DNA from: Devosia sp. YR412
GTDB lineage: Bacteria; Pseudomonadota; Alphaproteobacteria; Rhizobiales; Devosiaceae
Length of the DNA stretch: 64,000 nucleotides
Direction of reading: 5' to 3'
NCBI RefSeq assembly: GCF_900110945.1
Contig: NZ_FOFL01000001.1
Coordinates: forward strand, 744,001-808,000
Shown: piece after piece, positions 1 through 64,000 of the stretch
How the letters are laid out: each line of letters opens with the position of its first letter
Numbering within the stretch: position 1 is the stretch's first letter
Program-made: the position numbers and the translations under genes
The notes under the pieces: model-generated
Told to the model about the DNA's origin: nothing
The model's input: the letters and a program-made list of their open reading frames with translations, nothing else
The model's database searches: none

Positions 1-388
1 GAATGAAGGCCGGGGTGAGGTTGAGCGTGATGACGCGCGAGAACGAGAAGACCACGTCTTCCGGACGAACCGGATTGCCCGAGGCGAAAGTCGCGTCGCG
101 CAGGGTAAAGGTGATGGTCTTGGCGGCCTCGTCGGCCACCCATTCGGAAGCAAGACCCGGCGCCAGGACCGTGGTGTCTTCGGCTTCATAGCCGACCAGA
201 CGGTCATAGACGTTGGTGTTGATCTCGCCCGAGGTGAATTCATAGGCCTGTGCGGGATCGAGCGCGACGATGTCGTCGATGTTCTGGGCAATGACCAGAG
301 CATCGGCCGGGGTCGCGGCATAGACGGCGCCGGCTGCCAGGGGCAGCGAAAGCGCAGTCGCCAGCAAAGCGGCTGTGAGCAGCTTCAT
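1..388 (-). CDS. Peptide-type ABC transporter substrate-binding protein (5' part only)
   Basis: Periplasmic binding protein of the SBP_bac_5 (dipeptide/oligopeptide/nickel) family; it would capture the solute for the permeases on the other side of the regulator. Only the first 129 codons are in the window and the gene runs off the left edge. I read the frame directly: a signal peptide of about 24 residues ending in AVYA, then the family's usual start in which the protein is laid out as ALDPAQAYEF and NTNVYDRLVGYE, followed by LAPGLASEW and the FTLRDATFASGNPV stretch. The ATG at 388 overlaps the TGA of the XRE-cupin regulator in an ATGA arrangement, so the two are probably translationally coupled. 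The exact ligand cannot be told from this part. Confidence 0.85.
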   Translation of the reverse strand, partial: MKLLTAALLATALSLPLAAGAVYAATPADALVIAQNIDDIVALDPAQAYEFTSGEINTNVYDRLVGYEAEDTTVLAPGLASEWVADEAAKTITFTLRDATFASGNPVRPEDVVFSFSRVITLNLTPAFI

Positions 389-1065
389 GTGCGTTTCTCC
401 TTTGAAGTGACTATCTTTTTGTTCTTCACCGGCTTGGTGCCGGGTTTTGCAACCGCCGCGACCTGCCGCGAGGGCTTGGCCGAGGAACGGAAGAGGGCGA
501 GCGTGCCGGTCCAGAGGAGGCGCGCGGGCTGGTCGGTGTGGTTCGACCAGGAATGGGGGCGATTGCCGCGAAAGTGCAGGCTGTCGCCGGCGCTCATCAG
601 CATGTCCTCGCCTTCGAGGCGCGAGGTGATCGCGCCATCAAGCACGTAAAGGATTTCCTCGCCCTCATGGGCGACGGTTTCGGACCGGTAGCCGGGCGGC
701 ACGGTCATGACGAAGCTGGAGAGCGTATTGCCGGGAAAATCGGTGCCGAGACGCTCATAGACGATGGAGGAGCCATCCACGGAAAAGCGGTTGCGCTCGC
801 TGGATCGGGTCAGCGCCGTCTGGGCGGTGGGGGCAGAGACGAAATAGTCGATGCCGACGCCAAGGGCGCGGGCGATACTGGCCAAAGTGCCCAGCGAGGG
901 CGTAGCATGATCGCGCTCGACCTGGCTGAGATAGCCGACGGAAACCTCGGCGGATTTACCCAGGGCTTCCAGCGTCATCTGCTGCTGGCGACGACGCGCA
1001 CGAATGAGGGCGCCCACCTTGGGGTGTCCCTCCGTCTCGAGCCTGGCCAGCGCACTGCCTGTCAT
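385..1065 (-). CDS. XRE-family regulator with C-terminal cupin domain
   Basis: Transcription factor of 226 residues. Residues about 17-72 form an XRE helix-turn-helix (IRARRRQQQMTLEALGKSAEVS, split here only as IRARRR and LSQVERDHATPS), and about 125-190 form a small-molecule-sensing cupin barrel (HEGEEILYVLDG, then GDSLHFRGNRPHSW). Proteins of this build commonly control amine, amino acid or peptide uptake and catabolism. The frame is open further upstream, but the ATG at 1065 follows a GGTGG ribosome site and begins just before the HTH, so I chose it. The C-terminus has a Lys-rich tail of about 30 residues. It overlaps the binding-protein gene by ATGA and is divergent from the permease operon, so it probably regulates both; the ligand is unknown. 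Confidence 0.85.
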   Translation of the reverse strand: MTGSALARLETEGHPKVGALIRARRRQQQMTLEALGKSAEVSVGYLSQVERDHATPSLGTLASIARALGVGIDYFVSAPTAQTALTRSSERNRFSVDGSSIVYERLGTDFPGNTLSSFVMTVPPGYRSETVAHEGEEILYVLDGAITSRLEGEDMLMSAGDSLHFRGNRPHSWSNHTDQPARLLWTGTLALFRSSAKPSRQVAAVAKPGTKPVKNKKIVTSKEKRT

Positions 1066-1121
1066 CAAACCACCAAAATTTTTTTGATATAAGCAAAGTT
1101 TTCTGTATGGTGAAAGCGAAA

Positions 1122-1137
1122 TGTGAAGGTCTTCACA
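1122..1137. promoter_or_regulatory. Inverted repeat, candidate operator of the XRE-cupin regulator
   Basis: A perfect 7-bp inverted repeat with a 2-bp spacer (TGTGAAG-GT-CTTCACA) lies in the 106-bp gap between the divergent regulator (start 1065) and permease (start 1172) genes. Position and symmetry suit a dimeric repressor acting on both directions. The AT-rich block 1078-1106, with TATATC on the minus strand, could hold the regulator's -10 element. The assignment is inferred from position only. Confidence 0.45.
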
Positions 1138-1171
1138 ATCCGCGAGAGAGTCATTTCTCGGGTGTAAGGCC

Positions 1172-2269
1172 TTGTTCCGAAAATGGAATTTTCGCTTGAG
1201 TCTAGAACCCCAGCTGACCGCCCCTCCTGCCCCGATTTCGCCCAACAAGCGGATATGGGGCCGTCGTGCGTCGGCAGTGGCGGGATTCGTGGCGACGGTT
1301 TTCCTCACCTTTTTGGGCCTCTTGGCCATCACCTTCTTTATCGGCCGGGTGATCCCGATCGATCCGGTGCTGGCAGTGGTCGGCGACCGGGCGACCAATG
1401 CGGTCTATGAGGCGGCGCGGGTGCAGATGGGGCTGGACAAGCCGCTGGTGGTGCAATTCTTCCACTATGTGGTGGGGGTGTTTACCGGCGACCTGGGCCA
1501 GTCGGTATCGACCGGGCGGTCGGTGGCCGAGGATATCAGCCGGTTTTTCCCGGCGACGCTGGAAATGGCGACCATCGGCATCATTATTGGCGTGGTGATC
1601 GGCGTGCCTCTGGGCGTGATTGCCGCAAGCGGGCAGGGTTCGTGGGTCGACCAGATCATTCGCGTGGTGGGACTGCTCGGCTATTCCATGCCGGCCTTCT
1701 GGCTCGGCCTCGTCGGGCTGGCGCTGTTCTATGCGCGGTTGCGCTGGGTGGGCGGGCCGGGGCGGCTGGATATTTTCTATGACGGGCTGGTGTCGCCGGT
1801 GACCGGGCTGATCCTTATCGATAGCCTCTTGGCCGGTGAGTTCGATATTTTCTGGAATGCCATCAACCACCTGATCCTGCCGGCTTCGGTGCTGGGCTTT
1901 TTCAGCCTAGCCTATATCGCCCGCATGACGCGCTCGTTCATGCTGGACCAGCTGAACCAGGAATTCGTCACCACTGCGCGGGTCAAGGGCGTGCCGGAGC
2001 GGGTGGTAATCTGGCGGCATGCGTTTAATCCGATAAGGGTACAGCTGATCACGGTGATCGGCCTCTCCTATGCCGGCCTGCTCGAAGGCTCGGTGATGAT
2101 CGAGACGGTGTTCTCCTGGCCCGGCATCGGCAATTACCTGACCACGGCGTTGCTCAATGCCGACATGAATGCGGTACTCGGCTCGACGCTGGTGATCGGC
2201 GCGGTGTTCATTTTCATCAACAAAATTTCGGACGTGCTGTATCGCGTCCTCGACCCGAGGGCCCGCTGA
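1172..2269 (+). CDS. Peptide-type ABC transporter permease, DppB-like
   Basis: Inner-membrane permease of the DppB/OppB type. From the TTG at 1172 it has 365 residues. The N-terminal membrane helix follows RRASAV, the TARG-like segment GQSVSTGRSV is present, and the cytoplasmic EAA loop that docks the ATPase is at about residues 264-284 (EFVTTARVKGVPERVVIWRHA). The end YRVLDPRAR is typical of the family. The start is uncertain: there is no ATG before the first helix, so TTG 1172 or an in-frame GTG near 1279 are the options. The stop overlaps the next start as TGATG, which ties it to the DppC-like partner. It forms the translocation channel with that protein; the imported solute is not known. 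Confidence 0.88.
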   Translation: MFRKWNFRLSLEPQLTAPPAPISPNKRIWGRRASAVAGFVATVFLTFLGLLAITFFIGRVIPIDPVLAVVGDRATNAVYEAARVQMGLDKPLVVQFFHYVVGVFTGDLGQSVSTGRSVAEDISRFFPATLEMATIGIIIGVVIGVPLGVIAASGQGSWVDQIIRVVGLLGYSMPAFWLGLVGLALFYARLRWVGGPGRLDIFYDGLVSPVTGLILIDSLLAGEFDIFWNAINHLILPASVLGFFSLAYIARMTRSFMLDQLNQEFVTTARVKGVPERVVIWRHAFNPIRVQLITVIGLSYAGLLEGSVMIETVFSWPGIGNYLTTALLNADMNAVLGSTLVIGAVFIFINKISDVLYRVLDPRAR

Positions 2270-3168
2270 TGTCCACACGCGACTGGTTGCTTGAGGATTC
2301 CCCGACATCGCGCTGGCAGGCCAATGCCGGCCGCGCCTATCGGGTATTTACCGCGCTGCTGCGCAATCCGCTGTCGGTGCTGGGCGGGGTGATTATCCTG
2401 GTGCTGATCCTGACGGCGATTTTTGCGCCATGGATCGCGCCCTATTCGGCTACCGGGCAGAGCCTGGGTAATCGCCTGCTGTCGCCATCGGGCGAGCACT
2501 GGATGGGCACCGACGAACTGGGTCGCGATATCTTTTCGCGGGTGATCTATGGGTCGCAGATCACGCTGACGATTGTGGGTCTCGTGGCGTTGATCTCAGC
2601 GCCGCTGGGGCTGTTGGTGGGGGCCATTGCCGGCTATTTCGGCGGCTGGACCGACCGGGTGCTGATGGGCTTTACCGATATTTTCCTCTCGATGCCCAAG
2701 CTGATCCTGGCGCTGGCCTTCGTCGCGGCGCTGGGGCCGGGCATCAACAATGCGATCATTGCCATCGCGATCACCAGCTGGCCGGCCTATGCGCGTATTG
2801 CCCGGGCCGAGACGCTGACCATCCGCAATGCGGAGTTCATCCAGGCGGTGCAATTGCAGGGCGCGAACCCAGTAAGGGTGATCGTGCAGCATATATTACC
2901 GCTGTGCACCTCTTCGATGATCGTGCGGGTGACGTTGGATATGGCGGGGGTGATCCTGACCGCGGCTGGCCTCGGCTTCATCGGGCTGGGCGCGCAGCCG
3001 CCGCTGCCGGAATGGGGCGCGATGATTTCGCGTGGCCGCACCTTCATTCTCGATCAGTGGTGGGTGGCGACCATGCCAGGCTTTGCCATCATCATCGTCT
3101 CGTTGGGCTTCTGCTTCCTCGGCGACGGGCTGCGCGATGTGCTCGACCCCAAGAGCGAGGGCAAGTGA
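2269..3168 (+). CDS. Peptide-type ABC transporter permease, DppC-like
   Basis: Second channel subunit of the importer, 299 residues. The N-terminal OppC_N-like region (residues about 20-70) contains the first membrane helix and the APYSATGQSLGNRLLSPS loop, followed by HWMGTDELGRDIFSR, a hallmark of DppC proteins. Five more helices follow. The EAA loop is near residues 189-212 (AEFIQAVQLQGANP). The protein ends DVLDPKSEGK, as is usual. It starts inside the previous gene's stop (TGATG) and is followed by a 46-bp gap before the first ATPase, so the four transport genes are probably one operon. Length and motifs are normal and nothing is missing. Confidence 0.9.
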   Translation: MSTRDWLLEDSPTSRWQANAGRAYRVFTALLRNPLSVLGGVIILVLILTAIFAPWIAPYSATGQSLGNRLLSPSGEHWMGTDELGRDIFSRVIYGSQITLTIVGLVALISAPLGLLVGAIAGYFGGWTDRVLMGFTDIFLSMPKLILALAFVAALGPGINNAIIAIAITSWPAYARIARAETLTIRNAEFIQAVQLQGANPVRVIVQHILPLCTSSMIVRVTLDMAGVILTAAGLGFIGLGAQPPLPEWGAMISRGRTFILDQWWVATMPGFAIIIVSLGFCFLGDGLRDVLDPKSEGK

Positions 3169-3214
3169 TGGTTTTTTCGCCTTTTTGCATCCGGGTCGTG
3201 GAGGGCTTTGTGCC

Positions 3215-4048
3215 ATGAGCGCCCTCCTCTCTGTAGAAAACCTGCGCGTCAGCTTCCCGACCCATCGCGGGCGGGTGGAAGTGGTGAAGGGGGTTTCCTT
3301 CGAGCTGGGCCGTGAGCGGCTTGGCATCGTGGGCGAAAGTGGCTCGGGCAAGTCGATGACCGGGCGGTCGATCCTCAAGCTGATCCACAAGCCGGGGCTG
3401 GTGACGGCCGACCGGATGGAATTTGACGGCGTGGATCTGCGCAGCCAGAGCGAAAAGCAGATGCGGGCTATTCGTGGTGCGCGGATTTCCATGGTGATGC
3501 AGGACCCGAAGTTTTCGCTGAACCCGGTGATGACCGTCGGCGAGCAGATCGCCGAAGCGCTGGTGACGCATGAAAAGCTGCCGCGGCGCGAGGTGAACGA
3601 GCGAATCCTGGCCATGCTGGAGGCGGTGCGGATCAATGATCCGACGCGCGTGGCGGGGCTCTATCCGCATGAGGTTTCGGGCGGCATGGGACAGCGCGTC
3701 ATGATCGCCATGATGCTGATCCCCTCCCCCGAGCTGCTGATTGCCGACGAGCCGACTTCGGCGCTGGATGTGAGCGTCCAGGCGCAGGTGCTCGATATCA
3801 TCGACGACCTGGTGACGACCAAGGGCATGGGGCTGATCCTGATCAGCCATGACCTCAACCTCGTCAGCCGCTATTGCGACCGCATTCTCGTGATGAATTC
3901 GGGCGTGGTGGTGGAAGAATGCGCGGCGGGGCAGCTTGAACGGGCGACCCATCCCTATACGCGCGGGCTGCTGGCGGCGATGCCGGTGCTCAATGAACAA
4001 CGCGAAGAACTGCCGGTGCTCGACCGGACACAATGGGCGGGCACATGA
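3215..4048 (+). CDS. Peptide-type ABC transporter ATPase, DppD-like
   Basis: Cytoplasmic ATPase, 277 residues, energising the importer together with the next gene. Walker A is at about residues 40-48 (GESGSGKSM), the signature VSGGMGQR at about 154-161, and Walker B ELLIADEPTSALD at about 172-184, followed by the switch histidine in LISHDLN. The sequence THPYTRGLLAAMP near the C-terminus belongs to the oligopeptide/dipeptide transporter family. The ATG at 3215 has a good GGAGGG site about 12 bases upstream; the frame extends further upstream but only inside the permease gene. The stop TGA lies in the ATGA that starts the second ATPase. The C-terminal extension is shorter than in E. coli DppD. 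Confidence 0.9.
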   Translation: MSALLSVENLRVSFPTHRGRVEVVKGVSFELGRERLGIVGESGSGKSMTGRSILKLIHKPGLVTADRMEFDGVDLRSQSEKQMRAIRGARISMVMQDPKFSLNPVMTVGEQIAEALVTHEKLPRREVNERILAMLEAVRINDPTRVAGLYPHEVSGGMGQRVMIAMMLIPSPELLIADEPTSALDVSVQAQVLDIIDDLVTTKGMGLILISHDLNLVSRYCDRILVMNSGVVVEECAAGQLERATHPYTRGLLAAMPVLNEQREELPVLDRTQWAGT

Positions 4049-4794
4049 ACGCGATATCCCTCAACAACCTCGATATTTCCTATGGCGACAGCAAGGTCGT
4101 GCATGGGGTGACGCTGGATATTGCCGAGGGCGAAAGCTTTGCCCTGGTGGGGGAAAGCGGCTCAGGCAAGTCGACGATTCTGCGCGCGATCGCGGGCCTC
4201 GCGCCAGACTGGACCGGCGAGATATCCGTGCTGGGCAAGGCGAGGACGCATGGGATCGAGCGCGCCGTGGCACGGCAGGTGCAGATGGTGTTTCAGGACC
4301 CCTATGGCTCGCTGCATCCGCGCAAGACGATTGACGCGGCACTCAGCGAGCCGCTGGCGATCAACGGGATCGGCAATCGCGGTGAACGGGTGGAAACCAT
4401 GCTCAAGGCTGTGGGGCTGGACCAACGATTCCGGTTTCGGTTTCCGCATCAATTGTCCGGTGGACAGCGGCAACGCGTGGCGATTGCGCGGGCGCTGATG
4501 CTGGAGCCCAAGGTACTGCTGCTGGATGAGCCGACCTCGGCGCTGGACGTGTCGGTGCAGGCGGAAATTCTCAATCTGCTGAAACGCCTGCGTCGGGAAC
4601 AGGGGCTCACCTATCTCCTCGTGACGCATAACCTGCCGGTGGTGAGTTTCCTCTGCGACCGGCTGGCGGTGATGCGGCATGGGCGGATCGTGGAAGTGGC
4701 CGATGTGGCCCAGCTCAAGAGCGGCCAATTGGCCGAAGCCTATTCGATGGAATTGCTGGCGGCCACGGAAGGCCATGCCGGCGCTGCGGCCTAA
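4045..4794 (+). CDS. Peptide-type ABC transporter ATPase, DppF-like
   Basis: Second ATPase of the importer, 249 residues. Walker A is at about residues 36-44 (GESGSGKST), the Q-loop in VFQDPYGSLHPR, the signature LSGGQRQR at about 137-144, and Walker B VLLLDEPTSALD at about 158-169, with VTHNLPVV carrying the switch histidine. QDPYGSLHP is the usual DppF/OppF form. I chose ATG 4045, which overlaps the stop of the first ATPase (ATGA), rather than ATG 4033 four codons upstream. It lacks the long C-terminal oligopeptide-binding extension and is compact. It is followed after 10 bases by the GAF protein. Confidence 0.88.
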   Translation: MNAISLNNLDISYGDSKVVHGVTLDIAEGESFALVGESGSGKSTILRAIAGLAPDWTGEISVLGKARTHGIERAVARQVQMVFQDPYGSLHPRKTIDAALSEPLAINGIGNRGERVETMLKAVGLDQRFRFRFPHQLSGGQRQRVAIARALMLEPKVLLLDEPTSALDVSVQAEILNLLKRLRREQGLTYLLVTHNLPVVSFLCDRLAVMRHGRIVEVADVAQLKSGQLAEAYSMELLAATEGHAGAAA

Positions 4795-4804
4795 GGACTA
4801 TTTC

Positions 4805-5296
4805 ATGACTGACACGACGGCCGCCTTGGCACGCTTTGACGCGGCTATTGCCTTGGCGAGAGGCGCAGACCAGGCCTATGCCGCGCTACAGGCGCTGGTG
4901 CAGGAGACGGTGGGCGCAAAGCTGTTCACGGTGATGGAAGTGGACCTCCAAGCCGGCGTGGCGCGGCGGGCCTATACCAGCGATGCGGTGAACTATCCGG
5001 GTTCGGGCACCAAGCCGGTGGTTTATGACGCCTGGTTCGACACGATGCAGAACAAGCGGGAATATTTCGTCGCGAACACGATCGAAGACATCGCCAAGGT
5101 GCTGTTCGACCATGAGCTGATCAATGCGCTGGGCTGCCAATCGATCGTCAACATGCCGGTGGTGATCGGTGATGTGTTCGTGGGCACGGTGAATATGCTG
5201 GATGTGGCCTGGCATTTTACGCCGGAGCGGGTGGAGATGATCCGCGAGGTGATTTCGGTGCCGGCGAAATTGGCGGTGGTTCTGGCGCGCGGGTAA
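4805..5296 (+). CDS. GAF domain protein linked to the peptide importer
   Basis: A 163-residue soluble protein made almost wholly of one GAF-like fold: a helical start (residues 1-35), the strand KLFTVMEVD, the loop RRAYTSDAVNYPGSGTKP, then the helix and strand set around CQSIVNMPVVIGDVFVGTVNML. There is no output domain, signal peptide or membrane segment. It is the last gene of the importer operon, 10 bases after the second ATPase, and ends just before a strong terminator. A free-standing GAF protein in such a place could sense or hold the imported compound or its product; that is inference from position. Its biochemical role is unknown. Confidence 0.8.
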   Translation: MTDTTAALARFDAAIALARGADQAYAALQALVQETVGAKLFTVMEVDLQAGVARRAYTSDAVNYPGSGTKPVVYDAWFDTMQNKREYFVANTIEDIAKVLFDHELINALGCQSIVNMPVVIGDVFVGTVNMLDVAWHFTPERVEMIREVISVPAKLAVVLARG

Positions 5297-5314
5297 TGCT
5301 TCGCATTGACAGGC

Positions 5315-5346
5315 AAAAGCCCGCGGCGCGATCCGCGGGCTTTTTG
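5315..5346. terminator. Bidirectional intrinsic terminator
   Basis: A GC-rich hairpin with 12-base arms (AAAAGCCCGCGG and its complement, 6-base loop) is followed by a T-run on the plus strand and one on the minus strand. It sits between the convergent GAF gene and putA and can end both. Confidence 0.85.
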
Positions 5347-5353
5347 TTTTGGC

Positions 5354-8300
5354 TTAGCTTGCAGTTGCCATAAGGCTCGCATTGCCACCCGCTGCCGTTG
5401 TATCCACGCAGACGTGGCGTTCGACCAAAAGACGGGCGCCCTCCTCTGCTGACGTCAGCAGCGGGATCAATGTGCCGGTGCGGGCGCTGAGGGCGATGCG
5501 GATGGCGCGGATATTGGCGTCGTCGGCGAAGTAGGCCACGGCATCGAAAGTGCGGGCGTGGCTGAGGGCGTCGAGGTCGAGCTCGGCGAGGATGGCGGTG
5601 TTGCCCAGCATGGCGGCCATGGTGGCCTGGGCCTGCTGGTCGGCGGGCGTGGGGCCGAGGCAGAGCAGGGTGCCGCGCGGGGCGACATGCATGACATTGC
5701 TTTCGCCGGTTGGGCCGGGCAGCGGCAGTGGCGCAAGGTCGACGTGGCTGTGCCCTTGGGTGAAGCGCGGCAGGTAGTGCGGGCCGCCGGCTTTGGGGCC
5801 GGTGCCGGAAAGGCCTTCGCCGCCGAAGGGTTGCGAGCCGACGACGGCGCCGATCTGGTTGCGGTTGATGTAGATATTGCCGGCTTTGACCGAATTGGAG
5901 ACCTGCCGCACGCGCGAGGAGATGCGGGTGTGGAGGCCAAAGGTCAGGCCGTAGCCTGAAGCATTGATGGCGGCGATGACCTTGTCGAGCTCGTCGGCCT
6001 TGAATGTCGCGACATGGAGGACCGGGCCGAAGATTTCCTCTGCCAGGTCGGCAATGCCGTTGATGCGCAGCACAGTGGGGGCGACGAACGTGCCCTGCCC
6101 TGGCGTCTTCAAGCGATGAATCAGATTCCCCGAACGCTCGTAAGTGTCGATATGGGCCTGGATTTTGCTGCGGGCCGCCTCGTCGATGACGGGTCCGATG
6201 TCGGTGGCGAGATGCCAGGGATTGCCGAGGGTCAGCTCGTCCATGGCGCCCTTGAGCATTTCGATGGTGCGGGCGGCGGCTTCTTCCTGGACGTAGAGCA
6301 CGCGCAGGGCCGAGCAGCGCTGGCCGGCGGACTGGAAAGCCGAGGCGAGGATGTCGCGCACGGCCTGCTCGGGCAGCGCAGTGGAGTCGACAATCATGGC
6401 ATTGAGGCCGCCGGTTTCGGCGATCAAGGGCGCGGTGGGGGAGAGGTTGGCCGCCATGACCTGGTCGATCTTGCGGGCGGTGGGCAGTGAGCCGGTGAAG
6501 ACGACGCCGGTGATGGCCGGGTTTGAGGTCAGCGCGGTGCCGACTTCGCCGGCGCCGGGGAGGAGCTGGATGGCGTCGGTGGGGATGCCGGCCTCATGCA
6601 TCAGTTGCACGGCGCGGAAGGCGATGAGTGGGGTCTGCGGGGCCGGCTTGGCGAGGACGGGATTGCCGGCGACGAGGGCGGCCGCGACCTGGCCGGTGAA
6701 GATGGCCAGCGGGAAGTTCCACGGCGAGATGGCGGCCACGGGGCCGCGCGAGGCGGCGAGGGTTTGGGCTTCGGCTTGCTCGGCATAGTAGCGCAGGAAA
6801 TCCACGGCTTCGCGGACTTCGGCGACGGCGTCGGCCCAGGACTTGCCGGCTTCGCGGGCGAGGAGGGCGAAGAATTCGGGCCGGTGGGCTTGGTAAAGGT
6901 CGGCCACGGCGCGGAGGAGGTTGGCGCGGGTTTGCACCGGGGTTTGGGCCCAGGTGGAGGCGGTTGCGGCGGCGATGGCGGTGGCGACGTCTTCGGATGT
7001 GGCGTTGGTGACGGTGCCCAGGATGTCGGTGGGGTTGGAGGGGTTGGTCTGGGTGATAGACCCCCTCCTAACCTCCCCCTGAGAGGGGGAGGAACCGTTC
7101 TGTGTGTGTGCGGCCATTAGTGGTTTAGCATGCCACTGGGTGGTTCCGAAGGCTTCGCGGGCGGTGTCCATGGCTGGGAAGGTGACCGGGTCGGTGAGGT
7201 CGAGGCCGGCGGAGTTTTGGCGGGGGGCGAAGATGGCGAAGGGGGCCGGGATGGCGGTATTGGGGATGGCGTCGAGGGCCAGGGTCTTGGCGATGGGGTC
7301 TTCGGCGACTATTGCAGCCGGGATGCCCTCGTCGGCGATCTGGTAGACGAAGGAGCCGTTGGCGCCGTTTTCGAGCAGGCGGCGCACGAGGTAGGCGAGT
7401 AGGTCCTTGTGGGCGCCGACGGGGGCATAGATGCGGGTGCGGGTGCCGTGGCTGGTGCGCAGCACGTCATGCAGGCGTTCGCCCATGCCGTGCAGGCGCT
7501 GGAATTCGTAACTGTCACTGCCCCGGCCAGCGGAGGCCGCGAGATTCAGGATGGCGCTGGCCGTGTGGGCATTGTGGCTGGCGAATTGCGGATAGATGTG
7601 TGGGGAGGCGAAGAGTTTTTTGGCGGCGGCGATGTAGCTGATGTCAGTGGAAGCCTTGCGGGTGAAGACCGGGTAGCCGTCGAGGCCCATGACCTGGGCG
7701 CGCTTGATCTCGGCATCCCAATAGGCGCCCTTTACCAGGCGGACCATGATGCGGCGATCGAGGGATTTTGCGGTGGCTTCGAGCCAGTCGATCAGCGGCA
7801 GGACGCGTTTGCCATAGGCCTGCACGACGACGCCAAAGCCGTCCCAGCCGGCCAGTTCGGGCGTGGCGAGGACTGCGGCAATGATGTCGAGCGAGAGATC
7901 GAGGCGGTCGGCTTCTTCGGCGTCAATGTTGAAGCCCATGTTGGCGGACTTGGCGGCGATGGCCAATTGCCGAGTCGATTCAACCAGTTCGGCCATGACG
8001 CGGTGGCGCTGGGCGAACTCGTAGCGCGGGTGCAGAGCCGAGAGTTTTACGGAAATGCCGGGGTTTTCGCGTACCGAGATGGATTTGCAATGTGGGGCAA
8101 GGCTGGCGATGGCGGCGGCATAGGCATGGAAATAGCGGGCGGCGTCGTCCGAGGTGCGGGCGGCTTCGCCGAGCATGTCGTAGGAATAGCGGTAGCCGAG
8201 GGCTTCCGGCTTTTTGGCGTTGGTGATGGCTTCATCGATGGTGCGACCGAAGACGAACTGGCTCCCGAGCAGGCGCATGGCCTGGGCGACGGCGGTGCGG

Positions 8301-8764
8301 ATGACCGGCTCGCCGAGGCGGGCGATGGCGCGGTGCAGGGCGTTTTTCGGGCCGACTTCGGGATCGCCCAGAACATCGGCGGTGAGGCTGAGGGCCCAGG
8401 AGGAGAAATTGACCAGCTGGTTGGAGGAGGCGCCGAAGTGACCGGCCCAATTGGAGCCGCCGACCTTGTCGTAAATCAGCGCATCGACGGTTTCGGCATC
8501 GGGCACGCGCAGCAGGGCTTCGGCCAGCGACATCAGGGCGACACCCTCGTCGGTGGCGAGACCATATTCGGCGAGGAAGCTTTCCATCAAGCCAAGGCGA
8601 TTGCCCTTGCGCACGGTGGTGACCAAGGCTTCGGCATGGGCGGAGATGGATTTGCGATCAGTTTCGGAGAGGCCGGTGTCGACGATCAGCTGGCGAACCA
8701 GCGTGGTCTCGTCGGCGAGGTTGCGGGCATGTAGTTCGGTGCGGGCGGCGGTAATGTCGGACAT
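5354..8764 (-). CDS. putA: Bifunctional proline dehydrogenase / glutamate-semialdehyde dehydrogenase PutA
   Basis: Oxidises proline to glutamate in two steps (FAD-linked proline dehydrogenase, then NAD-linked P5C dehydrogenase) with channelled intermediate. It has 1136 residues: helical arm to about 130, the proline dehydrogenase barrel to about 480 (VKGAYWDAEIKRAQ near 340, YAPVGAHKDLLAYLVRRLLENG near 445, written in parts in the family), then the aldehyde dehydrogenase with the catalytic Cys in SAGQRCSALRV near 815 and Glu in AETGGLNAMI near 783, and a C-terminal domain. There is no N-terminal ribbon-helix-helix, so it does not repress itself; the divergent Lrp gene takes that role. I chose ATG 8764 (MSDITAART). 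The linker near residues 556-570 is encoded by a palindromic repeat, which is unusual. Confidence 0.97.
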   Translation of the reverse strand: MSDITAARTELHARNLADETTLVRQLIVDTGLSETDRKSISAHAEALVTTVRKGNRLGLMESFLAEYGLATDEGVALMSLAEALLRVPDAETVDALIYDKVGGSNWAGHFGASSNQLVNFSSWALSLTADVLGDPEVGPKNALHRAIARLGEPVIRTAVAQAMRLLGSQFVFGRTIDEAITNAKKPEALGYRYSYDMLGEAARTSDDAARYFHAYAAAIASLAPHCKSISVRENPGISVKLSALHPRYEFAQRHRVMAELVESTRQLAIAAKSANMGFNIDAEEADRLDLSLDIIAAVLATPELAGWDGFGVVVQAYGKRVLPLIDWLEATAKSLDRRIMVRLVKGAYWDAEIKRAQVMGLDGYPVFTRKASTDISYIAAAKKLFASPHIYPQFASHNAHTASAILNLAASAGRGSDSYEFQRLHGMGERLHDVLRTSHGTRTRIYAPVGAHKDLLAYLVRRLLENGANGSFVYQIADEGIPAAIVAEDPIAKTLALDAIPNTAIPAPFAIFAPRQNSAGLDLTDPVTFPAMDTAREAFGTTQWHAKPLMAAHTQNGSSPSQGEVRRGSITQTNPSNPTDILGTVTNATSEDVATAIAAATASTWAQTPVQTRANLLRAVADLYQAHRPEFFALLAREAGKSWADAVAEVREAVDFLRYYAEQAEAQTLAASRGPVAAISPWNFPLAIFTGQVAAALVAGNPVLAKPAPQTPLIAFRAVQLMHEAGIPTDAIQLLPGAGEVGTALTSNPAITGVVFTGSLPTARKIDQVMAANLSPTAPLIAETGGLNAMIVDSTALPEQAVRDILASAFQSAGQRCSALRVLYVQEEAAARTIEMLKGAMDELTLGNPWHLATDIGPVIDEAARSKIQAHIDTYERSGNLIHRLKTPGQGTFVAPTVLRINGIADLAEEIFGPVLHVATFKADELDKVIAAINASGYGLTFGLHTRISSRVRQVSNSVKAGNIYINRNQIGAVVGSQPFGGEGLSGTGPKAGGPHYLPRFTQGHSHVDLAPLPLPGPTGESNVMHVAPRGTLLCLGPTPADQQAQATMAAMLGNTAILAELDLDALSHARTFDAVAYFADDANIRAIRIALSARTGTLIPLLTSAEEGARLLVERHVCVDTTAAGGNASLMATAS
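7048..7099. repeat. Palindromic repeat inserted in frame in putA
   Basis: The element carries a perfect 8-bp stem with a 5-base loop (CCTCCCCC at 7072-7079, GGGGGAGG at 7085-7092) preceded by CCCCCTCCTAA. A diverged copy lies between genes at 22689-22726. On the minus strand it is read as the PutA segment GSSPSQGEVRRGS between the two catalytic domains, without breaking the frame. Confidence 0.75.
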
Positions 8765-8884
8765 GGGGCTCTCGGGCGCGGGTTGCGATGAGCATGCCAT
8801 GAGTTGGACAGGCGTTTCGTCTGATGATGTGGCGGAATGCTGCGTTCGGCGTTATGATTGGGGCCTACTGCAGGACAAAGCGCC

Positions 8885-9352
8885 ATGAGAACCGTTACCT
8901 ACGAGACTTTGGACCAGATCGACCGGCGTATCCTAGACGAGCTGGCCAAGGATGGGCGGATCAGCGTGGCGGAGCTGTCGCGGCGGGTGAACCTTTCCAA
9001 GACGCCATGCCAAGCGCGGATCACGCGGCTGGAGAAGGCGGGCTATATCCTGGGTTATCGGGCGGTGATCGACCCCAAGCGCTTGGGACTGCCGCATGTG
9101 GCCTTTGTGGAAGTGAAGCTATCGGATACGCGCAAGGCGGCGCTGGCCGCCTTCAACAAGGCGGTTCGGGCAATTCCCGAGGTTGAGCAGGCACATATGA
9201 TCGCCTCGAGCTTTGACTATCTGCTCAAGGTGCGGACCAAGGATATTGCCGACTATCGCGAAGTGCTGGGGGAGCGGATTTCCGCCCTGCCCCATGTGGC
9301 GCATACGTCGACGCATGTGTCGATGGAGGCGGTGAAGGGCGACGAAGAATAG
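8885..9352 (+). CDS. putR: Lrp/AsnC-family regulator, PutR
   Basis: A 155-residue regulator: N-terminal AsnC-type winged helix (residues about 10-58: LDQIDRRILDELAKDGR, VAELSRRVNLSKTPCQARI) and C-terminal RAM effector domain (about 70-150, with SFDYLLKVRT). In alphaproteobacteria an Lrp-type PutR next to and divergent from putA activates putA when proline is present; the arrangement here is the same, with 120 bp between the two starts. I chose ATG 8885 because MRTVTYETLDQID aligns with the usual start; an upstream extension would run into the promoter. It should bind the intergenic region 8765-8884, where I see no long perfect palindrome, as is usual for Lrp proteins. Confidence 0.88.
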   Translation: MRTVTYETLDQIDRRILDELAKDGRISVAELSRRVNLSKTPCQARITRLEKAGYILGYRAVIDPKRLGLPHVAFVEVKLSDTRKAALAAFNKAVRAIPEVEQAHMIASSFDYLLKVRTKDIADYREVLGERISALPHVAHTSTHVSMEAVKGDEE

Positions 9353-9435
9353 TTTTATCGAACATGTGTTCGATGCCGGGTTAGGGATAATCCCGTAAAA
9401 GCGACAAGCGCTTACGAGCGCTTTCAACCGACCTT

Positions 9436-9474
9436 AGCCCGCATGCCTTCACGAAAGGGATGCGGGCTTTTTTG
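9436..9474. terminator. Bidirectional intrinsic terminator between putR and cysA
   Basis: The arms AGCCCGCAT and ATGCGGGCT flank a 15-base loop, followed on the plus strand by six T residues. It lies between the convergent putR and cysA genes. A separate weak inverted repeat (AAGCGCT and AGCGCTT) is just upstream at about 9406-9423. Confidence 0.75.
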
Positions 9475-9478
9475 GTTC

Positions 9479-10516
9479 TCAGGCGGCGGGGAAAAGCTTC
9501 CAGCGGCGCGGACGGAAGGCCAGGCGGGTCTTTTCGCCGGCCGGGTGGTCGAAGGGCAGATCCACTTCGACGTGATGGCCGGCGCCACCGATTTCGAGCT
9601 CAACGCGGCGGGTGCCGCCAACGCGGCGGCTGGTGCTGACGACACCGGCCAGCGAGGCATCTGCCTCGACCAGTTCCACATCATGCGGCCGGAAGAACAG
9701 GCGGGCGTCGCCGGGGGTGGCGTCGCCGGCCGGAACGCCTATGGCGCGGCCGCCGACCCAGAGTTCGCCGTTTTCGACGGTGACCGGCAGCGTGCTGGAT
9801 TCGCCGATAAAGCCGAAGACGAAGGGCGAGGTGGGGTGGTCATAGACCGTGTCGGGGGTGCCGACCTGTTCGATCTTGCCTTGGCTCATGACGCAGAGGC
9901 GATCGGAGAGCTCCAGGGCTTCTTCCTGGTCGTGGGTCACGAAAACGGTGGTGTGGCCGGTGCGGTCATGGATCTCCCGCAGCCACTTGCGCAGCTCGCG
10001 GCGCACCTGCGCGTCGAGGGCGCCGAAGGGTTCGTCGAGCAGCAGGACCGCCGGTTCGATGGCGAGGGCGCGGGCCAGGGCGACGCGCTGGCGCTGGCCG
10101 CCGGAGAGCTGGTTGGGATAGCGCTTTTCGAGGCCGGTGAGCTGCACCAGATCGAGCAGTTCCATGGCGCGGCGGCGGATTTCACCATTGGGCGGACGCG
10201 TCGAGCGCGGGCGGACCTTCAGGCCAAAGGAGATGTTTTCCAGGATCGTCATATGCCGGAACAGGGCATAGTGCTGGAAGACGAAGCCGATATTGCGCTC
10301 CTGCACGGTCTTTTCCGAGGCGTCGGTATCACCGAAGAAGATCTTGCCGGCGGTCGGCATTTCGAGGCCGGCGATCAGACGCAGCAAGGTGGTCTTGCCA
10401 GAGCCCGAGGGGCCGAGCAGCGCGATCAGCTCGCCCGAATGAATATCGAGCGAGACATCATGCAGCGCCGGGAACCGGTCGAATTCCTTACGCACATTTT
10501 GAACGCGAACTTCCAT
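9479..10516 (-). CDS. cysA: Sulfate/thiosulfate ABC transporter ATPase CysA
   Basis: ATPase of the sulfate importer, 345 residues. Residues 1-235 are the ATPase domain with Walker [10 protein letters not shown] near 36-44, a Q-loop in [13 protein letters not shown], signature LSGGQRQR near 137, Walker [12 protein letters not shown] and [13 protein letters not shown]; the phrase [11 protein letters not shown] is typical of CysA. The C-terminal third ([12 protein letters not shown]) is a regulatory TOBE-type domain. The preferred start is ATG 10516 ([10 protein letters not shown]); a further ATG three codons upstream is possible. It is the last gene of cysT-cysW-cysA, 15 bases behind cysW, so the ATPase is made last. 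Confidence 0.95.
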
Positions 10517-10531
10517 AGACCCCAAATCCTA

Positions 10532-11401
10532 TCAGTGATTGCCGGCGGCGATTTCTTCGCCGAAGCGCCATTCCAGCGCCGACTTCAATACCAGCGTGAC
10601 CAGCGCGAGCAAGGCCAGCAGCGATGCCAGGGCGAAGGCCGCCGTGGCGTTGTATTCGTTATAGAGCATTTCCACCTGCAAGGGCATGGTGGTGGTCTGG
10701 CCGCGGATCTTGCCCGAGACCACGGCGACGGCGCCGAATTCGCCCATGGCGCGGGCATTGCAGAGCAGCACGCCGTAGAGCAGGCCCCATTTGATATTGG
10801 GGAGCGTGACGCGCCAGAAGGTCTGTAAGCCATTGGCGCCGAGCGACAGCGCCGCTTCCTCGTCGCCGGTGCCCTGGTCCTGCATCAGCGGGATCAGTTC
10901 GCGAGCGACGAAGGGGAAGGTGACGAAAATGGTCGCGAGGACAATGCCGGGCAGCGCGAAGAGGACTTCAATGCCGTAGCTCTTGAGGAAGGGGCCGAGG
11001 AAGCTCCCTGCCCCGAACAGCAGCACATAGACCAGGCCCGAGATCACTGGCGAGACCGAAAAGGGCAGATCGATCAGGGTGATGAGGAAGGCCTTGCCCT
11101 TGAATTCGAACTTGGCAATGGCCCAGGAGGCGGCGAGGCCGAAGACCACATTGAGCGGCACGGCGATGGCGGCCACCAGCAGCGTCAGGCGGATGGCGGC
11201 CTGAGCGTCGTGTTCGCCGAGCGCGGCAAAGAAAGTACCGATGCCTTTGGAAAGGGCTTCGTGGAAGACGGCATAGAGCGGCAGCACCAGGATGATGGCC
11301 ATGAACAGCAGGGAGATGCCGATCAGCAGCAGCTGGACCGGGCGGCTCTCGCTGGTGGGCGAGCGGCGGCGTTTGAGGCGAGCGCGAAGCTTAGTTGCCA
11401 T
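10532..11401 (-). CDS. cysW: Sulfate ABC transporter permease CysW
   Basis: Inner-membrane permease, 289 residues from ATG 11401 (MATKLRARLKRRR); another ATG is two codons upstream. Six membrane helices are seen, beginning VQLLLIGISLLFMAIIL near residue 22, and the coupling loop EEAALSLGANGLQTFWRVTLPNI sits near 185-205 (family EAA motif). CNARAMGEFGAVAVVSG is the conserved block that separates CysW from other permeases. The start overlaps the end of cysT by about 11 bases, consistent with coupled translation and one-to-one assembly of the CysT-CysW heterodimer. Confidence 0.94.
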   Translation of the reverse strand: MATKLRARLKRRRSPTSESRPVQLLLIGISLLFMAIILVLPLYAVFHEALSKGIGTFFAALGEHDAQAAIRLTLLVAAIAVPLNVVFGLAASWAIAKFEFKGKAFLITLIDLPFSVSPVISGLVYVLLFGAGSFLGPFLKSYGIEVLFALPGIVLATIFVTFPFVARELIPLMQDQGTGDEEAALSLGANGLQTFWRVTLPNIKWGLLYGVLLCNARAMGEFGAVAVVSGKIRGQTTTMPLQVEMLYNEYNATAAFALASLLALLALVTLVLKSALEWRFGEEIAAGNH

Positions 11402-12260
11402 AGCCATACCTCCGGCGCGACCAGGCCTGGATCAGGTTGATCAGGAACAGGATGGCAAAGGATATCAGCAGCATGACCGTGGCGATGACGGTGGCGCCGA
11501 CATAGTTGAATTCCTGCAGGCGGATATAGATCAGCAGCGGGGCGATTTCCGAGACGAAGGGGATATTGCCGGCGATGAAGATGATGGAGCCGTATTCGCC
11601 CACCGCACGGGCGAAGGCCAAAGCGAAGCCGGTGAGGATGGCCGGCATGAGGCTGGGGAGGATGACGTGGAAAATGGTCTGGAAGCGGTTGGCGCCGAGG
11701 GTGGCGCTGGCCTCTTCCACTTCGTGGCTGACCTCTTCGAGGATCGGCTGGATGGTGCGGACGACGAAAGGCAGGCCGATGAAGATCATGGCGATGACGA
11801 TGCCGGCCGGCGTGTAGGCGATGCGCCAGCCGAGCGGGGCGAAGAGCGCGCCGACGGTGCCATTGGGGGCGTAGATGGCGGTGAGCGCAATTCCGGCGAC
11901 GGCTGTCGGCAGTGCGAAGGGCAGATCGATGATGGCATCGAAAATGCGGCGGCCGGGGAAGCGGTAGCGCACCAGGCACCAGGCGATCAGCGTGCCGAAG
12001 ACGACGTTGACGCCGGCGGCGATCAGCGCGGTCACGAAGCTGACGCGCAGCGAGCCCAGTACGCGGGCATCGGTGGCGGCTTTCCAGAAGCCCTCGGGGC
12101 CGAGACCGGCCGAGCGGACCGCTAGAGCGATCAACGGGATCAGGATGATCAGCGAGAAATAGGTGAGCGTGAAGCCGAGGGTCAGCCCGAAGCCGGGGAT
12201 GACGCTGGGCTGGCGAAAACTCCAGGCGCGGCGCGGCGCAGTCGAGACCGCGGCGCTCAA
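11391..12260 (-). CDS. cysT: Sulfate ABC transporter permease CysT (CysU)
   Basis: Inner-membrane permease, 289 residues from the TTG at 12260. The sequence VIPGFGLTLGFTLTYFSLI starts the first helix, EEASATLGANRFQTIFHVILP is the coupling loop, and FARAVGEYGSIIFIAGN is the conserved CysT block. The start is odd. The frame is open to 12311, but the only ATG with a good ribosome site (GAGAGG) nearby is at 12298 in another frame; it encodes 13 residues and its TGA overlaps this TTG as TTGA. Either a short leader drives re-initiation on the TTG, or one base is missing in the read and the leader is the true N-terminus. First gene of cysTWA. Confidence 0.92.
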   Translation of the reverse strand: MSAAVSTAPRRAWSFRQPSVIPGFGLTLGFTLTYFSLIILIPLIALAVRSAGLGPEGFWKAATDARVLGSLRVSFVTALIAAGVNVVFGTLIAWCLVRYRFPGRRIFDAIIDLPFALPTAVAGIALTAIYAPNGTVGALFAPLGWRIAYTPAGIVIAMIFIGLPFVVRTIQPILEEVSHEVEEASATLGANRFQTIFHVILPSLMPAILTGFALAFARAVGEYGSIIFIAGNIPFVSEIAPLLIYIRLQEFNYVGATVIATVMLLISFAILFLINLIQAWSRRRYGYGN

Positions 12261-12298
12261 GCGGGAATCCTGATGGGGGATATGGCGGCGGTAGTCAT
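12257..12298 (-). CDS. Possible 13-residue leader peptide coupled to cysT
   Basis: The ATG at 12298 has GAGAGG six bases upstream and encodes MTTAAISPIRIPA before a TGA that overlaps the cysT TTG start by two bases. The short frame has no Cys run that would suggest classic attenuation. It may be a real upstream ORF that feeds ribosomes to cysT, or the true cysT N-terminus separated by a frameshift or sequencing error. Confidence 0.4.
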   Translation of the reverse strand: MTTAAISPIRIPA

Positions 12299-12397
12299 GT
12301 CGACCTCTCAACCCGGTGCGGCGGTCGCGACCCTAGTGGATCGGTCCGGGTAATCAAAGCGAGGCCGTGGCGTTTGCGCAAGGAGGGAAAGAAAATT

Positions 12398-12407
12398 GTG
12401 CTAGCAC
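12398..12407. promoter_or_regulatory. Perfect 10-bp palindrome upstream of the cysT operon
   Basis: GTGCTAGCAC lies in the intergenic stretch between the end of the globin gene and the start of cysT, about 100 bases upstream of cysT on the minus strand. It could be an operator or part of the globin's downstream region. No factor can be assigned. Confidence 0.25.
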
Positions 12408-12469
12408 GAAGGGGGTTAGGAGATTCTGGGAGGCCGTCAGCACCGGATTCGCTGCGCCGAGAGGATTTT

Positions 12470-12961
12470 TTAGCGCGGCGGCGTCCAAATTGGCTGTTCG
12501 CGCTCCAGCGGCCCCAGCCGGGAAATGTCCTCGCCTCTCCGCATGTAGATGTTCATGCGGAAGCTGTTGCCGATGCGTTCGGAGCGTTCGACGAAGAGGG
12601 CAGCGATGTCCGGTGGGCAGACGGCTTCAGCGGTGCGGCGGAACAGGGCGAGCCAACGCATGAAGTGTTCATCGGAAAGTTCGGGGATTGCCATGTGCTT
12701 GGGCATGGGGCGGCCGGCGTAGCGGCCGGTGCCGAGCAGCATGGAGCTCCAGAAGTCAGCAATGGTGGCCAGGTGATGCGGCCAGGCTTCGCGGGCGATG
12801 ACTCGATTGAAGACGGGACCGATGACCGGGTCCTTGCGGGCATCATCGTAAAAGCGCTCCACCACCATGCGGATCATGGCTTCGTCGAGGCCGGCCGGGG
12901 TTTCCCAGCCGACGCGCTGGCGCTGCGTGCCAACGGGCGGACGTGGGTTGTCTTCGCTCAT
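12470..12961 (-). CDS. Group III truncated haemoglobin
   Basis: A 163-residue globin of the trHb group III type, a haem protein that usually binds O2 or NO and has been linked to protection from nitrosative or oxidative stress. The core is residues about 25-130: MVVERFYDDARKDP at the start of the fold, the FWSSMLLGTGRYAGRPMPKH block holding the family signature and the proximal histidine helix, and FRMNIYMRRGE near the C-terminus. The ATG at 12961 overlaps the stop of the upstream regulator in ATGA, so the globin is made with that regulator. Linked to sodB, which is divergent, this suggests a stress function; the ligand chemistry here has not been shown. Confidence 0.88.
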   Translation of the reverse strand: MSEDNPRPPVGTQRQRVGWETPAGLDEAMIRMVVERFYDDARKDPVIGPVFNRVIAREAWPHHLATIADFWSSMLLGTGRYAGRPMPKHMAIPELSDEHFMRWLALFRRTAEAVCPPDIAALFVERSERIGNSFRMNIYMRRGEDISRLGPLEREQPIWTPPR

Positions 12962-13668
12962 GCGTCGGACTTTCGGATGGCATAGGTGCAGCGGCGGCCA
13001 CCGGAGACGATGTGTTCGCTGCGTTCGATATGGGCCTCGGGGCCGAGGATAGAGCGGAAGACGTCGAGTTCGGCGCGGCAAAAACCTTGGCATGCGGTGG
13101 CGGCGGCGCAGATTGGGCAATGGTTTTCGATCAGCACCAGCGTGCCGTCGGGTTCCTCGCTCCAGGCGGCCATATAGCCCTCGGCGGAGCGCAGTTCGGC
13201 CAGCGCGGCGACCTTGTCGCGGAGCGGGAGATGGTCGGGCACGGCGGACTGGTAGGCGGTGCGGGTATCGGCTTCGCGGACGGCAATCAGCGTGTCGAGA
13301 GCGGCCTCGCCAAGCGAAGTGCGGACGATGTCGAGCAGCTGGACGGTGAGCGCGGCATGGGTATCGGGAAAGCGGGACTGGGCGGCAGGGGTGAGGCTCC
13401 AGCGCTGGGTGGGGCGACCGACGCCGCGCGCTTCGCTGGCGGATTGCACGAGCCCTTCTTCGGCTAAGCGTGCCAATTGCTGGCGGGCGGCTTCGCCGGT
13501 GGTCGAGAGCTTACTGCCCAGCTCGGCGGAGGACAAAGCGCCATGCATCTTGAGCGCCATCAGCACGCGTTCGGCCGGGCTGCGCGGCGACCAGGCAACA
13601 TTGCCCGCAGTCGATGCGTTTTCCAAGATCTGGCTTGACATATTCGCGTCAGAGGTTTTCAAAGTCAT
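12958..13668 (-). CDS. SufR-like HTH regulator with C-terminal cysteine cluster
   Basis: Regulator of about 236 residues from ATG 13668 (an alternative ATG is at 13641). Residues about 30-95 are a winged helix (ERVLMALKMHGALSSAELGSK, TGEAARQQLARLAEEGLV), of the COG2345/SufR type. Near the C-terminus, ENHCPICAAATACQGFC gives C-x2-C-x5-C-x3-C, with one more Cys in GGRRCTYAI. In SufR relatives such clusters hold an Fe-S centre that senses redox state or NO; here that is inferred. The gene is divergent from sodB, sharing a gap of about 62-89 bp, and overlaps the globin start by ATGA. It probably controls sodB and itself with the globin. Confidence 0.82.
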   Translation of the reverse strand: MTLKTSDANMSSQILENASTAGNVAWSPRSPAERVLMALKMHGALSSAELGSKLSTTGEAARQQLARLAEEGLVQSASEARGVGRPTQRWSLTPAAQSRFPDTHAALTVQLLDIVRTSLGEAALDTLIAVREADTRTAYQSAVPDHLPLRDKVAALAELRSAEGYMAAWSEEPDGTLVLIENHCPICAAATACQGFCRAELDVFRSILGPEAHIERSEHIVSGGRRCTYAIRKSDA

Positions 13669-13730
13669 TACTTGGAAATTAGACGGCGCGCCAAAAAATT
13701 GCAAGCGGCACGCCAAAACAGGAGGCCCAG

Positions 13731-14333
13731 ATGGCTTTTGAACTCCCCGCCCTGCCCTATTCCCATGCTGCTCTTGCCGACAAGGGCATGAGCCAGGAAA
13801 CGCTGGAACTGCATCACGACAAGCACCACCAGGCCTATGTGACGGCACTGAACGGCTTTGTGGAGAAGAATGCCGATCTGCAGGGCAAGTCGCTGGAAGA
13901 GATCATCGCCTTTGCCAATGGCAAGGCCGATCTGGCGCCGGTGTTCAACAACGCCGGCCAGCACTGGAACCACATCCACTTCTGGAACGCCCTGTCGCCC
14001 AAGGGTGGCGCGCTGCCGGGCAAGCTGGAAGCCAAGATCGTCAGCGACCTGGGTTCGGTCGAGGCGTTCAAGGAGCAATTCAAAACGGCTGCTACCACGC
14101 AGTTCGGTTCGGGCTGGGCTTGGCTGGTGCTGGGCAAGGACGGGAAGCTCAAGGTCACCAAGACGCCGAACGGTTCCAATCCACTGGCGACCGGTGAAGG
14201 CAAGCCGCTGCTGGGCCTCGATGTCTGGGAGCACAGCTATTATGTCGACTTCCGCAATCGCCGGCCGGACTATGTGACCAACTTCCTCGACAAGCTGGCG
14301 AACTATGAGTTTGCGGAAGCGAACCTCGGCTAG
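13731..14333 (+). CDS. sodB: Iron superoxide dismutase SodB
   Basis: Converts superoxide to oxygen and hydrogen peroxide in the cytoplasm. It has 200 residues; metal ligands are His28, His81, Asp164 and His168 (LDVWEHSYY). Gln77, four residues before His81 in NNAGQHWNH, is in the place typical of iron-dependent enzymes (E. coli SodB Gln69), so iron is more likely than manganese. A good AGGAGG ribosome site is seven bases upstream. The promoter must lie in the short gap shared with the divergent SufR-like gene, where TTGGAA and AAAATT stand 17 bases apart and the words GGCGCGCC and GGCACGCC form a near direct repeat. No signal peptide. Confidence 0.96.
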   Translation: MAFELPALPYSHAALADKGMSQETLELHHDKHHQAYVTALNGFVEKNADLQGKSLEEIIAFANGKADLAPVFNNAGQHWNHIHFWNALSPKGGALPGKLEAKIVSDLGSVEAFKEQFKTAATTQFGSGWAWLVLGKDGKLKVTKTPNGSNPLATGEGKPLLGLDVWEHSYYVDFRNRRPDYVTNFLDKLANYEFAEANLG

Positions 14334-14401
14334 TCAAACGCTGAATGTCATGTCGGCCGCGAGGTGGTTCGTTCGAGCGACCTTGCGGCCATGGCGTGAT
14401 C

Positions 14402-14437
14402 TCGGGATGGGCCCCGGCTCAAGGCCGGGGTGACATT
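14402..14437. repeat. Short palindromic GC-rich repeat
   Basis: The sequence GATGGGCCCCGGCTCAAGGC and its continuation GGGGTGACAT form a stem (GCCCCGGC with GCCGGGGT). Such sequences are common intergenic repeats in Hyphomicrobiales. It lies between sodB and the flavin reductase; the rest of 14334-14532 has no visible gene. Confidence 0.5.
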
Positions 14438-14532
14438 GTGGGTGGGGCGAGCGTGGTGGGACCAACGGACTGCCAAAAGAGCGAGACGGATGGGCTGGTT
14501 GGGTCCGTTGCCGGAGTATAGAATTGAACGTG

Positions 14533-15072
14533 ATGGCCGATTTCGAACTGCCCGATGCGATGCATTTGCGCCCTTCCCGCCGGCCGGTGGTGGGTCATAC
14601 CGAATTCCGTTCGGCCATGGCGGCCATGGCGTCGACGGTCAGCGTGGTGACGGCGCGGCGCGGCGATGAGCGGATCGGGCGGACGGTGACGGCGGTGCTG
14701 TCACTGGCGGCCAATCCGCCGACCATCCTGATTTCGATCGATATACTGAGCCGGCTGGCCGACCTTATCGCCAAGACGGGCGGGTTTTCAATCGCCATGC
14801 TGGCGGAAGAGCAGGCTGACCTCGCCGATGCCTTCGCCGGCAAGGTGGAGGCCGGCGAGCGGTTTTCGCTGGGCGACTGGACGGATTGGCCGTCGGGACA
14901 TCCGATGTTGCTGGGCAGCGTGACCGCGCTGGATTGCGACGTGATCGGCGCCATGGAGACCGGCACGCATGTGCTGTTTGCCGGGGCGATTGTCGAAGCC
15001 GAGACCACAACCAGCCGCAAGCCGCTGCTGTGGCAGCGCCATGCTTATCATGGGCTGGGCGGGCTCGACTGA
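14533..15072 (+). CDS. Flavin reductase-domain protein
   Basis: A 179-residue protein of the FMN-binding flavin reductase-like family. Such enzymes supply reduced flavin to monooxygenases or directly reduce metals; the electron donor is usually NAD(P)H. The sequence FRSAMAAMASTVSVVTARRGDERIGRTVTAVLSLAANPP is the usual N-terminal half (flavin cradle), here cut into pieces as FRSAMAAMASTV and LSLAANPPTILISID. The end WQRHAYHGLG is also normal. I chose ATG 14533; a TTG and GTG just upstream are in frame. No partner monooxygenase is near. The DUF6894 gene follows after 132 bp. Confidence 0.8.
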   Translation: MADFELPDAMHLRPSRRPVVGHTEFRSAMAAMASTVSVVTARRGDERIGRTVTAVLSLAANPPTILISIDILSRLADLIAKTGGFSIAMLAEEQADLADAFAGKVEAGERFSLGDWTDWPSGHPMLLGSVTALDCDVIGAMETGTHVLFAGAIVEAETTTSRKPLLWQRHAYHGLGGLD

Positions 15073-15204
15073 AGGCGCCGAAGCTGGCAGGCTGGCAACT
15101 CATTCCCGCCTTTTGCATTTTCCTTGAGTCTTTAAGTTGCCGCTTTGTCGAACCGGAAAAGTGGCGACCACTTTTCCTGCAAAGCTCCGTCGAGGGAGGC
15201 GTCC

Positions 15205-15495
15205 ATGCCCCGGTTCTACTTTCACTATCGCACCGATGACGAATTGATCCCCGACACGGATGGCAGCGACCTGCCGGATCTGGAGGCGGCGGAGCATAAT
15301 GCGGCGGCGCTTGCCAAGGCGATCGTCGAGCATGCGGCGAGCACGGGCGGCGATACACGGCTGCCAAGGTCAATCGAGATCACCGACGCGGCGGGGGAAG
15401 AGCTGCTGTATATCGTGTTCTGGGCTGGGCCGAAGGTTGGCACGGACGCTGACGATGATGAGCCGGTGGATGTTGCGCCAGCTACGGTGCATTGA
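15205..15495 (+). CDS. DUF6894 family small protein
   Basis: A 96-residue acidic protein beginning MPRFYFHYRTDDELIPD, the typical DUF6894 start, followed by DLPDLEAAEHNAAALAKAI. No known function. The ribosome site GAGGGAGG ends five bases before the ATG. DUF6894 proteins are very common in Hyphomicrobiales, often in several copies and often near stress or surface genes, but no role is established. It stands alone: flavin reductase ends 132 bp upstream and a palindromic repeat follows. Confidence 0.8.
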   Translation: MPRFYFHYRTDDELIPDTDGSDLPDLEAAEHNAAALAKAIVEHAASTGGDTRLPRSIEITDAAGEELLYIVFWAGPKVGTDADDDEPVDVAPATVH

Positions 15496-15511
15496 AGGCG
15501 CCGTCTAAGGT

Positions 15512-15559
15512 CCCCTCATCCGCCCTTCGGGCACCTTCTCCCGCAGGGCAGAAGGGGGC
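15512..15559. repeat. Palindromic repeat, family A
   Basis: The block CCCCTCATCCGCCCTTCGGG and its continuation CACCTTCTCCCGC is identical over more than 30 bases to the repeat at 24206-24254. It then diverges to a G-rich arm that pairs with the C-rich start. It lies directly after the DUF6894 gene. Confidence 0.8.
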
Positions 15560-15592
15560 TCCACTCTCTTGATCGGCGCGCAATCAAAAACA

Positions 15593-15619
15593 AAAACGCC
15601 GGCCTTGGGCCGGCGTTTT
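15593..15619. terminator. Terminator of sbp
   Basis: A perfect hairpin with 12-base arms (AAAACGCCGGCC, TTG loop) lies 25 bases after the sbp stop on the minus strand and is AT-rich at both bases, so it may act in both directions. Confidence 0.8.
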
Positions 15620-15644
15620 GCGTCTGGGAGGACGTATCGTTGAA

Positions 15645-16676
15645 CTACTGTGCCGGGGTGCCGGTGTAGATCTGGTCGAAGACGCCGCCGTCGCCGAAGA
15701 AGTGGGGCTGGGCTTCGCGCCAGCCGCCGAAATCGGCGATGGTGACGAGGTTGACGTCCTTGAAGCGGGCGACGTCGTCCGGATTGGCAACCTCGGGCTT
15801 GAAGGGGCGGTAGTAATTGGCGGCGGCGATCGACTGGCCTTCATCGGAATAGAGATATTCGAGATAGGCCTGGGCCAGATCGGTATTGCCCTTCTTTTCG
15901 GCATTGCCGACGACCAGCGCGACCGGGGGTTCGGCCAGGATCGAGACGGAGGGCGTCACGATGTCGAAGGCGTCGGGGCCGAGTTCTTCGAGCGCCAGAT
16001 AGGCCTCGTTTTCCCAGGCCAGCAGAACGTCGCCGATACCGCGCTGCACGAAGGTGGTGGTGGAGCCGCGAGCGCCGGTGTCGAGCACGGGAACATGCTT
16101 GTAGAGTTCGGTGACGAAAGCCTGCGCGGTCTCATCGGAGCCGTTGGGCTGTGCCTTGGCCCAGGCCCAGGCGGCCAGCAGGTTCCAGCGGGCGCCGCCC
16201 GAGGTCTTGGGGTTTGGCGTGATGACTTCGACGCCGTCCTTGATCAGATCGCCCCAGTCGGCGAGACCCTTGGGGTTACCCTTGCGGACGAGGAAGACGA
16301 TGGTGGAGGTATAGGGGGCGTTGTTGTTTTCGAACGTGCCGCGCCAGCCGGCCTGGATCAGCGCCGGGTTGGCATCGGAAATGGCGTTAATGTCGGATTC
16401 CAGCGCCAGGGTCACGACGTCGGCCTCAAGGCCGTCGATGACGGTGCGGGCCTGGGCGCCGGAGCCGCCATGGGTGGTCTGGATGGCGACGGTCTCGCCC
16501 TTTTCAGCCTGCCAATGGGCCACGAAGGCCTCGTTGAACTGCTGGTAGAGTTCGCGCGTCGGGTCGTAGCTGACGTTGATCAGGGTGCGATCCTGAGCAT
16601 GCGCCGTGACCGCAAAGCCCAGCACCAGGGATGCGGCAAGAGCGGTATAGGCGATAAATTTGGGGGCGTTCTTCAT
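15645..16676 (-). CDS. sbp: Sulfate/thiosulfate-binding protein Sbp
   Basis: Periplasmic sulfate-binding protein, 343 residues, that delivers sulfate to CysTWA. The first 28 residues are a signal peptide ending in VTAHA before QDRTLINVSYDP. The family blocks RELYQQFNEAF, QTTHGGSGAQARTVIDGLEADVVTLAL and NPKTSGGARWN hold the ligand-binding residues (in families these are Ser and Gly side chains and backbone NH groups). The ATG at 16676 follows a GAGACAGAG site; the frame extends upstream but without coding character. It is 3.4 kb from cysT and in the same orientation, with other genes between, so it is transcribed separately. Confidence 0.94.
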   Translation of the reverse strand: MKNAPKFIAYTALAASLVLGFAVTAHAQDRTLINVSYDPTRELYQQFNEAFVAHWQAEKGETVAIQTTHGGSGAQARTVIDGLEADVVTLALESDINAISDANPALIQAGWRGTFENNNAPYTSTIVFLVRKGNPKGLADWGDLIKDGVEVITPNPKTSGGARWNLLAAWAWAKAQPNGSDETAQAFVTELYKHVPVLDTGARGSTTTFVQRGIGDVLLAWENEAYLALEELGPDAFDIVTPSVSILAEPPVALVVGNAEKKGNTDLAQAYLEYLYSDEGQSIAAANYYRPFKPEVANPDDVARFKDVNLVTIADFGGWREAQPHFFGDGGVFDQIYTGTPAQ

Positions 16677-16980
16677 CTCTGTCTCCCGCTGAGATCGATG
16701 GTGAAAGACTACCAGACAACTAGGGTATCGCAAGGCGGCGGCCTAGCGCCGGAGCAGCGCCCGAGAAAACGGTTTGCTGCATTTGGCACTTTGCCGAGAA
16801 AAACATGGCCCGAAGCGGCAAACAGGTCAATTGGGCGCAAATTAATTCCAATGACCTGCAAAGGCCATAATCGGCTGGCGCTGTCACGCAGCCGTGGCGC
16901 TTGCGCACTATGGTGGAAGAGAATGGCGACATGTGCGGATGGCCCGCCTAGACTGTTGCGGCGAATTGGGGAGTCGTTGA
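16677..16980. other. Divergent intergenic region between sbp and gdhB
   Basis: 304 bp with no gene I can support. It should hold the promoters of sbp (minus) and gdhB (plus). ACTAGGGT at 16719-16726, about 43 bases upstream of sbp, also occurs as CCACTAGGG upstream of cysT at 12331-12339, in a different orientation. The right end has the ribosome site GGGGAG for gdhB. I see no strong palindrome or terminator. Confidence 0.5.
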
Positions 16981-19900
16981 ATGGACCTGGGACAATCGAG
17001 ACGTCCGGCCCTGCTGGAGCGGGCTGCGGCACTGGCGAGCGAGGATGCGGGCTTTGCGCGTTTCTTCCGGGCGGCAGTGCTGGCGACCGATGGCGAGGAC
17101 CTGGCGCGACTGGCGCCGGAGGCTTTCGAAACCAGGCTGCGGCATGCCTATAAGCAATTGCTCGATTATGACGGCGATGGCAGCCGGTTGAGCGCGACGG
17201 TGCCGAACCAGGCGGGCGAGCCGCTGGCGCTCGATGTGGTGTCGCCGGATATGCCGTTTATCGTCGACTCGGCGCTGGCGGCAGTGCGGGCGGCGGGCGG
17301 CACGGTGCGGCTGTTTACCCATCCGGTGGTGAAGGTGGAACAGGGCGCGGTCAGCGCGCATGGCGGGCGGGCGCTGAGCGTCTTGCATATCCATTCCGAC
17401 CCGGTGGCGGATGTCGAGGCGCTCAAGACTGAAGTCGCAGCGACGATGAGCGAAGTGACCCGCGCGGTGCGCGACTGGCAGCCGATGCTGGAGCGGCTGC
17501 GGCGGGCGATCGGCGCGCTGGAACAGAGCAAGGCAAGCCAGAAGGACGAGCCGCTGCGCTTTCTCGACTGGCTGATCGAGCACAATTTCACCTTCCTCGG
17601 CATGCGCGAATACCGGCTCGGCGCCGAGGGACTGGCGCCTCTGGCCGAAAGCGGGCTGGGTATTTTGCGCGATCCCGAGTTCAAGCTGCTGCGCAGCGGG
17701 CCGACTTTTGTGGAATCAACGCCGCAGCACACCGCCTTCATGGCGAGCGACGAACCGCTGCTGGTGACCAAGGCCAATGTGCGGGCGCGGGTGCATCGCC
17801 GCGTGCATATGGATTATGTCGGCATCAAGCTGTTTGACGCGGATGGCGCGGCGACGGGCGAGCTGCGCATTGTCGGACTATTCACGGCGCAGGCGCAGGC
17901 GACGCCGCATACCGATGTGCCGATTATCAGGCGCAAGATTGCCGAGGTGATGCGCAAGTCGGGTGTTGATCCGCTGGGGCATGACGGGCGGACGCTGCTG
18001 AGCGCGCTGGATAGCTATCCGCGCGACGAGCTGTTCCAGATTGGCGTCGATCAGTTGTTCGAATTCGCCACGGCGATTGCCGGGCTCTATGACCGACCGC
18101 GGGTGCGGGCGCTGCCGCGTATCGACCGCTTCGACAATTTCGTCTCGGTGTTGGTTTACGTGCCGCGCGACCGCTATGACAGCGAAGCGCGGGCCCGCAT
18201 CGCGCGCTATCTGGCGCAGGTCTATGACGGGCGTATTTCGGCCTATTATCCGCATTTCCCGGAAGGGGAACTGGTGCGGCTGCATGTGATCATCGGCCGG
18301 GTGGCCGGGCCGACGCCGCAGCCGAGCCGGGCGGAGCTGGAAGAGCGCGTTTCGGCGCTGACCAGTAATTTTGGCGATGTGCTGGCGGCAACGGCGGAAG
18401 ATCCAGCCGCGATCAGCGATTATCGCGGGGCGTTTTCGGCGGCCTATCAGTCGCGCAATTCGGCGGCCGATGCGCTGGATGATATTGCCGTGCTGCGGGG
18501 GCTGGGCGATGGCGCGGGCGTCGCGATCAGGCTGCGGGCGCGGACCGGGGCAGATGGCTCGCTTGGGCTTAAATTCTACCACCGCGAGAGTGCTATTCCG
18601 CTCAGCGACCGCGTGCCGATGCTGGAGGCCTTCGGCTTCCGGGTGATCGACGAGCGCACCTATACGGTGGTGCCGCGCGACGGGGTGGAACGCTATCTGC
18701 ATGACATGGTGCTGGAGCCGGCCGAGGGCGACTTCGATGTGGCGGCGCGGCGCGCGGCGGTGGAAGAAGGGCTGCTAGCGGTATGGGACGGGCTGGCGGA
18801 GAGCGATGCGCTTAATACGCTGGTAGGGCGGACGGAACTGGGCTGGAACGATGCGGCCTTGCTGCGGGCGCTGTCGCGCTACCTGCGGCAGATCGGCACC
18901 AGCTATTCGCAGCGCTATATTGCCAATGTTCTGGTGAAGCAGAGCGAAGCGGCCGGGGCGCTGGTGGCGCTGTTCAAGGCGTTGCATGACCCGGCGCAGG
19001 CGGATCGCGAAGTCGCGGCGGAGGTGGCGCGGGAGCGGATCGTTGCGGCGCTTGATGCAATGGCGGTGCTGGACGAGGATACGATCGTGCGGCGGTTCGT
19101 GAACCTGGTGGAAGCATCGGTGCGGACCAATGCTTTCCAGCGTGATGCCGAGGGCAAGCGCATGCCGGCGCTGGCGATCAAGTTCAACTCGTCGCTCGTG
19201 GACGGCATGGTGGCGCCGCGGCCCTACCGCGAGATTTCGGTCTATTCGCCGCGGGTGGAAGGCGTGCATCTGCGCTTTGGCGCCATTGCGCGAGGCGGCA
19301 TCCGCTGGTCGGACCGGCCGGAGGATTTCCGCACCGAAGTGCTGGGGCTGGTCAAGGCGCAGCAGGTCAAGAATGCGGTGATCGTGCCGGTGGGGGCCAA
19401 GGGCGGCTTCGTGCCCAAGCATCTGGCGGCTGGCATGGCGCGCGAGGCTTTTGCGGCCGAGGGCATTGCGGCCTACAAGATTTTCATCGGCGCGCTGCTG
19501 GATGTGACGGACAATCTGGTCAATGGCGTGGTGGTGCCGCCGAGAGATGTGGTGCGGCGCGATGGGGATGATCCCTATCTGGTGGTGGCAGCGGACAAGG
19601 GCACGGCGAGCTTTTCGGATACGGCGAACGGGATTGCGATCTCGCGCGGCTTCTGGCTGGGCGATGCTTTCGCCTCGGGCGGCTCGGCCGGTTACGACCA
19701 CAAGAAGATGGGGATTACGGCGCGCGGCGGCTGGGAGGCGGTGAAGCGGCATTTCCGCGAGATGGACCGCGATATCCAGCGCGAGCCCTTCAGCGTCGTC
19801 GGCGTCGGTGACATGAGCGGCGACGTGTTCGGCAATGGCATGCTGCTGAGCCCGGAAATCCGTCTCGTCGCGGCGTTTGACCACCGCGACATCTTCATCG

Positions 19901-21645
19901 ATCCGACGCCGGATGCGGCGACGAGCCTGGCCGAGCGGCAGCGGCTGTTCGCGCTGCCCCGGTCGAGCTGGCAGGATTATGACAAGGGGCTGATTTCGGC
20001 CGGCGGCGGGGTGTTTTCGCGGTCGCTGAAGGCGATACCGCTGAGCCCCGAGATACGGGCGGCGCTGGGGCTGACGGTGGCGCATGCGACACCGGCGGAG
20101 GTGATGACGGCCATTCTCAAGGCCGATGTGGGCCTGCTGTGGTTTGGCGGTATCGGCACCTATGTGCGATCCGTAGGCGAGACGGATGCCGAGGTGGGTG
20201 ACCGTGCCAATGATGCGATCCGCATTACCGGCGCCGATGTGCGGGCCAGGGTGATTGGCGAAGGCGCCAATCTCGGCGTGACGCAGCGGGGGCGCGTCGA
20301 CTATGCGCTCAAGGGCGGGCAGATCAATACCGACGCGATCGACAATTCGGCGGGGGTGAATTCCTCCGATCTCGAGGTCAACATCAAGATTGCGCTAGCG
20401 CCGCTGCTGGCGGATGGGTCGCTGCCGGTGGAGCAGCGCAACGACTTCCTGGTGACCATGACCGATGAGGTTGCGGCGCTGTGCCTGCGCAACAATTACC
20501 TGCAGGGGCTGGCGATCTCGCTGGCGCAGCGGGCGGGGCTGGATGAGCTGCCGGATCATCGGGAGTTGATCGAACAATTGGAAGACCGCGGTCTGCTGGC
20601 GCGGGCGGTGGAGTTTTTGCCCAGCGATGCGGTGATGGATGGCCGAGCTTTGGTGCGGCCGGAGCTGGCGGTGATTCTCGCTTATGCCAAGCTGACGCTT
20701 TATGCCGACCTGTTGGAAGGCGAGGCGATCGATGATGGCTATCTGGCGGGCGAGCTCTATCGCTATTTCCCGGAAAAGCTGCATTCGGCCTATCCGGAAC
20801 AGGTGAGCCAGCATCGGCTGAAACGCGAGGTGATCGCGACGGTTCTGGCCAATGCCATGATCAATCGCGGCGGGCCGGCTTTCGTCAGCGAGCTGACGGC
20901 GGCGACCAGCGCCAGCCCCGGCGAGGTGGCACTGGCCTATGCGGCCACGCGCGATGTCTATGGGCTGACGGCGCTGAATACCGAGATTGACGCGCTGGAT
21001 GGTCTGGTCACTGGAGAGGTTCAGCTCGGGCTTTATGCCGAGGTAATGGATCTGTTGCGGCAGGAAAGCCTGTGGTTCCTGCGCAATGCGGATGTGACGC
21101 AGGGGCTGGCCGGGCTGGTCGAGCGGCATGCAGCGGGTGTTGCGGCACTGCGCGGACTGATGGGGAGCGCCCTGCCCGCGTCGCTGGCGGAACAGGTTTC
21201 CGCAAAGGTCGCAGCGCTGGTGGCGCAGTCTGTGCCGGCGGCGCTGGCGCAGCAGATCGCGGAGCTGCCGGTGCTGAGCTATGCCAGCGATATTGTGCTG
21301 GTCAGCGAGCGGGCCGGTGTTTCGGTGGCGGATGGTGCGGCAGCATTCTTTGGCGTGTTCGCAACCTTCAACCTATGGCCGGTTGTGGAACAGGGCCGGG
21401 ATATCCGGCTCAGCGACCGCTTCGACCGCATGGCGCTGGACCGGGCACTGGCCAATCTGATGCGGGCACAGCGCGATCTCACGGCTGATGTGCTGCGGAC
21501 CGAGGGCGGCGTGGTTGCCTGGATGGGCCGGGCTGGCATTGCCCGGACGGCGGAGGCGGTCAAGGAGCTGACGCAGGGCGAGCTGACGGTGTCGCGCCTG
21601 AGCGTGGCCGCGGGCTTGCTGGCCGATCTGGCGCAGGAGGGGTGA
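16981..21645 (+). CDS. gdhB: Large NAD-specific glutamate dehydrogenase
   Basis: Oxidatively deaminates glutamate to 2-oxoglutarate and ammonia with NAD. It has 1554 residues and belongs to the 180-kDa class, in which the catalytic domain is in the centre and flanked by long N- and C-terminal regions with ACT-like regulatory parts. Residues 1-700 are the N-terminal region (LDWLIEHNFTFLGMREY). The catalytic block is at about 770-1200: RWSDRPEDFRTEVLGLVKAQ from 773, VGAKGGFVPKHLA near 800-815 and the nucleotide-binding VGVGDMSGDVFGNGML near 941. The C-terminal region ends at 1554. Good GGGGAG ribosome site. With PutA it would complete proline use: proline to glutamate to 2-oxoglutarate. Confidence 0.95.
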   Translation: MDLGQSRRPALLERAAALASEDAGFARFFRAAVLATDGEDLARLAPEAFETRLRHAYKQLLDYDGDGSRLSATVPNQAGEPLALDVVSPDMPFIVDSALAAVRAAGGTVRLFTHPVVKVEQGAVSAHGGRALSVLHIHSDPVADVEALKTEVAATMSEVTRAVRDWQPMLERLRRAIGALEQSKASQKDEPLRFLDWLIEHNFTFLGMREYRLGAEGLAPLAESGLGILRDPEFKLLRSGPTFVESTPQHTAFMASDEPLLVTKANVRARVHRRVHMDYVGIKLFDADGAATGELRIVGLFTAQAQATPHTDVPIIRRKIAEVMRKSGVDPLGHDGRTLLSALDSYPRDELFQIGVDQLFEFATAIAGLYDRPRVRALPRIDRFDNFVSVLVYVPRDRYDSEARARIARYLAQVYDGRISAYYPHFPEGELVRLHVIIGRVAGPTPQPSRAELEERVSALTSNFGDVLAATAEDPAAISDYRGAFSAAYQSRNSAADALDDIAVLRGLGDGAGVAIRLRARTGADGSLGLKFYHRESAIPLSDRVPMLEAFGFRVIDERTYTVVPRDGVERYLHDMVLEPAEGDFDVAARRAAVEEGLLAVWDGLAESDALNTLVGRTELGWNDAALLRALSRYLRQIGTSYSQRYIANVLVKQSEAAGALVALFKALHDPAQADREVAAEVARERIVAALDAMAVLDEDTIVRRFVNLVEASVRTNAFQRDAEGKRMPALAIKFNSSLVDGMVAPRPYREISVYSPRVEGVHLRFGAIARGGIRWSDRPEDFRTEVLGLVKAQQVKNAVIVPVGAKGGFVPKHLAAGMAREAFAAEGIAAYKIFIGALLDVTDNLVNGVVVPPRDVVRRDGDDPYLVVAADKGTASFSDTANGIAISRGFWLGDAFASGGSAGYDHKKMGITARGGWEAVKRHFREMDRDIQREPFSVVGVGDMSGDVFGNGMLLSPEIRLVAAFDHRDIFIDPTPDAATSLAERQRLFALPRSSWQDYDKGLISAGGGVFSRSLKAIPLSPEIRAALGLTVAHATPAEVMTAILKADVGLLWFGGIGTYVRSVGETDAEVGDRANDAIRITGADVRARVIGEGANLGVTQRGRVDYALKGGQINTDAIDNSAGVNSSDLEVNIKIALAPLLADGSLPVEQRNDFLVTMTDEVAALCLRNNYLQGLAISLAQRAGLDELPDHRELIEQLEDRGLLARAVEFLPSDAVMDGRALVRPELAVILAYAKLTLYADLLEGEAIDDGYLAGELYRYFPEKLHSAYPEQVSQHRLKREVIATVLANAMINRGGPAFVSELTAATSASPGEVALAYAATRDVYGLTALNTEIDALDGLVTGEVQLGLYAEVMDLLRQESLWFLRNADVTQGLAGLVERHAAGVAALRGLMGSALPASLAEQVSAKVAALVAQSVPAALAQQIAELPVLSYASDIVLVSERAGVSVADGAAAFFGVFATFNLWPVVEQGRDIRLSDRFDRMALDRALANLMRAQRDLTADVLRTEGGVVAWMGRAGIARTAEAVKELTQGELTVSRLSVAAGLLADLAQEG

Positions 21646-21684
21646 GCCGAAAGTCGGCCTTGCCTGATGGCGCTGCATGATGAG

Positions 21685-21713
21685 AGTGAGGGCACCCTGC
21701 CCTCACTGCGAGT
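21685..21713 (+). terminator. Hairpin with T-run between gdhB and fbp
   Basis: A perfect 9-bp stem (AGTGAGGGC) with a 5-base loop is followed by GCGAGTTTTT. It fits a terminator for gdhB but ends only about 12 bases before the fbp start, so it may instead shape fbp translation. Confidence 0.5.
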
Positions 21714-21719
21714 TTTTCG

Positions 21720-22670
21720 ATGATCACGACCCTTGCGCAATGGCTTGCTGGCCAGACTGTCGATCCGAAGCTGGCCTCGGTTGTCGCAAGCATGGCGGCG
21801 GCAAGTGCGGAGATTGCAGGCATCTTGCGTCTGGCGCCGATTGCCGGGCAGACCGGGCTTGCAGGCCATACCAATGTGCAGGGCGAGGCGCAGAAGGCGC
21901 TCGATGTGATCTCGAACGATATTGTTTTGAATCACATAGGGCAGAATTCCGAGATCTCGATTCTGGTATCCGAAGAGCTGGATGAAGCGGTTCATCTGGA
22001 GAATCAGGGCCAGTATATGGTCGCGACCGATCCGCTGGATGGATCTTCAAACCTCGACGTCAACGTCACCGTGGGCACGATCTTTTCGGTGCTGGATGCG
22101 AGCAAGGGCCTGCTGCAGCCGGGGACGGCGCAGCTGGCGGCGGGCTATGCGGCTTATGGGCCGGCGACGAGCCTGGTGATCACCTTTGGGGCGGGCGTGG
22201 CGGTGTTTACGCTGGATGGCGCAGGGCAGTTCGTGCTGACGCTGGACAAGGTGGCTGTGGCCGCGGCGTCGAGCGAATATGCGATCAATACGGCGCGCGA
22301 GCGGTTCTGGGACGAGGCGACGCGCAGCTATGTGGCGGAGAATGTCGCGGGTGAAACCGGGCCGGCCGGCAAGCGCTACAATATGCGCTGGGTCGGCTCG
22401 ATGGTTGCGGATATCCATCGGATTTTGATGCGAGGCGGGATTTTCATGTATCCGCTGGATAGCGAGACGGTCAGCAAGGGCGGGCGGTTGCGGCTGCTGT
22501 ATGAGGCCAATCCGATGGCGATGATCGTCGAGGCAGCGGGTGGCGCTTCGACGACGGGGTCAGAGAAGATTTTGGAATTGGTGCCGACGGGGATTCATCA
22601 ACGGGTGCCGGTGATCTTGGGCTCGGCGGAGGAAGTGGCGCGGGTCGAGGGGTGGTACGCGAAAGCGTAG
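21720..22670 (+). CDS. fbp: Fructose-1,6-bisphosphatase class I
   Basis: Hydrolyses fructose 1,6-bisphosphate to fructose 6-phosphate and is key in gluconeogenesis. It has 316 residues. The metal-binding block DPLDGSSNLDVNV is at about 102-114, with VSEELDEAV upstream giving further metal ligands, and the substrate region RYNMRWVGSMVADIHRIL appears near 225-242 (shown in parts RYNMRWVGSMVAD). GGIFMYPLDSE is also a family block. The length is slightly shorter than the 330 residues common in bacteria because the N-terminus is short. No convincing Shine-Dalgarno sequence is seen before ATG 21720; a hairpin lies there instead. Follows gdhB by 74 bp. Confidence 0.94.
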   Translation: MITTLAQWLAGQTVDPKLASVVASMAAASAEIAGILRLAPIAGQTGLAGHTNVQGEAQKALDVISNDIVLNHIGQNSEISILVSEELDEAVHLENQGQYMVATDPLDGSSNLDVNVTVGTIFSVLDASKGLLQPGTAQLAAGYAAYGPATSLVITFGAGVAVFTLDGAGQFVLTLDKVAVAAASSEYAINTARERFWDEATRSYVAENVAGETGPAGKRYNMRWVGSMVADIHRILMRGGIFMYPLDSETVSKGGRLRLLYEANPMAMIVEAAGGASTTGSEKILELVPTGIHQRVPVILGSAEEVARVEGWYAKA

Positions 22671-22688
22671 TTCCAAGGTCGGTGCGTC

Positions 22689-22726
22689 CACCCCCACCTA
22701 GCCTCCTCCTGCAGAGGGAGAGGAAT
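22689..22726. repeat. Palindromic repeat, family B
   Basis: CCCCCACCTAGCCTCCTCCT and AGAGGGAGAGGAA form imperfect arms. It resembles the element inside putA (7048-7099) in order and spacing, with several base changes. Confidence 0.55.
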
Positions 22727-22781
22727 CTTATCGCGTACGCGGCACATCTGGGCCATTCGGCCATAGGCCTTATGGCCTTCT

Positions 22782-22880
22782 CGCCTAAAATCACGCCACC
22801 GGCGTGATTTTGCCTGCAGCCGGCTCGAAGCGCCTAAAATCAGGCCACCGGCGTGATTTTGCCTGCGGCACGGCTCGAAG
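22782..22880. repeat. Two tandem 49-50 bp units each with an 11-bp hairpin
   Basis: Unit 1 is 22782-22830 and unit 2 is 22831-22880; they are nearly identical. Unit 1 contains AAAATCACGCC-ACC-GGCGTGATTTT (22787-22811), an 11-bp perfect stem with a 3-base loop. In unit 2 (22836-22860) one base change makes one mismatch. Each hairpin is followed by TGCCTGC. A related hairpin is at 62574-62598. Confidence 0.85.
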
Positions 22881-22932
22881 TTGCAACGTTCTTATTGGCT
22901 GGCTATAGCTCCTCGCAAATCAGGAGTCTGTC

Positions 22933-24204
22933 ATGACCGAGCTGCCGCTGAACCTTGCCAAGACCAATTCGAGCCCGTGGCCGAACCGGCTGTTTCATCG
23001 GCAATATCTGATGCGGCAGGCCAACAATCTCTATGATTTCTTCGAGGCAGCCTCGATCAATCCGAAGGGCGGATTTTTCGAGCTGGATGACGAGGGGCTG
23101 CCGGTCGACGCGGAGAATGCGACGCGGCAGATTCACGTCACGACGCGTATGGTGCATTGTGCCGTGATCGGAAGTCTCCTGGGCCGGCCGGGATCGGACG
23201 AGATCGTCGACCACGGCATGCGCTTTATCTGGGAGCAGCATCGTGACGCCGAGCATGGCGGTTACGCCTGGGGTGTCGATGATGACGGGATCAGCAATGG
23301 CTCCAAGCAGGCCTATGGGCATGCTTTCGTGCTGCTGGCGGCTTCGAGTGCCAAGCTGGTCGGGCATCCGCTGGCCGAGCAGATGTTGGCGGACGTCACA
23401 AAGGTGATCAACGAGCGCTTCTGGGACGACAAGACCGGGACGGTCAAGGACGAGTATAGTCAGGACTGGTCGGAGCTGCTGCCCTATCGCGGGCAGAATG
23501 CCAATATGCATATGACCGAGGCGCTGATGGCCGCCTTTGAGGCGACCGGCAACAAGGACTACCTCGTCAAGGCCGAGCGGATTGCCGAGAAGATCATCCT
23601 CAAGACCGCCGTGCCGCTCGGGCATCGGGTGGCCGAGCATTTCGACGAGAACTGGGTGCTCGACAAGGGGTATGAGGGCAATGAGATGTTCCGGCCGTCC
23701 GGCGCGACGCCGGGGCATTGGCTGGAGTGGTCGCGGCTGCTGTATCAGCTGTGGATTCTGGGGGACAAGCGCGCCAACTGGATGACCGGCGCGGCGCGCG
23801 AGCTGTTCCGCCAGTCGATCGAGCTAGGTTGGGACAAGCTGCACGGCGGGTTCTTCTACACGCTGGACTGGGACAATCAGCCGATCATGCGCGAAAAGCT
23901 GTGGTGGCCGCTGGCCGAGGCCATTGGCGCCTCGGCCTATATCTCGGCCTTCGACAATGAGGACTATTTCCAGATCTGGTATCGCAAGCTCTGGGACCAT
24001 GCCGAAAACCACGTCATCGACCATGCGCGCGGCGGTTGGCTGAGCGAGCTCAAGGAAGACCTGACGCCGACCTCGCGGCTGTTCGTCGGCAAGCCGGATA
24101 TCTATCACGCGCTGCAGGCGTGCCTGATCCCGCTCTATCCAACGACCGGGAGCCTGACGAAGGGGATTATCGAGGCGGATCACACGGTGAAGAAGATCAT
24201 CTAG
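22933..24204 (+). CDS. AGE-family sugar isomerase/epimerase (mannose isomerase-like)
   Basis: A 423-residue (alpha/alpha)6-barrel enzyme of the N-acylglucosamine 2-epimerase superfamily. The set of sequences RQIHVTTRMVHCAVIG, GGYAWGVDDDG, QAYGHAFVLLAAS, NANMHMTEALMAAFEATG, WLEWSRLL and GGFFYTLDWD resembles the mannose isomerase / YihS branch, with the His residues expected in the active site. The likely reaction is interconversion of mannose and fructose or of similar sugars, but the substrate cannot be set from sequence. A CAGGAG site precedes ATG 22933. It is followed by a palindromic repeat and then cysQ. Cytoplasmic; no signal peptide. Confidence 0.85.
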   Translation: MTELPLNLAKTNSSPWPNRLFHRQYLMRQANNLYDFFEAASINPKGGFFELDDEGLPVDAENATRQIHVTTRMVHCAVIGSLLGRPGSDEIVDHGMRFIWEQHRDAEHGGYAWGVDDDGISNGSKQAYGHAFVLLAASSAKLVGHPLAEQMLADVTKVINERFWDDKTGTVKDEYSQDWSELLPYRGQNANMHMTEALMAAFEATGNKDYLVKAERIAEKIILKTAVPLGHRVAEHFDENWVLDKGYEGNEMFRPSGATPGHWLEWSRLLYQLWILGDKRANWMTGAARELFRQSIELGWDKLHGGFFYTLDWDNQPIMREKLWWPLAEAIGASAYISAFDNEDYFQIWYRKLWDHAENHVIDHARGGWLSELKEDLTPTSRLFVGKPDIYHALQACLIPLYPTTGSLTKGIIEADHTVKKII

Positions 24205-24205
24205 G

Positions 24206-24254
24206 CCCCCTCATCCGCCCTTCGGGCACCTTCTCCCGCGAGGGGAGAAGGGGA
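24206..24254. repeat. Palindromic repeat, family A
   Basis: Identical over more than 30 bases to the repeat at 15512-15559 (CCCCTCATCCGCCCTTCGGG and CACCTTCTCCCGC). Here the G-rich arm is more complete (GAGGGGAGAAGGGG), giving a better hairpin. It begins one base after the isomerase stop. Confidence 0.8.
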
Positions 24255-24323
24255 CCACCCAAGGATGTTGCCAGCACGAAGGCGGGCGCGTAGAGCTTCG
24301 GCATAGGGCAGAGACCATCCAAG

Positions 24324-25154
24324 ATGACAGTGACGACGCAAGCGCCGACTGACCAGGGGCTCACCACGCTGGTGCTCGACGCGGCAATTGCGGCGGCAAA
24401 AGTGATCCTCGACGTCTATGCGCGGCCGATCGCGGCGGTGAGCAAGGCGGATGGTTCGCCGGTGACCGAGGCGGATGCGGCGGCCGAGGCGATTATTCTC
24501 GACTATCTCAAAAAGACCGGCATTCCGGTGCTGGGTGAGGAGAGCGTGGCGGCCGGGATTATTCCGACGCTGGGCGAACGCTATTTCGTCGTCGATCCGC
24601 TGGATGGGACCAAGGAATTCATCAAGCGCAATGGCGAGTTCACGGTCAATATCGCGCTGGTAGAGGATGGTGTGCCGGTGCTGGGCGTGGTGCTGGCGCC
24701 GGTGACCGGCGAGACCTTCATCGGCGATGCGAGTGGCGCATGGTTCTGCAATACGCTGAGTGGCGCGGCTTCGGACAAGACAGCGATTGCCGTGGCTTCG
24801 GCCGAGCGGTTGCGGATCGTGGCCAGCCGGTCGCATGGGCATGCGGCGTTGGCAGGCCTGTGCGAGACGCTGGATGTCGAGGCGGACGTTTCGGTCGGGT
24901 CGTCGCTGAAGTTCTGCCTGTTGGCACGGGGCGATGCGCAGCTTTATCCGCGCTTCACCCCGACCTGCGAATGGGACACGGCGGCTGGGCAGGCCGTGCT
25001 GGAAGCGGCAGGCGGCGCTGTGGTGACGCTGGACGGCGAACGCATGCGCTATGGCAAGCATGACCTGGCGTTCCTCAATCCCTATTTCGTGGCCGCCTCC
25101 AGTCTTGAACTGGCACGGCGGGCAGCAGCGGAAATGGTAAGACTGCTCGACTAG
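24324..25154 (+). CDS. cysQ: 3'(2'),5'-bisphosphate nucleotidase CysQ
   Basis: Likely removes the 3' phosphate of phosphoadenosine phosphate (PAP), a by-product of sulfate assimilation. It has 276 residues and is an inositol-monophosphatase fold enzyme. The metal-binding Glu pair is in VLGEESVA, the DPLDGTKEF motif is at about residues 92-100, and EWDTAAGQAVLEAAGG near 214-229 is the second motif. DPLDGTKEF with a phenylalanine is the CysQ form. Simple inositol phosphatases differ here (DPLDGTxNF). A linkage with the cys genes of this window is functional, not physical. Confidence 0.93.
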   Translation: MTVTTQAPTDQGLTTLVLDAAIAAAKVILDVYARPIAAVSKADGSPVTEADAAAEAIILDYLKKTGIPVLGEESVAAGIIPTLGERYFVVDPLDGTKEFIKRNGEFTVNIALVEDGVPVLGVVLAPVTGETFIGDASGAWFCNTLSGAASDKTAIAVASAERLRIVASRSHGHAALAGLCETLDVEADVSVGSSLKFCLLARGDAQLYPRFTPTCEWDTAAGQAVLEAAGGAVVTLDGERMRYGKHDLAFLNPYFVAASSLELARRAAAEMVRLLD

Positions 25155-25159
25155 GGGAA

Positions 25160-25225
25160 ATGCCGACTACCGAACTTGGCCGAAGCGCTCTATTAGAGCG
25201 AGCCATGCAATCTGATCTTAACTGA
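25160..25225 (+). pseudogene. Possible remnant of a PadR-type gene
   Basis: A 21-codon frame reads MPTTELGRSALLE, then RAMQSDLN and stop. The first part matches the wing segment TITELGRSAFAE of the intact PadR gene 370 bases downstream, and 15 bases (TACCGAACTTGGCCG) are identical to that gene at 25539-25553. This suggests a decayed duplicate or a recombination scar. It may be chance at this short length. Confidence 0.35.
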
Positions 25226-25270
25226 TCTGCCCGATGACTGCGGGCGTAGAACTTGCGCGATGTCAGCCGT

Positions 25271-25308
25271 ACCTATAGAGAACCGGCATATATCGGACCA
25301 ACATAGGT
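25271..25308. promoter_or_regulatory. Candidate PadR operator
   Basis: ACCTAT at 25271-25276 and ATAGGT at 25303-25308 form an inverted repeat separated by 26 bases, with the AT-rich CATATATC between. It ends 15 bases before the PadR start, so it could be a self-regulatory site. The pattern is weak. Confidence 0.25.
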
Positions 25309-25323
25309 CTGTGGAACGCGCGC

Positions 25324-25872
25324 ATGAACGTCAGAACGCTTTGTTTATCGATCCTTTTTGAGGGCGAAGCCACTGGATATGATATCCGGCAGGCCTGCGT
25401 TGAAGGCGATTGCGCGTATTTCATCGAGGCGAGCTTCGGCTCGATCTACCCTGCGCTCGCCAAGCTCGAGACCGAAAAGCTGGTCACCAGCCGCACCGAG
25501 CAGCAGACCGGCAAGCCGGCCAAGAAAGTCTATACCATTACCGAACTTGGCCGTTCCGCTTTTGCTGAAGAACTGGCAGAGCCGCTGGGCGAGGATGTGT
25601 TCCGCAGCCCGTTCCTGTTGTTTGCGCGTTTCGCGCATATCCTGCCGCGCGACCTGGTCGAGACGCGGTCGAACGAATTTCTGCAAAGGCTCGTGGATGG
25701 CCGCAACAAGCTGCAAGATGTCGCTTCAGAGCACGGCAGCAGTGCGGGTGACACATGGGTTATCAATTACGGTCGTGTTATCATGGAGCTTGCCGAACGG
25801 CATATGCGCTCCCATATGCACGAACTGATCACATTGGCGCGAGCCGAGCCGAGCAAAGACGCGGCTGAGTAA
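25324..25872 (+). CDS. PadR-family regulator of the RND pump
   Basis: A 182-residue regulator. The N-terminal winged helix of the PadR type spans residues about 5-80: LCLSILFEGEATGYDI, SFGSIYPALAKLE and KKVYTITELGRSAFAEEL. The C-terminal part (residues about 85-175) is a helical dimerisation arm as in PadR-s2 proteins (FRSPFLLFARFAHILP). PadR proteins usually repress efflux or detoxification genes and are released by small molecules. The gene ends 15 bases before the RND adaptor, so it is likely the first gene of the operon and regulates it. The inducer is not known. Confidence 0.85.
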   Translation: MNVRTLCLSILFEGEATGYDIRQACVEGDCAYFIEASFGSIYPALAKLETEKLVTSRTEQQTGKPAKKVYTITELGRSAFAEELAEPLGEDVFRSPFLLFARFAHILPRDLVETRSNEFLQRLVDGRNKLQDVASEHGSSAGDTWVINYGRVIMELAERHMRSHMHELITLARAEPSKDAAE

Positions 25873-25887
25873 AGGGGCGAATACTTC

Positions 25888-27159
25888 ATGCGTGCACTGT
25901 TTTCTTATGGCGTGGCCTTGCTGATCCTGATCGGGATCGGCGGCTGGCTGGCAACCGGAACTCTCGTCGTCGGCGGCAATGGCCCCGGCGAAGGCGAAAA
26001 GCCGATCGTTTCTGTTATCGAAGGGCAAGAGCATGGCCCGCTGCATACGACGCTGGCCAGCGCCGGCGTATTGGCCGAGCATCCGCATCCCGAAACCGAT
26101 CCGGCCCTGACCATTGCCCAGCGCAATGAAGCAGAAGGTGGCGAAAATGCCGCCCTGCCGAGCGTGCGCACGGTGGTGTTTGATGCACAGCCGATGCAGA
26201 TCGACGTGCCGCTGCGCGGCCGCACCCAGGCCAAGGCCTCGGTGACGTCGATGGCTGAAACGGGCGGCATCGTCGATGCGGTGCATGTGACCAAGGGCCA
26301 GCAGGTTGCTGTGGGCGATGCGCTCTGCACGCTGGACCAGGGCACGCGCGTCGCCGCGGTGTCGCAGGGCCAGGCAGCCCTAGAGCAGGCCAATGCAGGT
26401 CTGGTTCAGGCACAGCTGGATTTCGATACCAATGCCGAGCTGCGGGCCAAGGGCCTGGCCGCTCCCAATACCGGCCGTGCCGTGGAAGTCGCGCTGAGCG
26501 GCGCCAAGGCTGCAGTGTCCTCGGCTCAGGCCGGCCTCGACAATGCGCAAGCAGAACTCGACCGCACCGAAATCAAGGCCAAGGTAGCCGGTGTCGTGCA
26601 GGACCCCGTCGCTGTGGCTGGCTCGATGCTGGCTCAGGGTGCGCCCTGCGCGACCATCGTGCAGCTCAACCCGATGGTGTTTGTCGGCCAAGTGCCGGAA
26701 TCGCGCATCGGGCTGGCCCATACCGGTCTCGAAGCCCAGATCACCACGGTGACGGGCGCCGAAGTGGCGGGCAAGGTGACGTTCATCTCGGCGACCGCCG
26801 ACAATGCGACCCGTTCCTTCCCGGTGGAAATCGAATTCGCCAATGACGACCTGTCGATCCGCGATGGCGTGACCGCCCAGGCAACGGTGACGCTGGGCTC
26901 GACGCTCGGTCACCTGCTGCCGCAGTCAGTGCTGACACTGGATGACCAGGGCGTGCTTGGCGTGCGCACCGTGGAAGACGGCAAGGTGGCCTTCCACGAA
27001 ATCACGATCGTCAGCGATACGCGCGATGGCGTCTGGGTGAGTGGCCTACCTGCCCGCGCCGAGGTGATCACCATCGGCCAGGAAAATGTGAGCGCCGGAC
27101 AGGCTGTGAAGGCTTCGCCCGACGAGACGACCCCCGACGTTAGCGCAGAAAGCGTCTGA
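25888..27159 (+). CDS. RND efflux periplasmic adaptor protein
   Basis: Membrane fusion protein, 423 residues, linking the inner-membrane RND pump to the outer membrane. It has an N-terminal membrane anchor (residues about 5-25, YGVALLILIGIGGWLA) and a long, mostly polar stretch to about residue 95, unusual for the family. Then come the lipoyl half (SMAETGGIVDAVHVTKGQQVAVGDALC), a helical hairpin of about 60 residues (QGQAALEQANAGLVQAQ), the second lipoyl half (GVVQDPVAVAGSMLAQGA) and barrel domains. The stop is followed two bases later by the pump gene, so the two are co-translated. No outer-membrane channel gene is in this operon. Confidence 0.9.
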   Translation: MRALFSYGVALLILIGIGGWLATGTLVVGGNGPGEGEKPIVSVIEGQEHGPLHTTLASAGVLAEHPHPETDPALTIAQRNEAEGGENAALPSVRTVVFDAQPMQIDVPLRGRTQAKASVTSMAETGGIVDAVHVTKGQQVAVGDALCTLDQGTRVAAVSQGQAALEQANAGLVQAQLDFDTNAELRAKGLAAPNTGRAVEVALSGAKAAVSSAQAGLDNAQAELDRTEIKAKVAGVVQDPVAVAGSMLAQGAPCATIVQLNPMVFVGQVPESRIGLAHTGLEAQITTVTGAEVAGKVTFISATADNATRSFPVEIEFANDDLSIRDGVTAQATVTLGSTLGHLLPQSVLTLDDQGVLGVRTVEDGKVAFHEITIVSDTRDGVWVSGLPARAEVITIGQENVSAGQAVKASPDETTPDVSAESV

Positions 27160-27161
27160 TC

Positions 27162-30100
27162 ATGCTCGACTTTATCGTCAAGATTCTCAGGATGCCCCGC
27201 GTCGTCCTGACGGTCATGGTTATCATGCTCGCGGCAGGCATCTCGGCTTATGTCTCTCTCCCCAAGGAGAGCTTCCCGGCCATCGACGTGCCCTATCTCT
27301 ACGTCTCGATCAGCCAGACCGGTGTCGCCCCGCGCGACGCCGAAAACCTGTTGGCCAAGCCGACCGAAGAAGAACTGGCGACGCTGCCGGGGCTGGAGAA
27401 TATCAGTTCCACCTCGACCACCGGCCATGCCTCGATCTTCCTCGAGTTCGACATCAATACCGACAAGGACCAGGCGCTGGCCGACACCCGCGCCCGCATG
27501 GATGCGGTCAAGTCGAAGCTCCCCGCCGATGCGGATGATCCGATCGTGGCGGAAATCGATCTGGTCGGCACGCCGATCATTTCGGTCGCCGTCTATGGCA
27601 GCGCGCCCGAAAAGGAACTGGTGCGCCGCGCCGAAGACCTGCAGGACGCGCTGGAAGCCATTCCGGACGTTCGCGAGGCAGAACTCTCGGGCGCCCGTGA
27701 CGAAATCCTCGAAGTGCGCATCGACCTGCTGCGGCTCGAAGCCTATGGGCTGACGGCGAGCCAGCTGTTCGACGCGCTGAGCCGCAATAATATGGTGGTG
27801 CCCGGTGGTACGCTCAACTCCGGCCAGGGCTCGTTCAATATCGAAGTGCCCGGCCTGATCAACACGCCGGAAGACGTCTACAGTCTGCCGCTCAAGACCG
27901 ATGGCAATACCGTCGTGACCTTTGGCGACGTGGCGACGATTACCCGCACGCTGGCCGACGCCACCGACTACACCACGGTCAACGGCTCCCCTGCCCTGAT
28001 CATGGGCGTGTCCAAAAAGCTCGGCACCAATATCATCGACGTCTCCGACCAGGTGCGGAAGACGACGGCCGAACTGGCCAAGGACTGGCCGGAAGGCGTG
28101 CATTACAGCTTCTTTCTCGACCAGGCCGAAACTACCACTTCAATGTTCCGCTCGCTGGAAGCAGCGGTGCTGACGGCCGTGGCGCTGGTGTTGATCACCT
28201 GCGTGGCGACGCTTGGCGTGCGTCCCGCAATCATGATCGGCATGTCGATCCCGCTGTCGTTCATGATGGCCTTCCTTGTGGCACAGACCCTGGGCATGAC
28301 CATCAACATGATGGTGATGTTCGGCCTTGTCATCGCAGTGGGCGTGCTGGTCGACGACCCCGTGGTGGTGGTCGAATATGCCGAGCGAAAGCTGCAGGAA
28401 GGCGTCTCGAAGAAAGAGGCGTTCATCCTCGCCGTCCGCAAGATGTTCGTGCCCGTGCTGGGCGCGACCTTTACGACGCTAGGTGCCTTCATCCCCCTGC
28501 TGTTCTGGCCGGGCATTATCGGCAAGTTTATGGCCTATCTGCCGATGATCGTGATCATCGTCATGGTGGCCTCGCTGATTTCGGCGCTGATCTTCATGCC
28601 GGTGATCGGCTCGATCATTGCCTCGTCCCATATCGATCCGAAGGCCAAGGAAGCGGCCGATACGGTGATGTATGCCGACAAGTTCGACCCCAAGAAGGTC
28701 AAGGGCCTGACCGGCATCTATGTGCGGACCATGGAGCATCTGCTGCATTGGCCGATCCCGACGCTGGCGGTGGGCTTTGCCATCATCATCGGCGTGTTCG
28801 CGACCTATATCGCCAATCCGACCGGCACCGAGGCCTTCCCGGCGTCGGAACCGGAATTCGCCACCGTGGCCGTCGTCGGTCGTGGCAATTACTCGCCTGA
28901 AGAAATTCGCGACATGATGAGCGATATCGGCAGCGAGATCATGCAGGTCCAGGGCATCCAGGACGTTATCATGCAGTTCGGCAACACGGGTGCTTTCGGC
29001 ACCACGCCACCGGACACGATCGGTAACTTCCAGCTGCAGCTGGTCAACTACAACAATCGCGTCAGGGCCGAAGAGATCTTCACCAACATCCGCGCGCGGA
29101 TGGGGCAGTTCTCCGGTCTCGATATCCAGGTTCTGGCAGCCGAGAATGGTCCGCCCGCCGGCAAGGATATCAACATGCGGGTCGAGAGCACCAATTACGA
29201 GGATCTGGTCCCCGTGGTCAGTGCGATCCGGACCAAGCTCGAATCCATGGAAAATACCGTGGATATCGAAGACGGTCGCCCCTCCCCCGGCATCGACTGG
29301 CAGATCACCATCGACCGCAACGAGGCCGGCAAGTATGGCATCGGCGTGCGTGAGCTGGCGCCCTATGTCCAGCTGGTGACCTCGGGCGTCAAGCTCGGGA
29401 CCTATCGCGATGCGGATAGCGGCAAGGAACTCGACATCAAGGTGCGCCTGCCGGAAAACGAGCGGACCTTCGATGCGCTGGACTCGATGCGGATTGCCAC
29501 CACGGGCGGCATGATCCCGGTGAGCAATTTCATCACCCGGACCGCCGTGCCCAAGGTTGCCAATATCCAGCGCCGCAATCAGGTCTACCAGATGCCGGTG
29601 GCCGCCGGTCTCGCCAACCTTCCGGAAGGCGTCTATGCCGCCGACAAGGTTGCCGAGCTGCAGACCTGGATTGCCGAACAGTCGTTTCCCGAAACGGTGA
29701 ATGTGGTGTTCGGTGGTGCCGAAGAGCAGGCTGGCGAAGCCAATGCCTTTATCGTCCAGGCCCTTGGCATGGCGATGTTCCTGATCTTCTTCATCCTGCT
29801 GCTGGAGTACAACAGCTTCTACCAGGTGATGGTGACGCTCTCGACCGTGGTGATGTCGGTGGCCGGCGTGCTGCTCGGCATGCTGGCTACGGGCATGAGC
29901 TTCTCGGCCATCATGACGGGCCTCGGCATCGTGGCTTTGGCGGGTATCGTGGTGAAGAACGGCATCGTGCTGATCGACACCTACAATGACTACAACCGTC
30001 ACCAGGGCGTCGAGCCGGTCAAGGCCATGCTGCTCACCACCGCACAGCGCGTGCGGCCGGTGCTGCTGACGGCGTTCCTGACGGCCCTTGGCGTGATCCC

Positions 30101-30503
30101 GATGTGGGCGAATGTCGAGTTCGACTTCATCCGCCGCGAGATCGTCATCGGCGGTCTGGCCGGTTCGTGGTTCATCCACCTGTCGGCCGCGCTGGTTTCG
30201 GGCCTGTTCTTCTCGACGCTGCTGACGCTGATCATGGTGCCGGTGATGATCACCGCCCCAAGCGTCATCTGGGTCCAGATGAAGGGCACCGGTCACAATC
30301 TCGGCCGCTTCCGCAATTGGGTCTCCGGTCGTCGTCGCCAGCCGGCAATGGCCACGCCCGCGGGTTTTGACGGCATGGCCGTGGAAATCCCGGCCGATGC
30401 CGATGGCAGCAAGCGCTACATCGTCAGCCCCGATGCCGGGCTGGACAAGAAGGACAGCGCCAATCCGGCCAACAAGCCGGATCGGCCGGAAGCAGCCGAA
30501 TAG
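27162..30503 (+). CDS. RND efflux pump inner-membrane transporter
   Basis: A 1113-residue proton-driven exporter of the HAE1 family (AcrB-like). Membrane segment 1 is at residues about 10-32 and is followed by a large periplasmic domain. The central helices around residues 340-460 include VLVDDPVVVVEYAERK with the paired aspartates (about 398-399) of the proton path; a second periplasmic domain follows and the last helices include GLGIVALAGIVVKNGIVLID. The end, after about residue 1055, is a charged tail (AAE at the end). Efflux substrates could be drugs, solvents or natural products. A strong terminator follows at 30517-30546. Confidence 0.94.
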   Translation: MLDFIVKILRMPRVVLTVMVIMLAAGISAYVSLPKESFPAIDVPYLYVSISQTGVAPRDAENLLAKPTEEELATLPGLENISSTSTTGHASIFLEFDINTDKDQALADTRARMDAVKSKLPADADDPIVAEIDLVGTPIISVAVYGSAPEKELVRRAEDLQDALEAIPDVREAELSGARDEILEVRIDLLRLEAYGLTASQLFDALSRNNMVVPGGTLNSGQGSFNIEVPGLINTPEDVYSLPLKTDGNTVVTFGDVATITRTLADATDYTTVNGSPALIMGVSKKLGTNIIDVSDQVRKTTAELAKDWPEGVHYSFFLDQAETTTSMFRSLEAAVLTAVALVLITCVATLGVRPAIMIGMSIPLSFMMAFLVAQTLGMTINMMVMFGLVIAVGVLVDDPVVVVEYAERKLQEGVSKKEAFILAVRKMFVPVLGATFTTLGAFIPLLFWPGIIGKFMAYLPMIVIIVMVASLISALIFMPVIGSIIASSHIDPKAKEAADTVMYADKFDPKKVKGLTGIYVRTMEHLLHWPIPTLAVGFAIIIGVFATYIANPTGTEAFPASEPEFATVAVVGRGNYSPEEIRDMMSDIGSEIMQVQGIQDVIMQFGNTGAFGTTPPDTIGNFQLQLVNYNNRVRAEEIFTNIRARMGQFSGLDIQVLAAENGPPAGKDINMRVESTNYEDLVPVVSAIRTKLESMENTVDIEDGRPSPGIDWQITIDRNEAGKYGIGVRELAPYVQLVTSGVKLGTYRDADSGKELDIKVRLPENERTFDALDSMRIATTGGMIPVSNFITRTAVPKVANIQRRNQVYQMPVAAGLANLPEGVYAADKVAELQTWIAEQSFPETVNVVFGGAEEQAGEANAFIVQALGMAMFLIFFILLLEYNSFYQVMVTLSTVVMSVAGVLLGMLATGMSFSAIMTGLGIVALAGIVVKNGIVLIDTYNDYNRHQGVEPVKAMLLTTAQRVRPVLLTAFLTALGVIPMWANVEFDFIRREIVIGGLAGSWFIHLSAALVSGLFFSTLLTLIMVPVMITAPSVIWVQMKGTGHNLGRFRNWVSGRRRQPAMATPAGFDGMAVEIPADADGSKRYIVSPDAGLDKKDSANPANKPDRPEAAE

Positions 30504-30516
30504 GCTGGATGGAATG

Positions 30517-30546
30517 AAAAAGGCCCGCAGCGATGCGGGCCTTTTT
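30517..30546. terminator. Bidirectional terminator after the RND operon
   Basis: AAAAAGGCCCGC pairs with GCGGGCCTTTTT across a 6-base loop. It lies between the convergent RND pump gene and the DUF899 gene and has T-runs in both directions. Confidence 0.9.
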
Positions 30547-30549
30547 GTT

Positions 30550-31257
30550 TCAGTCATAACTGAGCTTCGGATACCAATCCGTCCCCCTGCCCTCGGGCGT
30601 GTAATCGAGGATGGTCCAGAGTGGGGCGATGTCGGGGGCGTCGCGCGGGTCTTGGCCGGGGTCGGCCATGTCGCCGGTCATTTCGCTGGCCCAGAACAGG
30701 CGGACTTGGTCGCCGTCGCGCTTGAAGACGATGAAGGCGGGGATTTCTCCGCCGTCTGCGGTGATCAGGTGCAGGTCATTGGCATAGTCGTCGCCGAGAG
30801 TCTGGACGAAATCGAGGTGTTTCCAGCCGCGTTCCTCGGCAAACTCGCGCTGGCGCTTGACCGGGCTGCGGCCGATGATCTTGAAGGCGACGCGCTGCTT
30901 GATATCGGCGGCATTCCCTTCGACGCCACCAAGCCAGTTGGTGCACATCGGGCATGGACGCTGGCGCTGCGGTCCGTACATCCAGAAATAGGTGACCAGC
31001 GTGTCGTGGCTACCGAACAGGTCGAGCAGGCTGAGGTCGCTGCCATCGGCATCGAGGAAGCGGTAGTCCTTGGTGATCACCGGGCCGAGTGGCAGAGCCT
31101 GGCGCTGTTCGGCGAGGCGCGTCATGTGGCGGCGGAATTCAATTTCCTCGGCGAGGAGGGCTTCACGGGCGGCGCGGTAGGCGTCGGACTCGCCGGGGAA
31201 TGGCGTGTGGGCGCCTTTGGCGAGATCGTGGGCAGGTGTGAGGGCATGGGCGTCCAT
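30550..31257 (-). CDS. DUF899 family thioredoxin-like protein
   Basis: A 235-residue cytoplasmic protein of the DUF899 family, with a thioredoxin-like fold and no proven function. The segment LLDLFGSHDTLVTYFWMYGP, then RPCPMCTNWLGG holds the paired Cys (CPMC) as in the redox motif of the fold; further on, VKRQREFAEERGW and LWTILDYTPEGRG. The ATG at 31257 has a strong GGAGG site seven bases upstream; the frame continues upstream but in a non-coding style. Stands apart: 74 bp from the small membrane protein upstream. Confidence 0.85.
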   Translation of the reverse strand: MDAHALTPAHDLAKGAHTPFPGESDAYRAAREALLAEEIEFRRHMTRLAEQRQALPLGPVITKDYRFLDADGSDLSLLDLFGSHDTLVTYFWMYGPQRQRPCPMCTNWLGGVEGNAADIKQRVAFKIIGRSPVKRQREFAEERGWKHLDFVQTLGDDYANDLHLITADGGEIPAFIVFKRDGDQVRLFWASEMTGDMADPGQDPRDAPDIAPLWTILDYTPEGRGTDWYPKLSYD

Positions 31258-31331
31258 GGGATTTCCTCCGCGGTTTGGACAGTCACCGGGAGAAACAGCT
31301 GGAACGCAAGGCCGGTTCCGAAACGTGAGCC

Positions 31332-31637
31332 TTAGCGCGGCAAGCCAGAGAAGGTGCGGGCGAGGAAGAAGGCGAAGGCCCAACCCAGCGCGATCAGTTC
31401 GGCAACAATGATGGGTTCACCCAGGCTGTCGCGCAGCAGCCAGAGCAGCATGCCGCCGACCAACCAGTTGAGGCCGCCCCAGAGCACATTGCGCTGGGGC
31501 GTATCAAGATTGGGCGGGCCGCCAACGAAGGGTGTCGGGAACGTGCGGCCCATGGTGCCCGAAACGAAATGCGGGATGCCGTTGACCAGAAACAGTGGCG
31601 CAAAAACCGCCACGAGATAGTGCCACCACTCGGTCAT
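31332..31637 (-). CDS. Small membrane protein with three predicted helices
   Basis: A 101-residue protein with helices at residues about 5-25 (HYLVAVFAPLFLVNGI), 48-70 (NVLWGGLNWLVGGMLLWLL) and 76-97. The polar loop GTMGRTFPTPFVGGPPNLD between helices 1 and 2 looks conserved in character. I do not recognise a named family. It begins 11 bases after the stop of the Atm1-like exporter, on the same strand, so it is likely the third gene of arsR-atm1-this operon. It might assist the exporter; this is only inference. Confidence 0.65.
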   Translation of the reverse strand: MTEWWHYLVAVFAPLFLVNGIPHFVSGTMGRTFPTPFVGGPPNLDTPQRNVLWGGLNWLVGGMLLWLLRDSLGEPIIVAELIALGWAFAFFLARTFSGLPR

Positions 31638-31648
31638 GAGCCTTATCC

Positions 31649-33544
31649 TTATTCCGCCGCGGGGGCGCCGCGCTTGACGAAGCCGTCTGGGTCGTTGGCG
31701 GTTTGGAGCAGTTTCTCTTCGGCCTCGGTGGCTTCGCGCTGACGGCTCCACATCTGGGCGTAGAGGCCATCCTGAGCCAAGAGGTCGGTGTGGTGGCCGC
31801 GTTCGGCAACGACGCCTTCGCGCAGCACCAGGATTTCGTCGGCATTGACGACCGTCGAAAGCCGGTGGGCGATGACGACCGTGGTGCGGTTTTTCGACAC
31901 CACGTCCAAGGCCGACTGGATGTCGCGTTCGGTCTTGGTGTCGAGAGCCGAGGTCGCCTCGTCGAGGATGAGGATGGACGGGGCCTTGAGGATGGTACGG
32001 GCGATGGCGACGCGCTGCTTTTCACCACCGGAAAGCTTGAGGCCACGCTCGCCGACCGGGGTGTCGTAGCCGTGCGGCAGCGACTCGATGAAAGGGCCGA
32101 CCTGCGCCATGGCGGCGGCAGCGCGGACCTCTTCGGTGCCGGCACCGGGACGGCCATATTCGATATTGTAGCCGATGGTATCGTTGAACAGCACGGTATC
32201 CTGCGGAACCATGCCGATGGCCGAGCGTAGGCTTTCCTGCGTCACGTCGCGCAGGTCCTGCCCGTCGATGGTGATCGAACCGCCCGTGACGTCATAGAAG
32301 CGATAGAGCAGCCGCGAAATGGTAGACTTGCCGGCGCCGGTGGGACCTACGATGGCGACGGTCTTGCCGGCCGGCACTTCGAAGCTGACGCCCTTGAGGA
32401 TCGGGCGATTGGAATCATAGTGGAAGGTGACATTGTCGAAGCGGATCACCGGGCCGGTGACGGCCAGCGGCTTGGCGTCGGCGCGGTCTTCCACTTCGGC
32501 CTTTTGGTCGAGCAGCTTGAACATTTCCTCGATATCGGTGAGGCCCTGGCGCAGCTCGCGATAGACGAAGCCGATGAAGTTTAGCGGCCGGTAGATTTGC
32601 ATCAGGAAGGTGTTGAGCAGGACGAAATCGCCCAGCGTCAGCGTCTGGTTCATAACGCCCATCACGGCCATGATCGAGATGATCAGGAAGCCGGCATAGA
32701 AAATGATGGCCTGGCCGAAGTTGAGGAAGCCCAGCGAGGTCCAGATGCGGATGGCGGACTTTTCATAGCCGGCCATGGAGAGGTCGTAGCGCTCGGCCTC
32801 CATCTTCTCATTGGCGAAGTATTTGACCGTCTCATAGTTAAGCAGGCTGTCGATCGCCTTGCCATTGGCATCGGTGTCGGAATTGTTCATGTCGCGGCGG
32901 ATGGCGATACGCCAGTTCGACGCCTTAATGGTAAAATAGAGATAGCCCCAGATCATCACCACCAGCACGCCGAGATAGCTGAAACCGAACATCCAGACGA
33001 AGATGACGGCGGTGATGATGAATTCGACGATGGTGGGAGCGATGTTGAGCATGGCAAAACGGACGACCGTTTCGATGCCCTTGGTGCCGCGCTCGATAAC
33101 ACGGCTCAACCCGCCGGTGCGGCGGGCGAGATGGAAGCGCAGCGACAGGCGATGCATATGGTGGAAAGTCTGCAGTGCCAACGTGCGCACGGCATGCTGG
33201 CCAACGCTGGCAAACCAGACGTCGCGCAATTGCTGGAAGGCGGCGTCGATGACATTGCCCAGCGCGTAGGCGACCACCAGGGCGATCGGCACGGCAAGGC
33301 CGAGGATCAGCGCGCCATTGGGGGCGGAGCCGTCAAGGCTGTCGATAATGCCCTTATAGGCAAAGGGGATCAGCGTGGTTGCTACCTTGCTGAGCAGCAG
33401 GGCGCCGATGGCGAGCACCACGCGCAGGCGAAGGTCGGCGCGATCAGTTGGCCACATATAAGGCCAGAGATTGCGGACGGTAGAGAATAGGGAACCCTCG
33501 TCCGCGCTAACGGACGGTTTCGGCGCAGCATTGTCAGTCGACAT
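31649..33544 (-). CDS. Atm1/ABCB7-like ABC exporter
   Basis: A 631-residue half-transporter with fused membrane and ATPase domains. The membrane domain covers about residues 40-330 with six helices. The segment SLLNYETVKYFANEKMEAERY is the hallmark of the Atm1/HMT1 family. The ATPase domain starts near residue 370: Walker A GPTGAGKST near 400, signature LSGGEKQR, Walker B ILILDEATSALD, and AHRLSTV with the switch His. Known Atm1 proteins of bacteria export glutathione conjugates, including metal complexes. The start overlaps the arsR stop (TGATG). With a metal-type regulator in front, metal-thiol export is likely; the actual substrate is not shown. Confidence 0.92.
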   Translation of the reverse strand: MSTDNAAPKPSVSADEGSLFSTVRNLWPYMWPTDRADLRLRVVLAIGALLLSKVATTLIPFAYKGIIDSLDGSAPNGALILGLAVPIALVVAYALGNVIDAAFQQLRDVWFASVGQHAVRTLALQTFHHMHRLSLRFHLARRTGGLSRVIERGTKGIETVVRFAMLNIAPTIVEFIITAVIFVWMFGFSYLGVLVVMIWGYLYFTIKASNWRIAIRRDMNNSDTDANGKAIDSLLNYETVKYFANEKMEAERYDLSMAGYEKSAIRIWTSLGFLNFGQAIIFYAGFLIISIMAVMGVMNQTLTLGDFVLLNTFLMQIYRPLNFIGFVYRELRQGLTDIEEMFKLLDQKAEVEDRADAKPLAVTGPVIRFDNVTFHYDSNRPILKGVSFEVPAGKTVAIVGPTGAGKSTISRLLYRFYDVTGGSITIDGQDLRDVTQESLRSAIGMVPQDTVLFNDTIGYNIEYGRPGAGTEEVRAAAAMAQVGPFIESLPHGYDTPVGERGLKLSGGEKQRVAIARTILKAPSILILDEATSALDTKTERDIQSALDVVSKNRTTVVIAHRLSTVVNADEILVLREGVVAERGHHTDLLAQDGLYAQMWSRQREATEAEEKLLQTANDPDGFVKRGAPAAE

Positions 33545-33888
33545 CAGGCGAGTTCCGCTTCCAGTCTGGATGGTGCCGGCGAAAAGCCGGCGATCATGCC
33601 GGAATAGGCGCTGCCGAGGGCGGCGAGCCGGTCATGCTGGACGATATAGCAATTGCGCGTGCCGCGCGGCTTGCGTTCGATGAGGCCGGCGTCGAGCAGA
33701 ACCTTGATATGCTGGCTGACGGTGGACTGGGCCAGCGTCAACTCGTCGGTCACGTCGGCGCAGCAGCATTCGCCGCGCTCCTGCTTGGCCAGGATGCGCA
33801 GGATGTTGAGCCGCACCGGGTGGCCCATCGCTCGCATGATATTGGCAATGTCGTCGTCTTGCATGGCTTCGCCGGGTTTGATCGTCAT
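33544..33888 (-). CDS. ArsR-family regulator with a triple-cysteine motif
   Basis: A 114-residue winged-helix repressor from ATG 33888 (an ATG at 33864 is also in frame). HTH residues about 30-85: MGHPVRLNILRILAKQERGECCCADVTDELTLAQSTVSQHIKVL is cut here as HPVRLNILRILAK and STVSQHIKVLLDAG. The CCC in GECCCADV lies at the place where metal-sensing ArsR/SmtB proteins hold metal-binding Cys, and another Cys is in RNCYIV. It likely represses the Atm1-like exporter in the absence of metal or metalloid. The stop and exporter start share TGATG, so it is the first gene of the operon. Confidence 0.88.
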   Translation of the reverse strand: MTIKPGEAMQDDDIANIMRAMGHPVRLNILRILAKQERGECCCADVTDELTLAQSTVSQHIKVLLDAGLIERKPRGTRNCYIVQHDRLAALGSAYSGMIAGFSPAPSRLEAELA

Positions 33889-33922
33889 TTGCCGATAAAA
33901 TGGGGGTAGCCCGCTAAAATTA

Positions 33923-33951
33923 CAATGGCCCTCCCGAGGGAGGGCCATTTT
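33923..33951. terminator. Terminator between the LysM gene and arsR
   Basis: ATGGCCCTCCC and GGGAGGGCCAT form a perfect 11-bp stem with a 2-base loop. The LysM gene (minus) ends at 33977, so it would terminate here, before the arsR promoter; the plus side has TTTT as well. Confidence 0.8.
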
Positions 33952-33976
33952 CTGCGCAGTTATTTGCGGAAAGCGC

Positions 33977-35527
33977 TTAATTCGGCAGCTCGAACACCTG
34001 GCCGGGGTAGATGCGGTCGGGATCGCGGATCTGGCCGGTGTTGGCCTCGTAGATGGTCGTGTAACGAATGCCCTCGCCGTAGACGCGGCGGGCGATGGTC
34101 CAGAGGTTGTCGCCACGGCGGATGATCGCTTTGCCCGACGCGAAGCGCTCCGCATCTGGGCCGCCGACGGAGACGGCGACCATGGTTGGGACGGGTGTCG
34201 CATCGGTTGCCGGAGCCGGTTCGGCAGCCGGTGCGGCTTCGGCAACGGTGGTGGCCGGTGCGTCGGCCGGGACATCAACTTCGAAGTTCACCTCGGCCCG
34301 GGCGGCAACATCGGCACTGCCGGCGTTGAGCATGTCGATGCGGACGCGCTGGCTTGGCTTGGTCAACACATTGCCCGCTTCGACGAGCCAGCGGCCGTCT
34401 TCCACGACGGTATCGGCGATGACGCTGTCGTCCACGTAAAGTCGGATGGTGGCGCCCTCGGTTCCGGCGCCGGCGAAGAAGGTGCGCTCGCCTTCAATTT
34501 CGATGGCGTCGATGGTTGGGGCGATGGTCGCGACTGCAGCGGGGACTGGTGGCGTGGCGGGCGTAGGCGTTGCTGCGGCGACGTCGGGCGCAGGGGCTGC
34601 TGGTGGCGGTGTGGCTGGAGTTGCGGGCGCCGGTGCTGCGGGAGCGGGCTCAGGCGTGGGTGCTGCCGGCTCGGCCGGAGGCGTTATGGCTGGAACGGGC
34701 GTTGGGACTGGCTGAGCTGGCGCGGTAGGCGCAGGTGCAGCGGGCGCTGGCGCAGGTGTCGCGACAGGGGCCGCCGCAGTGGCGGCCGGGGCTGGTGTGG
34801 GCGCAGGCGCTGGAGGCGTCGCTGGGGTAGCGGCGGCGACTTGGGTGGTGGTGTCGATAGTCGGACGATCAAGGCCCTGCAGCACTTCGCTGGCAGCACC
34901 AGGGGTGCTGGCGACGACCAAAGGTTCGCTGGACTTGTCGTCATTGATGACGACGACGAAAGACTTGGGCGAACGGCCCGGCTTGCCGGCTTCACCAAGA
35001 GTAATCTCGCTGCCACCGGGCGCAATCGGCGCGTCAGGGATGATCACCCAGTCGCCGCTTGGTTCAACCGTTGCCGAGCCCAACAGCGCATCATCGGCGT
35101 AAACCTCCAACTCGCTGCCGGGGGTTCCACTACCAGCGATCAGCACGGAACCGTCGGCCTCGACGCGCAGTCCGAAGGTCGCAGCCATCAAAGCATCGGC
35201 CGCCGCCTGGTCTATGTCATCCTGAGCAGGTGCAGGCGGCGTAACATCGAGCGTGGGCTCGCCGACGGCGACTTCAGGCTCTGGTGCTGGAGTGACCACG
35301 GCGACCGGCTCTGCCGGCTGGGTTGCCGCGTCGGTCGAGGCGACGGCCTGACGTGGCAGAATTCCGGCATCGGTCATCTTGCCGCGCAGGCAATAGCCCA
35401 TGCCGCCCTCGGCGTTGAAACAGGACACAACCGACGGACCAGCAAGCACGCCGATGATGACGGCCAGGGTGACCGCCGCTGCCCCGAGAGTGAGCGCCAG
35501 GGGTTTCTTGGGAGCGGTATCGGCCAG
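33977..35527 (-). CDS. LysM-domain protein with Ala/Pro-rich linker
   Basis: A likely cell-wall-binding envelope protein, 516 residues if it starts at the CTG at 35527. The N-terminus then has a membrane anchor (ALTLGAAAVTLAVIIGVLAG). Next come two Ig-like blocks: GSVLIAGSGTPGSELEVYADD and, after a long Ala/Pro-rich linker of about 120 residues, FFAGAGTEGATIRLYVDD. The LysM domain is C-terminal (RRGDNLWTIARRVYGEG, ending YPGQVFELPN). No ATG, GTG or TTG lies before the anchor; GTG 35449 would cut the anchor in half. GGAGG lies five bases before the CTG. The linker is a composition-biased stretch that may vary between strains. Possibly anchors wall enzymes. Confidence 0.8.
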   Translation of the reverse strand: MADTAPKKPLALTLGAAAVTLAVIIGVLAGPSVVSCFNAEGGMGYCLRGKMTDAGILPRQAVASTDAATQPAEPVAVVTPAPEPEVAVGEPTLDVTPPAPAQDDIDQAAADALMAATFGLRVEADGSVLIAGSGTPGSELEVYADDALLGSATVEPSGDWVIIPDAPIAPGGSEITLGEAGKPGRSPKSFVVVINDDKSSEPLVVASTPGAASEVLQGLDRPTIDTTTQVAAATPATPPAPAPTPAPAATAAAPVATPAPAPAAPAPTAPAQPVPTPVPAITPPAEPAAPTPEPAPAAPAPATPATPPPAAPAPDVAAATPTPATPPVPAAVATIAPTIDAIEIEGERTFFAGAGTEGATIRLYVDDSVIADTVVEDGRWLVEAGNVLTKPSQRVRIDMLNAGSADVAARAEVNFEVDVPADAPATTVAEAAPAAEPAPATDATPVPTMVAVSVGGPDAERFASGKAIIRRGDNLWTIARRVYGEGIRYTTIYEANTGQIRDPDRIYPGQVFELPN

Positions 35528-35572
35528 TTTGTCCTCCAGGACCGTTGCGGCAGTTCGCGTTGAACTGCCCGG

Positions 35573-37177
35573 TTAAGTCTTCGCCTCGGCCGTCTCAGTT
35601 TTCAACAGCTTGTAGGTGATTGATTCATACAGAGCTTCAAAGGAGGCATCAATGATGTTGGGGGAAACCCCGATCGTATACCAGCGCTCGCCGGTGCCAT
35701 CGCGGCTCTCGACCAGTACACGGGTGACCGCGCCCGTGCCGCCGTCCAGAATACGGACCTTGAAGTCGACTAGCTCGAGGTCTTCGATGCAGCTCGAATA
35801 CTTGCCCAAGTCCTTGCGCAGCGCCAAATCCAGGGCATTTATCGGGCCGTTGCCTTCGGCCACCGACATCAGCAACTCGCCCTCGACGCGGATTTTCACC
35901 ACCGCCTCGGTCATGGTGATTTCCTCGCCCTGGGCATTGTGGCGGCGTTCGACGCTGGCGCGGTAATTTTCCACTTGGAAGAATTCGGGCAGCGTGCCGA
36001 GCACTTCATGGGCGAGCACGGCGAAGGAGGCGTCGGCGCCGTCGTAGGAATAGCCGCGCGATTCGCGGTGTTTCACCTCGGCGAGGAGCTTTTCGAGGCG
36101 GCGATCGTCCTTGGAGATTTCGATGCCGTGGCGGGCGAGCGCCGTCAGCAGATTGGACTTGCCGGCCTGCTGGCTGACCATGATCGAGCGCTCGTTGCCG
36201 ACGCTTTCAGGCGGAACATGCTCATAGGTCGAGAAATCCTTGAGCAGGGCCGAGGCATGGATGCCGGCCTTGGTGGCAAAGGCCGAGCGGCCGACATAGG
36301 GCGCCTGTCGTAGGGGGGCGCGATTAAGCCGGTCGTCGAAGGCGCGGGAAATCGAGGCCAGCCGCTCAAGGCGGGTAGCGTCGATGCCGGTTTCGAAGCG
36401 GTTGGCGTAATAGGGCTTCAGCACCAGAGTCGGGATGATGGTGATGAGATTGGCATTGCCGCAGCGTTCCCCGATGCCGTTGAGCGTGCCCTGGATCTGG
36501 CGGACGCCAGCTTCCACGGCTGCCAGCGTGTTGGCGACGGCCTGGCCGGTGTCGTCATGAGCGTGGATTCCGAGGTGCGAACCGGGCGCAATGGTTAGTA
36601 CACTGTTAACAATAAGCGTCACCTCAGAGGGCATGGTGCCACCATTGGTGTCGCAGAGCACCACCCAGCGCGCACCGGCATCGAGCGCGGTCTTGACGCA
36701 AGCCAGGGCATAGTCGGGATTGGCCTTGAAGCCGTCGAAGAAATGCTCGCAGTCGATCAGCGCTTCCTTGCCGGCGGCGACGGCAGCGGCCACCGTGTCG
36801 CGCAGGTTGGCGAGGTTTTCCTCAAGGGTGATTTCGAGCGCCACCTTGATTTGATGGTCCCAGGTCTTGGCGACGAAGCAGGTGGCTTCGGCGGATGAAT
36901 TGAGCAAAGCTTGGACGCCCGGGTCATTGGCGGCAGAGCGCCCTGCCCGCTTGGTCATGCCGAAGGCGGTGAACTTGGCGGTCCTGGTGCGCTTCTGTTC
37001 GAAGAAGTCGGTATCGACTGGGTTAGCGCCGGGATAGCCGCCTTCGATGTAATCGACGCCGAGTTCTTCGAGGAGGCGGGCAATGGAGATCTTGTCCTCG
37101 AGCGAGAACTCGATGCCGGCGGTTTGCGCGCCATCCCGCAGGGTGGTGTCGAAGAGATAGAGGCGGTCTTTGGACAT
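35573..37177 (-). CDS. cimA: (R)-citramalate synthase CimA
   Basis: Condenses acetyl-CoA with pyruvate to citramalate, the first step of the pyruvate route to isoleucine. It has 534 residues. The HMGL-like barrel is at the N-terminus: TTLRDGAQTAGIEFS near residue 10, with the metal-binding His pair in LGIHAHDDTG and GNANL(IT) in GERCGNANLITII. The C-terminal LeuA dimerisation domain begins near residue 390 (SVERRHNAQGEEITMTEAVVKI in parts). Length and motifs fit CimA rather than LeuA. ATG 37177 chosen (MSKDRLYL). It lies 8 bases after the end of the first Gfa protein, so it may be in the same transcript as cysS and both Gfa genes. Confidence 0.92.
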   Translation of the reverse strand: MSKDRLYLFDTTLRDGAQTAGIEFSLEDKISIARLLEELGVDYIEGGYPGANPVDTDFFEQKRTRTAKFTAFGMTKRAGRSAANDPGVQALLNSSAEATCFVAKTWDHQIKVALEITLEENLANLRDTVAAAVAAGKEALIDCEHFFDGFKANPDYALACVKTALDAGARWVVLCDTNGGTMPSEVTLIVNSVLTIAPGSHLGIHAHDDTGQAVANTLAAVEAGVRQIQGTLNGIGERCGNANLITIIPTLVLKPYYANRFETGIDATRLERLASISRAFDDRLNRAPLRQAPYVGRSAFATKAGIHASALLKDFSTYEHVPPESVGNERSIMVSQQAGKSNLLTALARHGIEISKDDRRLEKLLAEVKHRESRGYSYDGADASFAVLAHEVLGTLPEFFQVENYRASVERRHNAQGEEITMTEAVVKIRVEGELLMSVAEGNGPINALDLALRKDLGKYSSCIEDLELVDFKVRILDGGTGAVTRVLVESRDGTGERWYTIGVSPNIIDASFEALYESITYKLLKTETAEAKT

Positions 37178-37185
37178 TGCTGGCT

Positions 37186-37707
37186 TTATTTGCTCTGGCC
37201 CAGCCCAACCGCAAGGTCGGGCCAACGGGTGGTGTCGTGATCGGGGTGCTGGTGGCTGGTGGACTTGATGGCGGCCGCCCAGGCGGCATCGTCTTCGCCA
37301 CGCGTGCCGGTTTCGCCGCCATGTTTCAGGCTCGGCAAGGTCTCGAACCAGGGAACGCGCCCTTCGTTGCCGTCGCTGATATGGGGCGGGAAAAGCTCAG
37401 GGTGGTCGAGCGAGCCGATGGTGAAGTTGATCCGGGTGCCGGTGATATCGTCGTAGAACAGCGGCGTGCCGCATTGGGCGCAAAAGCCGCGATCGACATG
37501 TTCGGAACTTCGGAAGCGGGCCGGCGTACCGCGGGTCCAGGTGATGGCGTCGCGTGGCGCGGCGACAAGGGCGGCAAAGATGTTGCCGACCGCCTTCTGG
37601 CACATGCGGCAATGGCAGATATGGGCGTTGTCGAGCATTTCGGTGGCGTGATAACGCACGGCGCCGCATTGGCAGCCGCCAGAGACCTCCATGGCGTAGC
37701 GGTCCAT
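37186..37707 (-). CDS. GFA family (glutathione-dependent formaldehyde-activating) protein 1
   Basis: A 173-residue Zn protein of the GFA/CENP-V family. Zinc ligands: [10 protein letters not shown] at residues about 11-20, [11 protein letters not shown] near 31-41, and FCAQCGTPLFY near 74-84. In Paracoccus Gfa speeds the reaction of formaldehyde with glutathione, but most relatives have no shown activity. ATG 37707 overlaps the stop of the second GFA gene (TGATG). A paralogue lies directly upstream, so this is a tandem duplication that has diverged. The C-terminal end (DTTRWPDLAVGLGQSK) has a HQHPDHDT motif shared with the paralogue. Confidence 0.85.
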   Translation of the reverse strand: MDRYAMEVSGGCQCGAVRYHATEMLDNAHICHCRMCQKAVGNIFAALVAAPRDAITWTRGTPARFRSSEHVDRGFCAQCGTPLFYDDITGTRINFTIGSLDHPELFPPHISDGNEGRVPWFETLPSLKHGGETGTRGEDDAAWAAAIKSTSHQHPDHDTTRWPDLAVGLGQSK

Positions 37708-38183
37708 CACGGTTTCTCCCTCGGTGGCCAATCGTCGGTATCGTGGTCAGGATGCTGGTTGGAGTGGATGCCGGCGAGGAAATCGCGCCATTCGTCGCTG
37801 GATTCCGAGCGCACCGGCAGAGCGGTGAGGCCATCGAAAAAGGCCAGTTTGTCGGCGGGATTGACCTGGATCACCGGCGCGGCCAGCTCCGGCTCGTCGA
37901 AAGCGCCGATGGCCAGTTCGAGGCCGAAGCGGGTTTCATAGGCGAGCGGCGTGCCGCAATCGCCACAGAAGGCGCGGCGGGCAGCGTTGGACGACTGGAA
38001 CCACTTGGGTTCGCCACGGGTCCATTGCGCATTATGGGCGGTGATCAGCGGGCCGAAAAAGCCGCCAAAGGCCTTCTGGCACATGCGGCAGTGGCAGATC
38101 GAACCGCGACCAAGCCGGGTGACGGCAAAGCGGACGGCGCCACACTGGCAGCCGCCGGTGAGAGTGTCGGGTTTTCCGGTCAC
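37707..38183 (-). CDS. GFA family (glutathione-dependent formaldehyde-activating) protein 2
   Basis: A 158-residue paralogue of the preceding gene. Zinc motifs are [21 protein letters not shown] and [12 protein letters not shown], and it also ends with [15 protein letters not shown]. The best start is GTG 38183, in GTGA with the stop of cysS, with GGGAG seven bases upstream inside cysS; ATG 38198 would overlap cysS more but lacks a ribosome site. The start therefore seems driven by cysS translation. Together with the sister gene and cysS it suggests a thiol-linked function, e.g. removal of reactive carbonyls; not shown. Confidence 0.83.
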
Positions 38184-39586
38184 CGCTTCATCTCCCATTT
38201 TGTCGCGCGCTGGCCGGCGTCGTCCTTGTAGTCCATCAGAGAAATGCCTTGTTCGGCGAGCTCCTTGCGGATTTGGTCGGCTTTGGCGAAGTCCTTGGCA
38301 TCGAGGGCGTCGAGGCGGTCGGTGATGGCTTTGGCGATGTGTGGTGGGGCTTCCCAGCCGTCGTCGGAGGTGAGCAGGCTGTCGAGGCTGAAGCCGAGGA
38401 AGCGGAGTGTGGCGGCGAGGCAATGCCTGGCATTGCCTTCATCGCGATTGGCCTTTTTGGCGATGAAATCGAGGGCCACCGAGGCGCGGTGGAAGTTGAG
38501 GTCGTCGGTGAGTTCTTTCACCACGCTTTCGTCTGGGGCATCGCCTTTGGACAGTTCGGCACCGCGGGCGGCGCGTTGCCAGTCGCGCAGCTTGGCTTCA
38601 GCTTCTTCGAGGCGCTTGACCGAGAAGTCGATCGGCTCGCGATAGTGGGTCATCAGCATGGCGAGGCGCAGCACGTCGCCGATCCAGGCGCGGCCGCCCA
38701 TGGCGCCGGTCTCGAGCAATTCGTTGATGGTGACGAAATTGCCGAGCGACTTGCTCATCTTCTGGCCTTCGACCTGCAGGAAGCCATTGTGCATCCAGAC
38801 ATTGGCCATGGCGTGGGTGCCATGGGCGCAACGGGACTGGGCGATCTCGTTTTCGTGGTGCGGGAAGATCAGGTCAACGCCACCGCCGTGGATGTCGAAG
38901 GTCTGGCCGAGATAGCGCTCGGACATCGCCGAGCATTCGATATGCCAGCCGGGGCGGCCGCGGCCCCAGGGACTGTCCCAGCCGGGCTCGGTCTCGGACG
39001 ACTGTTTCCACAGCACGAAATCGGCGGGGTTCTTCTTGTGGGCTTCCACCGCGATGCGGGCACCCGCGAGGTTGTCGTCGAGATTGCGGCCGGAGAGCTG
39101 GCCGTAATCGGGCATGGATTTGACGTCGAAGAGGACTTCGCCCGAGGCGTTATAGGCGTGGTTGTTGGCGATGAGGTCGCGGATCAGCACCTGCATCTGC
39201 TCGATATTGTCAGTGGCGCGCGGCTGGATGGTGGGTTCGAGCGAACCCAGTGCCGCAGCATCGGAGAGGAACTGTTTTTCGGTCTTTTCGGTGACGCGAC
39301 GGATCGCTTCATTGAGCGGCAGATCGGGAAAGTCGCGCAGGGCGCGGGCGTTGATCTTGTCGTCGACGTCGGTGATGTTGCGGACGTAAGTGACGTGCTC
39401 GGCGCCATAGGTTTGGCGCAGCAGGCGAAACAGCAGGTCGAAGACGATGACGGGCCGCGCATTGCCGATATGGGCGAAGTCATAGACCGTGGGGCCGCAG
39501 ACATACATGCGCACATTGTTCGCATCGATGGGGGCAAAGGCCTCCTTGGTGCGGGTGAGCGTATTGTAGAGCGTAAGCGTGGTCAT
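38180..39586 (-). CDS. cysS: Cysteinyl-tRNA synthetase
   Basis: Charges tRNA-Cys with cysteine. It has 468 residues, the usual length. The class I signatures are present: [11 protein letters not shown] near residues 34-44 (HIGH box) and KMSKSLGNF near 265-273 (KMSKS box). The zinc-binding Cys and His residues lie in [18 protein letters not shown] and [14 protein letters not shown] 39586 (MTTLTLYN) is preferred over an upstream in-frame ATG at 39616. Followed by two GFA genes, coupled through GTGA, and cimA, all on the minus strand. An essential gene here is first in the cluster. Confidence 0.97.
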
Positions 39587-39762
39587 GTGGTCCGTCCCTG
39601 GGCCAAGCGTGTTCAAGCTGGCAGACGGCTCTTCGGGTATCAGATTATTGGGATGAAGAAGACCGCGCCGCCAACCAGTGGTTAGCAGGTAATAATGCAG
39701 CGGTGAATGATCGACATCTTCATGGCGGCAAGATTGGCCGGAGTGCTGCGGGAAAGCAAGCC

Positions 39763-39792
39763 GAAAAGAAAAAAGGCGGCCCGGAGGCCGCC
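39763..39792 (-). terminator. Terminator of the cytochrome c' gene
   Basis: GGCGGCC and GGCCGCC form a 7-bp stem with a 4-base loop; on the minus strand it is followed by TTTTTTCTTTTC. It lies 25 bases after the cytochrome c' stop. Confidence 0.8.
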
Positions 39793-39816
39793 AATCGCTT
39801 TGGAGGCGATTTCAAA

Positions 39817-40266
39817 TCAGGATCGGAACTGCTGGTGGCACTGGCCGCAGGTGCCGCCGATGGCCTGGAGCGCAGCGGCATAGCCGGCAGCGTCGCCGGA
39901 CTGGGCAGCAGCCAGACCGGATTCGGCGGCGGCGCGGCCGGTCTCGATGATGGCGGTAAAGCCTTCCCAGTTTTCCCAGATGGCGGGGAGCGCTTCGCTC
40001 TCGCCGACAATCGAGCCTTCGGGGAAGAGGGCCGGCATATTGGTGTAGTCGTCGAGCAGGGTCTGCATGGCGGCGACGGCCTGGTCACCGGTCAGGGCAC
40101 CCGCACCGCGCAGGGTCTGGCCATTGGTGCGCATCAGGGCCTTGCGGGCGGTGACGGCCTCTTCAGGCGTGGCAGGGGCGACAAAGGCATCCTGGGCAAA
40201 GGTGGCGACGACGCCCAGGGTCATCAGGCCAGCAATGGCCATGGCGGAAATCTTCTTGATCGACAT
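39817..40266 (-). CDS. Cytochrome c' (c-prime)
   Basis: A periplasmic c-type cytochrome, 149 residues. The signal peptide covers about residues 1-24 (ending VVATFA), and the haem motif CGQCH is at the C-terminus in TCGQCHQQFRS, as in cytochromes c', which bind the haem in a four-helix bundle near the end. Arg or Lys near the haem is expected; here it follows in the QQFR tail. Such proteins can bind NO and may protect against it. ATG 40266 (MSIKKISA) chosen; the upstream ATG in the frame starts seven codons earlier. It has its own terminator downstream. The FAH gene is 103 bp upstream. Confidence 0.85.
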   Translation of the reverse strand: MSIKKISAMAIAGLMTLGVVATFAQDAFVAPATPEEAVTARKALMRTNGQTLRGAGALTGDQAVAAMQTLLDDYTNMPALFPEGSIVGESEALPAIWENWEGFTAIIETGRAAAESGLAAAQSGDAAGYAAALQAIGGTCGQCHQQFRS

Positions 40267-40369
40267 CAGTGCACCCTCAACGCGCAATAGTCAGTGATGT
40301 TGCCAGAGTTGCATGGGTGTGTGACAGCCCCAACGCCCACACGGGAATGTTATCAAATTTTGCAGGGGG

Positions 40370-41368
40370 TTAGGCGAGGACCACCTGCTGGACGATGTCG
40401 CCGAAGATGGATTTCTCGGCCGCGACAGCGCCGATGCGGACCGTGTCGCCGGGTTTGAGGAAGGGCGTGCGGGCGCGGCCATATTTGAGTTTTTCGACGG
40501 TGCGGGCCTCGGCAATGCAGGCGAAGCCAATGCCATCGCGCTTGATGGGCAGGCTTTCGTCGTGGCGGTTGGAGACGGTGCCGCCACCGATGATGGTCCC
40601 GGTGGCGAGGTTACGGGTGCGGGCGGCTTCGACGATCAGGTCTGCGAAGTCGAAATGCATGTCGGTGCCGGCATTGGGCTGGCCGTAAAGCGTGCCATTG
40701 ACCTCTATGCGCAGGGGCAAGTGCAGGCGATTGTCGCGCCAGGCGGCGCCGAGGCTGGCGGGCGTGGCGACGACGGGGGCGAAGCTGGTGGAGGGTTTGG
40801 CGTGGAAAAAGCCGAAGCCATTCTGCAGGTCATCGACGACAAGGCGGCGCAAAGAGACATCGTTGCAGACGGTGACGAGGCGAATGGCGGCAGCGGCCTG
40901 TTCACGGCTGGCGCCCATGGGGACGGCAGCGATGATGACGGCGACTTCGGCCTCGAAGTCCAGGGCGAGATCGGGATCGGTGATGCGGATCTGGTCGGTG
41001 GGCGCCGAGAGCGAATCGGAACCGCCCTGATAGAGCAGGGGCCGGGTGGACTGCAGTTCCTCGTCCTTGCTGCCCTTGAGGCTGCGAACGCGTTCGAGAT
41101 GGCTGAGGTAGCCGGCACCATCGATCCACTGATAGGCGCGTGGCAGCGGCGCCAGCGCGAGGGCCGCGTCAAAGGGCTGGCCGGCGATGGCTCCGGCATC
41201 GAGTTGGGTTGCCAAGGCGGAAAGGGCCGGTTCATGGGCCTCCCAGTCATCCAGCGCCGCCTGCAGTGTCGGAGCGATGCGGCCAGCCGAAACATAGCGG
41301 GATGCGTCGGCAGAGAGGACGACAAGCTGGCCATCGGGGCGGCCATTGCGGAGCGTGGCGAGTTTCAT
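40370..41368 (-). CDS. Fumarylacetoacetate hydrolase family protein
   Basis: A 332-residue enzyme of the FAH family, which hydrolyses or decarboxylates oxo acids with a metal-bound active site. The N-terminal part (residues 1-70) is typical of the FAA hydrolase N-domain; the catalytic region has DLALDFEAEVAVI (metal-binding acidic residues) and GTIIGGGTVSN. The segment NDVSLRRLVVDDLQNGFGFFHAKPSTSFAPVV, seen in parts as FFHAKPSTSFAP, resembles 4-fumarylacetoacetate hydrolases of tyrosine breakdown more than small FAH-domain proteins. No other tyrosine-degradation gene is near, so the substrate is open. The start MKLATLRNG at 41368 is good. Confidence 0.85.
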   Translation of the reverse strand: MKLATLRNGRPDGQLVVLSADASRYVSAGRIAPTLQAALDDWEAHEPALSALATQLDAGAIAGQPFDAALALAPLPRAYQWIDGAGYLSHLERVRSLKGSKDEELQSTRPLLYQGGSDSLSAPTDQIRITDPDLALDFEAEVAVIIAAVPMGASREQAAAAIRLVTVCNDVSLRRLVVDDLQNGFGFFHAKPSTSFAPVVATPASLGAAWRDNRLHLPLRIEVNGTLYGQPNAGTDMHFDFADLIVEAARTRNLATGTIIGGGTVSNRHDESLPIKRDGIGFACIAEARTVEKLKYGRARTPFLKPGDTVRIGAVAAEKSIFGDIVQQVVLA

Positions 41369-41440
41369 CGGGGCGCAATCTCGAACATGTGTGGCCTTGC
41401 AGCGCTACCATGGCAACGCGGTGGCCACTATAGTGTTGCC

Positions 41441-42664
41441 ATGGGTCCTAGCGTTGTCTTAAGGCCCCATGAAACGGCGCGCGGCGCGCCGGACAAGGGA
41501 TTCGGGGACGGCTTGAGCAGCAAGAGCACACGCGCCATTTTTCTCACGGTGCTGGCGGCGATCCTGCTCGTGCTTGACGTGAACACGGCCTATGCGCAGG
41601 CCGCGCAATGCGTCCAGCTCGATGCGGCGCTGCGCCAGTTCGACCGCAATGGCGACTTCCGGCAGATGGGCGGCAATTCGCAGGCGGCCCGGCAGGCGCA
41701 GCAGGACGTGCAGGCGATGGAAAGCCGCTATGTGCGCGATGGATGCAATGATGCGGCGCGCGCGGGCGTGCAGCTGACCGACCAGTGCCGGCAGATCGGG
41801 CGCGAAGTGCTGCGGCTGCGCGATGTGGCGGCGCAGGTTGGCCAGCAGGTGGAAACGGCCAATGCCGTAGCCGGCCAGCGCGAAGCGATCCTCCAGGAAA
41901 TGGCGCGTTTCGGCTGCGGCACGCAGGGCTCGAGCGCCACCTTCAGCAATGAGCGCCAGTCGGTGTTCGACCGGATTTTCGGTACCACTTCGGAAGGCGA
42001 TTTTTCCGACGGGCAGATGGTGGATGGCGGCGATTACTGGGGCTATCAGGGCTATCAGACGGTGCGCACGGTCTGCGTGCGGCTGAGCGACGGCTACTTC
42101 TGGCCGATCAGCTATTCCACCCTGCCCGACTTTATCGGCAATGACGCGATGTCGTGCCAGCAAAGCTGTCCGACGACGCCGGTGCAGCTGTATTTCTATG
42201 ACAATCCGGGCCAGGAGCCCGAGCAGATGCGCAATGAATTCGGCGAGATGTATACGTCGCTGCCAAGCGCCTTCCGCTATCGCGACGCGCTGGACACCAG
42301 CGCCACCGCCAATTGCAAGGTGCCGGCCATTGCGCAGGGCACGATGAGCGTGGCCACCGAGGCGGATGGGTCGACCCAGGCGGTGATGGAGGTTGGTGGC
42401 GTCAGCATTCCGATGCCGCGGCGCGATCCGCGCGGCGTAGTGCCGGTGCAGGCCGTTGCGGCAGCCGTGCCGGTGCAGACGGCTGCGCTGGTAGATATTC
42501 CCATGCCGCGCCGCCGTCCGGCGGGTCCAGGCGAAACGCCGGTGACGCTGCCGGCTCAGACGCCAGCGGAGAGTGACCTGCGGCTGGTGCAGTTCGGTGA
42601 CAAGGTGGTCAGGGTAGTCGGTCCAGACACGCCTTACGCCCAACCAGCGGAAGCAGGGACTTAA
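41441..42664 (+). CDS. DUF2865 domain-containing exported protein
   Basis: A protein of about 407 residues, conserved in Hyphomicrobiales as DUF2865, of unknown function. An N-terminal hydrophobic stretch (AIFLTVLAAILLVLDVNTAYAQ) looks like a signal peptide, with start at ATG 41441 or TTG 41513. The mature part starts with a Cys and Gln-rich helical segment, then RTVCVRLSDGYFWPISYST, a hallmark of the family, and PVQLYFYDNPG. The end has two copies of IPMPRR and ends VVGPDTPYAQPAEAGT. It overlaps the gltX 3' end by 56 bp on the opposite strand, so the two coding regions constrain each other. Likely acts in the periplasm. Confidence 0.82.
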   Translation: MGPSVVLRPHETARGAPDKGFGDGLSSKSTRAIFLTVLAAILLVLDVNTAYAQAAQCVQLDAALRQFDRNGDFRQMGGNSQAARQAQQDVQAMESRYVRDGCNDAARAGVQLTDQCRQIGREVLRLRDVAAQVGQQVETANAVAGQREAILQEMARFGCGTQGSSATFSNERQSVFDRIFGTTSEGDFSDGQMVDGGDYWGYQGYQTVRTVCVRLSDGYFWPISYSTLPDFIGNDAMSCQQSCPTTPVQLYFYDNPGQEPEQMRNEFGEMYTSLPSAFRYRDALDTSATANCKVPAIAQGTMSVATEADGSTQAVMEVGGVSIPMPRRDPRGVVPVQAVAAAVPVQTAALVDIPMPRRRPAGPGETPVTLPAQTPAESDLRLVQFGDKVVRVVGPDTPYAQPAEAGT

Positions 42665-43934
42665 GCTCGGGACCATCGTGGCGGCCGGTCAGCGCCATGC
42701 GCAGCGGCAGGAACAGCGCCTTGCCCTTGCGGCCAGTCGAGGTTTTCAGCAGCTCGGTCCACTGGCTCCAGGTGGTTTCGTCCCAAGGCTCTTCGGGCAG
42801 GAGGGCCTTTGCCAGGGCGAGGAAATCGCGGTCTTCGTCGGCGATGACGGGTTCAACTGGACCGGTGACGAGCCTCGCCCAGTCGGCGATGTCGTCGAAC
42901 TTGCGCAGGTTTTCGCGCAGCAGCAGCCACATCGCTTCGCCTTCAAGACCCAGCGATGAGAGACGGCCGGCGGCGCCCTCATAGGGCAGCGCATGCAGCA
43001 GGCGGGCGTTGAGGTTGTCCAGTTCGACGGGATCGAAGCGCGCGGCGCCGTGCGAGATCATCGAGAAATCGAGGCGATTGGCGATTTCGTCGAGGGTTTC
43101 GTAGGTCTCGATCGGCAGGCTGGTGCCGGTCAGGCTGGCCATGATGGCAATGGCCATTGGCTCGTAGCCCTCGTCGCGGAAGTCGCTGATCGACTGGGAG
43201 CCGAGGCGCTTGGAGAAGCCCTGCCCTTCGGCGTCGGTGAGCAGATTGTGATGGCCGAAGGTCGGGATGGTGCCGCCGAGCGCTTCAAAGATCTCGATCT
43301 GGGTGCCGGTATTGGAGACGTGGTCTTCGCCGCGGATCACATGGGTGATGGCGAGGTCGATGTCGTCGACGACGGAGGGGAGCGTGTAGAGATAGGAGCC
43401 ATCGCCGCGGACGAGAACGGGGTCGGACATCGAGGCGGTGTTGACGGTCTGGGGGCCCTTGATGATGTCGTCAAACTGCACCGGGCGGCCATCGAGCTTG
43501 AAGCGCCAATGCGGCTGGCGGCCTTCGGCTTCGTACTTGGCCTTGTCCTCGTCGGTCAGCGACAGGGCGGCGCGGTCGTAGATCGGGGGCTTGTTGAGGA
43601 GGCGGGCGCGGGCGCGCTTGCGGTCGAGCTCTTCCTCGGTTTCGTAGCAGGGGTAGAGCCGGCCGGCAGCTTTCAGCTTATCGACGGCGGCGTCATAGAG
43701 GGCGGTGCGCTCGGACTGGCGGACGAGGAGGTCGGGCGTGATGCCGAGCCAGGCGAGGTCGACCTCGATGCCATCGGCGAATTCGCGGGTCGAGCGGGCT
43801 TGATCAGTATCGTCCATGCGCAGGACATACTGGCCGCCGTGGCGGCGGGCGTAGAACCAGTTCAGCAGGGCCGGTCGGGCATTGCCGAGGTGAATGCGGC
43901 CAGTGGGCGACGGCGCCCAGCGAACGATTGTCAT
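42609..43934 (-). CDS. gltX: Glutamyl-tRNA synthetase
   Basis: Charges tRNA-Glu (or, in a second copy, tRNA-Gln) with glutamate. It has 441 residues. The class I signatures are APSPTGRIHLGNAR near 7-20 (HIGH box) and FSKRLGSQS near 239-247 (KMSKS box, in a form with KR). The length is shorter than the 470-490 residues of GltX1 enzymes, so it may be the second GluRS type found in alphaproteobacteria, often specific for one tRNA. Its start overlaps the nadE stop (ATGA). The 3' end overlaps the DUF2865 gene on the opposite strand by 56 bp. Confidence 0.95.
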   Translation of the reverse strand: MTIVRWAPSPTGRIHLGNARPALLNWFYARRHGGQYVLRMDDTDQARSTREFADGIEVDLAWLGITPDLLVRQSERTALYDAAVDKLKAAGRLYPCYETEEELDRKRARARLLNKPPIYDRAALSLTDEDKAKYEAEGRQPHWRFKLDGRPVQFDDIIKGPQTVNTASMSDPVLVRGDGSYLYTLPSVVDDIDLAITHVIRGEDHVSNTGTQIEIFEALGGTIPTFGHHNLLTDAEGQGFSKRLGSQSISDFRDEGYEPMAIAIMASLTGTSLPIETYETLDEIANRLDFSMISHGAARFDPVELDNLNARLLHALPYEGAAGRLSSLGLEGEAMWLLLRENLRKFDDIADWARLVTGPVEPVIADEDRDFLALAKALLPEEPWDETTWSQWTELLKTSTGRKGKALFLPLRMALTGRHDGPELKSLLPLVGRKACLDRLP

Positions 43935-45598
43935 CCGATGATCCGGTCCTTGTAGCCATTGGTGATCGGGTAGCGGCGGCCGAGGCCAAAGGCCTTGACG
44001 GTCAGCTTTGGACCCGGCGCCGACTGGCGGCGCTTGTATTCGGCGATATTGAGCAGGCGCTCGATGCGTTCGACCAGGGCCTGATCGTGGCCCATGGCGA
44101 CGATCTCGGCGATGGACAGCTCGTCTTCGACGATGCCCTTGAGGATGCCGTCGAGCACGGGATAGGGGGGCAGCGAATCCTGGTCGGTCTGGTTGGGCCG
44201 CAGTTCGGCGCTGGGGGCCTTGTCGATGATGGCCTGGGGGATGACTTCGCCGGATGGGCCCTGGCAGTCGCCGGGAACATGGCTGTTGCGCCAGGCGGCG
44301 AGGCGATAGACCTCCATCTTGAACATGTCTTTCAGCGGATTGTAGCCGCCGTTCATGTCGCCATAGATGGTGGCATAGCCGACGCCCATTTCGGACTTGT
44401 TGCCGGTGGTCAGCAGCATGGAGCCAAGTTTGTTGGAGACAGCCATCAGCACGACGCCGCGCATACGGGACTGGATGTTTTCTTCGGCCAGATCGGGGGC
44501 GCGGTCCGCAAAGATCGGGGCCAGTTCGACGAGGGCGTCATCGACTGGATTGCCGATCGAGACAATGTCGTAGCGCACGCCGAGGGCTTCGGCGCAGGCC
44601 TTGGCATCGGTCAGGCTGGCCTCGGAGGTGTAGCGATAGGGCAGCATGATGCAGTGGACGTTTTCGGCGCCCAAAGCATCGACAGCCATGGCGGCGACGA
44701 CGGCACTGTCAATGCCGCCGGAGAGACCGAGGACGACCTGCTTGAAGCCATTCTTGCGTACATAGTCGCGCAGGCCGAGCACGCAGGCGAGCCAGGGGGC
44801 TTCGTCGGTCGAGGTCAATTCGACGACTTCGCCGCTGGCGCAGGTCCAGCCGTTGTCGCCGCGCGTCCAGTCGGAGAGGATGAAATCCTCGGCGAAGCTC
44901 TTGCCCTGCAGCACCAGCTTGTTGCCCGGCTCGATGGCAAAAGAGGCGCCGTCGAAGACCAGTTCGTCCTGGCCGCCGACCTGGTTGAGATAGAGCATGG
45001 GCACATCGTCTTCGGCGACGCGGGCGCGGACCAGGTCTTTCCGCACATGCTGCTTGTTGGTCCAATAGGGCGAGCCATTGGGGCAGAGCATGATTTCGGC
45101 GCCGCGCATGGCAAGGTGTTCGCAAACGCTGGTGTGCCAGATGTCTTCGCAGATCGGGATGCCGACGGGGACGCCCTTTATCACGACCGGATCGGCAAGC
45201 GGGCCGGCTGTGAAATAGCGCTTTTCATAGAAGACGTCGGAATTAGGCAGCTCGCGCTTGAGGCGCGTGGCGATGATCTGGCCGCTTTCGGCGACGAGCA
45301 CGGCGTTATGCAGGCCGGTATTTTCCTGCCAGACGGTGGGCAGGATGATGACGACATCACTACCGGCAGTGTCGGCGACGAGGTCGCGCGCGGCCTGCAA
45401 GGCGTCGGAGAGGAACTTCGGCTTGAACAGCAGGTCGTCCGGGAAATAGCCGGTCAAAAAGAGTTCGGAGAACATCAGGATATCGGCCTTGGCTGCCTCG
45501 GCGTCGGCCAGCGCCTTGCGGGCGAGCGCGAGATTGCCGACGAGATCGCCGACCTTGGGATTGAGCTGGGCGAGCGCAATTCTGAGGCGGTCTGTCAC
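43931..45598 (-). CDS. nadE: Glutamine-dependent NAD+ synthetase
   Basis: Makes NAD from deamido-NAD using glutamine as ammonia donor. It has 555 residues: an N-terminal carbon-nitrogen hydrolase domain (residues about 1-260) and a C-terminal synthetase domain. In the first, Glu in MFSELFLTGY, Lys in RLKRELPN and Cys in PICEDIWH form the catalytic triad. The second has the ATP-binding P-loop VVLGLSGGIDSAVVAAMA near 290-307 and TGNKSEMGVGYATIYGDM further on. The stop overlaps the gltX start as ATGA, so both essential genes are in one transcript. ATG 45598 (MTDRLRIALAQ). Confidence 0.96.
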   Translation of the reverse strand: MTDRLRIALAQLNPKVGDLVGNLALARKALADAEAAKADILMFSELFLTGYFPDDLLFKPKFLSDALQAARDLVADTAGSDVVIILPTVWQENTGLHNAVLVAESGQIIATRLKRELPNSDVFYEKRYFTAGPLADPVVIKGVPVGIPICEDIWHTSVCEHLAMRGAEIMLCPNGSPYWTNKQHVRKDLVRARVAEDDVPMLYLNQVGGQDELVFDGASFAIEPGNKLVLQGKSFAEDFILSDWTRGDNGWTCASGEVVELTSTDEAPWLACVLGLRDYVRKNGFKQVVLGLSGGIDSAVVAAMAVDALGAENVHCIMLPYRYTSEASLTDAKACAEALGVRYDIVSIGNPVDDALVELAPIFADRAPDLAEENIQSRMRGVVLMAVSNKLGSMLLTTGNKSEMGVGYATIYGDMNGGYNPLKDMFKMEVYRLAAWRNSHVPGDCQGPSGEVIPQAIIDKAPSAELRPNQTDQDSLPPYPVLDGILKGIVEDELSIAEIVAMGHDQALVERIERLLNIAEYKRRQSAPGPKLTVKAFGLGRRYPITNGYKDRIIG

Positions 45599-45712
45599 GG
45601 TGATGGGACCCGATATCGAGGAAAATCAAACGCGCCGCGGCGGGGTGGCCGGGCGCGCGCAAGACTTAGCCGCTCGCCCCGGTGAGGGCAAGCGCAAGGC
45701 AGGCTGATACGG

Positions 45713-46498
45713 TCAGAAGCGGCCGGCGACTTCGGCCATCAGGCCGTAGCGGAACAGGTTCGAGGTGTTGGTGCCGTTGGAATTTTCGAGGTACCAGGCA
45801 CGACCGCCAAAACGCAGGCTGAGATTTTCGGTGGGGCGGAAGCCGGCCATGGTTTCGCTCATCACGCCATAGGCGCGGTTGGTCAGCCCACCGCGCACAT
45901 AGGCGTAAGGCACGGCGACCAGTTCGGACTGCAGGTCGAACTGCTCAAACTGCGCCGTGGCACGCAGGCCGAGGCGCAAGGCCTGGATGTCCATGTCGGT
46001 GTTGACGCCCGGGGTATAGGGATTCTCTTTCCAATACTGGTAGCCAATCAGGCCGCCAAAGGCGTGACCCTCTTTCAGCGAGCCGAGCGGCAGCCAGCCA
46101 TAATCGATGCTGGAGTAGCCAATCAGCGACTGCGGCGCGATACCGCCCTCCCCGCCTGCCGGCAGCGTATATGTGCCGGTGGTATTGAGGCTGATGCCGG
46201 CGCGGGCGAGCAGATAGGTATTGGTATAGAGATCGTCGATGCGGCCGTGGATATCGGCGATGCTGGAGGTGTCGCGCAGGGCGAAGGTGGACGCGCCGCC
46301 GGTCGGGCCACTATTGCGACCGCCCCAGGAATACCAATAGGCGGTGCCGAATTCGAAACCGATATCGTCGTCGGCCCTCTCCCAATCCTGCTGGTAGGCG
46401 GGGCGAAGCTCGGGATATTCCGGGTAGTCAGCAGCGATGGCGGGTAGCGATGTGCAGAGGAAAATGGCTGCGACTATGCCCTTTGCGGTGCGGTTCAT
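45713..46498 (-). CDS. Outer-membrane beta-barrel-like protein
   Basis: A 261-residue exported protein. The signal peptide covers residues about 1-22 (IVAAIFLCTSLPAIA before ADYPEYPEL). The mature part has repeating patterns of short strands with aromatic residues (GTAYWYSWGG, FGGLIGYQYW, SLRFGGRAWYLE) and ends with phenylalanine (VAGRF), typical of outer-membrane barrels. It is most like Omp25/porin-type small barrels of Hyphomicrobiales, without a match I can name. ATG 46498 follows AGGAG by six bases; ATG 46501 is too close. It stands alone: nadE is upstream by 114 bp, and the receiver is divergent. Confidence 0.72.
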   Translation of the reverse strand: MNRTAKGIVAAIFLCTSLPAIAADYPEYPELRPAYQQDWERADDDIGFEFGTAYWYSWGGRNSGPTGGASTFALRDTSSIADIHGRIDDLYTNTYLLARAGISLNTTGTYTLPAGGEGGIAPQSLIGYSSIDYGWLPLGSLKEGHAFGGLIGYQYWKENPYTPGVNTDMDIQALRLGLRATAQFEQFDLQSELVAVPYAYVRGGLTNRAYGVMSETMAGFRPTENLSLRFGGRAWYLENSNGTNTSNLFRYGLMAEVAGRF

Positions 46499-46501
46499 CA
46501 T

Positions 46502-46717
46502 CTACTCCTGCCTATACACATGTGGCCCAAAAGGATTCATGGTGCATTAGGGTTAAGGTTCCGCTAAATGCCTGTCGGCCCTGGTTGTGACTTTGGTAAC
46601 GCAGCGGTGCAAAAATGATGAGGCGGCGCGTGAATCTGCGCCGCAGGGAGCAACCCTTCGTTCCAATGGGGAGTTGCTCGGTAGCCAGAAGGCCAGAGTG
46701 GTAGAACGAGTTTTTGC
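46502..46717. other. Divergent intergenic region with hairpin
   Basis: 216 bp. Contains inverted repeat GAGCAAC/GTTGCTC (about 46657-46690) with a 20-base loop near the receiver's start. No gene, no clear EcfG promoter seen. Confidence 0.35.
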
Positions 46718-47137
46718 ATGACGCGCATCTTAGTGGTCGAGGACGAGATTTTCGTCGCGACTGAAATCGAGCATGTGATCGAAGAGATGGGGTTCAACCC
46801 GATCGGGATCGCTTCCGACGAGCGCTCTGCATTGGCCCTGGCATCCGAGGCCGAAGTGGCCCTGGTCGACCTCAACCTGCGTGATGGCGCGACCGGTATC
46901 GGCATTGGCCGGATCCTGGCGCAAACGCATGGCGTTACCGTGGTCTATATGACCGCCAATCCCTCCCAATTGGGCGAAGGCGTGCCGGGCACGGTTGGCG
47001 TATTGGCCAAGCCGGTATCCGAGCAGGAATTGCGCGCGGCCGTAGCCTATGCGGTGGCGCGTCGATCGGCTGCCGAGGCTGAGCCACCGCGCCGGCTGCA
47101 ATTGTTCAACTGGTCGCCGGCCGCTATTCCCAGCTAG
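46718..47137 (+). CDS. Single-domain response regulator
   Basis: A 139-residue stand-alone receiver with no output domain. The acidic pocket is Glu8 and Asp9, the phospho-acceptor is Asp51 in LVDLNLRDG, the Thr is in YMTANPS, and the Lys is in LAKPVSE. The extra C-terminal tail has about 20 residues. It is convergent with an HWE histidine kinase and the two stop codons share CTAG (47134-47137). Such single-domain receivers in alphaproteobacteria often act as phosphate sinks or relays for HWE kinases of the general stress response; that pairing is likely here but not proved. Confidence 0.88.
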   Translation: MTRILVVEDEIFVATEIEHVIEEMGFNPIGIASDERSALALASEAEVALVDLNLRDGATGIGIGRILAQTHGVTVVYMTANPSQLGEGVPGTVGVLAKPVSEQELRAAVAYAVARRSAAEAEPPRRLQLFNWSPAAIPS

Positions 47138-49023
47138 GTCAGGCGAGCCGAGCGGCGCAGGGCATCGACCGGCAGGTCGATCTCGACACGCAGGCCATCG
47201 GCCTCCCACAGTCGCTCCAAACTCCCGCGCATCTGACCCTCGACGCTGAGCGTGATCAGCCGCGAGCCGAAGCCCGTGTTTTCGGACTGGCCGGCGATCG
47301 AGGGACCGCCCAATTCCTTCCACGACAGGTGGTAGCGATCCTCGTGGTGGCTGCCGGCAAGGTCCACCCTGCCCCCATCCAGCGACAGCGCGCCATATTT
47401 GGCCGAATTGGTCGCCAATTCATGGAACAGCAGGGCAAGTGGGGTGGCGGCGCCGTCATCAATCTGGGTGTCCTCGCCGGTGAAAGCGATGCGCCCCTCG
47501 CCATAGGGCTGGGTCAGGCGGTTGATCAATGAGTGCAGCGAACCCTGGTTTTCCGGCGGGCGCGAGACATGGCTGTGCGGACGCACGAAATCATGGGCTT
47601 CGCCCAGGGCATAGATGCGCTGGCGCAACTCGTCGGCAAATGTCTTGACCTCGGGCCGGCTGCGGGCGGAGAGGCTGATGATGCTGGTGAGGACGGCAAA
47701 GATGTTTTTGATGCGATGGCTGAGTTCCTGGGCCACCAGCTCGCGCTCTTCGGCGACCAGCCGTGTCTCGTGGATATCGGTGCAGGTGCCGAACCAGCGG
47801 ATGATCTGGCCATGGCTGTCGCGGATCGGCAGCGCAAGGCCCAGCGTCCAGCGGTATTCGCCGCTGTGGTGCTTAAGGCGATATTCGATATGATAGGGCT
47901 CGCCGGTGGCCAGCGACTGGCGCCAGATCGTATTGGCGCGCTCCTGGTCGTCGGGGTGGAACATGTCTTTCCAGCCCTCGCCATCGGTAGAGCCGACCGG
48001 GACACCGGTGAATTCATACCAGCGGGCGTTGTAGTAGTCATGGAAGCCATCCGGCAGCGTCGACCAGACCATTTGCGGCATGGTGTCGGCAAGCGTGCGG
48101 AAGCGCAACTCGCTCTCGGCTAGGGCCTCGGAAATGCGACGTTGCTCGGTGACATCTACGATGACGCCGGGAAAGCGGGTGGCGACGCCATCGGATCCCA
48201 GGCGGGGACGGCCGGAGGCGATGACCCAGTGTGTCGTACCGTCAGCGGCAAGCAGGCGATATTCGCTACGATAGGAGGCGCCGTCCTTGAGCGCCTGGTC
48301 GATCTCCTGGCCGACGCGGACCGTGTCATCGGGATGGATGGCAGCGAGGAAAGCCTCGATCGGCACGCCGAGCCCGGCGCGTAGCGGATCGAGATTGAAC
48401 ATTGAGGCGAACTTATCGTCGGAGGTGACGATATTTTCGGTGACGTTCCAGTCCCAGGTACCAACGAGGGCGGAACCGCTCAGCGCCAGCGACAGGCGCT
48501 CCTCGCTACGGGCCAAGGCCTGCTCGGCCAGCACCCGCTCGGTCGTTTCATAGACCATGCAGAGCGTACCCATGGAGAAACCGTCATCACCGACCAGCGG
48601 GCTGTAGTGGAGGTCCATCCAGCCGGATTCGAACTGGCCGTGCCGGTTGAGCACCAGCTCCTGGTCCCGCAGCGCCCAGGATTCGCGAGCCAGGCCTCGT
48701 TCGATATTGGTGCGGTTGAATTCGGCAATCTCGGGCCAGGCTTCGAGCGCAGGCATGCCAAAGATCTCGGGATGCCGGTTACCGGCAAAATCGGCATAGG
48801 CATTGTTGTAGATCAGGATACCCGTGGGGCCGACCATCATCACCATGGGCGTGGCAGCCAGCATCATCAGACGCACTGCACCGCGCAGGCTTTCCGGCCA
48901 CTCCGGAATGGGCCCGAGCGGATTGGTCGACCAGTCATAGTCGTTGATCAGCTTGAGCGTTGGATCCTGCTCGAGGCGCTGGCGCGTCTCAAGGCTGGCA
49001 GCAGGAAACAGGGATTTCGGCAT
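47134..49023 (-). CDS. PAS-domain HWE-family sensor histidine kinase
   Basis: A 629-residue kinase with no membrane segment. The N-terminal half has three PAS-type domains (about residues 50-165, 170-295 and 300-420; for instance ARWYEFTGVPVG and WRQSLATGEPYHIEYRL). The HWE histidine kinase domain follows: His436 in ELSHRIKNIFAVL is the phosphorylation site, and WKELGG near 585 carries the W-x-E of the family. PAS domains of this order often sense light, redox state or small molecules; none has a Cys typical of LOV. Start ATG 49023; a TTG two codons upstream is possible. Its partner is probably the receiver with which its stop overlaps. Confidence 0.9.
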   Translation of the reverse strand: MPKSLFPAASLETRQRLEQDPTLKLINDYDWSTNPLGPIPEWPESLRGAVRLMMLAATPMVMMVGPTGILIYNNAYADFAGNRHPEIFGMPALEAWPEIAEFNRTNIERGLARESWALRDQELVLNRHGQFESGWMDLHYSPLVGDDGFSMGTLCMVYETTERVLAEQALARSEERLSLALSGSALVGTWDWNVTENIVTSDDKFASMFNLDPLRAGLGVPIEAFLAAIHPDDTVRVGQEIDQALKDGASYRSEYRLLAADGTTHWVIASGRPRLGSDGVATRFPGVIVDVTEQRRISEALAESELRFRTLADTMPQMVWSTLPDGFHDYYNARWYEFTGVPVGSTDGEGWKDMFHPDDQERANTIWRQSLATGEPYHIEYRLKHHSGEYRWTLGLALPIRDSHGQIIRWFGTCTDIHETRLVAEERELVAQELSHRIKNIFAVLTSIISLSARSRPEVKTFADELRQRIYALGEAHDFVRPHSHVSRPPENQGSLHSLINRLTQPYGEGRIAFTGEDTQIDDGAATPLALLFHELATNSAKYGALSLDGGRVDLAGSHHEDRYHLSWKELGGPSIAGQSENTGFGSRLITLSVEGQMRGSLERLWEADGLRVEIDLPVDALRRSARLT

Positions 49024-49120
49024 GCGCAACTTTCATCGGGTAGATGTGGCGCACAACTATAGCGGGCCGCACGGCTGATCCGCAACGCGCGACCTGATAT
49101 CGGGTTCATCCTGCCGAAGA

Positions 49121-50497
49121 TTATTCTCCGGCGGCGAGCTGCTGGCGCAGCGGCTTTTGGGCATGGACTTCCTCGGCGACGAGAAAGGCCAGCTCAAGGG
49201 CCTGCGACGCGTTGAGGCGCGGGTCGCAATAGGTGTTGTAGCGATCTGCCAGCGTTGCCTCGGTGACAGCCGAGACGCCGCCGACGCATTCGGTGACGTC
49301 GTCGCCGGTCATTTCGATATGCACGCCGCCGGCATAAGTGCCCATTTCGCGGTGAATCTCAAAGAAGCTCTTCACCTCGGACAGGACGCGGTCGAAGGGG
49401 CGGGTCTTGAAGCCGGTGGACGCCTTGATGGTGTTGCCATGCATGGGATCGGAGCACCAGACGACGGTGCGACCAGCCTTCTGCACGGTTTCGATCAGGC
49501 GCGGCAAGTGATCGTGGATCTTGTCGGAGCCAAAGCGGGCGATCAGGGTGATGCGACCGGCTTCATCGGTGGGGTTGAGGCGGTCAAGCAGGCGCAGCAG
49601 GTCGTCGCTCGACAGGGAGGGACCGCATTTGATGCCGATCGGGTTGTGGATGCCGGCGAAATATTCGACATGGGCGGCATCGGGCTGGCGGGTGCGATCG
49701 CCGATCCACAGCATGTGGCCGGAGGTGGCGTACCAGTTGTTGGAGATGCTGTCCCGACGCGTCAGCGCCTCTTCATAGCCGAGCAGCAGGGCCTCGTGGC
49801 TGGTGAAGAAGCTGGTCTGGCGCAGGGCCGGCGTATTGTCGGGGTTGAGGCCGAGGGCGCCCATGAAGGTGATGGCGTCGTCGATCTTGCGCGCCACTTC
49901 CTCGTAGCGCGGATACCAGTTGGAGCCCTTCATGAAGCCCACGGTCCACTCGTGGATGCGGGTCAGTTCGGCATAGCCGCCCATGGAAAAGGCGCGCAAC
50001 AGGTTGAGCGTGGCGGCGGACTGCCGGTACGCCTGCAGCATGCGATCGGGATCGGGCACGCGCGAGGCTTCGGTGAAGGCGATGTCGTTGATGATGTCGC
50101 CGCGGTAGCTTGGCAGTTCGACGCCATCGATGATCTCGGTATCAGCCGAGCGCGGCTTGGCGAACTGGCCGGCTACGCGGCCGACTTTCACCACCGGCTT
50201 GGAGGCGCCGTGGGTCAGCACCACCGCCATCTGCAGGAAGACGCGAAAGAAGTCGCGGATGTGATCGGCGCCGTGCTCGGCAAAGCTCTCGGCGCAATCG
50301 CCGCCCTGTAGCAGGAAGGCTTCGCCCCGGGCGACGGCGGCCAGTCGGGCCTTGAGGTCGCGCGCCTCGCCGGCAAAGACCAGCGGGGGGAAGGTGGCGA
50401 GCTGGCGCTCGGCTTCGATGAGCTTAGCCTGATCTGGATAGGCCGGAACCTGGGAAATTGGCTTGGCGCGCCAGCTATCGGGAGTCCAGGTGGTCAT
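49121..50497 (-). CDS. 3-deoxy-7-phosphoheptulonate synthase, class II
   Basis: First enzyme of the shikimate pathway: joins phosphoenolpyruvate and erythrose 4-phosphate. Length 458 residues, class II (plant/Mycobacterium type). Family blocks: [15 protein letters not shown] near residues 61-75 with the metal-binding Cys, [58 protein letters not shown] and [18 protein letters not shown] with metal ligands. ATG 50497 ([13 protein letters not shown]) is chosen; the frame extends upstream by 12 codons. It stands alone on the minus strand with a repeat-rich 266-bp region upstream. Confidence 0.95.
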
Positions 50498-50763
50498 CGG
50501 TGGTTTCCTCGTTTCGTGGCGCGGGAATACCAAGGGGGAGCGCGGGGGACAAGGGGAAAGCGGACGTGGTCGGGAGCAAGCATATCAGTCGACACCCTCC
50601 CCTTGAGTGGAGGGATCAAGGGAGGGGTAGGCCACAGGCACAACACTCTCGGAACGATACCCCCTTCCTGCTCGATGACGGACTTAGCGAACGGCTAAGT
50701 CCTATCTCGCTTCCCTCCCCTCAACGGGAGAGGGTGGGCGCCACTCTTGGGGGCAGTCTGTGC
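50498..50763. other. Repeat-rich intergenic region between DAHP synthase and gor
   Basis: 266 bp with no gene. Contains palindromic repeats at 50592-50634 and 50711-50740 and an 8-bp hairpin GGACTTAG/CTAAGTCC at 50680-50702. The DAHP synthase promoter must be at its left end. Confidence 0.6.
50592..50740. repeat. Composite palindromic repeat
   Basis: Two arms rich in CCCTCCCC and GGGAGGG flank a spacer with the perfect hairpin GGACTTAG-N7-CTAAGTCC (50680-50702). The right part TTCCCTCCCCTCAACGGGAG resembles TTCCCTCCCCTGAATGGGGA at 62458-62477, and ATCTCGC resembles the spacer of that second element. Confidence 0.6.
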
Positions 50764-52143
50764 TTAGCCCCCGACCTTCTCGCCGTTGCGATAGGTGTAG
50801 GTCGGGGCCTTGAAGGTCACCAGTTCTTCGGCGGCCGAAGGGTGCAGAGCCATGGCGCGGTCGAAGTCGGCTTTGCTGGCGCCCATGCCCATGGGAATGG
50901 CGACGAGCTGGATCATTTCGGCAGCGCCTGGGCCCAAAATGTGGCAGCCGAGCACCTTGCCGCCGTCTTTTTCGGTGATCAGCTTGAGCACCATGCGCTC
51001 GGTGCGGGCGGAGAGCGTGTTCATCATCGGGCGGAAGCGGGCGACGAAAACGTCGATATCGCCATGGGTAGCGGCTTCGCGTTCGGTGAGGCCGATGACG
51101 CCGAGTTCGGGTTCGGAGAAAACGGCGGTGGGGATCAGCGAGTGATCGACGGCCTGCTTGTTGTTGTTGAACACCGTCTCGGCGAAATACTGGCCTTCAC
51201 GGATGGCGACCGGGGTGAGCTGGGCGCGGCCGGTAACGTCACCGACGGCATAAATCGAAGGGACCGTCGACTGGCTGTAGGCATCGACCTTGACCGCGCC
51301 GCTGGAAGTCAGCTCCACGCCGGCCTTGTCTAGACCGAGGCCATGCACATTGGGGACGCGGCCAGTGGCGAACATCACCGCGCCATAGGGGGCGGTGACG
51401 CCGTCGCTGAAGCTGGCGGAGATGTCGTCGCCGGCACGGGTAAGCGCCTTGATGGTGGTCTGGTACATCAGCTTGACGCCACGCTCGGTGAGACCGGCTT
51501 CGAGGCCGCGCCGCATGTCTTCGTCAAAGCCGCGCAGGATGCAGTCGCCGCGATAGATCAGCGTGGTGTTGACGCCGAGGCCGGCGAAAATGGTGGCGAA
51601 TTCCACGGCGATATAGCCACCGCCCTCGATGAGGATGGAATGCGGCAGCTCTGGCAGATCGAAGGCCTCGTTGGAGGTGATGGCAAGTTCGGCGCCGGGA
51701 ATATGCGGGATATTGGGATGGGCGCCGGTGGCTATGAGAAGGTATTTTGCACTGAGGTCACGGTCGCCTCTGACCAGATGCACGGAATTGGGGCCCGTCA
51801 CGACCGCGCGGTCCTTAATGATCTCGACGCCGGGCTTTTCGAGATTGGCGGTATAGCCATTCTCGAGCCGAGTGATCTCTTTTTCCTTGGCCGCAACCAG
51901 GGTCAGCCAGTCGAAACTGGCGCCGACCTGCCAGCCAAAGCTGCCGGCAACGTCAAACAGGTCCTTGAAGCGGCTGGCATAAACATAGAGCTTCTTGGGG
52001 ACGCAGCCGCGGATGACGCAGGTGCCGCCGACGCGGAATTCTTCGACGATGGCAACCTTGGCGCCATAGGTAGCGGCCATGCGCGCGGCGCGGACACCGC
52101 CGGAGCCGGCGCCGATGACGACAAGATCATAATCATAGGTCAT
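50764..52143 (-). CDS. gor: Glutathione-disulfide reductase
   Basis: Reduces oxidised glutathione with NADPH. 459 residues, FAD enzyme of the pyridine nucleotide-disulfide family. FAD-binding GAGSGGVRAARMAA near residues 12-25; redox-active Cys pair in GTCVIRGCVPKK near 40-51; NADPH-binding GGGYIAVEFATIFAGLG near 173-189; C-terminal dimer domain with the active His-Glu pair in MALHPSAAEELV near 437-448. ATG 52143 (MTYDYDLVVIG). It works with the glutathione-linked Gfa and Atm1-like proteins of this window in function. The DUF2059 gene is 116 bp upstream on the same strand, with a terminator between. Confidence 0.95.
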   Translation of the reverse strand: MTYDYDLVVIGAGSGGVRAARMAATYGAKVAIVEEFRVGGTCVIRGCVPKKLYVYASRFKDLFDVAGSFGWQVGASFDWLTLVAAKEKEITRLENGYTANLEKPGVEIIKDRAVVTGPNSVHLVRGDRDLSAKYLLIATGAHPNIPHIPGAELAITSNEAFDLPELPHSILIEGGGYIAVEFATIFAGLGVNTTLIYRGDCILRGFDEDMRRGLEAGLTERGVKLMYQTTIKALTRAGDDISASFSDGVTAPYGAVMFATGRVPNVHGLGLDKAGVELTSSGAVKVDAYSQSTVPSIYAVGDVTGRAQLTPVAIREGQYFAETVFNNNKQAVDHSLIPTAVFSEPELGVIGLTEREAATHGDIDVFVARFRPMMNTLSARTERMVLKLITEKDGGKVLGCHILGPGAAEMIQLVAIPMGMGASKADFDRAMALHPSAAEELVTFKAPTYTYRNGEKVGG

Positions 52144-52202
52144 GGCAGGGCTCCTGTTGCTTCATCGGTATATGACGATGGATATCGGCATGGGCGTCGC
52201 AT

Positions 52203-52230
52203 AAAAAAAGACCCCGCACAAGGCGGGGTC
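52203..52230 (-). terminator. Terminator of the DUF2059 gene
   Basis: GACCCCGC and GCGGGGTC form an 8-bp stem with a 5-base loop; on the minus strand seven T residues follow. It ends the rpiA-DUF2059 transcript and insulates gor. Confidence 0.9.
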
Positions 52231-52259
52231 CGATAGCTGCCATGCGTTTGGCACAAATA

Positions 52260-52787
52260 CTAGAGTTCGAAGCCCTTGGCGCGCAGTTCGGCGCGGACCT
52301 TGGCGAAAAATTCCGGGCGGGTGTTGTTGGTAAAAACCTGCAACACGGCCTGGAGGTCCGAATTGACCTCGGTATTGGCCTGGGCCAGCTTCTGGCCGGT
52401 CGGGGTCTCGTAGAAGGCGACGATCTGCTGCAGCTCTTCGACGGTAAAGCGGACAGCATAGATACGGGCAAACTGGTCGAGCAGCTCGCCCTTGCGGTCG
52501 CGATATTCCTCGAGGATCTTGCCGACGGCTTCATCGGTCTCGTCGACGATTTCTGGGTTCTGCGTCACGATCTGGCGCATGGTGCCGATGCCGATTTCGA
52601 CCAGGGTGATTTCATAGACCGAGGCGCGGTCGGTCAGGTCGATATACTTGCGGGCGAGAGCCAGCTGCTCGGGCGGCACTTCCTGCGCCATGGCAGGGGC
52701 GGCAACAGCGAGCATCGCCACGCCCAGGGCCATAGCCAGCAGCGCCTTGGCGCGCGTCATAACAGAGGTCATCGTCGAAAAAGCCAT
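52260..52787 (-). CDS. DUF2059 domain-containing exported protein
   Basis: A 175-residue exported protein with a signal peptide (about residues 1-30, LLAMALGVAMLAVAAPAMAQ) followed by a helical domain. DUF2059 proteins are widespread and of unknown function; the block PEFFAKVRAEL and FYETPTGQKLAQ are the family landmarks (FYxTPxGQ). ATG 52787 is chosen; other in-frame starts up to 52805 abut the stop of rpiA. It begins 18 bases after rpiA and probably shares its transcript. It may act in the envelope. No further role can be inferred. Confidence 0.85.
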   Translation of the reverse strand: MAFSTMTSVMTRAKALLAMALGVAMLAVAAPAMAQEVPPEQLALARKYIDLTDRASVYEITLVEIGIGTMRQIVTQNPEIVDETDEAVGKILEEYRDRKGELLDQFARIYAVRFTVEELQQIVAFYETPTGQKLAQANTEVNSDLQAVLQVFTNNTRPEFFAKVRAELRAKGFEL

Positions 52788-52805
52788 CTTGTCCCGATCC
52801 ATCAA

Positions 52806-53501
52806 TCAATCAGCCGCCAGCGTTCTTACGCCATCCGGGGTCGCCACATAAGCCGTCTTGCACATTTTGAGGAACAGGCCGTGCTGCACTACCCCCGCGA
52901 TATCGAGCAAGTCGCGTGATAGCGCTTCTGGCTGCGAAATGCGGCCAAAAAATGCATCAAGGATCAGGTGTCCACCGTCGGTGATCAAGGGCATGCCGGG
53001 GGCGGTTTCACGCAGCTTCAAGCCGCCTTCGGCGCCATGGCGGGCGATGGTTTCGGCCACCGCGTGATGCGTCGCGCCGAGGCCGAAACGGTTGACCTCG
53101 ATGGGCAGAGGGAAGCGGCCGAGCGTCTCGACCAGCTTGGAGACGTCGGCGATGACGATCATCGCGTCTGACGCTGCAGCGACGATCTTTTCGCGCAGCA
53201 GCGCGCCGCCACCGCCCTTGATCAGGTTGAGCTGGGGATCGATCTCGTCGGCGCCGTCGATGGTCAGGTCGAGCCGATCAAGTGCGTCGAGGTCGGACAG
53301 CGGAATGTTGAGCGAGCGGGCCTGCTCCGCCGTGGCCTCGGAGGTGGGCACGCAGAGGCAATCAAAGCCCTGGGCAACTTGCTGGCCGAGCAGATCAACG
53401 AAATGGCGGGCGGTGGAGCCGGTGCCGAGGCCGAGGCGCATGCCTGGCTTGACCTGGGTCAGCGCCATGGCGGCCGCCTGCCGTTTTAGATCCTCGCTCA
53501 T
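52806..53501 (-). CDS. rpiA: Ribose-5-phosphate isomerase A
   Basis: Interconverts ribose 5-phosphate and ribulose 5-phosphate in the pentose phosphate pathway. 231 residues, typical. Blocks: [16 protein letters not shown] near 24-39 (phosphate binding), [28 protein letters not shown] near 78-105, containing the catalytic Glu (ALLREK), and [13 protein letters not shown]. It ends [14 protein letters not shown] 53501 ([11 protein letters not shown]) is a good start. It is the first gene before the DUF2059 gene; the upstream 254 bp to the divergent L,D-transpeptidase hold both promoters. Confidence 0.95.
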
Positions 53502-53755
53502 GATTGCCCTCTCGCTGGTGTTGGGCTGGAAATTGCAGGGTGCGCCGGGCCTGTCAATGCTGCCTTGGGCGCAAGATCACGGATTGGTGACCGCGGAGTG
53601 TAACCGGCTAGCAACACATTTTAGTGAAGGTGCTCAGAGTGTGGCGATTCAGAGGCAGGGTGGCCTTTCCGCACCACTGCAATACGCGTAAGCAACCGAA
53701 ATTCTTGGAGCGGGCGAAACGATTCCCCGTTCTACTTCAGAGGCCAAGTCGTCAG

Positions 53756-54352
53756 ATGCTCAATATCAAGTCAGTGGCAGCACTCGGGCTGTCGATACTC
53801 CTGTCGGCAACCAGCGTGATGCCTGCCACGGCAGCGCTGGTGTACGATCCGCTCAATGCCAACTGGATTGATTCGAGCCAGCTGCCCAAGCGCAGCCCGC
53901 GCGCCGGCAGCCCGATCCAGAAGGAAATCGTCGAGTACGAGACCAGCCAGGCACCCGGCACGATCGTGATCGAGACCGGCGAGCGCCGGCTCTATCTGGT
54001 GTTGGAAGACGGCAAGGCGCTGAAATACGGCATCGGCGTCGGCCGCGACGGCTTTACCTGGGCCGGCACCCACCGCATCACCCGCAAAGCGGAATGGCCC
54101 GGCTGGACCCCGCCGGCACAGATGCGCAAGCGCGTTCCGGACCTGCCCGCCTATATGGAAGGCGGCCCGGACAATCCGCTCGGCGCGCGTGCCCTCTATA
54201 TCGGCTCGACGCTGTATCGCGTGCATGGCACGTCCGAGCCCTGGTCGATCGGCCAGGCCGTTTCCTCGGGCTGCATCCGTCTGACCAATGAAGACGTCAC
54301 CGACCTCTACGAACGTGTCGCGGTCGGCGCCCGCATCGTCGTCAACCACTAA
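53756..54352 (+). CDS. L,D-transpeptidase (YkuD family)
   Basis: A 198-residue exported enzyme that cross-links peptidoglycan or attaches proteins to it. Signal peptide of about 26 residues (LSILLSATSVMPATA). The catalytic domain has YLVLEDGKALKYGIGVGRDG near 88 and the active-site motif HGTSEPWS-N6-SSGCIRL, with Cys173 as nucleophile and His about 160. No peptidoglycan-binding domain is present. ATG 53756 (MLNIKSVAAL) is chosen since the longer frame upstream lacks coding character. It is preceded by a non-coding 254-bp region and ends in a strong terminator. Together with the LysM protein it is a cell-wall gene. Confidence 0.92.
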   Translation: MLNIKSVAALGLSILLSATSVMPATAALVYDPLNANWIDSSQLPKRSPRAGSPIQKEIVEYETSQAPGTIVIETGERRLYLVLEDGKALKYGIGVGRDGFTWAGTHRITRKAEWPGWTPPAQMRKRVPDLPAYMEGGPDNPLGARALYIGSTLYRVHGTSEPWSIGQAVSSGCIRLTNEDVTDLYERVAVGARIVVNH

Positions 54353-54381
54353 GCCCTTCTGCATTCGTGCAAAATTTAGAG

Positions 54382-54409
54382 AGGACCACCTTCGGGTGGT
54401 CCTTTTTGT
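54382..54409 (+). terminator. Terminator of the L,D-transpeptidase gene
   Basis: AGGACCACC and GGTGGTCCT form a 9-bp stem with the stable TTCG tetraloop, followed by TTTTTG. Confidence 0.92.
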
Positions 54410-54455
54410 TTGTGCCGGGCTTTGAAAGCCGAACGGCAGGCTATAGATTTGTCCG

Positions 54456-55469
54456 ATGACCGCTGCCGCCACCCCTGCCCGACCGCTGATCGACCGTTTC
54501 GGGCGACAGATTTCCTATTTGCGCATTTCGGTGACGGATCGCTGCGATTTCCGCTGCGTCTATTGCATGGCCGAAGACATGACCTTCCTGCCCAAACGGG
54601 ACGTGCTGAGCTTTGAGGAGATCGAGGCGATCGCCGGCGCCTTCATCGCGCGGGGCACGACCAAGATCAGGCTGACCGGCGGCGAGCCGCTAGTGCGGCG
54701 AGATATCATGAAGCTGGTAGACACGCTGGGACAGCGTATCGGCCATGGGCTGGATGAGCTGACGCTCACCACCAATGGCAGCCAGTTGCGCAAGCATGCG
54801 CAGGGCCTGTTCCACGCCGGTGTGCGGCGGCTCAATGTGTCGCTGGATACGCTGGACGAGCAGCGCTTCAAGGACATCACGCGGCGCGGGCGGATTGCCG
54901 ATGTACTCGACGGGATCGACGCGGCGCAGGACGCAGGCCTGGCGATCAAGATCAACATGGTGGCGATGCGCGGCGTCAATGACGACGAGATCGAGCCCAT
55001 GATGGCCTGGGCACATGGGCGGAGCATGGGCCTGACGCTGATCGAGGGCATGCCGCTGGGCGAAGTGGGCATCGACCGGGTGGACAGCTATTTGCCGCTG
55101 CGCGAGCTGCATGACACGCTTTCGCGGCGCTATACGCTGACCCGGCTGGACAAGAAGACCGGCGGACCGGCGCGCTATTCCCATGTCGCCGAAACCGGCG
55201 GCGTTTTGGGCTTCATCACCCCGATGAGCCATAATTTCTGCGAAAGCTGCAACCGTGTGCGCCTGACGGCGACGGGCCAGCTGTTCCTGTGCCTGGGCCA
55301 GGAAGACCAGGTCAACCTGCGCGACGCTTTGCGCGATGGTGGCCCGGAGGCGCTGGACGCCGCGATGGACCATGCCATGGCTATCAAGCCCAAGGGGCAT
55401 GATTTTGTTATCGACCGCAGCCGGACTGAGCCGGCGCTGGGGCGGCATATGAGTGTTACAGGAGGCTAG
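54456..55469 (+). CDS. moaA: GTP 3',8-cyclase MoaA
   Basis: Radical-SAM enzyme that with MoaC makes cyclic pyranopterin phosphate for molybdenum cofactor. 337 residues. N-terminal Fe-S cluster Cys30, Cys34 and Cys37 (CDFRCVYC), SAM-binding GGEPLVRRD near 71-79, and the C-terminal cluster CESCNRVRL near 264 with the third Cys in FLCLGQED. It ends with the Gly-Gly tail (VTGG), as needed for activity. ATG 54456 ([10 protein letters not shown]). The next gene begins one base past the stop, so the two may be co-transcribed; other mo genes are not in the window. Confidence 0.96.
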
Positions 55470-55470
55470 A

Positions 55471-56148
55471 ATGGGCGAACGGACGACGATTACGGCCAGC
55501 GATGGCTTTACGCTCAATGCCTATGTGGCCAAACCCGAGGGCAAGCCGCGCGGCGCCGTCGTGCTGATCCAGGAGGTCTGGGGTCTTAACGACTGGATCC
55601 GCAGCGAAGTCGACCGCTATGCGAGCGAGGGCTTTCTCACGGTGGCGCCGGCCATGTTCGACCGGGTCGAGTTTGGCTATGAGAGCAATAATTATGGACC
55701 GGAACAGTTCGCCGTGATCGGCGAGCTGATGAAGAAGTTCGACCACAAGACGGCGCTGCTCGACGTGGCCGCAGCGATTGGCAAAGCCTCCGAAGGCGGT
55801 AAGGTCGGCATCACGGGCTATTGCTTTGGTGGCGCCGTTAGCTGGCGTGCTGCCGCGCATGAGGGCATGGGGCTGAGCGCGGCCTCGGGCTATTATGGCG
55901 GTGGCGTGCCGAACTATGTCGAGCTGGCGCCGCGCATTCCGACCGAGATGCATTTCGGCGATCAGGACAGCGGTATTCCGCTGGAGCAGATCGAGGCGCT
56001 GAAGGCCCGGCATCCCGAAGCTGACATATACACCTATCCAGCCGGCCACGGCTTCTGCAACAGCGGCCGCCCGGCGAGCTTTAATGCCGCGGCCTGCGAA
56101 AAGGCCCAGGCGCGTACGCTCGCCTTCTTCAGCCAGCATCTTGGATAA
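55471..56148 (+). CDS. Dienelactone hydrolase family protein
   Basis: A 225-residue alpha/beta-hydrolase of the DLH family. Nucleophile Cys118 in GYCFGGAVSW, with the Asp in FGDQDSGIP and the His in AGHGFCN completing the triad. DLH-type enzymes cleave dienelactone in chlorocatechol breakdown, but most relatives, like this one, act on unknown esters or lactones. ATG 55471 follows AGGAGG and overlaps nothing: moaA ends at 55469. The stop overlaps the following small gene's TTG start region. Confidence 0.9.
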   Translation: MGERTTITASDGFTLNAYVAKPEGKPRGAVVLIQEVWGLNDWIRSEVDRYASEGFLTVAPAMFDRVEFGYESNNYGPEQFAVIGELMKKFDHKTALLDVAAAIGKASEGGKVGITGYCFGGAVSWRAAAHEGMGLSAASGYYGGGVPNYVELAPRIPTEMHFGDQDSGIPLEQIEALKARHPEADIYTYPAGHGFCNSGRPASFNAAACEKAQARTLAFFSQHLG

Positions 56149-56548
56149 CCTTCGACAGCATCGGGACTATCTCGACGCCGAGTGGCGCGCCCTGCAGGCC
56201 GCGCCACTCTCGGCGCGCAAGGCCATGCTGGTTGCGGCTCTGCTGGATGCCTATGTGGATCGAAATTTTGCCAATGATCCAGCCGCCGAGGATATCCTGG
56301 CCTATCGGGCGGATGTTGCAGAGGCGTCCCCTGCCCTGGGGCAGATCATGGACCTGTGTTCCGGGCGGGCGCGGTTGGTGACGGAGGCAGTCGAAGTGCC
56401 GATCGCCGACTATGGCGCGTTGGCCGTGGAGGACTTCATGGTCAGCCTCTACAATGACCACAGCGTGCAGCGGCTGACGGTGGTGGCGTCAGACGGAACG
56501 CGGCGGGCTATGCTGGCGATTGTCGCGGAGGCGATGGCGGGGCTCTAG
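56141..56548 (+). CDS. Hypothetical protein after the dienelactone hydrolase
   Basis: About 135 residues if it starts at the TTG at 56141, which overlaps the hydrolase's last codons; another ATG is at 56223. It is mainly helical at the N-terminus (RALQAAPLSARKAMLVAALLDAYVDRNF) and then has strands (ARLVTEAVEVPIADYG, LMVSLYNDHS-like VSLYNDHSVQRLTVVAS). I do not recognise the family. The coding character is good and the frame is open for the whole length, so it is likely real. It shares the moaA-DLH transcript. It is convergent with the VOC gene, the two stops being directly adjacent. Confidence 0.6.
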   Translation: MDNLRQHRDYLDAEWRALQAAPLSARKAMLVAALLDAYVDRNFANDPAAEDILAYRADVAEASPALGQIMDLCSGRARLVTEAVEVPIADYGALAVEDFMVSLYNDHSVQRLTVVASDGTRRAMLAIVAEAMAGL

Positions 56549-56950
56549 CTACCGGCCGTCGGCGCGCTCCACCAGTTCCACGATGATCCCGTCGGGATCA
56601 CGCACGAAGGCGACGCGGCGGAGCATGTCGGTGAAGATGGCGGGGCGTGGGGCTTCGACGATGTCGATGCCGGCGGCGGCGAGTTTTTCCACCATGGCGT
56701 CGATGTCGTCGAAGGCGAAGGTCAGGTGGCGCATGCCGGCTTCGTGGGGCGGCACGTCGCGGGAGCGGGCTATGTTGGCCACCGGACACGATATTTCGAG
56801 CATGCCGCTGCCGGTATCAAGGAAGGCGACTTCGCCGCGCGGGCTTTTCTGGCGCAGGGCCAGGGTCAGCCCGAGCAGACCGCAATAGAAGTCCACGGTC
56901 CGGTCGAGATTACCGGAGGTCATGCCGATATGTTCGAAACCGAGCAGCAC
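56549..56950 (-). CDS. VOC family (glyoxalase/bleomycin-resistance) protein
   Basis: A 133-residue protein of the vicinal oxygen chelate superfamily. The two beta-alpha-beta-beta-beta units show His in GFEHIGMTSGNLDRTVDFYCGLLG (residues about 4-26, seen as FEHIGMTSGNLDRTVDFY), Glu and His in MRHLTFAFDDID, and Glu in VRDPDGIIVELVE. Metal ligands typical of glyoxalase-type enzymes are present, so it may act as a metal-dependent lyase or dioxygenase, but the substrate is unknown. Start GTG 56950 is the only choice with full domain coverage. It lies 15 bases after the Lrp gene (both minus), so both may be in one transcript. Confidence 0.82.
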   Translation of the reverse strand: MLLGFEHIGMTSGNLDRTVDFYCGLLGLTLALRQKSPRGEVAFLDTGSGMLEISCPVANIARSRDVPPHEAGMRHLTFAFDDIDAMVEKLAAAGIDIVEAPRPAIFTDMLRRVAFVRDPDGIIVELVERADGR

Positions 56951-56965
56951 GTTCGCCTCGAAATG

Positions 56966-57451
56966 CTACTTGTCGTCGTCGACGACGATGGCGAAATCGA
57001 GCGGCAGGGCGGTGGTGTATTTGATCTGGCCCATGGCGAAAGCCGAACTCACATCGGTCAGATTGATCTTGCTGATCAGGCGCTTGTAGAAGGTGTCATA
57101 GGCATGGATATCGGGCACCACGACGCGCATCAGGTAGTCGACATCGCCGCTCATGCGATAGAATTCAACGACTTCCGGGAATTCGTCGATCACGCCCGCG
57201 AACTTGCGCATCCAGGCTTCATTGTGCTCGTTGGTCTTGACCGAGACGAAGACGGTGACGCCGACATTGACCTTGACCGGGTCGAGCACGGCGACGCGGC
57301 GCTGGATGACGCCATCCTCTTCCATCTTCTGGATACGGCGCCAGCAGGGCGTGGTGGAGAGGCCGACCTTGCGGCCGATTTCTGCCACCGGCATGGTCGC
57401 ATCCTTCTGCAGAAGGGTGAGAATCTTGCGGTCGATCTTGTCCAGTGCCAT
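56966..57451 (-). CDS. Lrp/AsnC-family regulator
   Basis: A 161-residue regulator: AsnC-type HTH at residues about 3-60 (KIDRKILTLLQKDATMPVAEIG, VGLSTTPCWRRIQKME) and RAM domain at about 70-150 (FYRMSGDVDYLMRVVVPDI). It probably controls amino acid genes in response to an amino acid. It is followed by the VOC gene at a 15-base distance, which may be its target. I chose ATG 57451 since GGGGG is four bases upstream of it and the other ATG at 57454 is too close. It is distinct from PutR at 8885. Confidence 0.88.
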   Translation of the reverse strand: MALDKIDRKILTLLQKDATMPVAEIGRKVGLSTTPCWRRIQKMEEDGVIQRRVAVLDPVKVNVGVTVFVSVKTNEHNEAWMRKFAGVIDEFPEVVEFYRMSGDVDYLMRVVVPDIHAYDTFYKRLISKINLTDVSSAFAMGQIKYTTALPLDFAIVVDDDK

Positions 57452-57591
57452 CATGCCCCCGTGAAATCAGATTTCTCTTTTCGGCTTAATTCGCCGATAA
57501 TTCGAACGAATACCTGCCACACCCGCGGTGAACTAGCAATAATCTTGCGCAGATTATGTGATGCGACCGGATTCACCATCGGTGAACCATA

Positions 57592-58149
57592 TCATCGCCA
57601 GAAGCTGCCCAACCAGTCGAACAGACCAGACGGCCGGGCGTTGTCGCGGCGCCATTGACTGGGCGTGTCAAAGCCGCCGGCCCAGATGCCCCTGCCCTCT
57701 GCCCGTGCTTCGCCCTCTTCGTGCCAATAGCCGCCGGATGAGATGGCGAGGCCCTCGCTGACCATGATGCTGCCGAGGTCGCGGCCCTGCACCGAACAGG
57801 TGGCGAGGGTGCGGCCATATTGGTCGTGGCCGTCGGACTGGCAATCCACCGACGCTGCCGCCAGCAGACCCGCCAGGCGATCGCGGGCGGTGCGGCCGCA
57901 GGGCCTTGACTGGCCTTTGGCATCATCGCAGAGCTGGGCAAGTTCGGGCGCGTCGATACCGAGCAGGCGGATGCGGATGTCACCCATGCGGAAACTGTCG
58001 CCGTCGCTGGCACGGGCCTGACCGATCAGCGGCGGCGAAGCCGGCTCAAGTGCCGCGACCAGCACGGCTATGCCGGCGAGCAGCAGGATGACCAGCAGGG
58101 CACCGAAGCGGGTGCGGAAAAGACCAATGCGTCGGAATTGTCGCGCCAG
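57592..58149 (-). CDS. Thermonuclease-family (SNase) protein, membrane anchored
   Basis: A staphylococcal-nuclease-like protein. From the GTG at 58065 it has 157 residues; the frame continues upstream, without ATG, GTG or TTG, to a CTG at 58149 and adds a membrane anchor (FGALLVILLLAGIAVLVAAL). Catalytic blocks: SDGDSFRMGDIRIRLLGIDAPEL gives the Asp, Arg and Asp/Glu of the family, and YGRTLATCSVQGRDLGSIMV gives the other Arg. The C-terminus (PSGLFDWLGSFWR) is rich in aromatic residues. Likely function is hydrolysis of nucleic acid in the periplasm, but many relatives bind other targets. I favour the extended form since the anchor is otherwise broken. Confidence 0.8.
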   Translation of the reverse strand: MARQFRRIGLFRTRFGALLVILLLAGIAVLVAALEPASPPLIGQARASDGDSFRMGDIRIRLLGIDAPELAQLCDDAKGQSRPCGRTARDRLAGLLAAASVDCQSDGHDQYGRTLATCSVQGRDLGSIMVSEGLAISSGGYWHEEGEARAEGRGIWAGGFDTPSQWRRDNARPSGLFDWLGSFWR

Positions 58150-58229
58150 GATTTCACCGCCCGTTAACTACGCGCTCGCTAGTGTCACAACCAGAGTAGC
58201 GGACGCGTCCTAAGTTCGCATTGTTAGTA

Positions 58230-59767
<1,538 letters not shown>

Positions 59768-59771
<4 letters not shown>

Positions 59772-60427
59772 GCGGCGCCTCCGGCTGGCGGCGTCACCGC
59801 TGTCCGGCCCAGTTCCGTCAATCCGTAGATGCCCCGGCTTTCGCGCTGGAACCAGCCATGGACATTGCTGCGCAGGATGGTCGGCGCTCGCGTGACGATG
59901 GCTTTGAGCTGGCTGGGACTTTGTGATCCGGAGAGCAGCGCGGTGGCGCAGAGAATGCAGTCCTGCCGGTAGGCAGTCATGATGGGCTTGCCGCGACCGC
60001 CGCCCTTCTGCGGATCCCCGACCCGCCGCTTGTGTTCGTCGAGCAGGCGGGAGCGGCGCTTGGCATCGCGGCGGGGCGTGGCGGCAAAGGGGGCAACCAC
60101 CACTTCCACATCGCCGGATTCGGCGACGGTGATGAGACCGAATCCAAGCCGGCGGCAGAGATTGCGGAAGCGGGCATCCTGTTCGCGTCCCTTGCCGGAC
60201 CGAGACAGGCGGGCCGCCAACCAGACCTCATCGCAATAGGCGGCGCGCTGGACGCCTTGCATGACCAGTTCGAGATTAAAGCTCAGCTTCATCTCGCAGA
60301 CGACGACCGCCGGCGGCTCGCCATCCCTAACGCCGACGAGGTCGCAGCCATTGACCTCGCCTTTGACGGCATAGCCGGCGCCTTCCATGAAGGCTTTCAG
60401 CGGGAGGTAGAGGTCGGTCTCGGCCAT
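59768..60427 (-). CDS. DUF2161 domain-containing protein
   Basis: A 219-residue protein of the DUF2161 family, listed as PD-(D/E)XK phosphodiesterase-like. The likely nuclease core is in the N-terminal half: a conserved Glu in VVVCEMKLSFNLELVMQGVQRA with the ExK pair (EMK), and DLYLPLKAFMEGAGYAVKGEV at the start. The C-terminal region (TAYRQDCILCATALLSGSQSP and YGLTELGRTAV) looks like a small winged helix. The function is unknown. It begins 17 bases downstream of cobT and is convergent with the membrane kinase (stops share CTAG). The link with cobT may be chance. Confidence 0.82.
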
Positions 60428-60444
60428 GGTCGTGCCTTGCAGCG

Positions 60445-61467
60445 TCAGCCTTCCTTGCCGCTCACCGCTGCACTTTCGAAGGTCGCCATGTTGTTGTGGA
60501 GGTGGAGCGCTGTCTTGGCGAGGACGGCGGCCAGGGCGGCGCCGGAGCCTTCGCCGAGACGCATGCCGAGGTCGAGGAGGCCTTTCTGGCCCATGGCTTC
60601 AAGGGCGCGGGCGTGGCCGGTTTCGGCGGAGACGTGGGCGAAGAGGCAGTGGTCGATGCTGGCCGGGTTGACGGCGTGAGCGATGGCGGCTGCAGCGGTG
60701 GCGACGAAGCCGTCGATGATGACCGGGACCTTCTGGTGGCGGGCGGCGATCAGGGCGCCGAGCATGGCGGCGATTTCGCGGCCGCCGAGTCGAGCCAGAA
60801 TGGACAGCGGGTGGTCGAGTTCGCCCTTGTGGCGGGCCAGGGCGCGGTCGACGGCATCGGCCTTGCGGGCGAGACCGTGGTCGTCGACGCCGGTGCCGCG
60901 ACCGACCCAGTCGGCGCCGGTGCCGCCATAAAGAGCGGCATAGATGGCGGCGGCGACGGTGGTATTGCCGATACCCATTTCGCCGAGGCAGATCAGGTCG
61001 GGCTTACCGGCAATGGCTTCCATGCCATAGGCAATGGTGGCGGCGCACATCTTGTCGTCGAGCGCGGCTTCGAGGGTAATGTCGCCGGTGGGCAGTTCCA
61101 GCGCTAGTTCGAAGACGCGCAGGTTGATTTCATGCAGGGCGCAAATCTGGGAAATGGCAGCGCCGCCATTGGTGAAATTGGCGACCATCTGGGCGGTGAC
61201 TTCGCGCGGGAAGGCCGAGACGCCCTGATCGGTGACGCCGTGATTGGCGGCGAAAATCGTGACCATGGGATTGTCTAGACGGGGTTTTGCCCTGCCCTGC
61301 CAGCGGGCGAGAAATTCGACGAGACCTTCCAAAGCGCCGAGCGAGCCGGCCGGTTTGGTGAGCTGTGCGTCGCGCGCGCGGACGGCGGCAACGGCCGATT
61401 CGTCGCCATCGGGGGGCAGCGTCAGGAGCTCGATCACATCGGCATAGGCAGGGTTGAGCGTGGGCAT
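60445..61467 (-). CDS. cobT: Nicotinate-nucleotide--dimethylbenzimidazole phosphoribosyltransferase
   Basis: Activates 5,6-dimethylbenzimidazole for cobalamin (vitamin B12) by transferring ribose 5-phosphate from nicotinate mononucleotide. 340 residues. Blocks: TIFAANHGVTDQGVSAFP near 89-106, GEMGIGNTTVAAAI near 170-183, GTGVDDHGLARK, and RLGEGSGAALA near 317-327 with the catalytic Glu. ATG 61467 (MPTLNPAYADVIE). It is divergent from cobS, the next enzyme of lower-ligand assembly, with 65 bp or less between them, so both may share a regulatory region. No cobalamin riboswitch seen. Confidence 0.96.
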   Translation of the reverse strand: MPTLNPAYADVIELLTLPPDGDESAVAAVRARDAQLTKPAGSLGALEGLVEFLARWQGRAKPRLDNPMVTIFAANHGVTDQGVSAFPREVTAQMVANFTNGGAAISQICALHEINLRVFELALELPTGDITLEAALDDKMCAATIAYGMEAIAGKPDLICLGEMGIGNTTVAAAIYAALYGGTGADWVGRGTGVDDHGLARKADAVDRALARHKGELDHPLSILARLGGREIAAMLGALIAARHQKVPVIIDGFVATAAAAIAHAVNPASIDHCLFAHVSAETGHARALEAMGQKGLLDLGMRLGEGSGAALAAVLAKTALHLHNNMATFESAAVSGKEG

Positions 61468-61532
61468 GGCGTGTCACGGAGGTTCGGGATAGGAGTTGGC
61501 CGACTTGTTGCCGATTGCAGGATGAAAAGCAA

Positions 61533-62363
61533 TTGAACCCCGAAGACCCTTCCGTCGAACCCGCGGAACCGACCCGCCAGCGCGCGGTGACCGAAGGCCT
61601 GGGCCTCAAGGCCGATGTCATCATGGCGCTGCGGTTTTTCTCGCGGCTGCCGACGGGGGATTCGACCCATCAGGTGCCCGATCTGGGGCGGATCGCGATG
61701 GCGCTGCCGCTGGCCAGCGTGCTGATCGGTCTTGGGCCGGTCTTGCTGCTGATCGGCGGGGCGCTGGTCGGGCTGCCGGCCTATTTTGCGGCGGCGCTGG
61801 CGGTGGGGGCCATGGTTGTTGCCAGCGGGGCAATGGCCGAGGACGCGCTGGCGGATGCGGCGGATGGGCTGTTTGGCGGGCACACAATCGAACGGCGGCT
61901 GGAGATCATGAAGGACAGCCGGCATGGCACCTATGGCGTGGCGGCGCTGTGCCTTTTCGTCCTGTTGCGAGTGACGGGCCTCGGGGCGATTGCGGCGATC
62001 AATCCGCTGACGGCGGGGGCGATCTGGCTGGCGGCGAACATTGCCGGACGATCGGGCGCGCTGTGGCTGGCGGTGGCGCTGCCGCCGGTGCGGCGCGATG
62101 GGGCGTCGGCGACGGCGGGACAGGTGCCAGGGCGGAGCTTTGCCGTGGGGGCGGTGTTTGCTGTGGTGCTGCTGTTTCTGCTGGCGGGACCGGCGACGAG
62201 TGTTTTGGGACTGGGTGCGGCGCTGCTGGCGGCTGTGATGGTGATTGCCGGCTGGACGGCGCTGTGCCGGCGCATGGTCGGCGGGCAAACCGGGGATCTG
62301 ATCGGGGCGCTGGGGGCGCTGGTGGAGATTGCGGTGCTGGCGGTGTTGTTGCCCTTAGCCTGA
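61533..62363 (+). CDS. cobS: Adenosylcobinamide-GDP ribazoletransferase
   Basis: Inner-membrane enzyme that joins the activated lower ligand to adenosylcobinamide-GDP, the last steps of B12 assembly (also called cobV). About 276 residues. The first block ALRFFSRLPTGDS near 33-45 is the family N-term; then DALADAADGLFGGHTIERRLEIMKDSRHGTYGV, seen in parts as DAADGLFGG and MKDSRHGTYG, the metal and substrate motif. Several membrane helices follow. The start is uncertain: TTG 61515, or TTG 61533 with AGGA upstream (I chose this); no ATG before the first block. It is divergent from cobT. Confidence 0.92.
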   Translation: MNPEDPSVEPAEPTRQRAVTEGLGLKADVIMALRFFSRLPTGDSTHQVPDLGRIAMALPLASVLIGLGPVLLLIGGALVGLPAYFAAALAVGAMVVASGAMAEDALADAADGLFGGHTIERRLEIMKDSRHGTYGVAALCLFVLLRVTGLGAIAAINPLTAGAIWLAANIAGRSGALWLAVALPPVRRDGASATAGQVPGRSFAVGAVFAVVLLFLLAGPATSVLGLGAALLAAVMVIAGWTALCRRMVGGQTGDLIGALGALVEIAVLAVLLPLA

Positions 62364-62378
62364 ACGGGAGCCTCCAAT

Positions 62379-62495
62379 ACCCCCATCCGACCCCTTCGGG
62401 GCCACCCTCCCCACAAGGGGGAGGGATAAGAAAGATCGCGTTCGCTGAGCGAGGGCTTCCCTCCCCTGAATGGGGAGGGATTGAGGGTGGGGTGA
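62379..62495. repeat. Composite palindromic repeat
   Basis: CCCCCATCCGACCCCTTCGG and CCACCCTCCCCACAAGGGGG AGGG form the left element; TTCCCTCCCCTGAATGGGGA and GGGATTGAGGGTGGGGTG form the right one, separated by GATCGCGTTCGCTGAGCGAG. The order and the right element resemble those at 50592-50740. Confidence 0.6.
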
Positions 62496-62573
62496 TGAAT
62501 GACCACAGCAGGAAGGTAGAGCCAAAAGGATGGCTACCGCCATGCGAGCGTAGCTCTAATAGCCTTCTTCACT

Positions 62574-62598
62574 CAAATTGCTCCACAGGAGCGATTTG
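62574..62598. repeat. 11-bp hairpin like those upstream of the isomerase
   Basis: CAAATTGCTCC-ACA-GGAGCGATTTG has 11 pairs (one a G-T pair) and a 3-base loop, then TCC. It has the same geometry as AAAATCACGCC-ACC-GGCGTGATTTT at 22787-22811, followed there by TGCC. Confidence 0.6.
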
Positions 62599-62685
62599 TC
62601 CCCTCGGGCCATTCAGAAGCCTTGAAATTGACTTCGATGATGCCTTTATCGTCTTGATGGATTTGGGAAAGTCGAGGGCGCGGGC

Positions 62686-63372
62686 ATGATCTTTATCGGC
62701 ATTGCGCTGGTGGTGGCGGTGGGGCTGGCGCTGTTGATCAGTGCCGATGCGGGCACGCTGGTCGGCCTGACGCAGGCACAGACGGCGCAGCTGATTCCGC
62801 TGCTGGTGATCCTGATCGTCTTTGCGGGTGGGCTGTTCACGCGACGGCGCAAGCTCGGCGAGCTGGTGGGGAGCCTGCTGCTCTGGGTCGGCATTTTTGG
62901 CGTGGCGACGCTGACCTATGCCTATCGCGACGAGCTGACCAGCATGGCCGGGCGCGTGGCCGGCGAGTTCCAGCCGGGGGTCGCCATGGTCGATGCCAGC
63001 CAAGGGCTGGCGACCTTCCGGCGCGGTGTGGGCGGACATTTCGAGATCAATGCCACGGTCAATGGCCATACCACGCCGATGATTTTTGACACGGGCGCCA
63101 GTGCCGTGGTGCTGACGGTGGCCGATGCCGAGGCGGCGGGAATTTCCACCAAGCGGCTGAACTATACGATCCCCGTCTCGACGGCCAATGGTAGGGGCCG
63201 CGCGGCGCGGGTGCGGCTCGACCGGATCGAGGTCGGCGGCATCGTGCGCGAGGGCGTGGTGGCCTTTGTCACCGAAGAAAATGCGCTGAGCCAGAGCTTG
63301 CTCGGCATGACGTTTCTTGAAACGCTGAGCCGCTATTCGGTGACGCAGAATTCGCTGGAGCTGGCGGACTAG
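62686..63372 (+). CDS. Membrane-anchored retropepsin-like aspartic protease
   Basis: A 228-residue protein. Three N-terminal hydrophobic stretches (residues about 2-22, 34-50 and 64-82) are followed by a domain of the clan AA (TIGR02281) type: VNGHTTPMIFDTGASAVVLT with the catalytic Asp135 in DTGAS, and VPVSTANGRG-like IPVSTANGRGRA. The single DTGAS means it would act as a homodimer, as in retropepsins. Members are common in alphaproteobacteria; substrates are unknown. Start at ATG 62686 (MIFIGIALVV). Ends QNSLELAD. The deaminase gene follows after 79 bp. Confidence 0.86.
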   Translation: MIFIGIALVVAVGLALLISADAGTLVGLTQAQTAQLIPLLVILIVFAGGLFTRRRKLGELVGSLLLWVGIFGVATLTYAYRDELTSMAGRVAGEFQPGVAMVDASQGLATFRRGVGGHFEINATVNGHTTPMIFDTGASAVVLTVADAEAAGISTKRLNYTIPVSTANGRGRAARVRLDRIEVGGIVREGVVAFVTEENALSQSLLGMTFLETLSRYSVTQNSLELAD

Positions 63373-63451
63373 GTTTTGCCGTCGAAGAATGGCGCTGGAC
63401 TAGGCTGCTGGTGACGCTAGCCTGATGGCATCACGCTGCGAGGATATTCCC

Positions 63452-63943
63452 ATGCCCAGCCGTCCCTATGATGAAGATCTGCTGCGGCGTTCCTTTGCCG
63501 TGGCGCAGCGTTCGCGCGAGGCGGGCGACCATCCATTTGGCGCGGTGCTGGCCGACAGCAATGGCATGGTGCTGATGGAACAGGGCAATGGCTTTTCGGC
63601 GGAAGGCCATGACCGGACGGCGCATGCGGAAAAGCTGTTGGCGACGCGGGCCGGCAAGACCTATGCCCTACATGTGCTGGCTGGCGCGACGCTTTACACC
63701 TCGGCCGAGCCCTGCGCCATGTGCGCCGGGGCGATCTACTGGGCAGGCATCGGCCGGGTGGTTTTTGGCCAGACCGAACGCGGGCTCAAGGCGATGACCG
63801 GCGACAATCCCGAAAACCCGACGCTGGACCTGCCCTGCGAGGTAGTGTTTGCCGCAGGGCAGCGGCCGACCGAGGTGGTGGGACCGCTGCTGGAGGCTGA
63901 AGCGACAGGCTTGCAAGCCGATTTCTGGAACAGCAGAGACTAG
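63452..63943 (+). CDS. Nucleoside/guanine deaminase family protein
   Basis: A 163-residue zinc-dependent deaminase of the CMP/dCMP type. Zinc ligands and acid: TAHAEKLLA near 60-68 (His, catalytic Glu) and PCAMCAGAIYWAGIG near 92-106 (two Cys). The block EAGDHPFGAVLAD near 24-36 and the short length fit the guanine/cytosine deaminase-like (nucleoside deaminase) branch, not tRNA adenosine deaminase TadA. The actual base is not certain. ATG 63452 has GAGGA 8 bases upstream, ahead of an ATG at 63425 without a good site. The stop shares CTAG with a minus-strand gene that enters from the right. Confidence 0.88.
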   Translation: MPSRPYDEDLLRRSFAVAQRSREAGDHPFGAVLADSNGMVLMEQGNGFSAEGHDRTAHAEKLLATRAGKTYALHVLAGATLYTSAEPCAMCAGAIYWAGIGRVVFGQTERGLKAMTGDNPENPTLDLPCEVVFAAGQRPTEVVGPLLEAEATGLQADFWNSRD

Positions 63944-64000
63944 CTGGCTTCGGCGAGGCGTGGGCGTTGCACGGCTTCCAGCGCGCGCAGCATAACCGAC
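63940..64000 (-). CDS. 3' end of an unidentified gene
   Basis: Only the last 19 codons are in the window; read on the minus strand they give MLRALEAVQRPRLAEAS and stop. The TAG lies in CTAG shared with the deaminase stop (63940-63943). Too short to identify. It is included since the open frame continues to the edge and the same stop-overlap layout is seen twice elsewhere in the window. Confidence 0.4.
   Translation of the reverse strand, partial: SVMLRALEAVQRPRLAEAS

Follow-up and report, generated by a model that had tools for sequence, protein, structure and literature searches.

An in-frame palindromic element in the PutA linker of Devosia, at a site where relatives carry an inverted pair or unrelated palindromes

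How does a palindromic repeat come to be read as protein in the middle of a conserved enzyme? The question is raised by a 64,000-nucleotide stretch of the Devosia sp. YR412 genome (hereafter the window), in which a palindrome lies inside the gene for PutA. The initial annotation, made from the letters of the window, proposed that the repeat is read as part of PutA between its two enzyme domains, at a place that tolerates additional residues, and that it has a relative between genes. It also proposed to align PutA from related strains and to look for other copies in the genome. We analysed the locus, the family to which the repeat belongs and the PutA proteins of other Devosia strains.

A half-element in the PutA linker of Devosia sp. 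YR412

The gene that carries the palindrome codes for a PutA that scores 1364 bits against the NCBIfam family PRK11904 (cut-off 747) and has Pfam matches to Pro_dh-DNA_bdg, Pro_dh and Aldedh. The proline dehydrogenase domain spans residues 192-486 and the aldehyde dehydrogenase domain residues 581-1015. The insert is found at the far end of the interdomain linker, adjoining the aldehyde dehydrogenase domain. The features of the locus are as follows:

5354..8800, minus strand: putA, proline dehydrogenase / L-glutamate gamma-semialdehyde dehydrogenase, 1148 aa, frame intact (ORF, NCBIfam and Pfam)
7054..7094, minus strand: palindromic half-element in putA, called kind A below (covariance model R1, 59.8 bits, E 2.2e-17 in the window, this copy being itself among the 29 YR412 copies from which the model was built)
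7058..7096, minus strand: codons of the insert peptide GSSPSQGEVRRGS, PutA residues 569-581, reading GGT TCC TCC CCC TCT CAG GGG GAG GTT AGG AGG GGG TCT (sequence, and alignment of Devosia PutAs with and without insert)
7072..7092, minus strand: hairpin of the element, 9-bp perfect stem with loop CTC (folding, and alignment of 29 copies)

The insert is thus confirmed as a copy of a dispersed palindromic half-element of 41 nt. It is read in frame in an intact PutA, as the initial annotation had supposed for the repeat. In the hairpin, positions 7092-7084 pair with 7080-7072, the strand reading CCTCCCCCT CTC AGGGGGAGG and then TTAGGAGGGGGT. The stem is indeed perfect, as first described, and folding extends it from the 8 bp given there to 9 bp. 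The hairpin also matches the model by itself on the opposite strand. A search of positions 6900-7300 against Rfam gave nothing above the gathering score, the best match being DUF3268 with 21.7 bits for a required 65.3.

We modelled the protein with AlphaFold2, using 31 aligned PutAs (mean pLDDT of the model 80). The model has a coil at residues 562-580, and residues 566-578, which include 10 of the 13 residues of the insert, have pLDDT values below 50; six more segments of PutA also fall below 50, and few aligned relatives lower the pLDDT of any stretch. At the linker, the YR412 protein has residues that the solved PutA 5kf6 lacks. The insert is therefore located in a linker predicted to be flexible, and the fold prediction supports the idea that this position tolerates additional residues.

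A family of elements dispersed in Devosia

A 20-base pattern taken from the tail of the element matched twice in the window and never in 100 shuffles. In the 3.83-Mb YR412 genome, a pattern for the element with at most three mismatches gave 48 matches, compared with none for its reversed control. The covariance model yielded 69 matches at E <= 0.01 in this genome, of which we kept 63 copies; the other six correspond to the hairpin alone (positions 3-23), and three of the 63 are weak, with E values of 4e-4 to 2e-3. The genome-wide search proposed at the outset thus revealed a dispersed family. Of these copies, 17 are unpaired, and the other 46 are arranged as 23 inverted pairs, each 119-130 bp long. 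The consensus of 29 copies is TTCCTCCCCCTATCAGGGGGAGGCTAGGTGGGGGTATCC, three of whose six reading frames are open.

The window contains two loci detected by the model, the one in putA and the following:

22684..22725, minus strand: second, more divergent copy of the element (R1, 36.9 bits), intergenic, overlapped by no predicted gene

This copy corresponds to the relative that had been placed between genes near 22689-22726. It adjoins a 39-nt segment that is repeated directly with a spacing of 49 at 22782-22869, and both repeats contain another palindromic unit, AAAATCACGCCACCGGCGTGATTTT. A unit resembling the latter is also present beside another copy of the element (L010). Elsewhere in the YR412 genome, five copies are clustered in approximately 800 bases (C3:346937-347746), four of them forming two units about 138 bases apart.

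The family is present at E <= 0.001 in 58 of 61 Devosia genomes. The copies in the PutAs of relatives, which were not part of the model, score 64.0 bits (strain G010), 62.6 bits (G015) and 59.6 bits (G006). The insert is a low-complexity stretch with runs of C and G, as might be expected if its likeness to the family were due to chance or to an assembly artefact. This explanation has to contend with the E value of 2.2e-17 in the window, with the 48 forward matches for none with the reversed pattern and with the fact that further assemblies contain inserts of this family too, some of these assemblies (G010, G006 and G048) having no more than two contigs. As copies exist in other genomes, it is already refuted, and we give it practically no weight.

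Palindromes in the PutAs of related strains

In the alignment of related PutAs, the segment is missing from G071 and G029 and from all 10 outgroup Devosia proteins of our tree, and it is therefore not a conserved peptide of the family. The G071 protein, with 86% identity, is the best single-piece match after the YR412 gene itself and reads ...PMLAEENAATGSAVELRNPA... at this position. Other relatives have an insert, and the finding exceeds a single insertion, since some of these linkers hold the full inverted pair and others a palindrome unrelated to it. In a clade of 18 PutAs, 12 carry element sequence in the linker, one of them in a diverged form.

We distinguished three kinds of linker insert. 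Kind A, the half-element, is present in YR412, G010, G015 and G006, and also in G074 and G072. Kind B is a whole inverted pair with its spacer and adds about 40 residues to the linkers of G030, G048, G031 and G028; G030 is about as close to YR412 as the insert-free relatives. Kind C differs from both in its palindrome, which contains an additional inner hairpin, and it is found in the linkers of G059, Devosia sp. Root635 (G047) and Devosia sp. Root436 (G008). A diverged kind C, recognizable at the DNA level, is located in the linker of Devosia sp. CJK-A8-3 (L065). Kind C is itself dispersed, with copies in 11 of the 12 genomes searched, those in putA of G059 and G008 among them; the YR412 genome has one copy. 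Between the PutA copies at L032 and L142, both arms of its inner hairpin have changed together (CGACCC/GGGTCG and CGGCGC/GCGCCG), and both forms are found elsewhere in Devosia.

Inserts are also present in two other places of PutA. In G028 there is an additional kind A insert at approximately residue 510. A fourth palindrome, kind D, is inserted in frame at approximately residue 898 in G008, and a shorter form of it is found in G010, likewise in frame. Copies of kind D were detected in four of eight genomes, including the PutA copies of G008 and G015, and none in YR412. In the AlphaFold2 model, both sites are predicted to fall between secondary-structure elements, 502-507 and 520-524 for the former and 893-896 and 909-912 for the latter. 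The intact-frame kind A inserts, i.e. those in the linkers of YR412, G010, G015, G006 and G074 and that at the 510 site of G028, are without exception read in the hydrophilic frame, SP-x-QGE.

Some putA genes are interrupted or incomplete. In the draft genome of G015 (L141), the kind D palindrome lies at approximately residue 898, where the putA frame is broken. The G036 contig (L147) ends in putA just past a kind A-like palindrome, after approximately residue 510 and near the site of the second insert of G028, and that of G072 ends a few codons past the linker palindrome. The putA gene of G039 (draft genome, 84% completeness) is frameshifted and has kind A in the linker.

History of the inserts

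We built a tree from 28 PutA rows after removal of the insert columns. We excluded identical duplicates, genes that were partial or broken (G033, G036, G039, G057, G060 and G072 among others) and many outgroup rows lacking an insert, and G015 was represented by the part ahead of its broken site. All inserts are found within the single clade of 18 (support 100/100), which comprises four PutAs with kind A, four with kind B, four with kind C and six with none. Among the PutAs outside the tree, those of G071 and G066 have no insert, and those of G074 and G072 have kind A.

Mapping the insert labels onto the tree takes nine changes, for a mean of 11.4 with shuffled labels, and values as low were obtained in 5 of 200 shuffles. 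The AU test rejects a single clade for kind A (p 3.5e-10), kind B (p 7e-4) and kind C (p 4e-5), on the premise of groups named in advance, ours having been named from the alignment. Nine of the 25 inner branches are poorly supported; the starred branches by themselves force three changes for A, two for B and three for C. Thus, the insert kinds do not track the PutA tree.

The hairpins of kind A and of the left half of kind B start at the same residue offset past a conserved PL or PI. As this offset in the linker is identical, kinds A and B may stem from one insertion that was later remodelled. In its full form, this scenario supposes that an A/B element entered the linker once, in the ancestor of the clade, and was passed on by descent. 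Gene conversion or recombination with other copies in the genome would then have remodelled it, from a half to a whole pair or by exchange of subfamilies, and some lines would have lost it, with no repeated insertion of A or B. It is a real possibility, if somewhat short of the one that we would choose. The A and B inserts have partly common flanks in addition to their common offset. Furthermore, the AGGA variant of the YR412 PutA copy is found in 7 of the 52 other YR412 copies that could be scored, compared with 27 of 32 in G010 and 27 of 33 in G015. As this variant is rare in its own genome and common in the other two, the YR412 PutA copy may be old, and the distribution suggests that the YR412 family in its present form did not give rise to it recently.

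Synonymous positions also bear on this scenario. Fourfold sites are more conserved in some inserts than in the rest of putA, which would fit conversion from other copies: 15 of 16 sites compared with 0.64 (p 0.008) and 17 of 18 with 0.66 (p 0.006) for kind B, and 12 of 12 with 0.60 (p 0.002) for kind C, these p values being uncorrected for 16 comparisons (six for B and C, 10 for A). Nevertheless, the other comparisons are not significant (13/16, p 0.15 for B; 9/11, p 0.1 and 8/9, p 0.33 for C; p 0.11-0.32 for all 10 of A). A single ancestral event also leaves several inserts to be accounted for, as kind C differs in both palindrome and offset, and the inserts at 510 (G028) and 898 (G008, G010 and G015) are elsewhere in the protein. 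Since kind C, the 510 insert and kind D differ in kind or in site, approximately four insertions into putA are needed whatever the history of A and B in the linker, unless one of them moved within the gene.

Position of the copies relative to genes

We placed 139 copies relative to genes with a codon-usage model trained on the window, and we counted a copy as interior when it had at least 30 codons with a positive score on each side. The set comprises the 63 YR412 copies and 76 copies from 40 regions selected in G010 and G015. These regions were picked from the best-scoring of the matches listed for the two genomes (at least 102 and at least 107; about 107 candidates scored per genome), and 59 of their 135 matches, which correspond to the hairpin alone, were left out.

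Coding sequence flanks the element on both sides in 3 of the 139 copies, all three in the same PutA linker: one of the 63 YR412 copies and two of the 76 from G010 and G015. For random positions in the YR412 loci, coding sequence was present on both sides in 1320 of 2040 cases. A few YR412 copies overlap the end of a frame by 1-18 nt. Because five further YR412 copies are wholly enclosed by a stop-to-stop frame that was scored, starting 15-40 nt into it from the 5' side, the element may also be read at the N-terminus of some other genes of this strain.

For a wider search of interior hosts, a kind B peptide was compared with 61 Devosia genomes, and we inspected 20 of the long open frames among the matches listed. 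The best matches include the PutAs of G048, G028 and G031. None of the 20 inspected frames had a positive score and at least 30 residues on both sides. In 12 of them, at most 26 residues precede the element. At L246, L247 and L264, the score is positive before the element and negative after it, and these proteins may, judging from their coding scores, have been extended at the C-terminus by the element. Among the copies and frames inspected, PutA is thus the only interior host found.

The reading that we consider quite probable is that a non-coding palindromic element is tolerated, with the frame kept, in a flexible linker that receives such elements repeatedly. The complete element would be the inverted pair of about 125 bp, with the 41-nt half as the form read in frame in the PutA linker. 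Insertions would land widely, and those within genes would be purged. The PutA linker and the two other PutA loops would be among the few sites where the open frame of the element amounts to a harmless, hydrophilic extra loop, and selection for PutA activity would maintain that frame. The element would then be a putative passenger in PutA, in keeping with the foreign codons of the insert, which holds both AGG codons of the YR412 protein. The different kinds found among relatives could reflect repeated insertion, recombination between strains and between copies, or both.

A possible function of the inserts

Alternatively, the element might be kept for a function, if its hairpin, the rare AGG-AGG codon pair and the Shine-Dalgarno-like sequence of that pair slow ribosomes between the two domains, or if the longer linker alters substrate channelling. 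Several features would suit such a role. The mRNA of the insert region has a predicted fold of -38.1 kcal/mol, for a mean of -29.4 in shuffled sequences (z -2.7; 2 of 200 shuffles equally good). The only AGG codons of the YR412 PutA are the two in the insert, compared with 61 CGC codons. In addition, the insert is at a domain boundary, and every kind found in the linker brings a strong palindrome. However, 6 of the 18 clade members and all 10 outgroup PutAs do without an insert, and fold and codons accompany the element wherever it lands. We therefore regard functional retention as improbable. We also considered an internal start at the AGGAGG that would yield a product with P5CDH alone, and this was rejected as no in-frame ATG or GTG follows within the next few codons.

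A bolder version would make the linker a recurrent docking place in which unrelated palindromes are selectively retained, the hairpin and the AGG-AGG pair pausing translation between the two domains. We hold this to be unlikely. If true, a single enzyme would on several occasions have turned selfish non-coding DNA into a spacer that serves folding or channelling. With one enzyme, four kinds of palindromes and many species, Devosia makes it possible to ask what turns repeat DNA into protein, candidate factors being the tolerance of the linker, target preference and benefit. Natural PutA variants with and without the insert are available for assay.

Comparison with known palindromic elements

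Among palindromes read in frame, those of the intracellular genus Rickettsia are the best known. The initial annotation drew the parallel with them, which appears apt as an analogy. In the available parts of two publications, the Rickettsia palindromic elements (RPEs) are described as dispersed palindromes found in frame within conserved enzymes and also between genes (PMC2229807, PMC10969869). Their hosts are many according to the same parts, with 19 reading frames (PMC2229807) and 44 integrations in R. conorii (PMC10969869). By that description of RPEs, the Devosia palindrome resembles them in being in frame in a conserved protein, here an intact PutA, and absent in relatives. It differs from them as described there by the genus, by PutA being the sole interior host among the 139 placed copies and by the presence of unrelated palindromes in the same host.

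The REPs tagged with GTAG or CGTC are, in the available passages of PMC3733652, short and mostly intergenic palindromes, single or in inverted dimers, some of which are located in ORFs. These passages report that some of the ORFs are the sole ones modified in their species, and that two Xanthomonas recB genes have different REPs at about the same site (PMC3733652). putA is not named as a REP host in section 15 and these passages of PMC3733652. Like the REP superfamilies so described, the Devosia element is short and, in the copies examined, mostly intergenic, with 63 copies that include single units and inverted dimers, 1 of the 63 being interior. Unlike them, its consensus, inspected by eye, has neither GTAG nor CGTC on either strand, and the YR412 genome has no RAYT; for these two reasons, we did not file the element under the GTAG/CGTC superfamilies. 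The search for Y1_Tnp/RAYT (PF01797) found none in the YR412 genome (control positive in 5/14). Among 75 Devosia genomes, this Y1 transposase is absent in 72 and present in three. As YR412 lacks it, a RAYT is ruled out as the mobilizer in this genome, and this negative result weighs against the reading that we prefer.

In-frame palindromes as such are thus already known, as the Rickettsia RPEs and as intragenic REPs. Among the matches listed in our literature searches, no title dealt with palindromes in Devosia or in PutA. As far as these searches go, the new aspects are the genus, the focus on a single enzyme and the four kinds of palindromes in it.

Miniature elements of the MITE type are a further term of comparison. 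No parent insertion sequence or target duplication was identified for the Devosia element, the transposase search having covered PF01797. Its inverted halves, its pairs of 119-130 bp and its TA ends may point to an element of this type. At the outer ends of the inverted pairs, TAT follows the terminal G run in 32 of the 39 parsed ends (22 of the 23 pairs were used, and 5 of their 44 ends were unparsed), which is a MITE-like trait.
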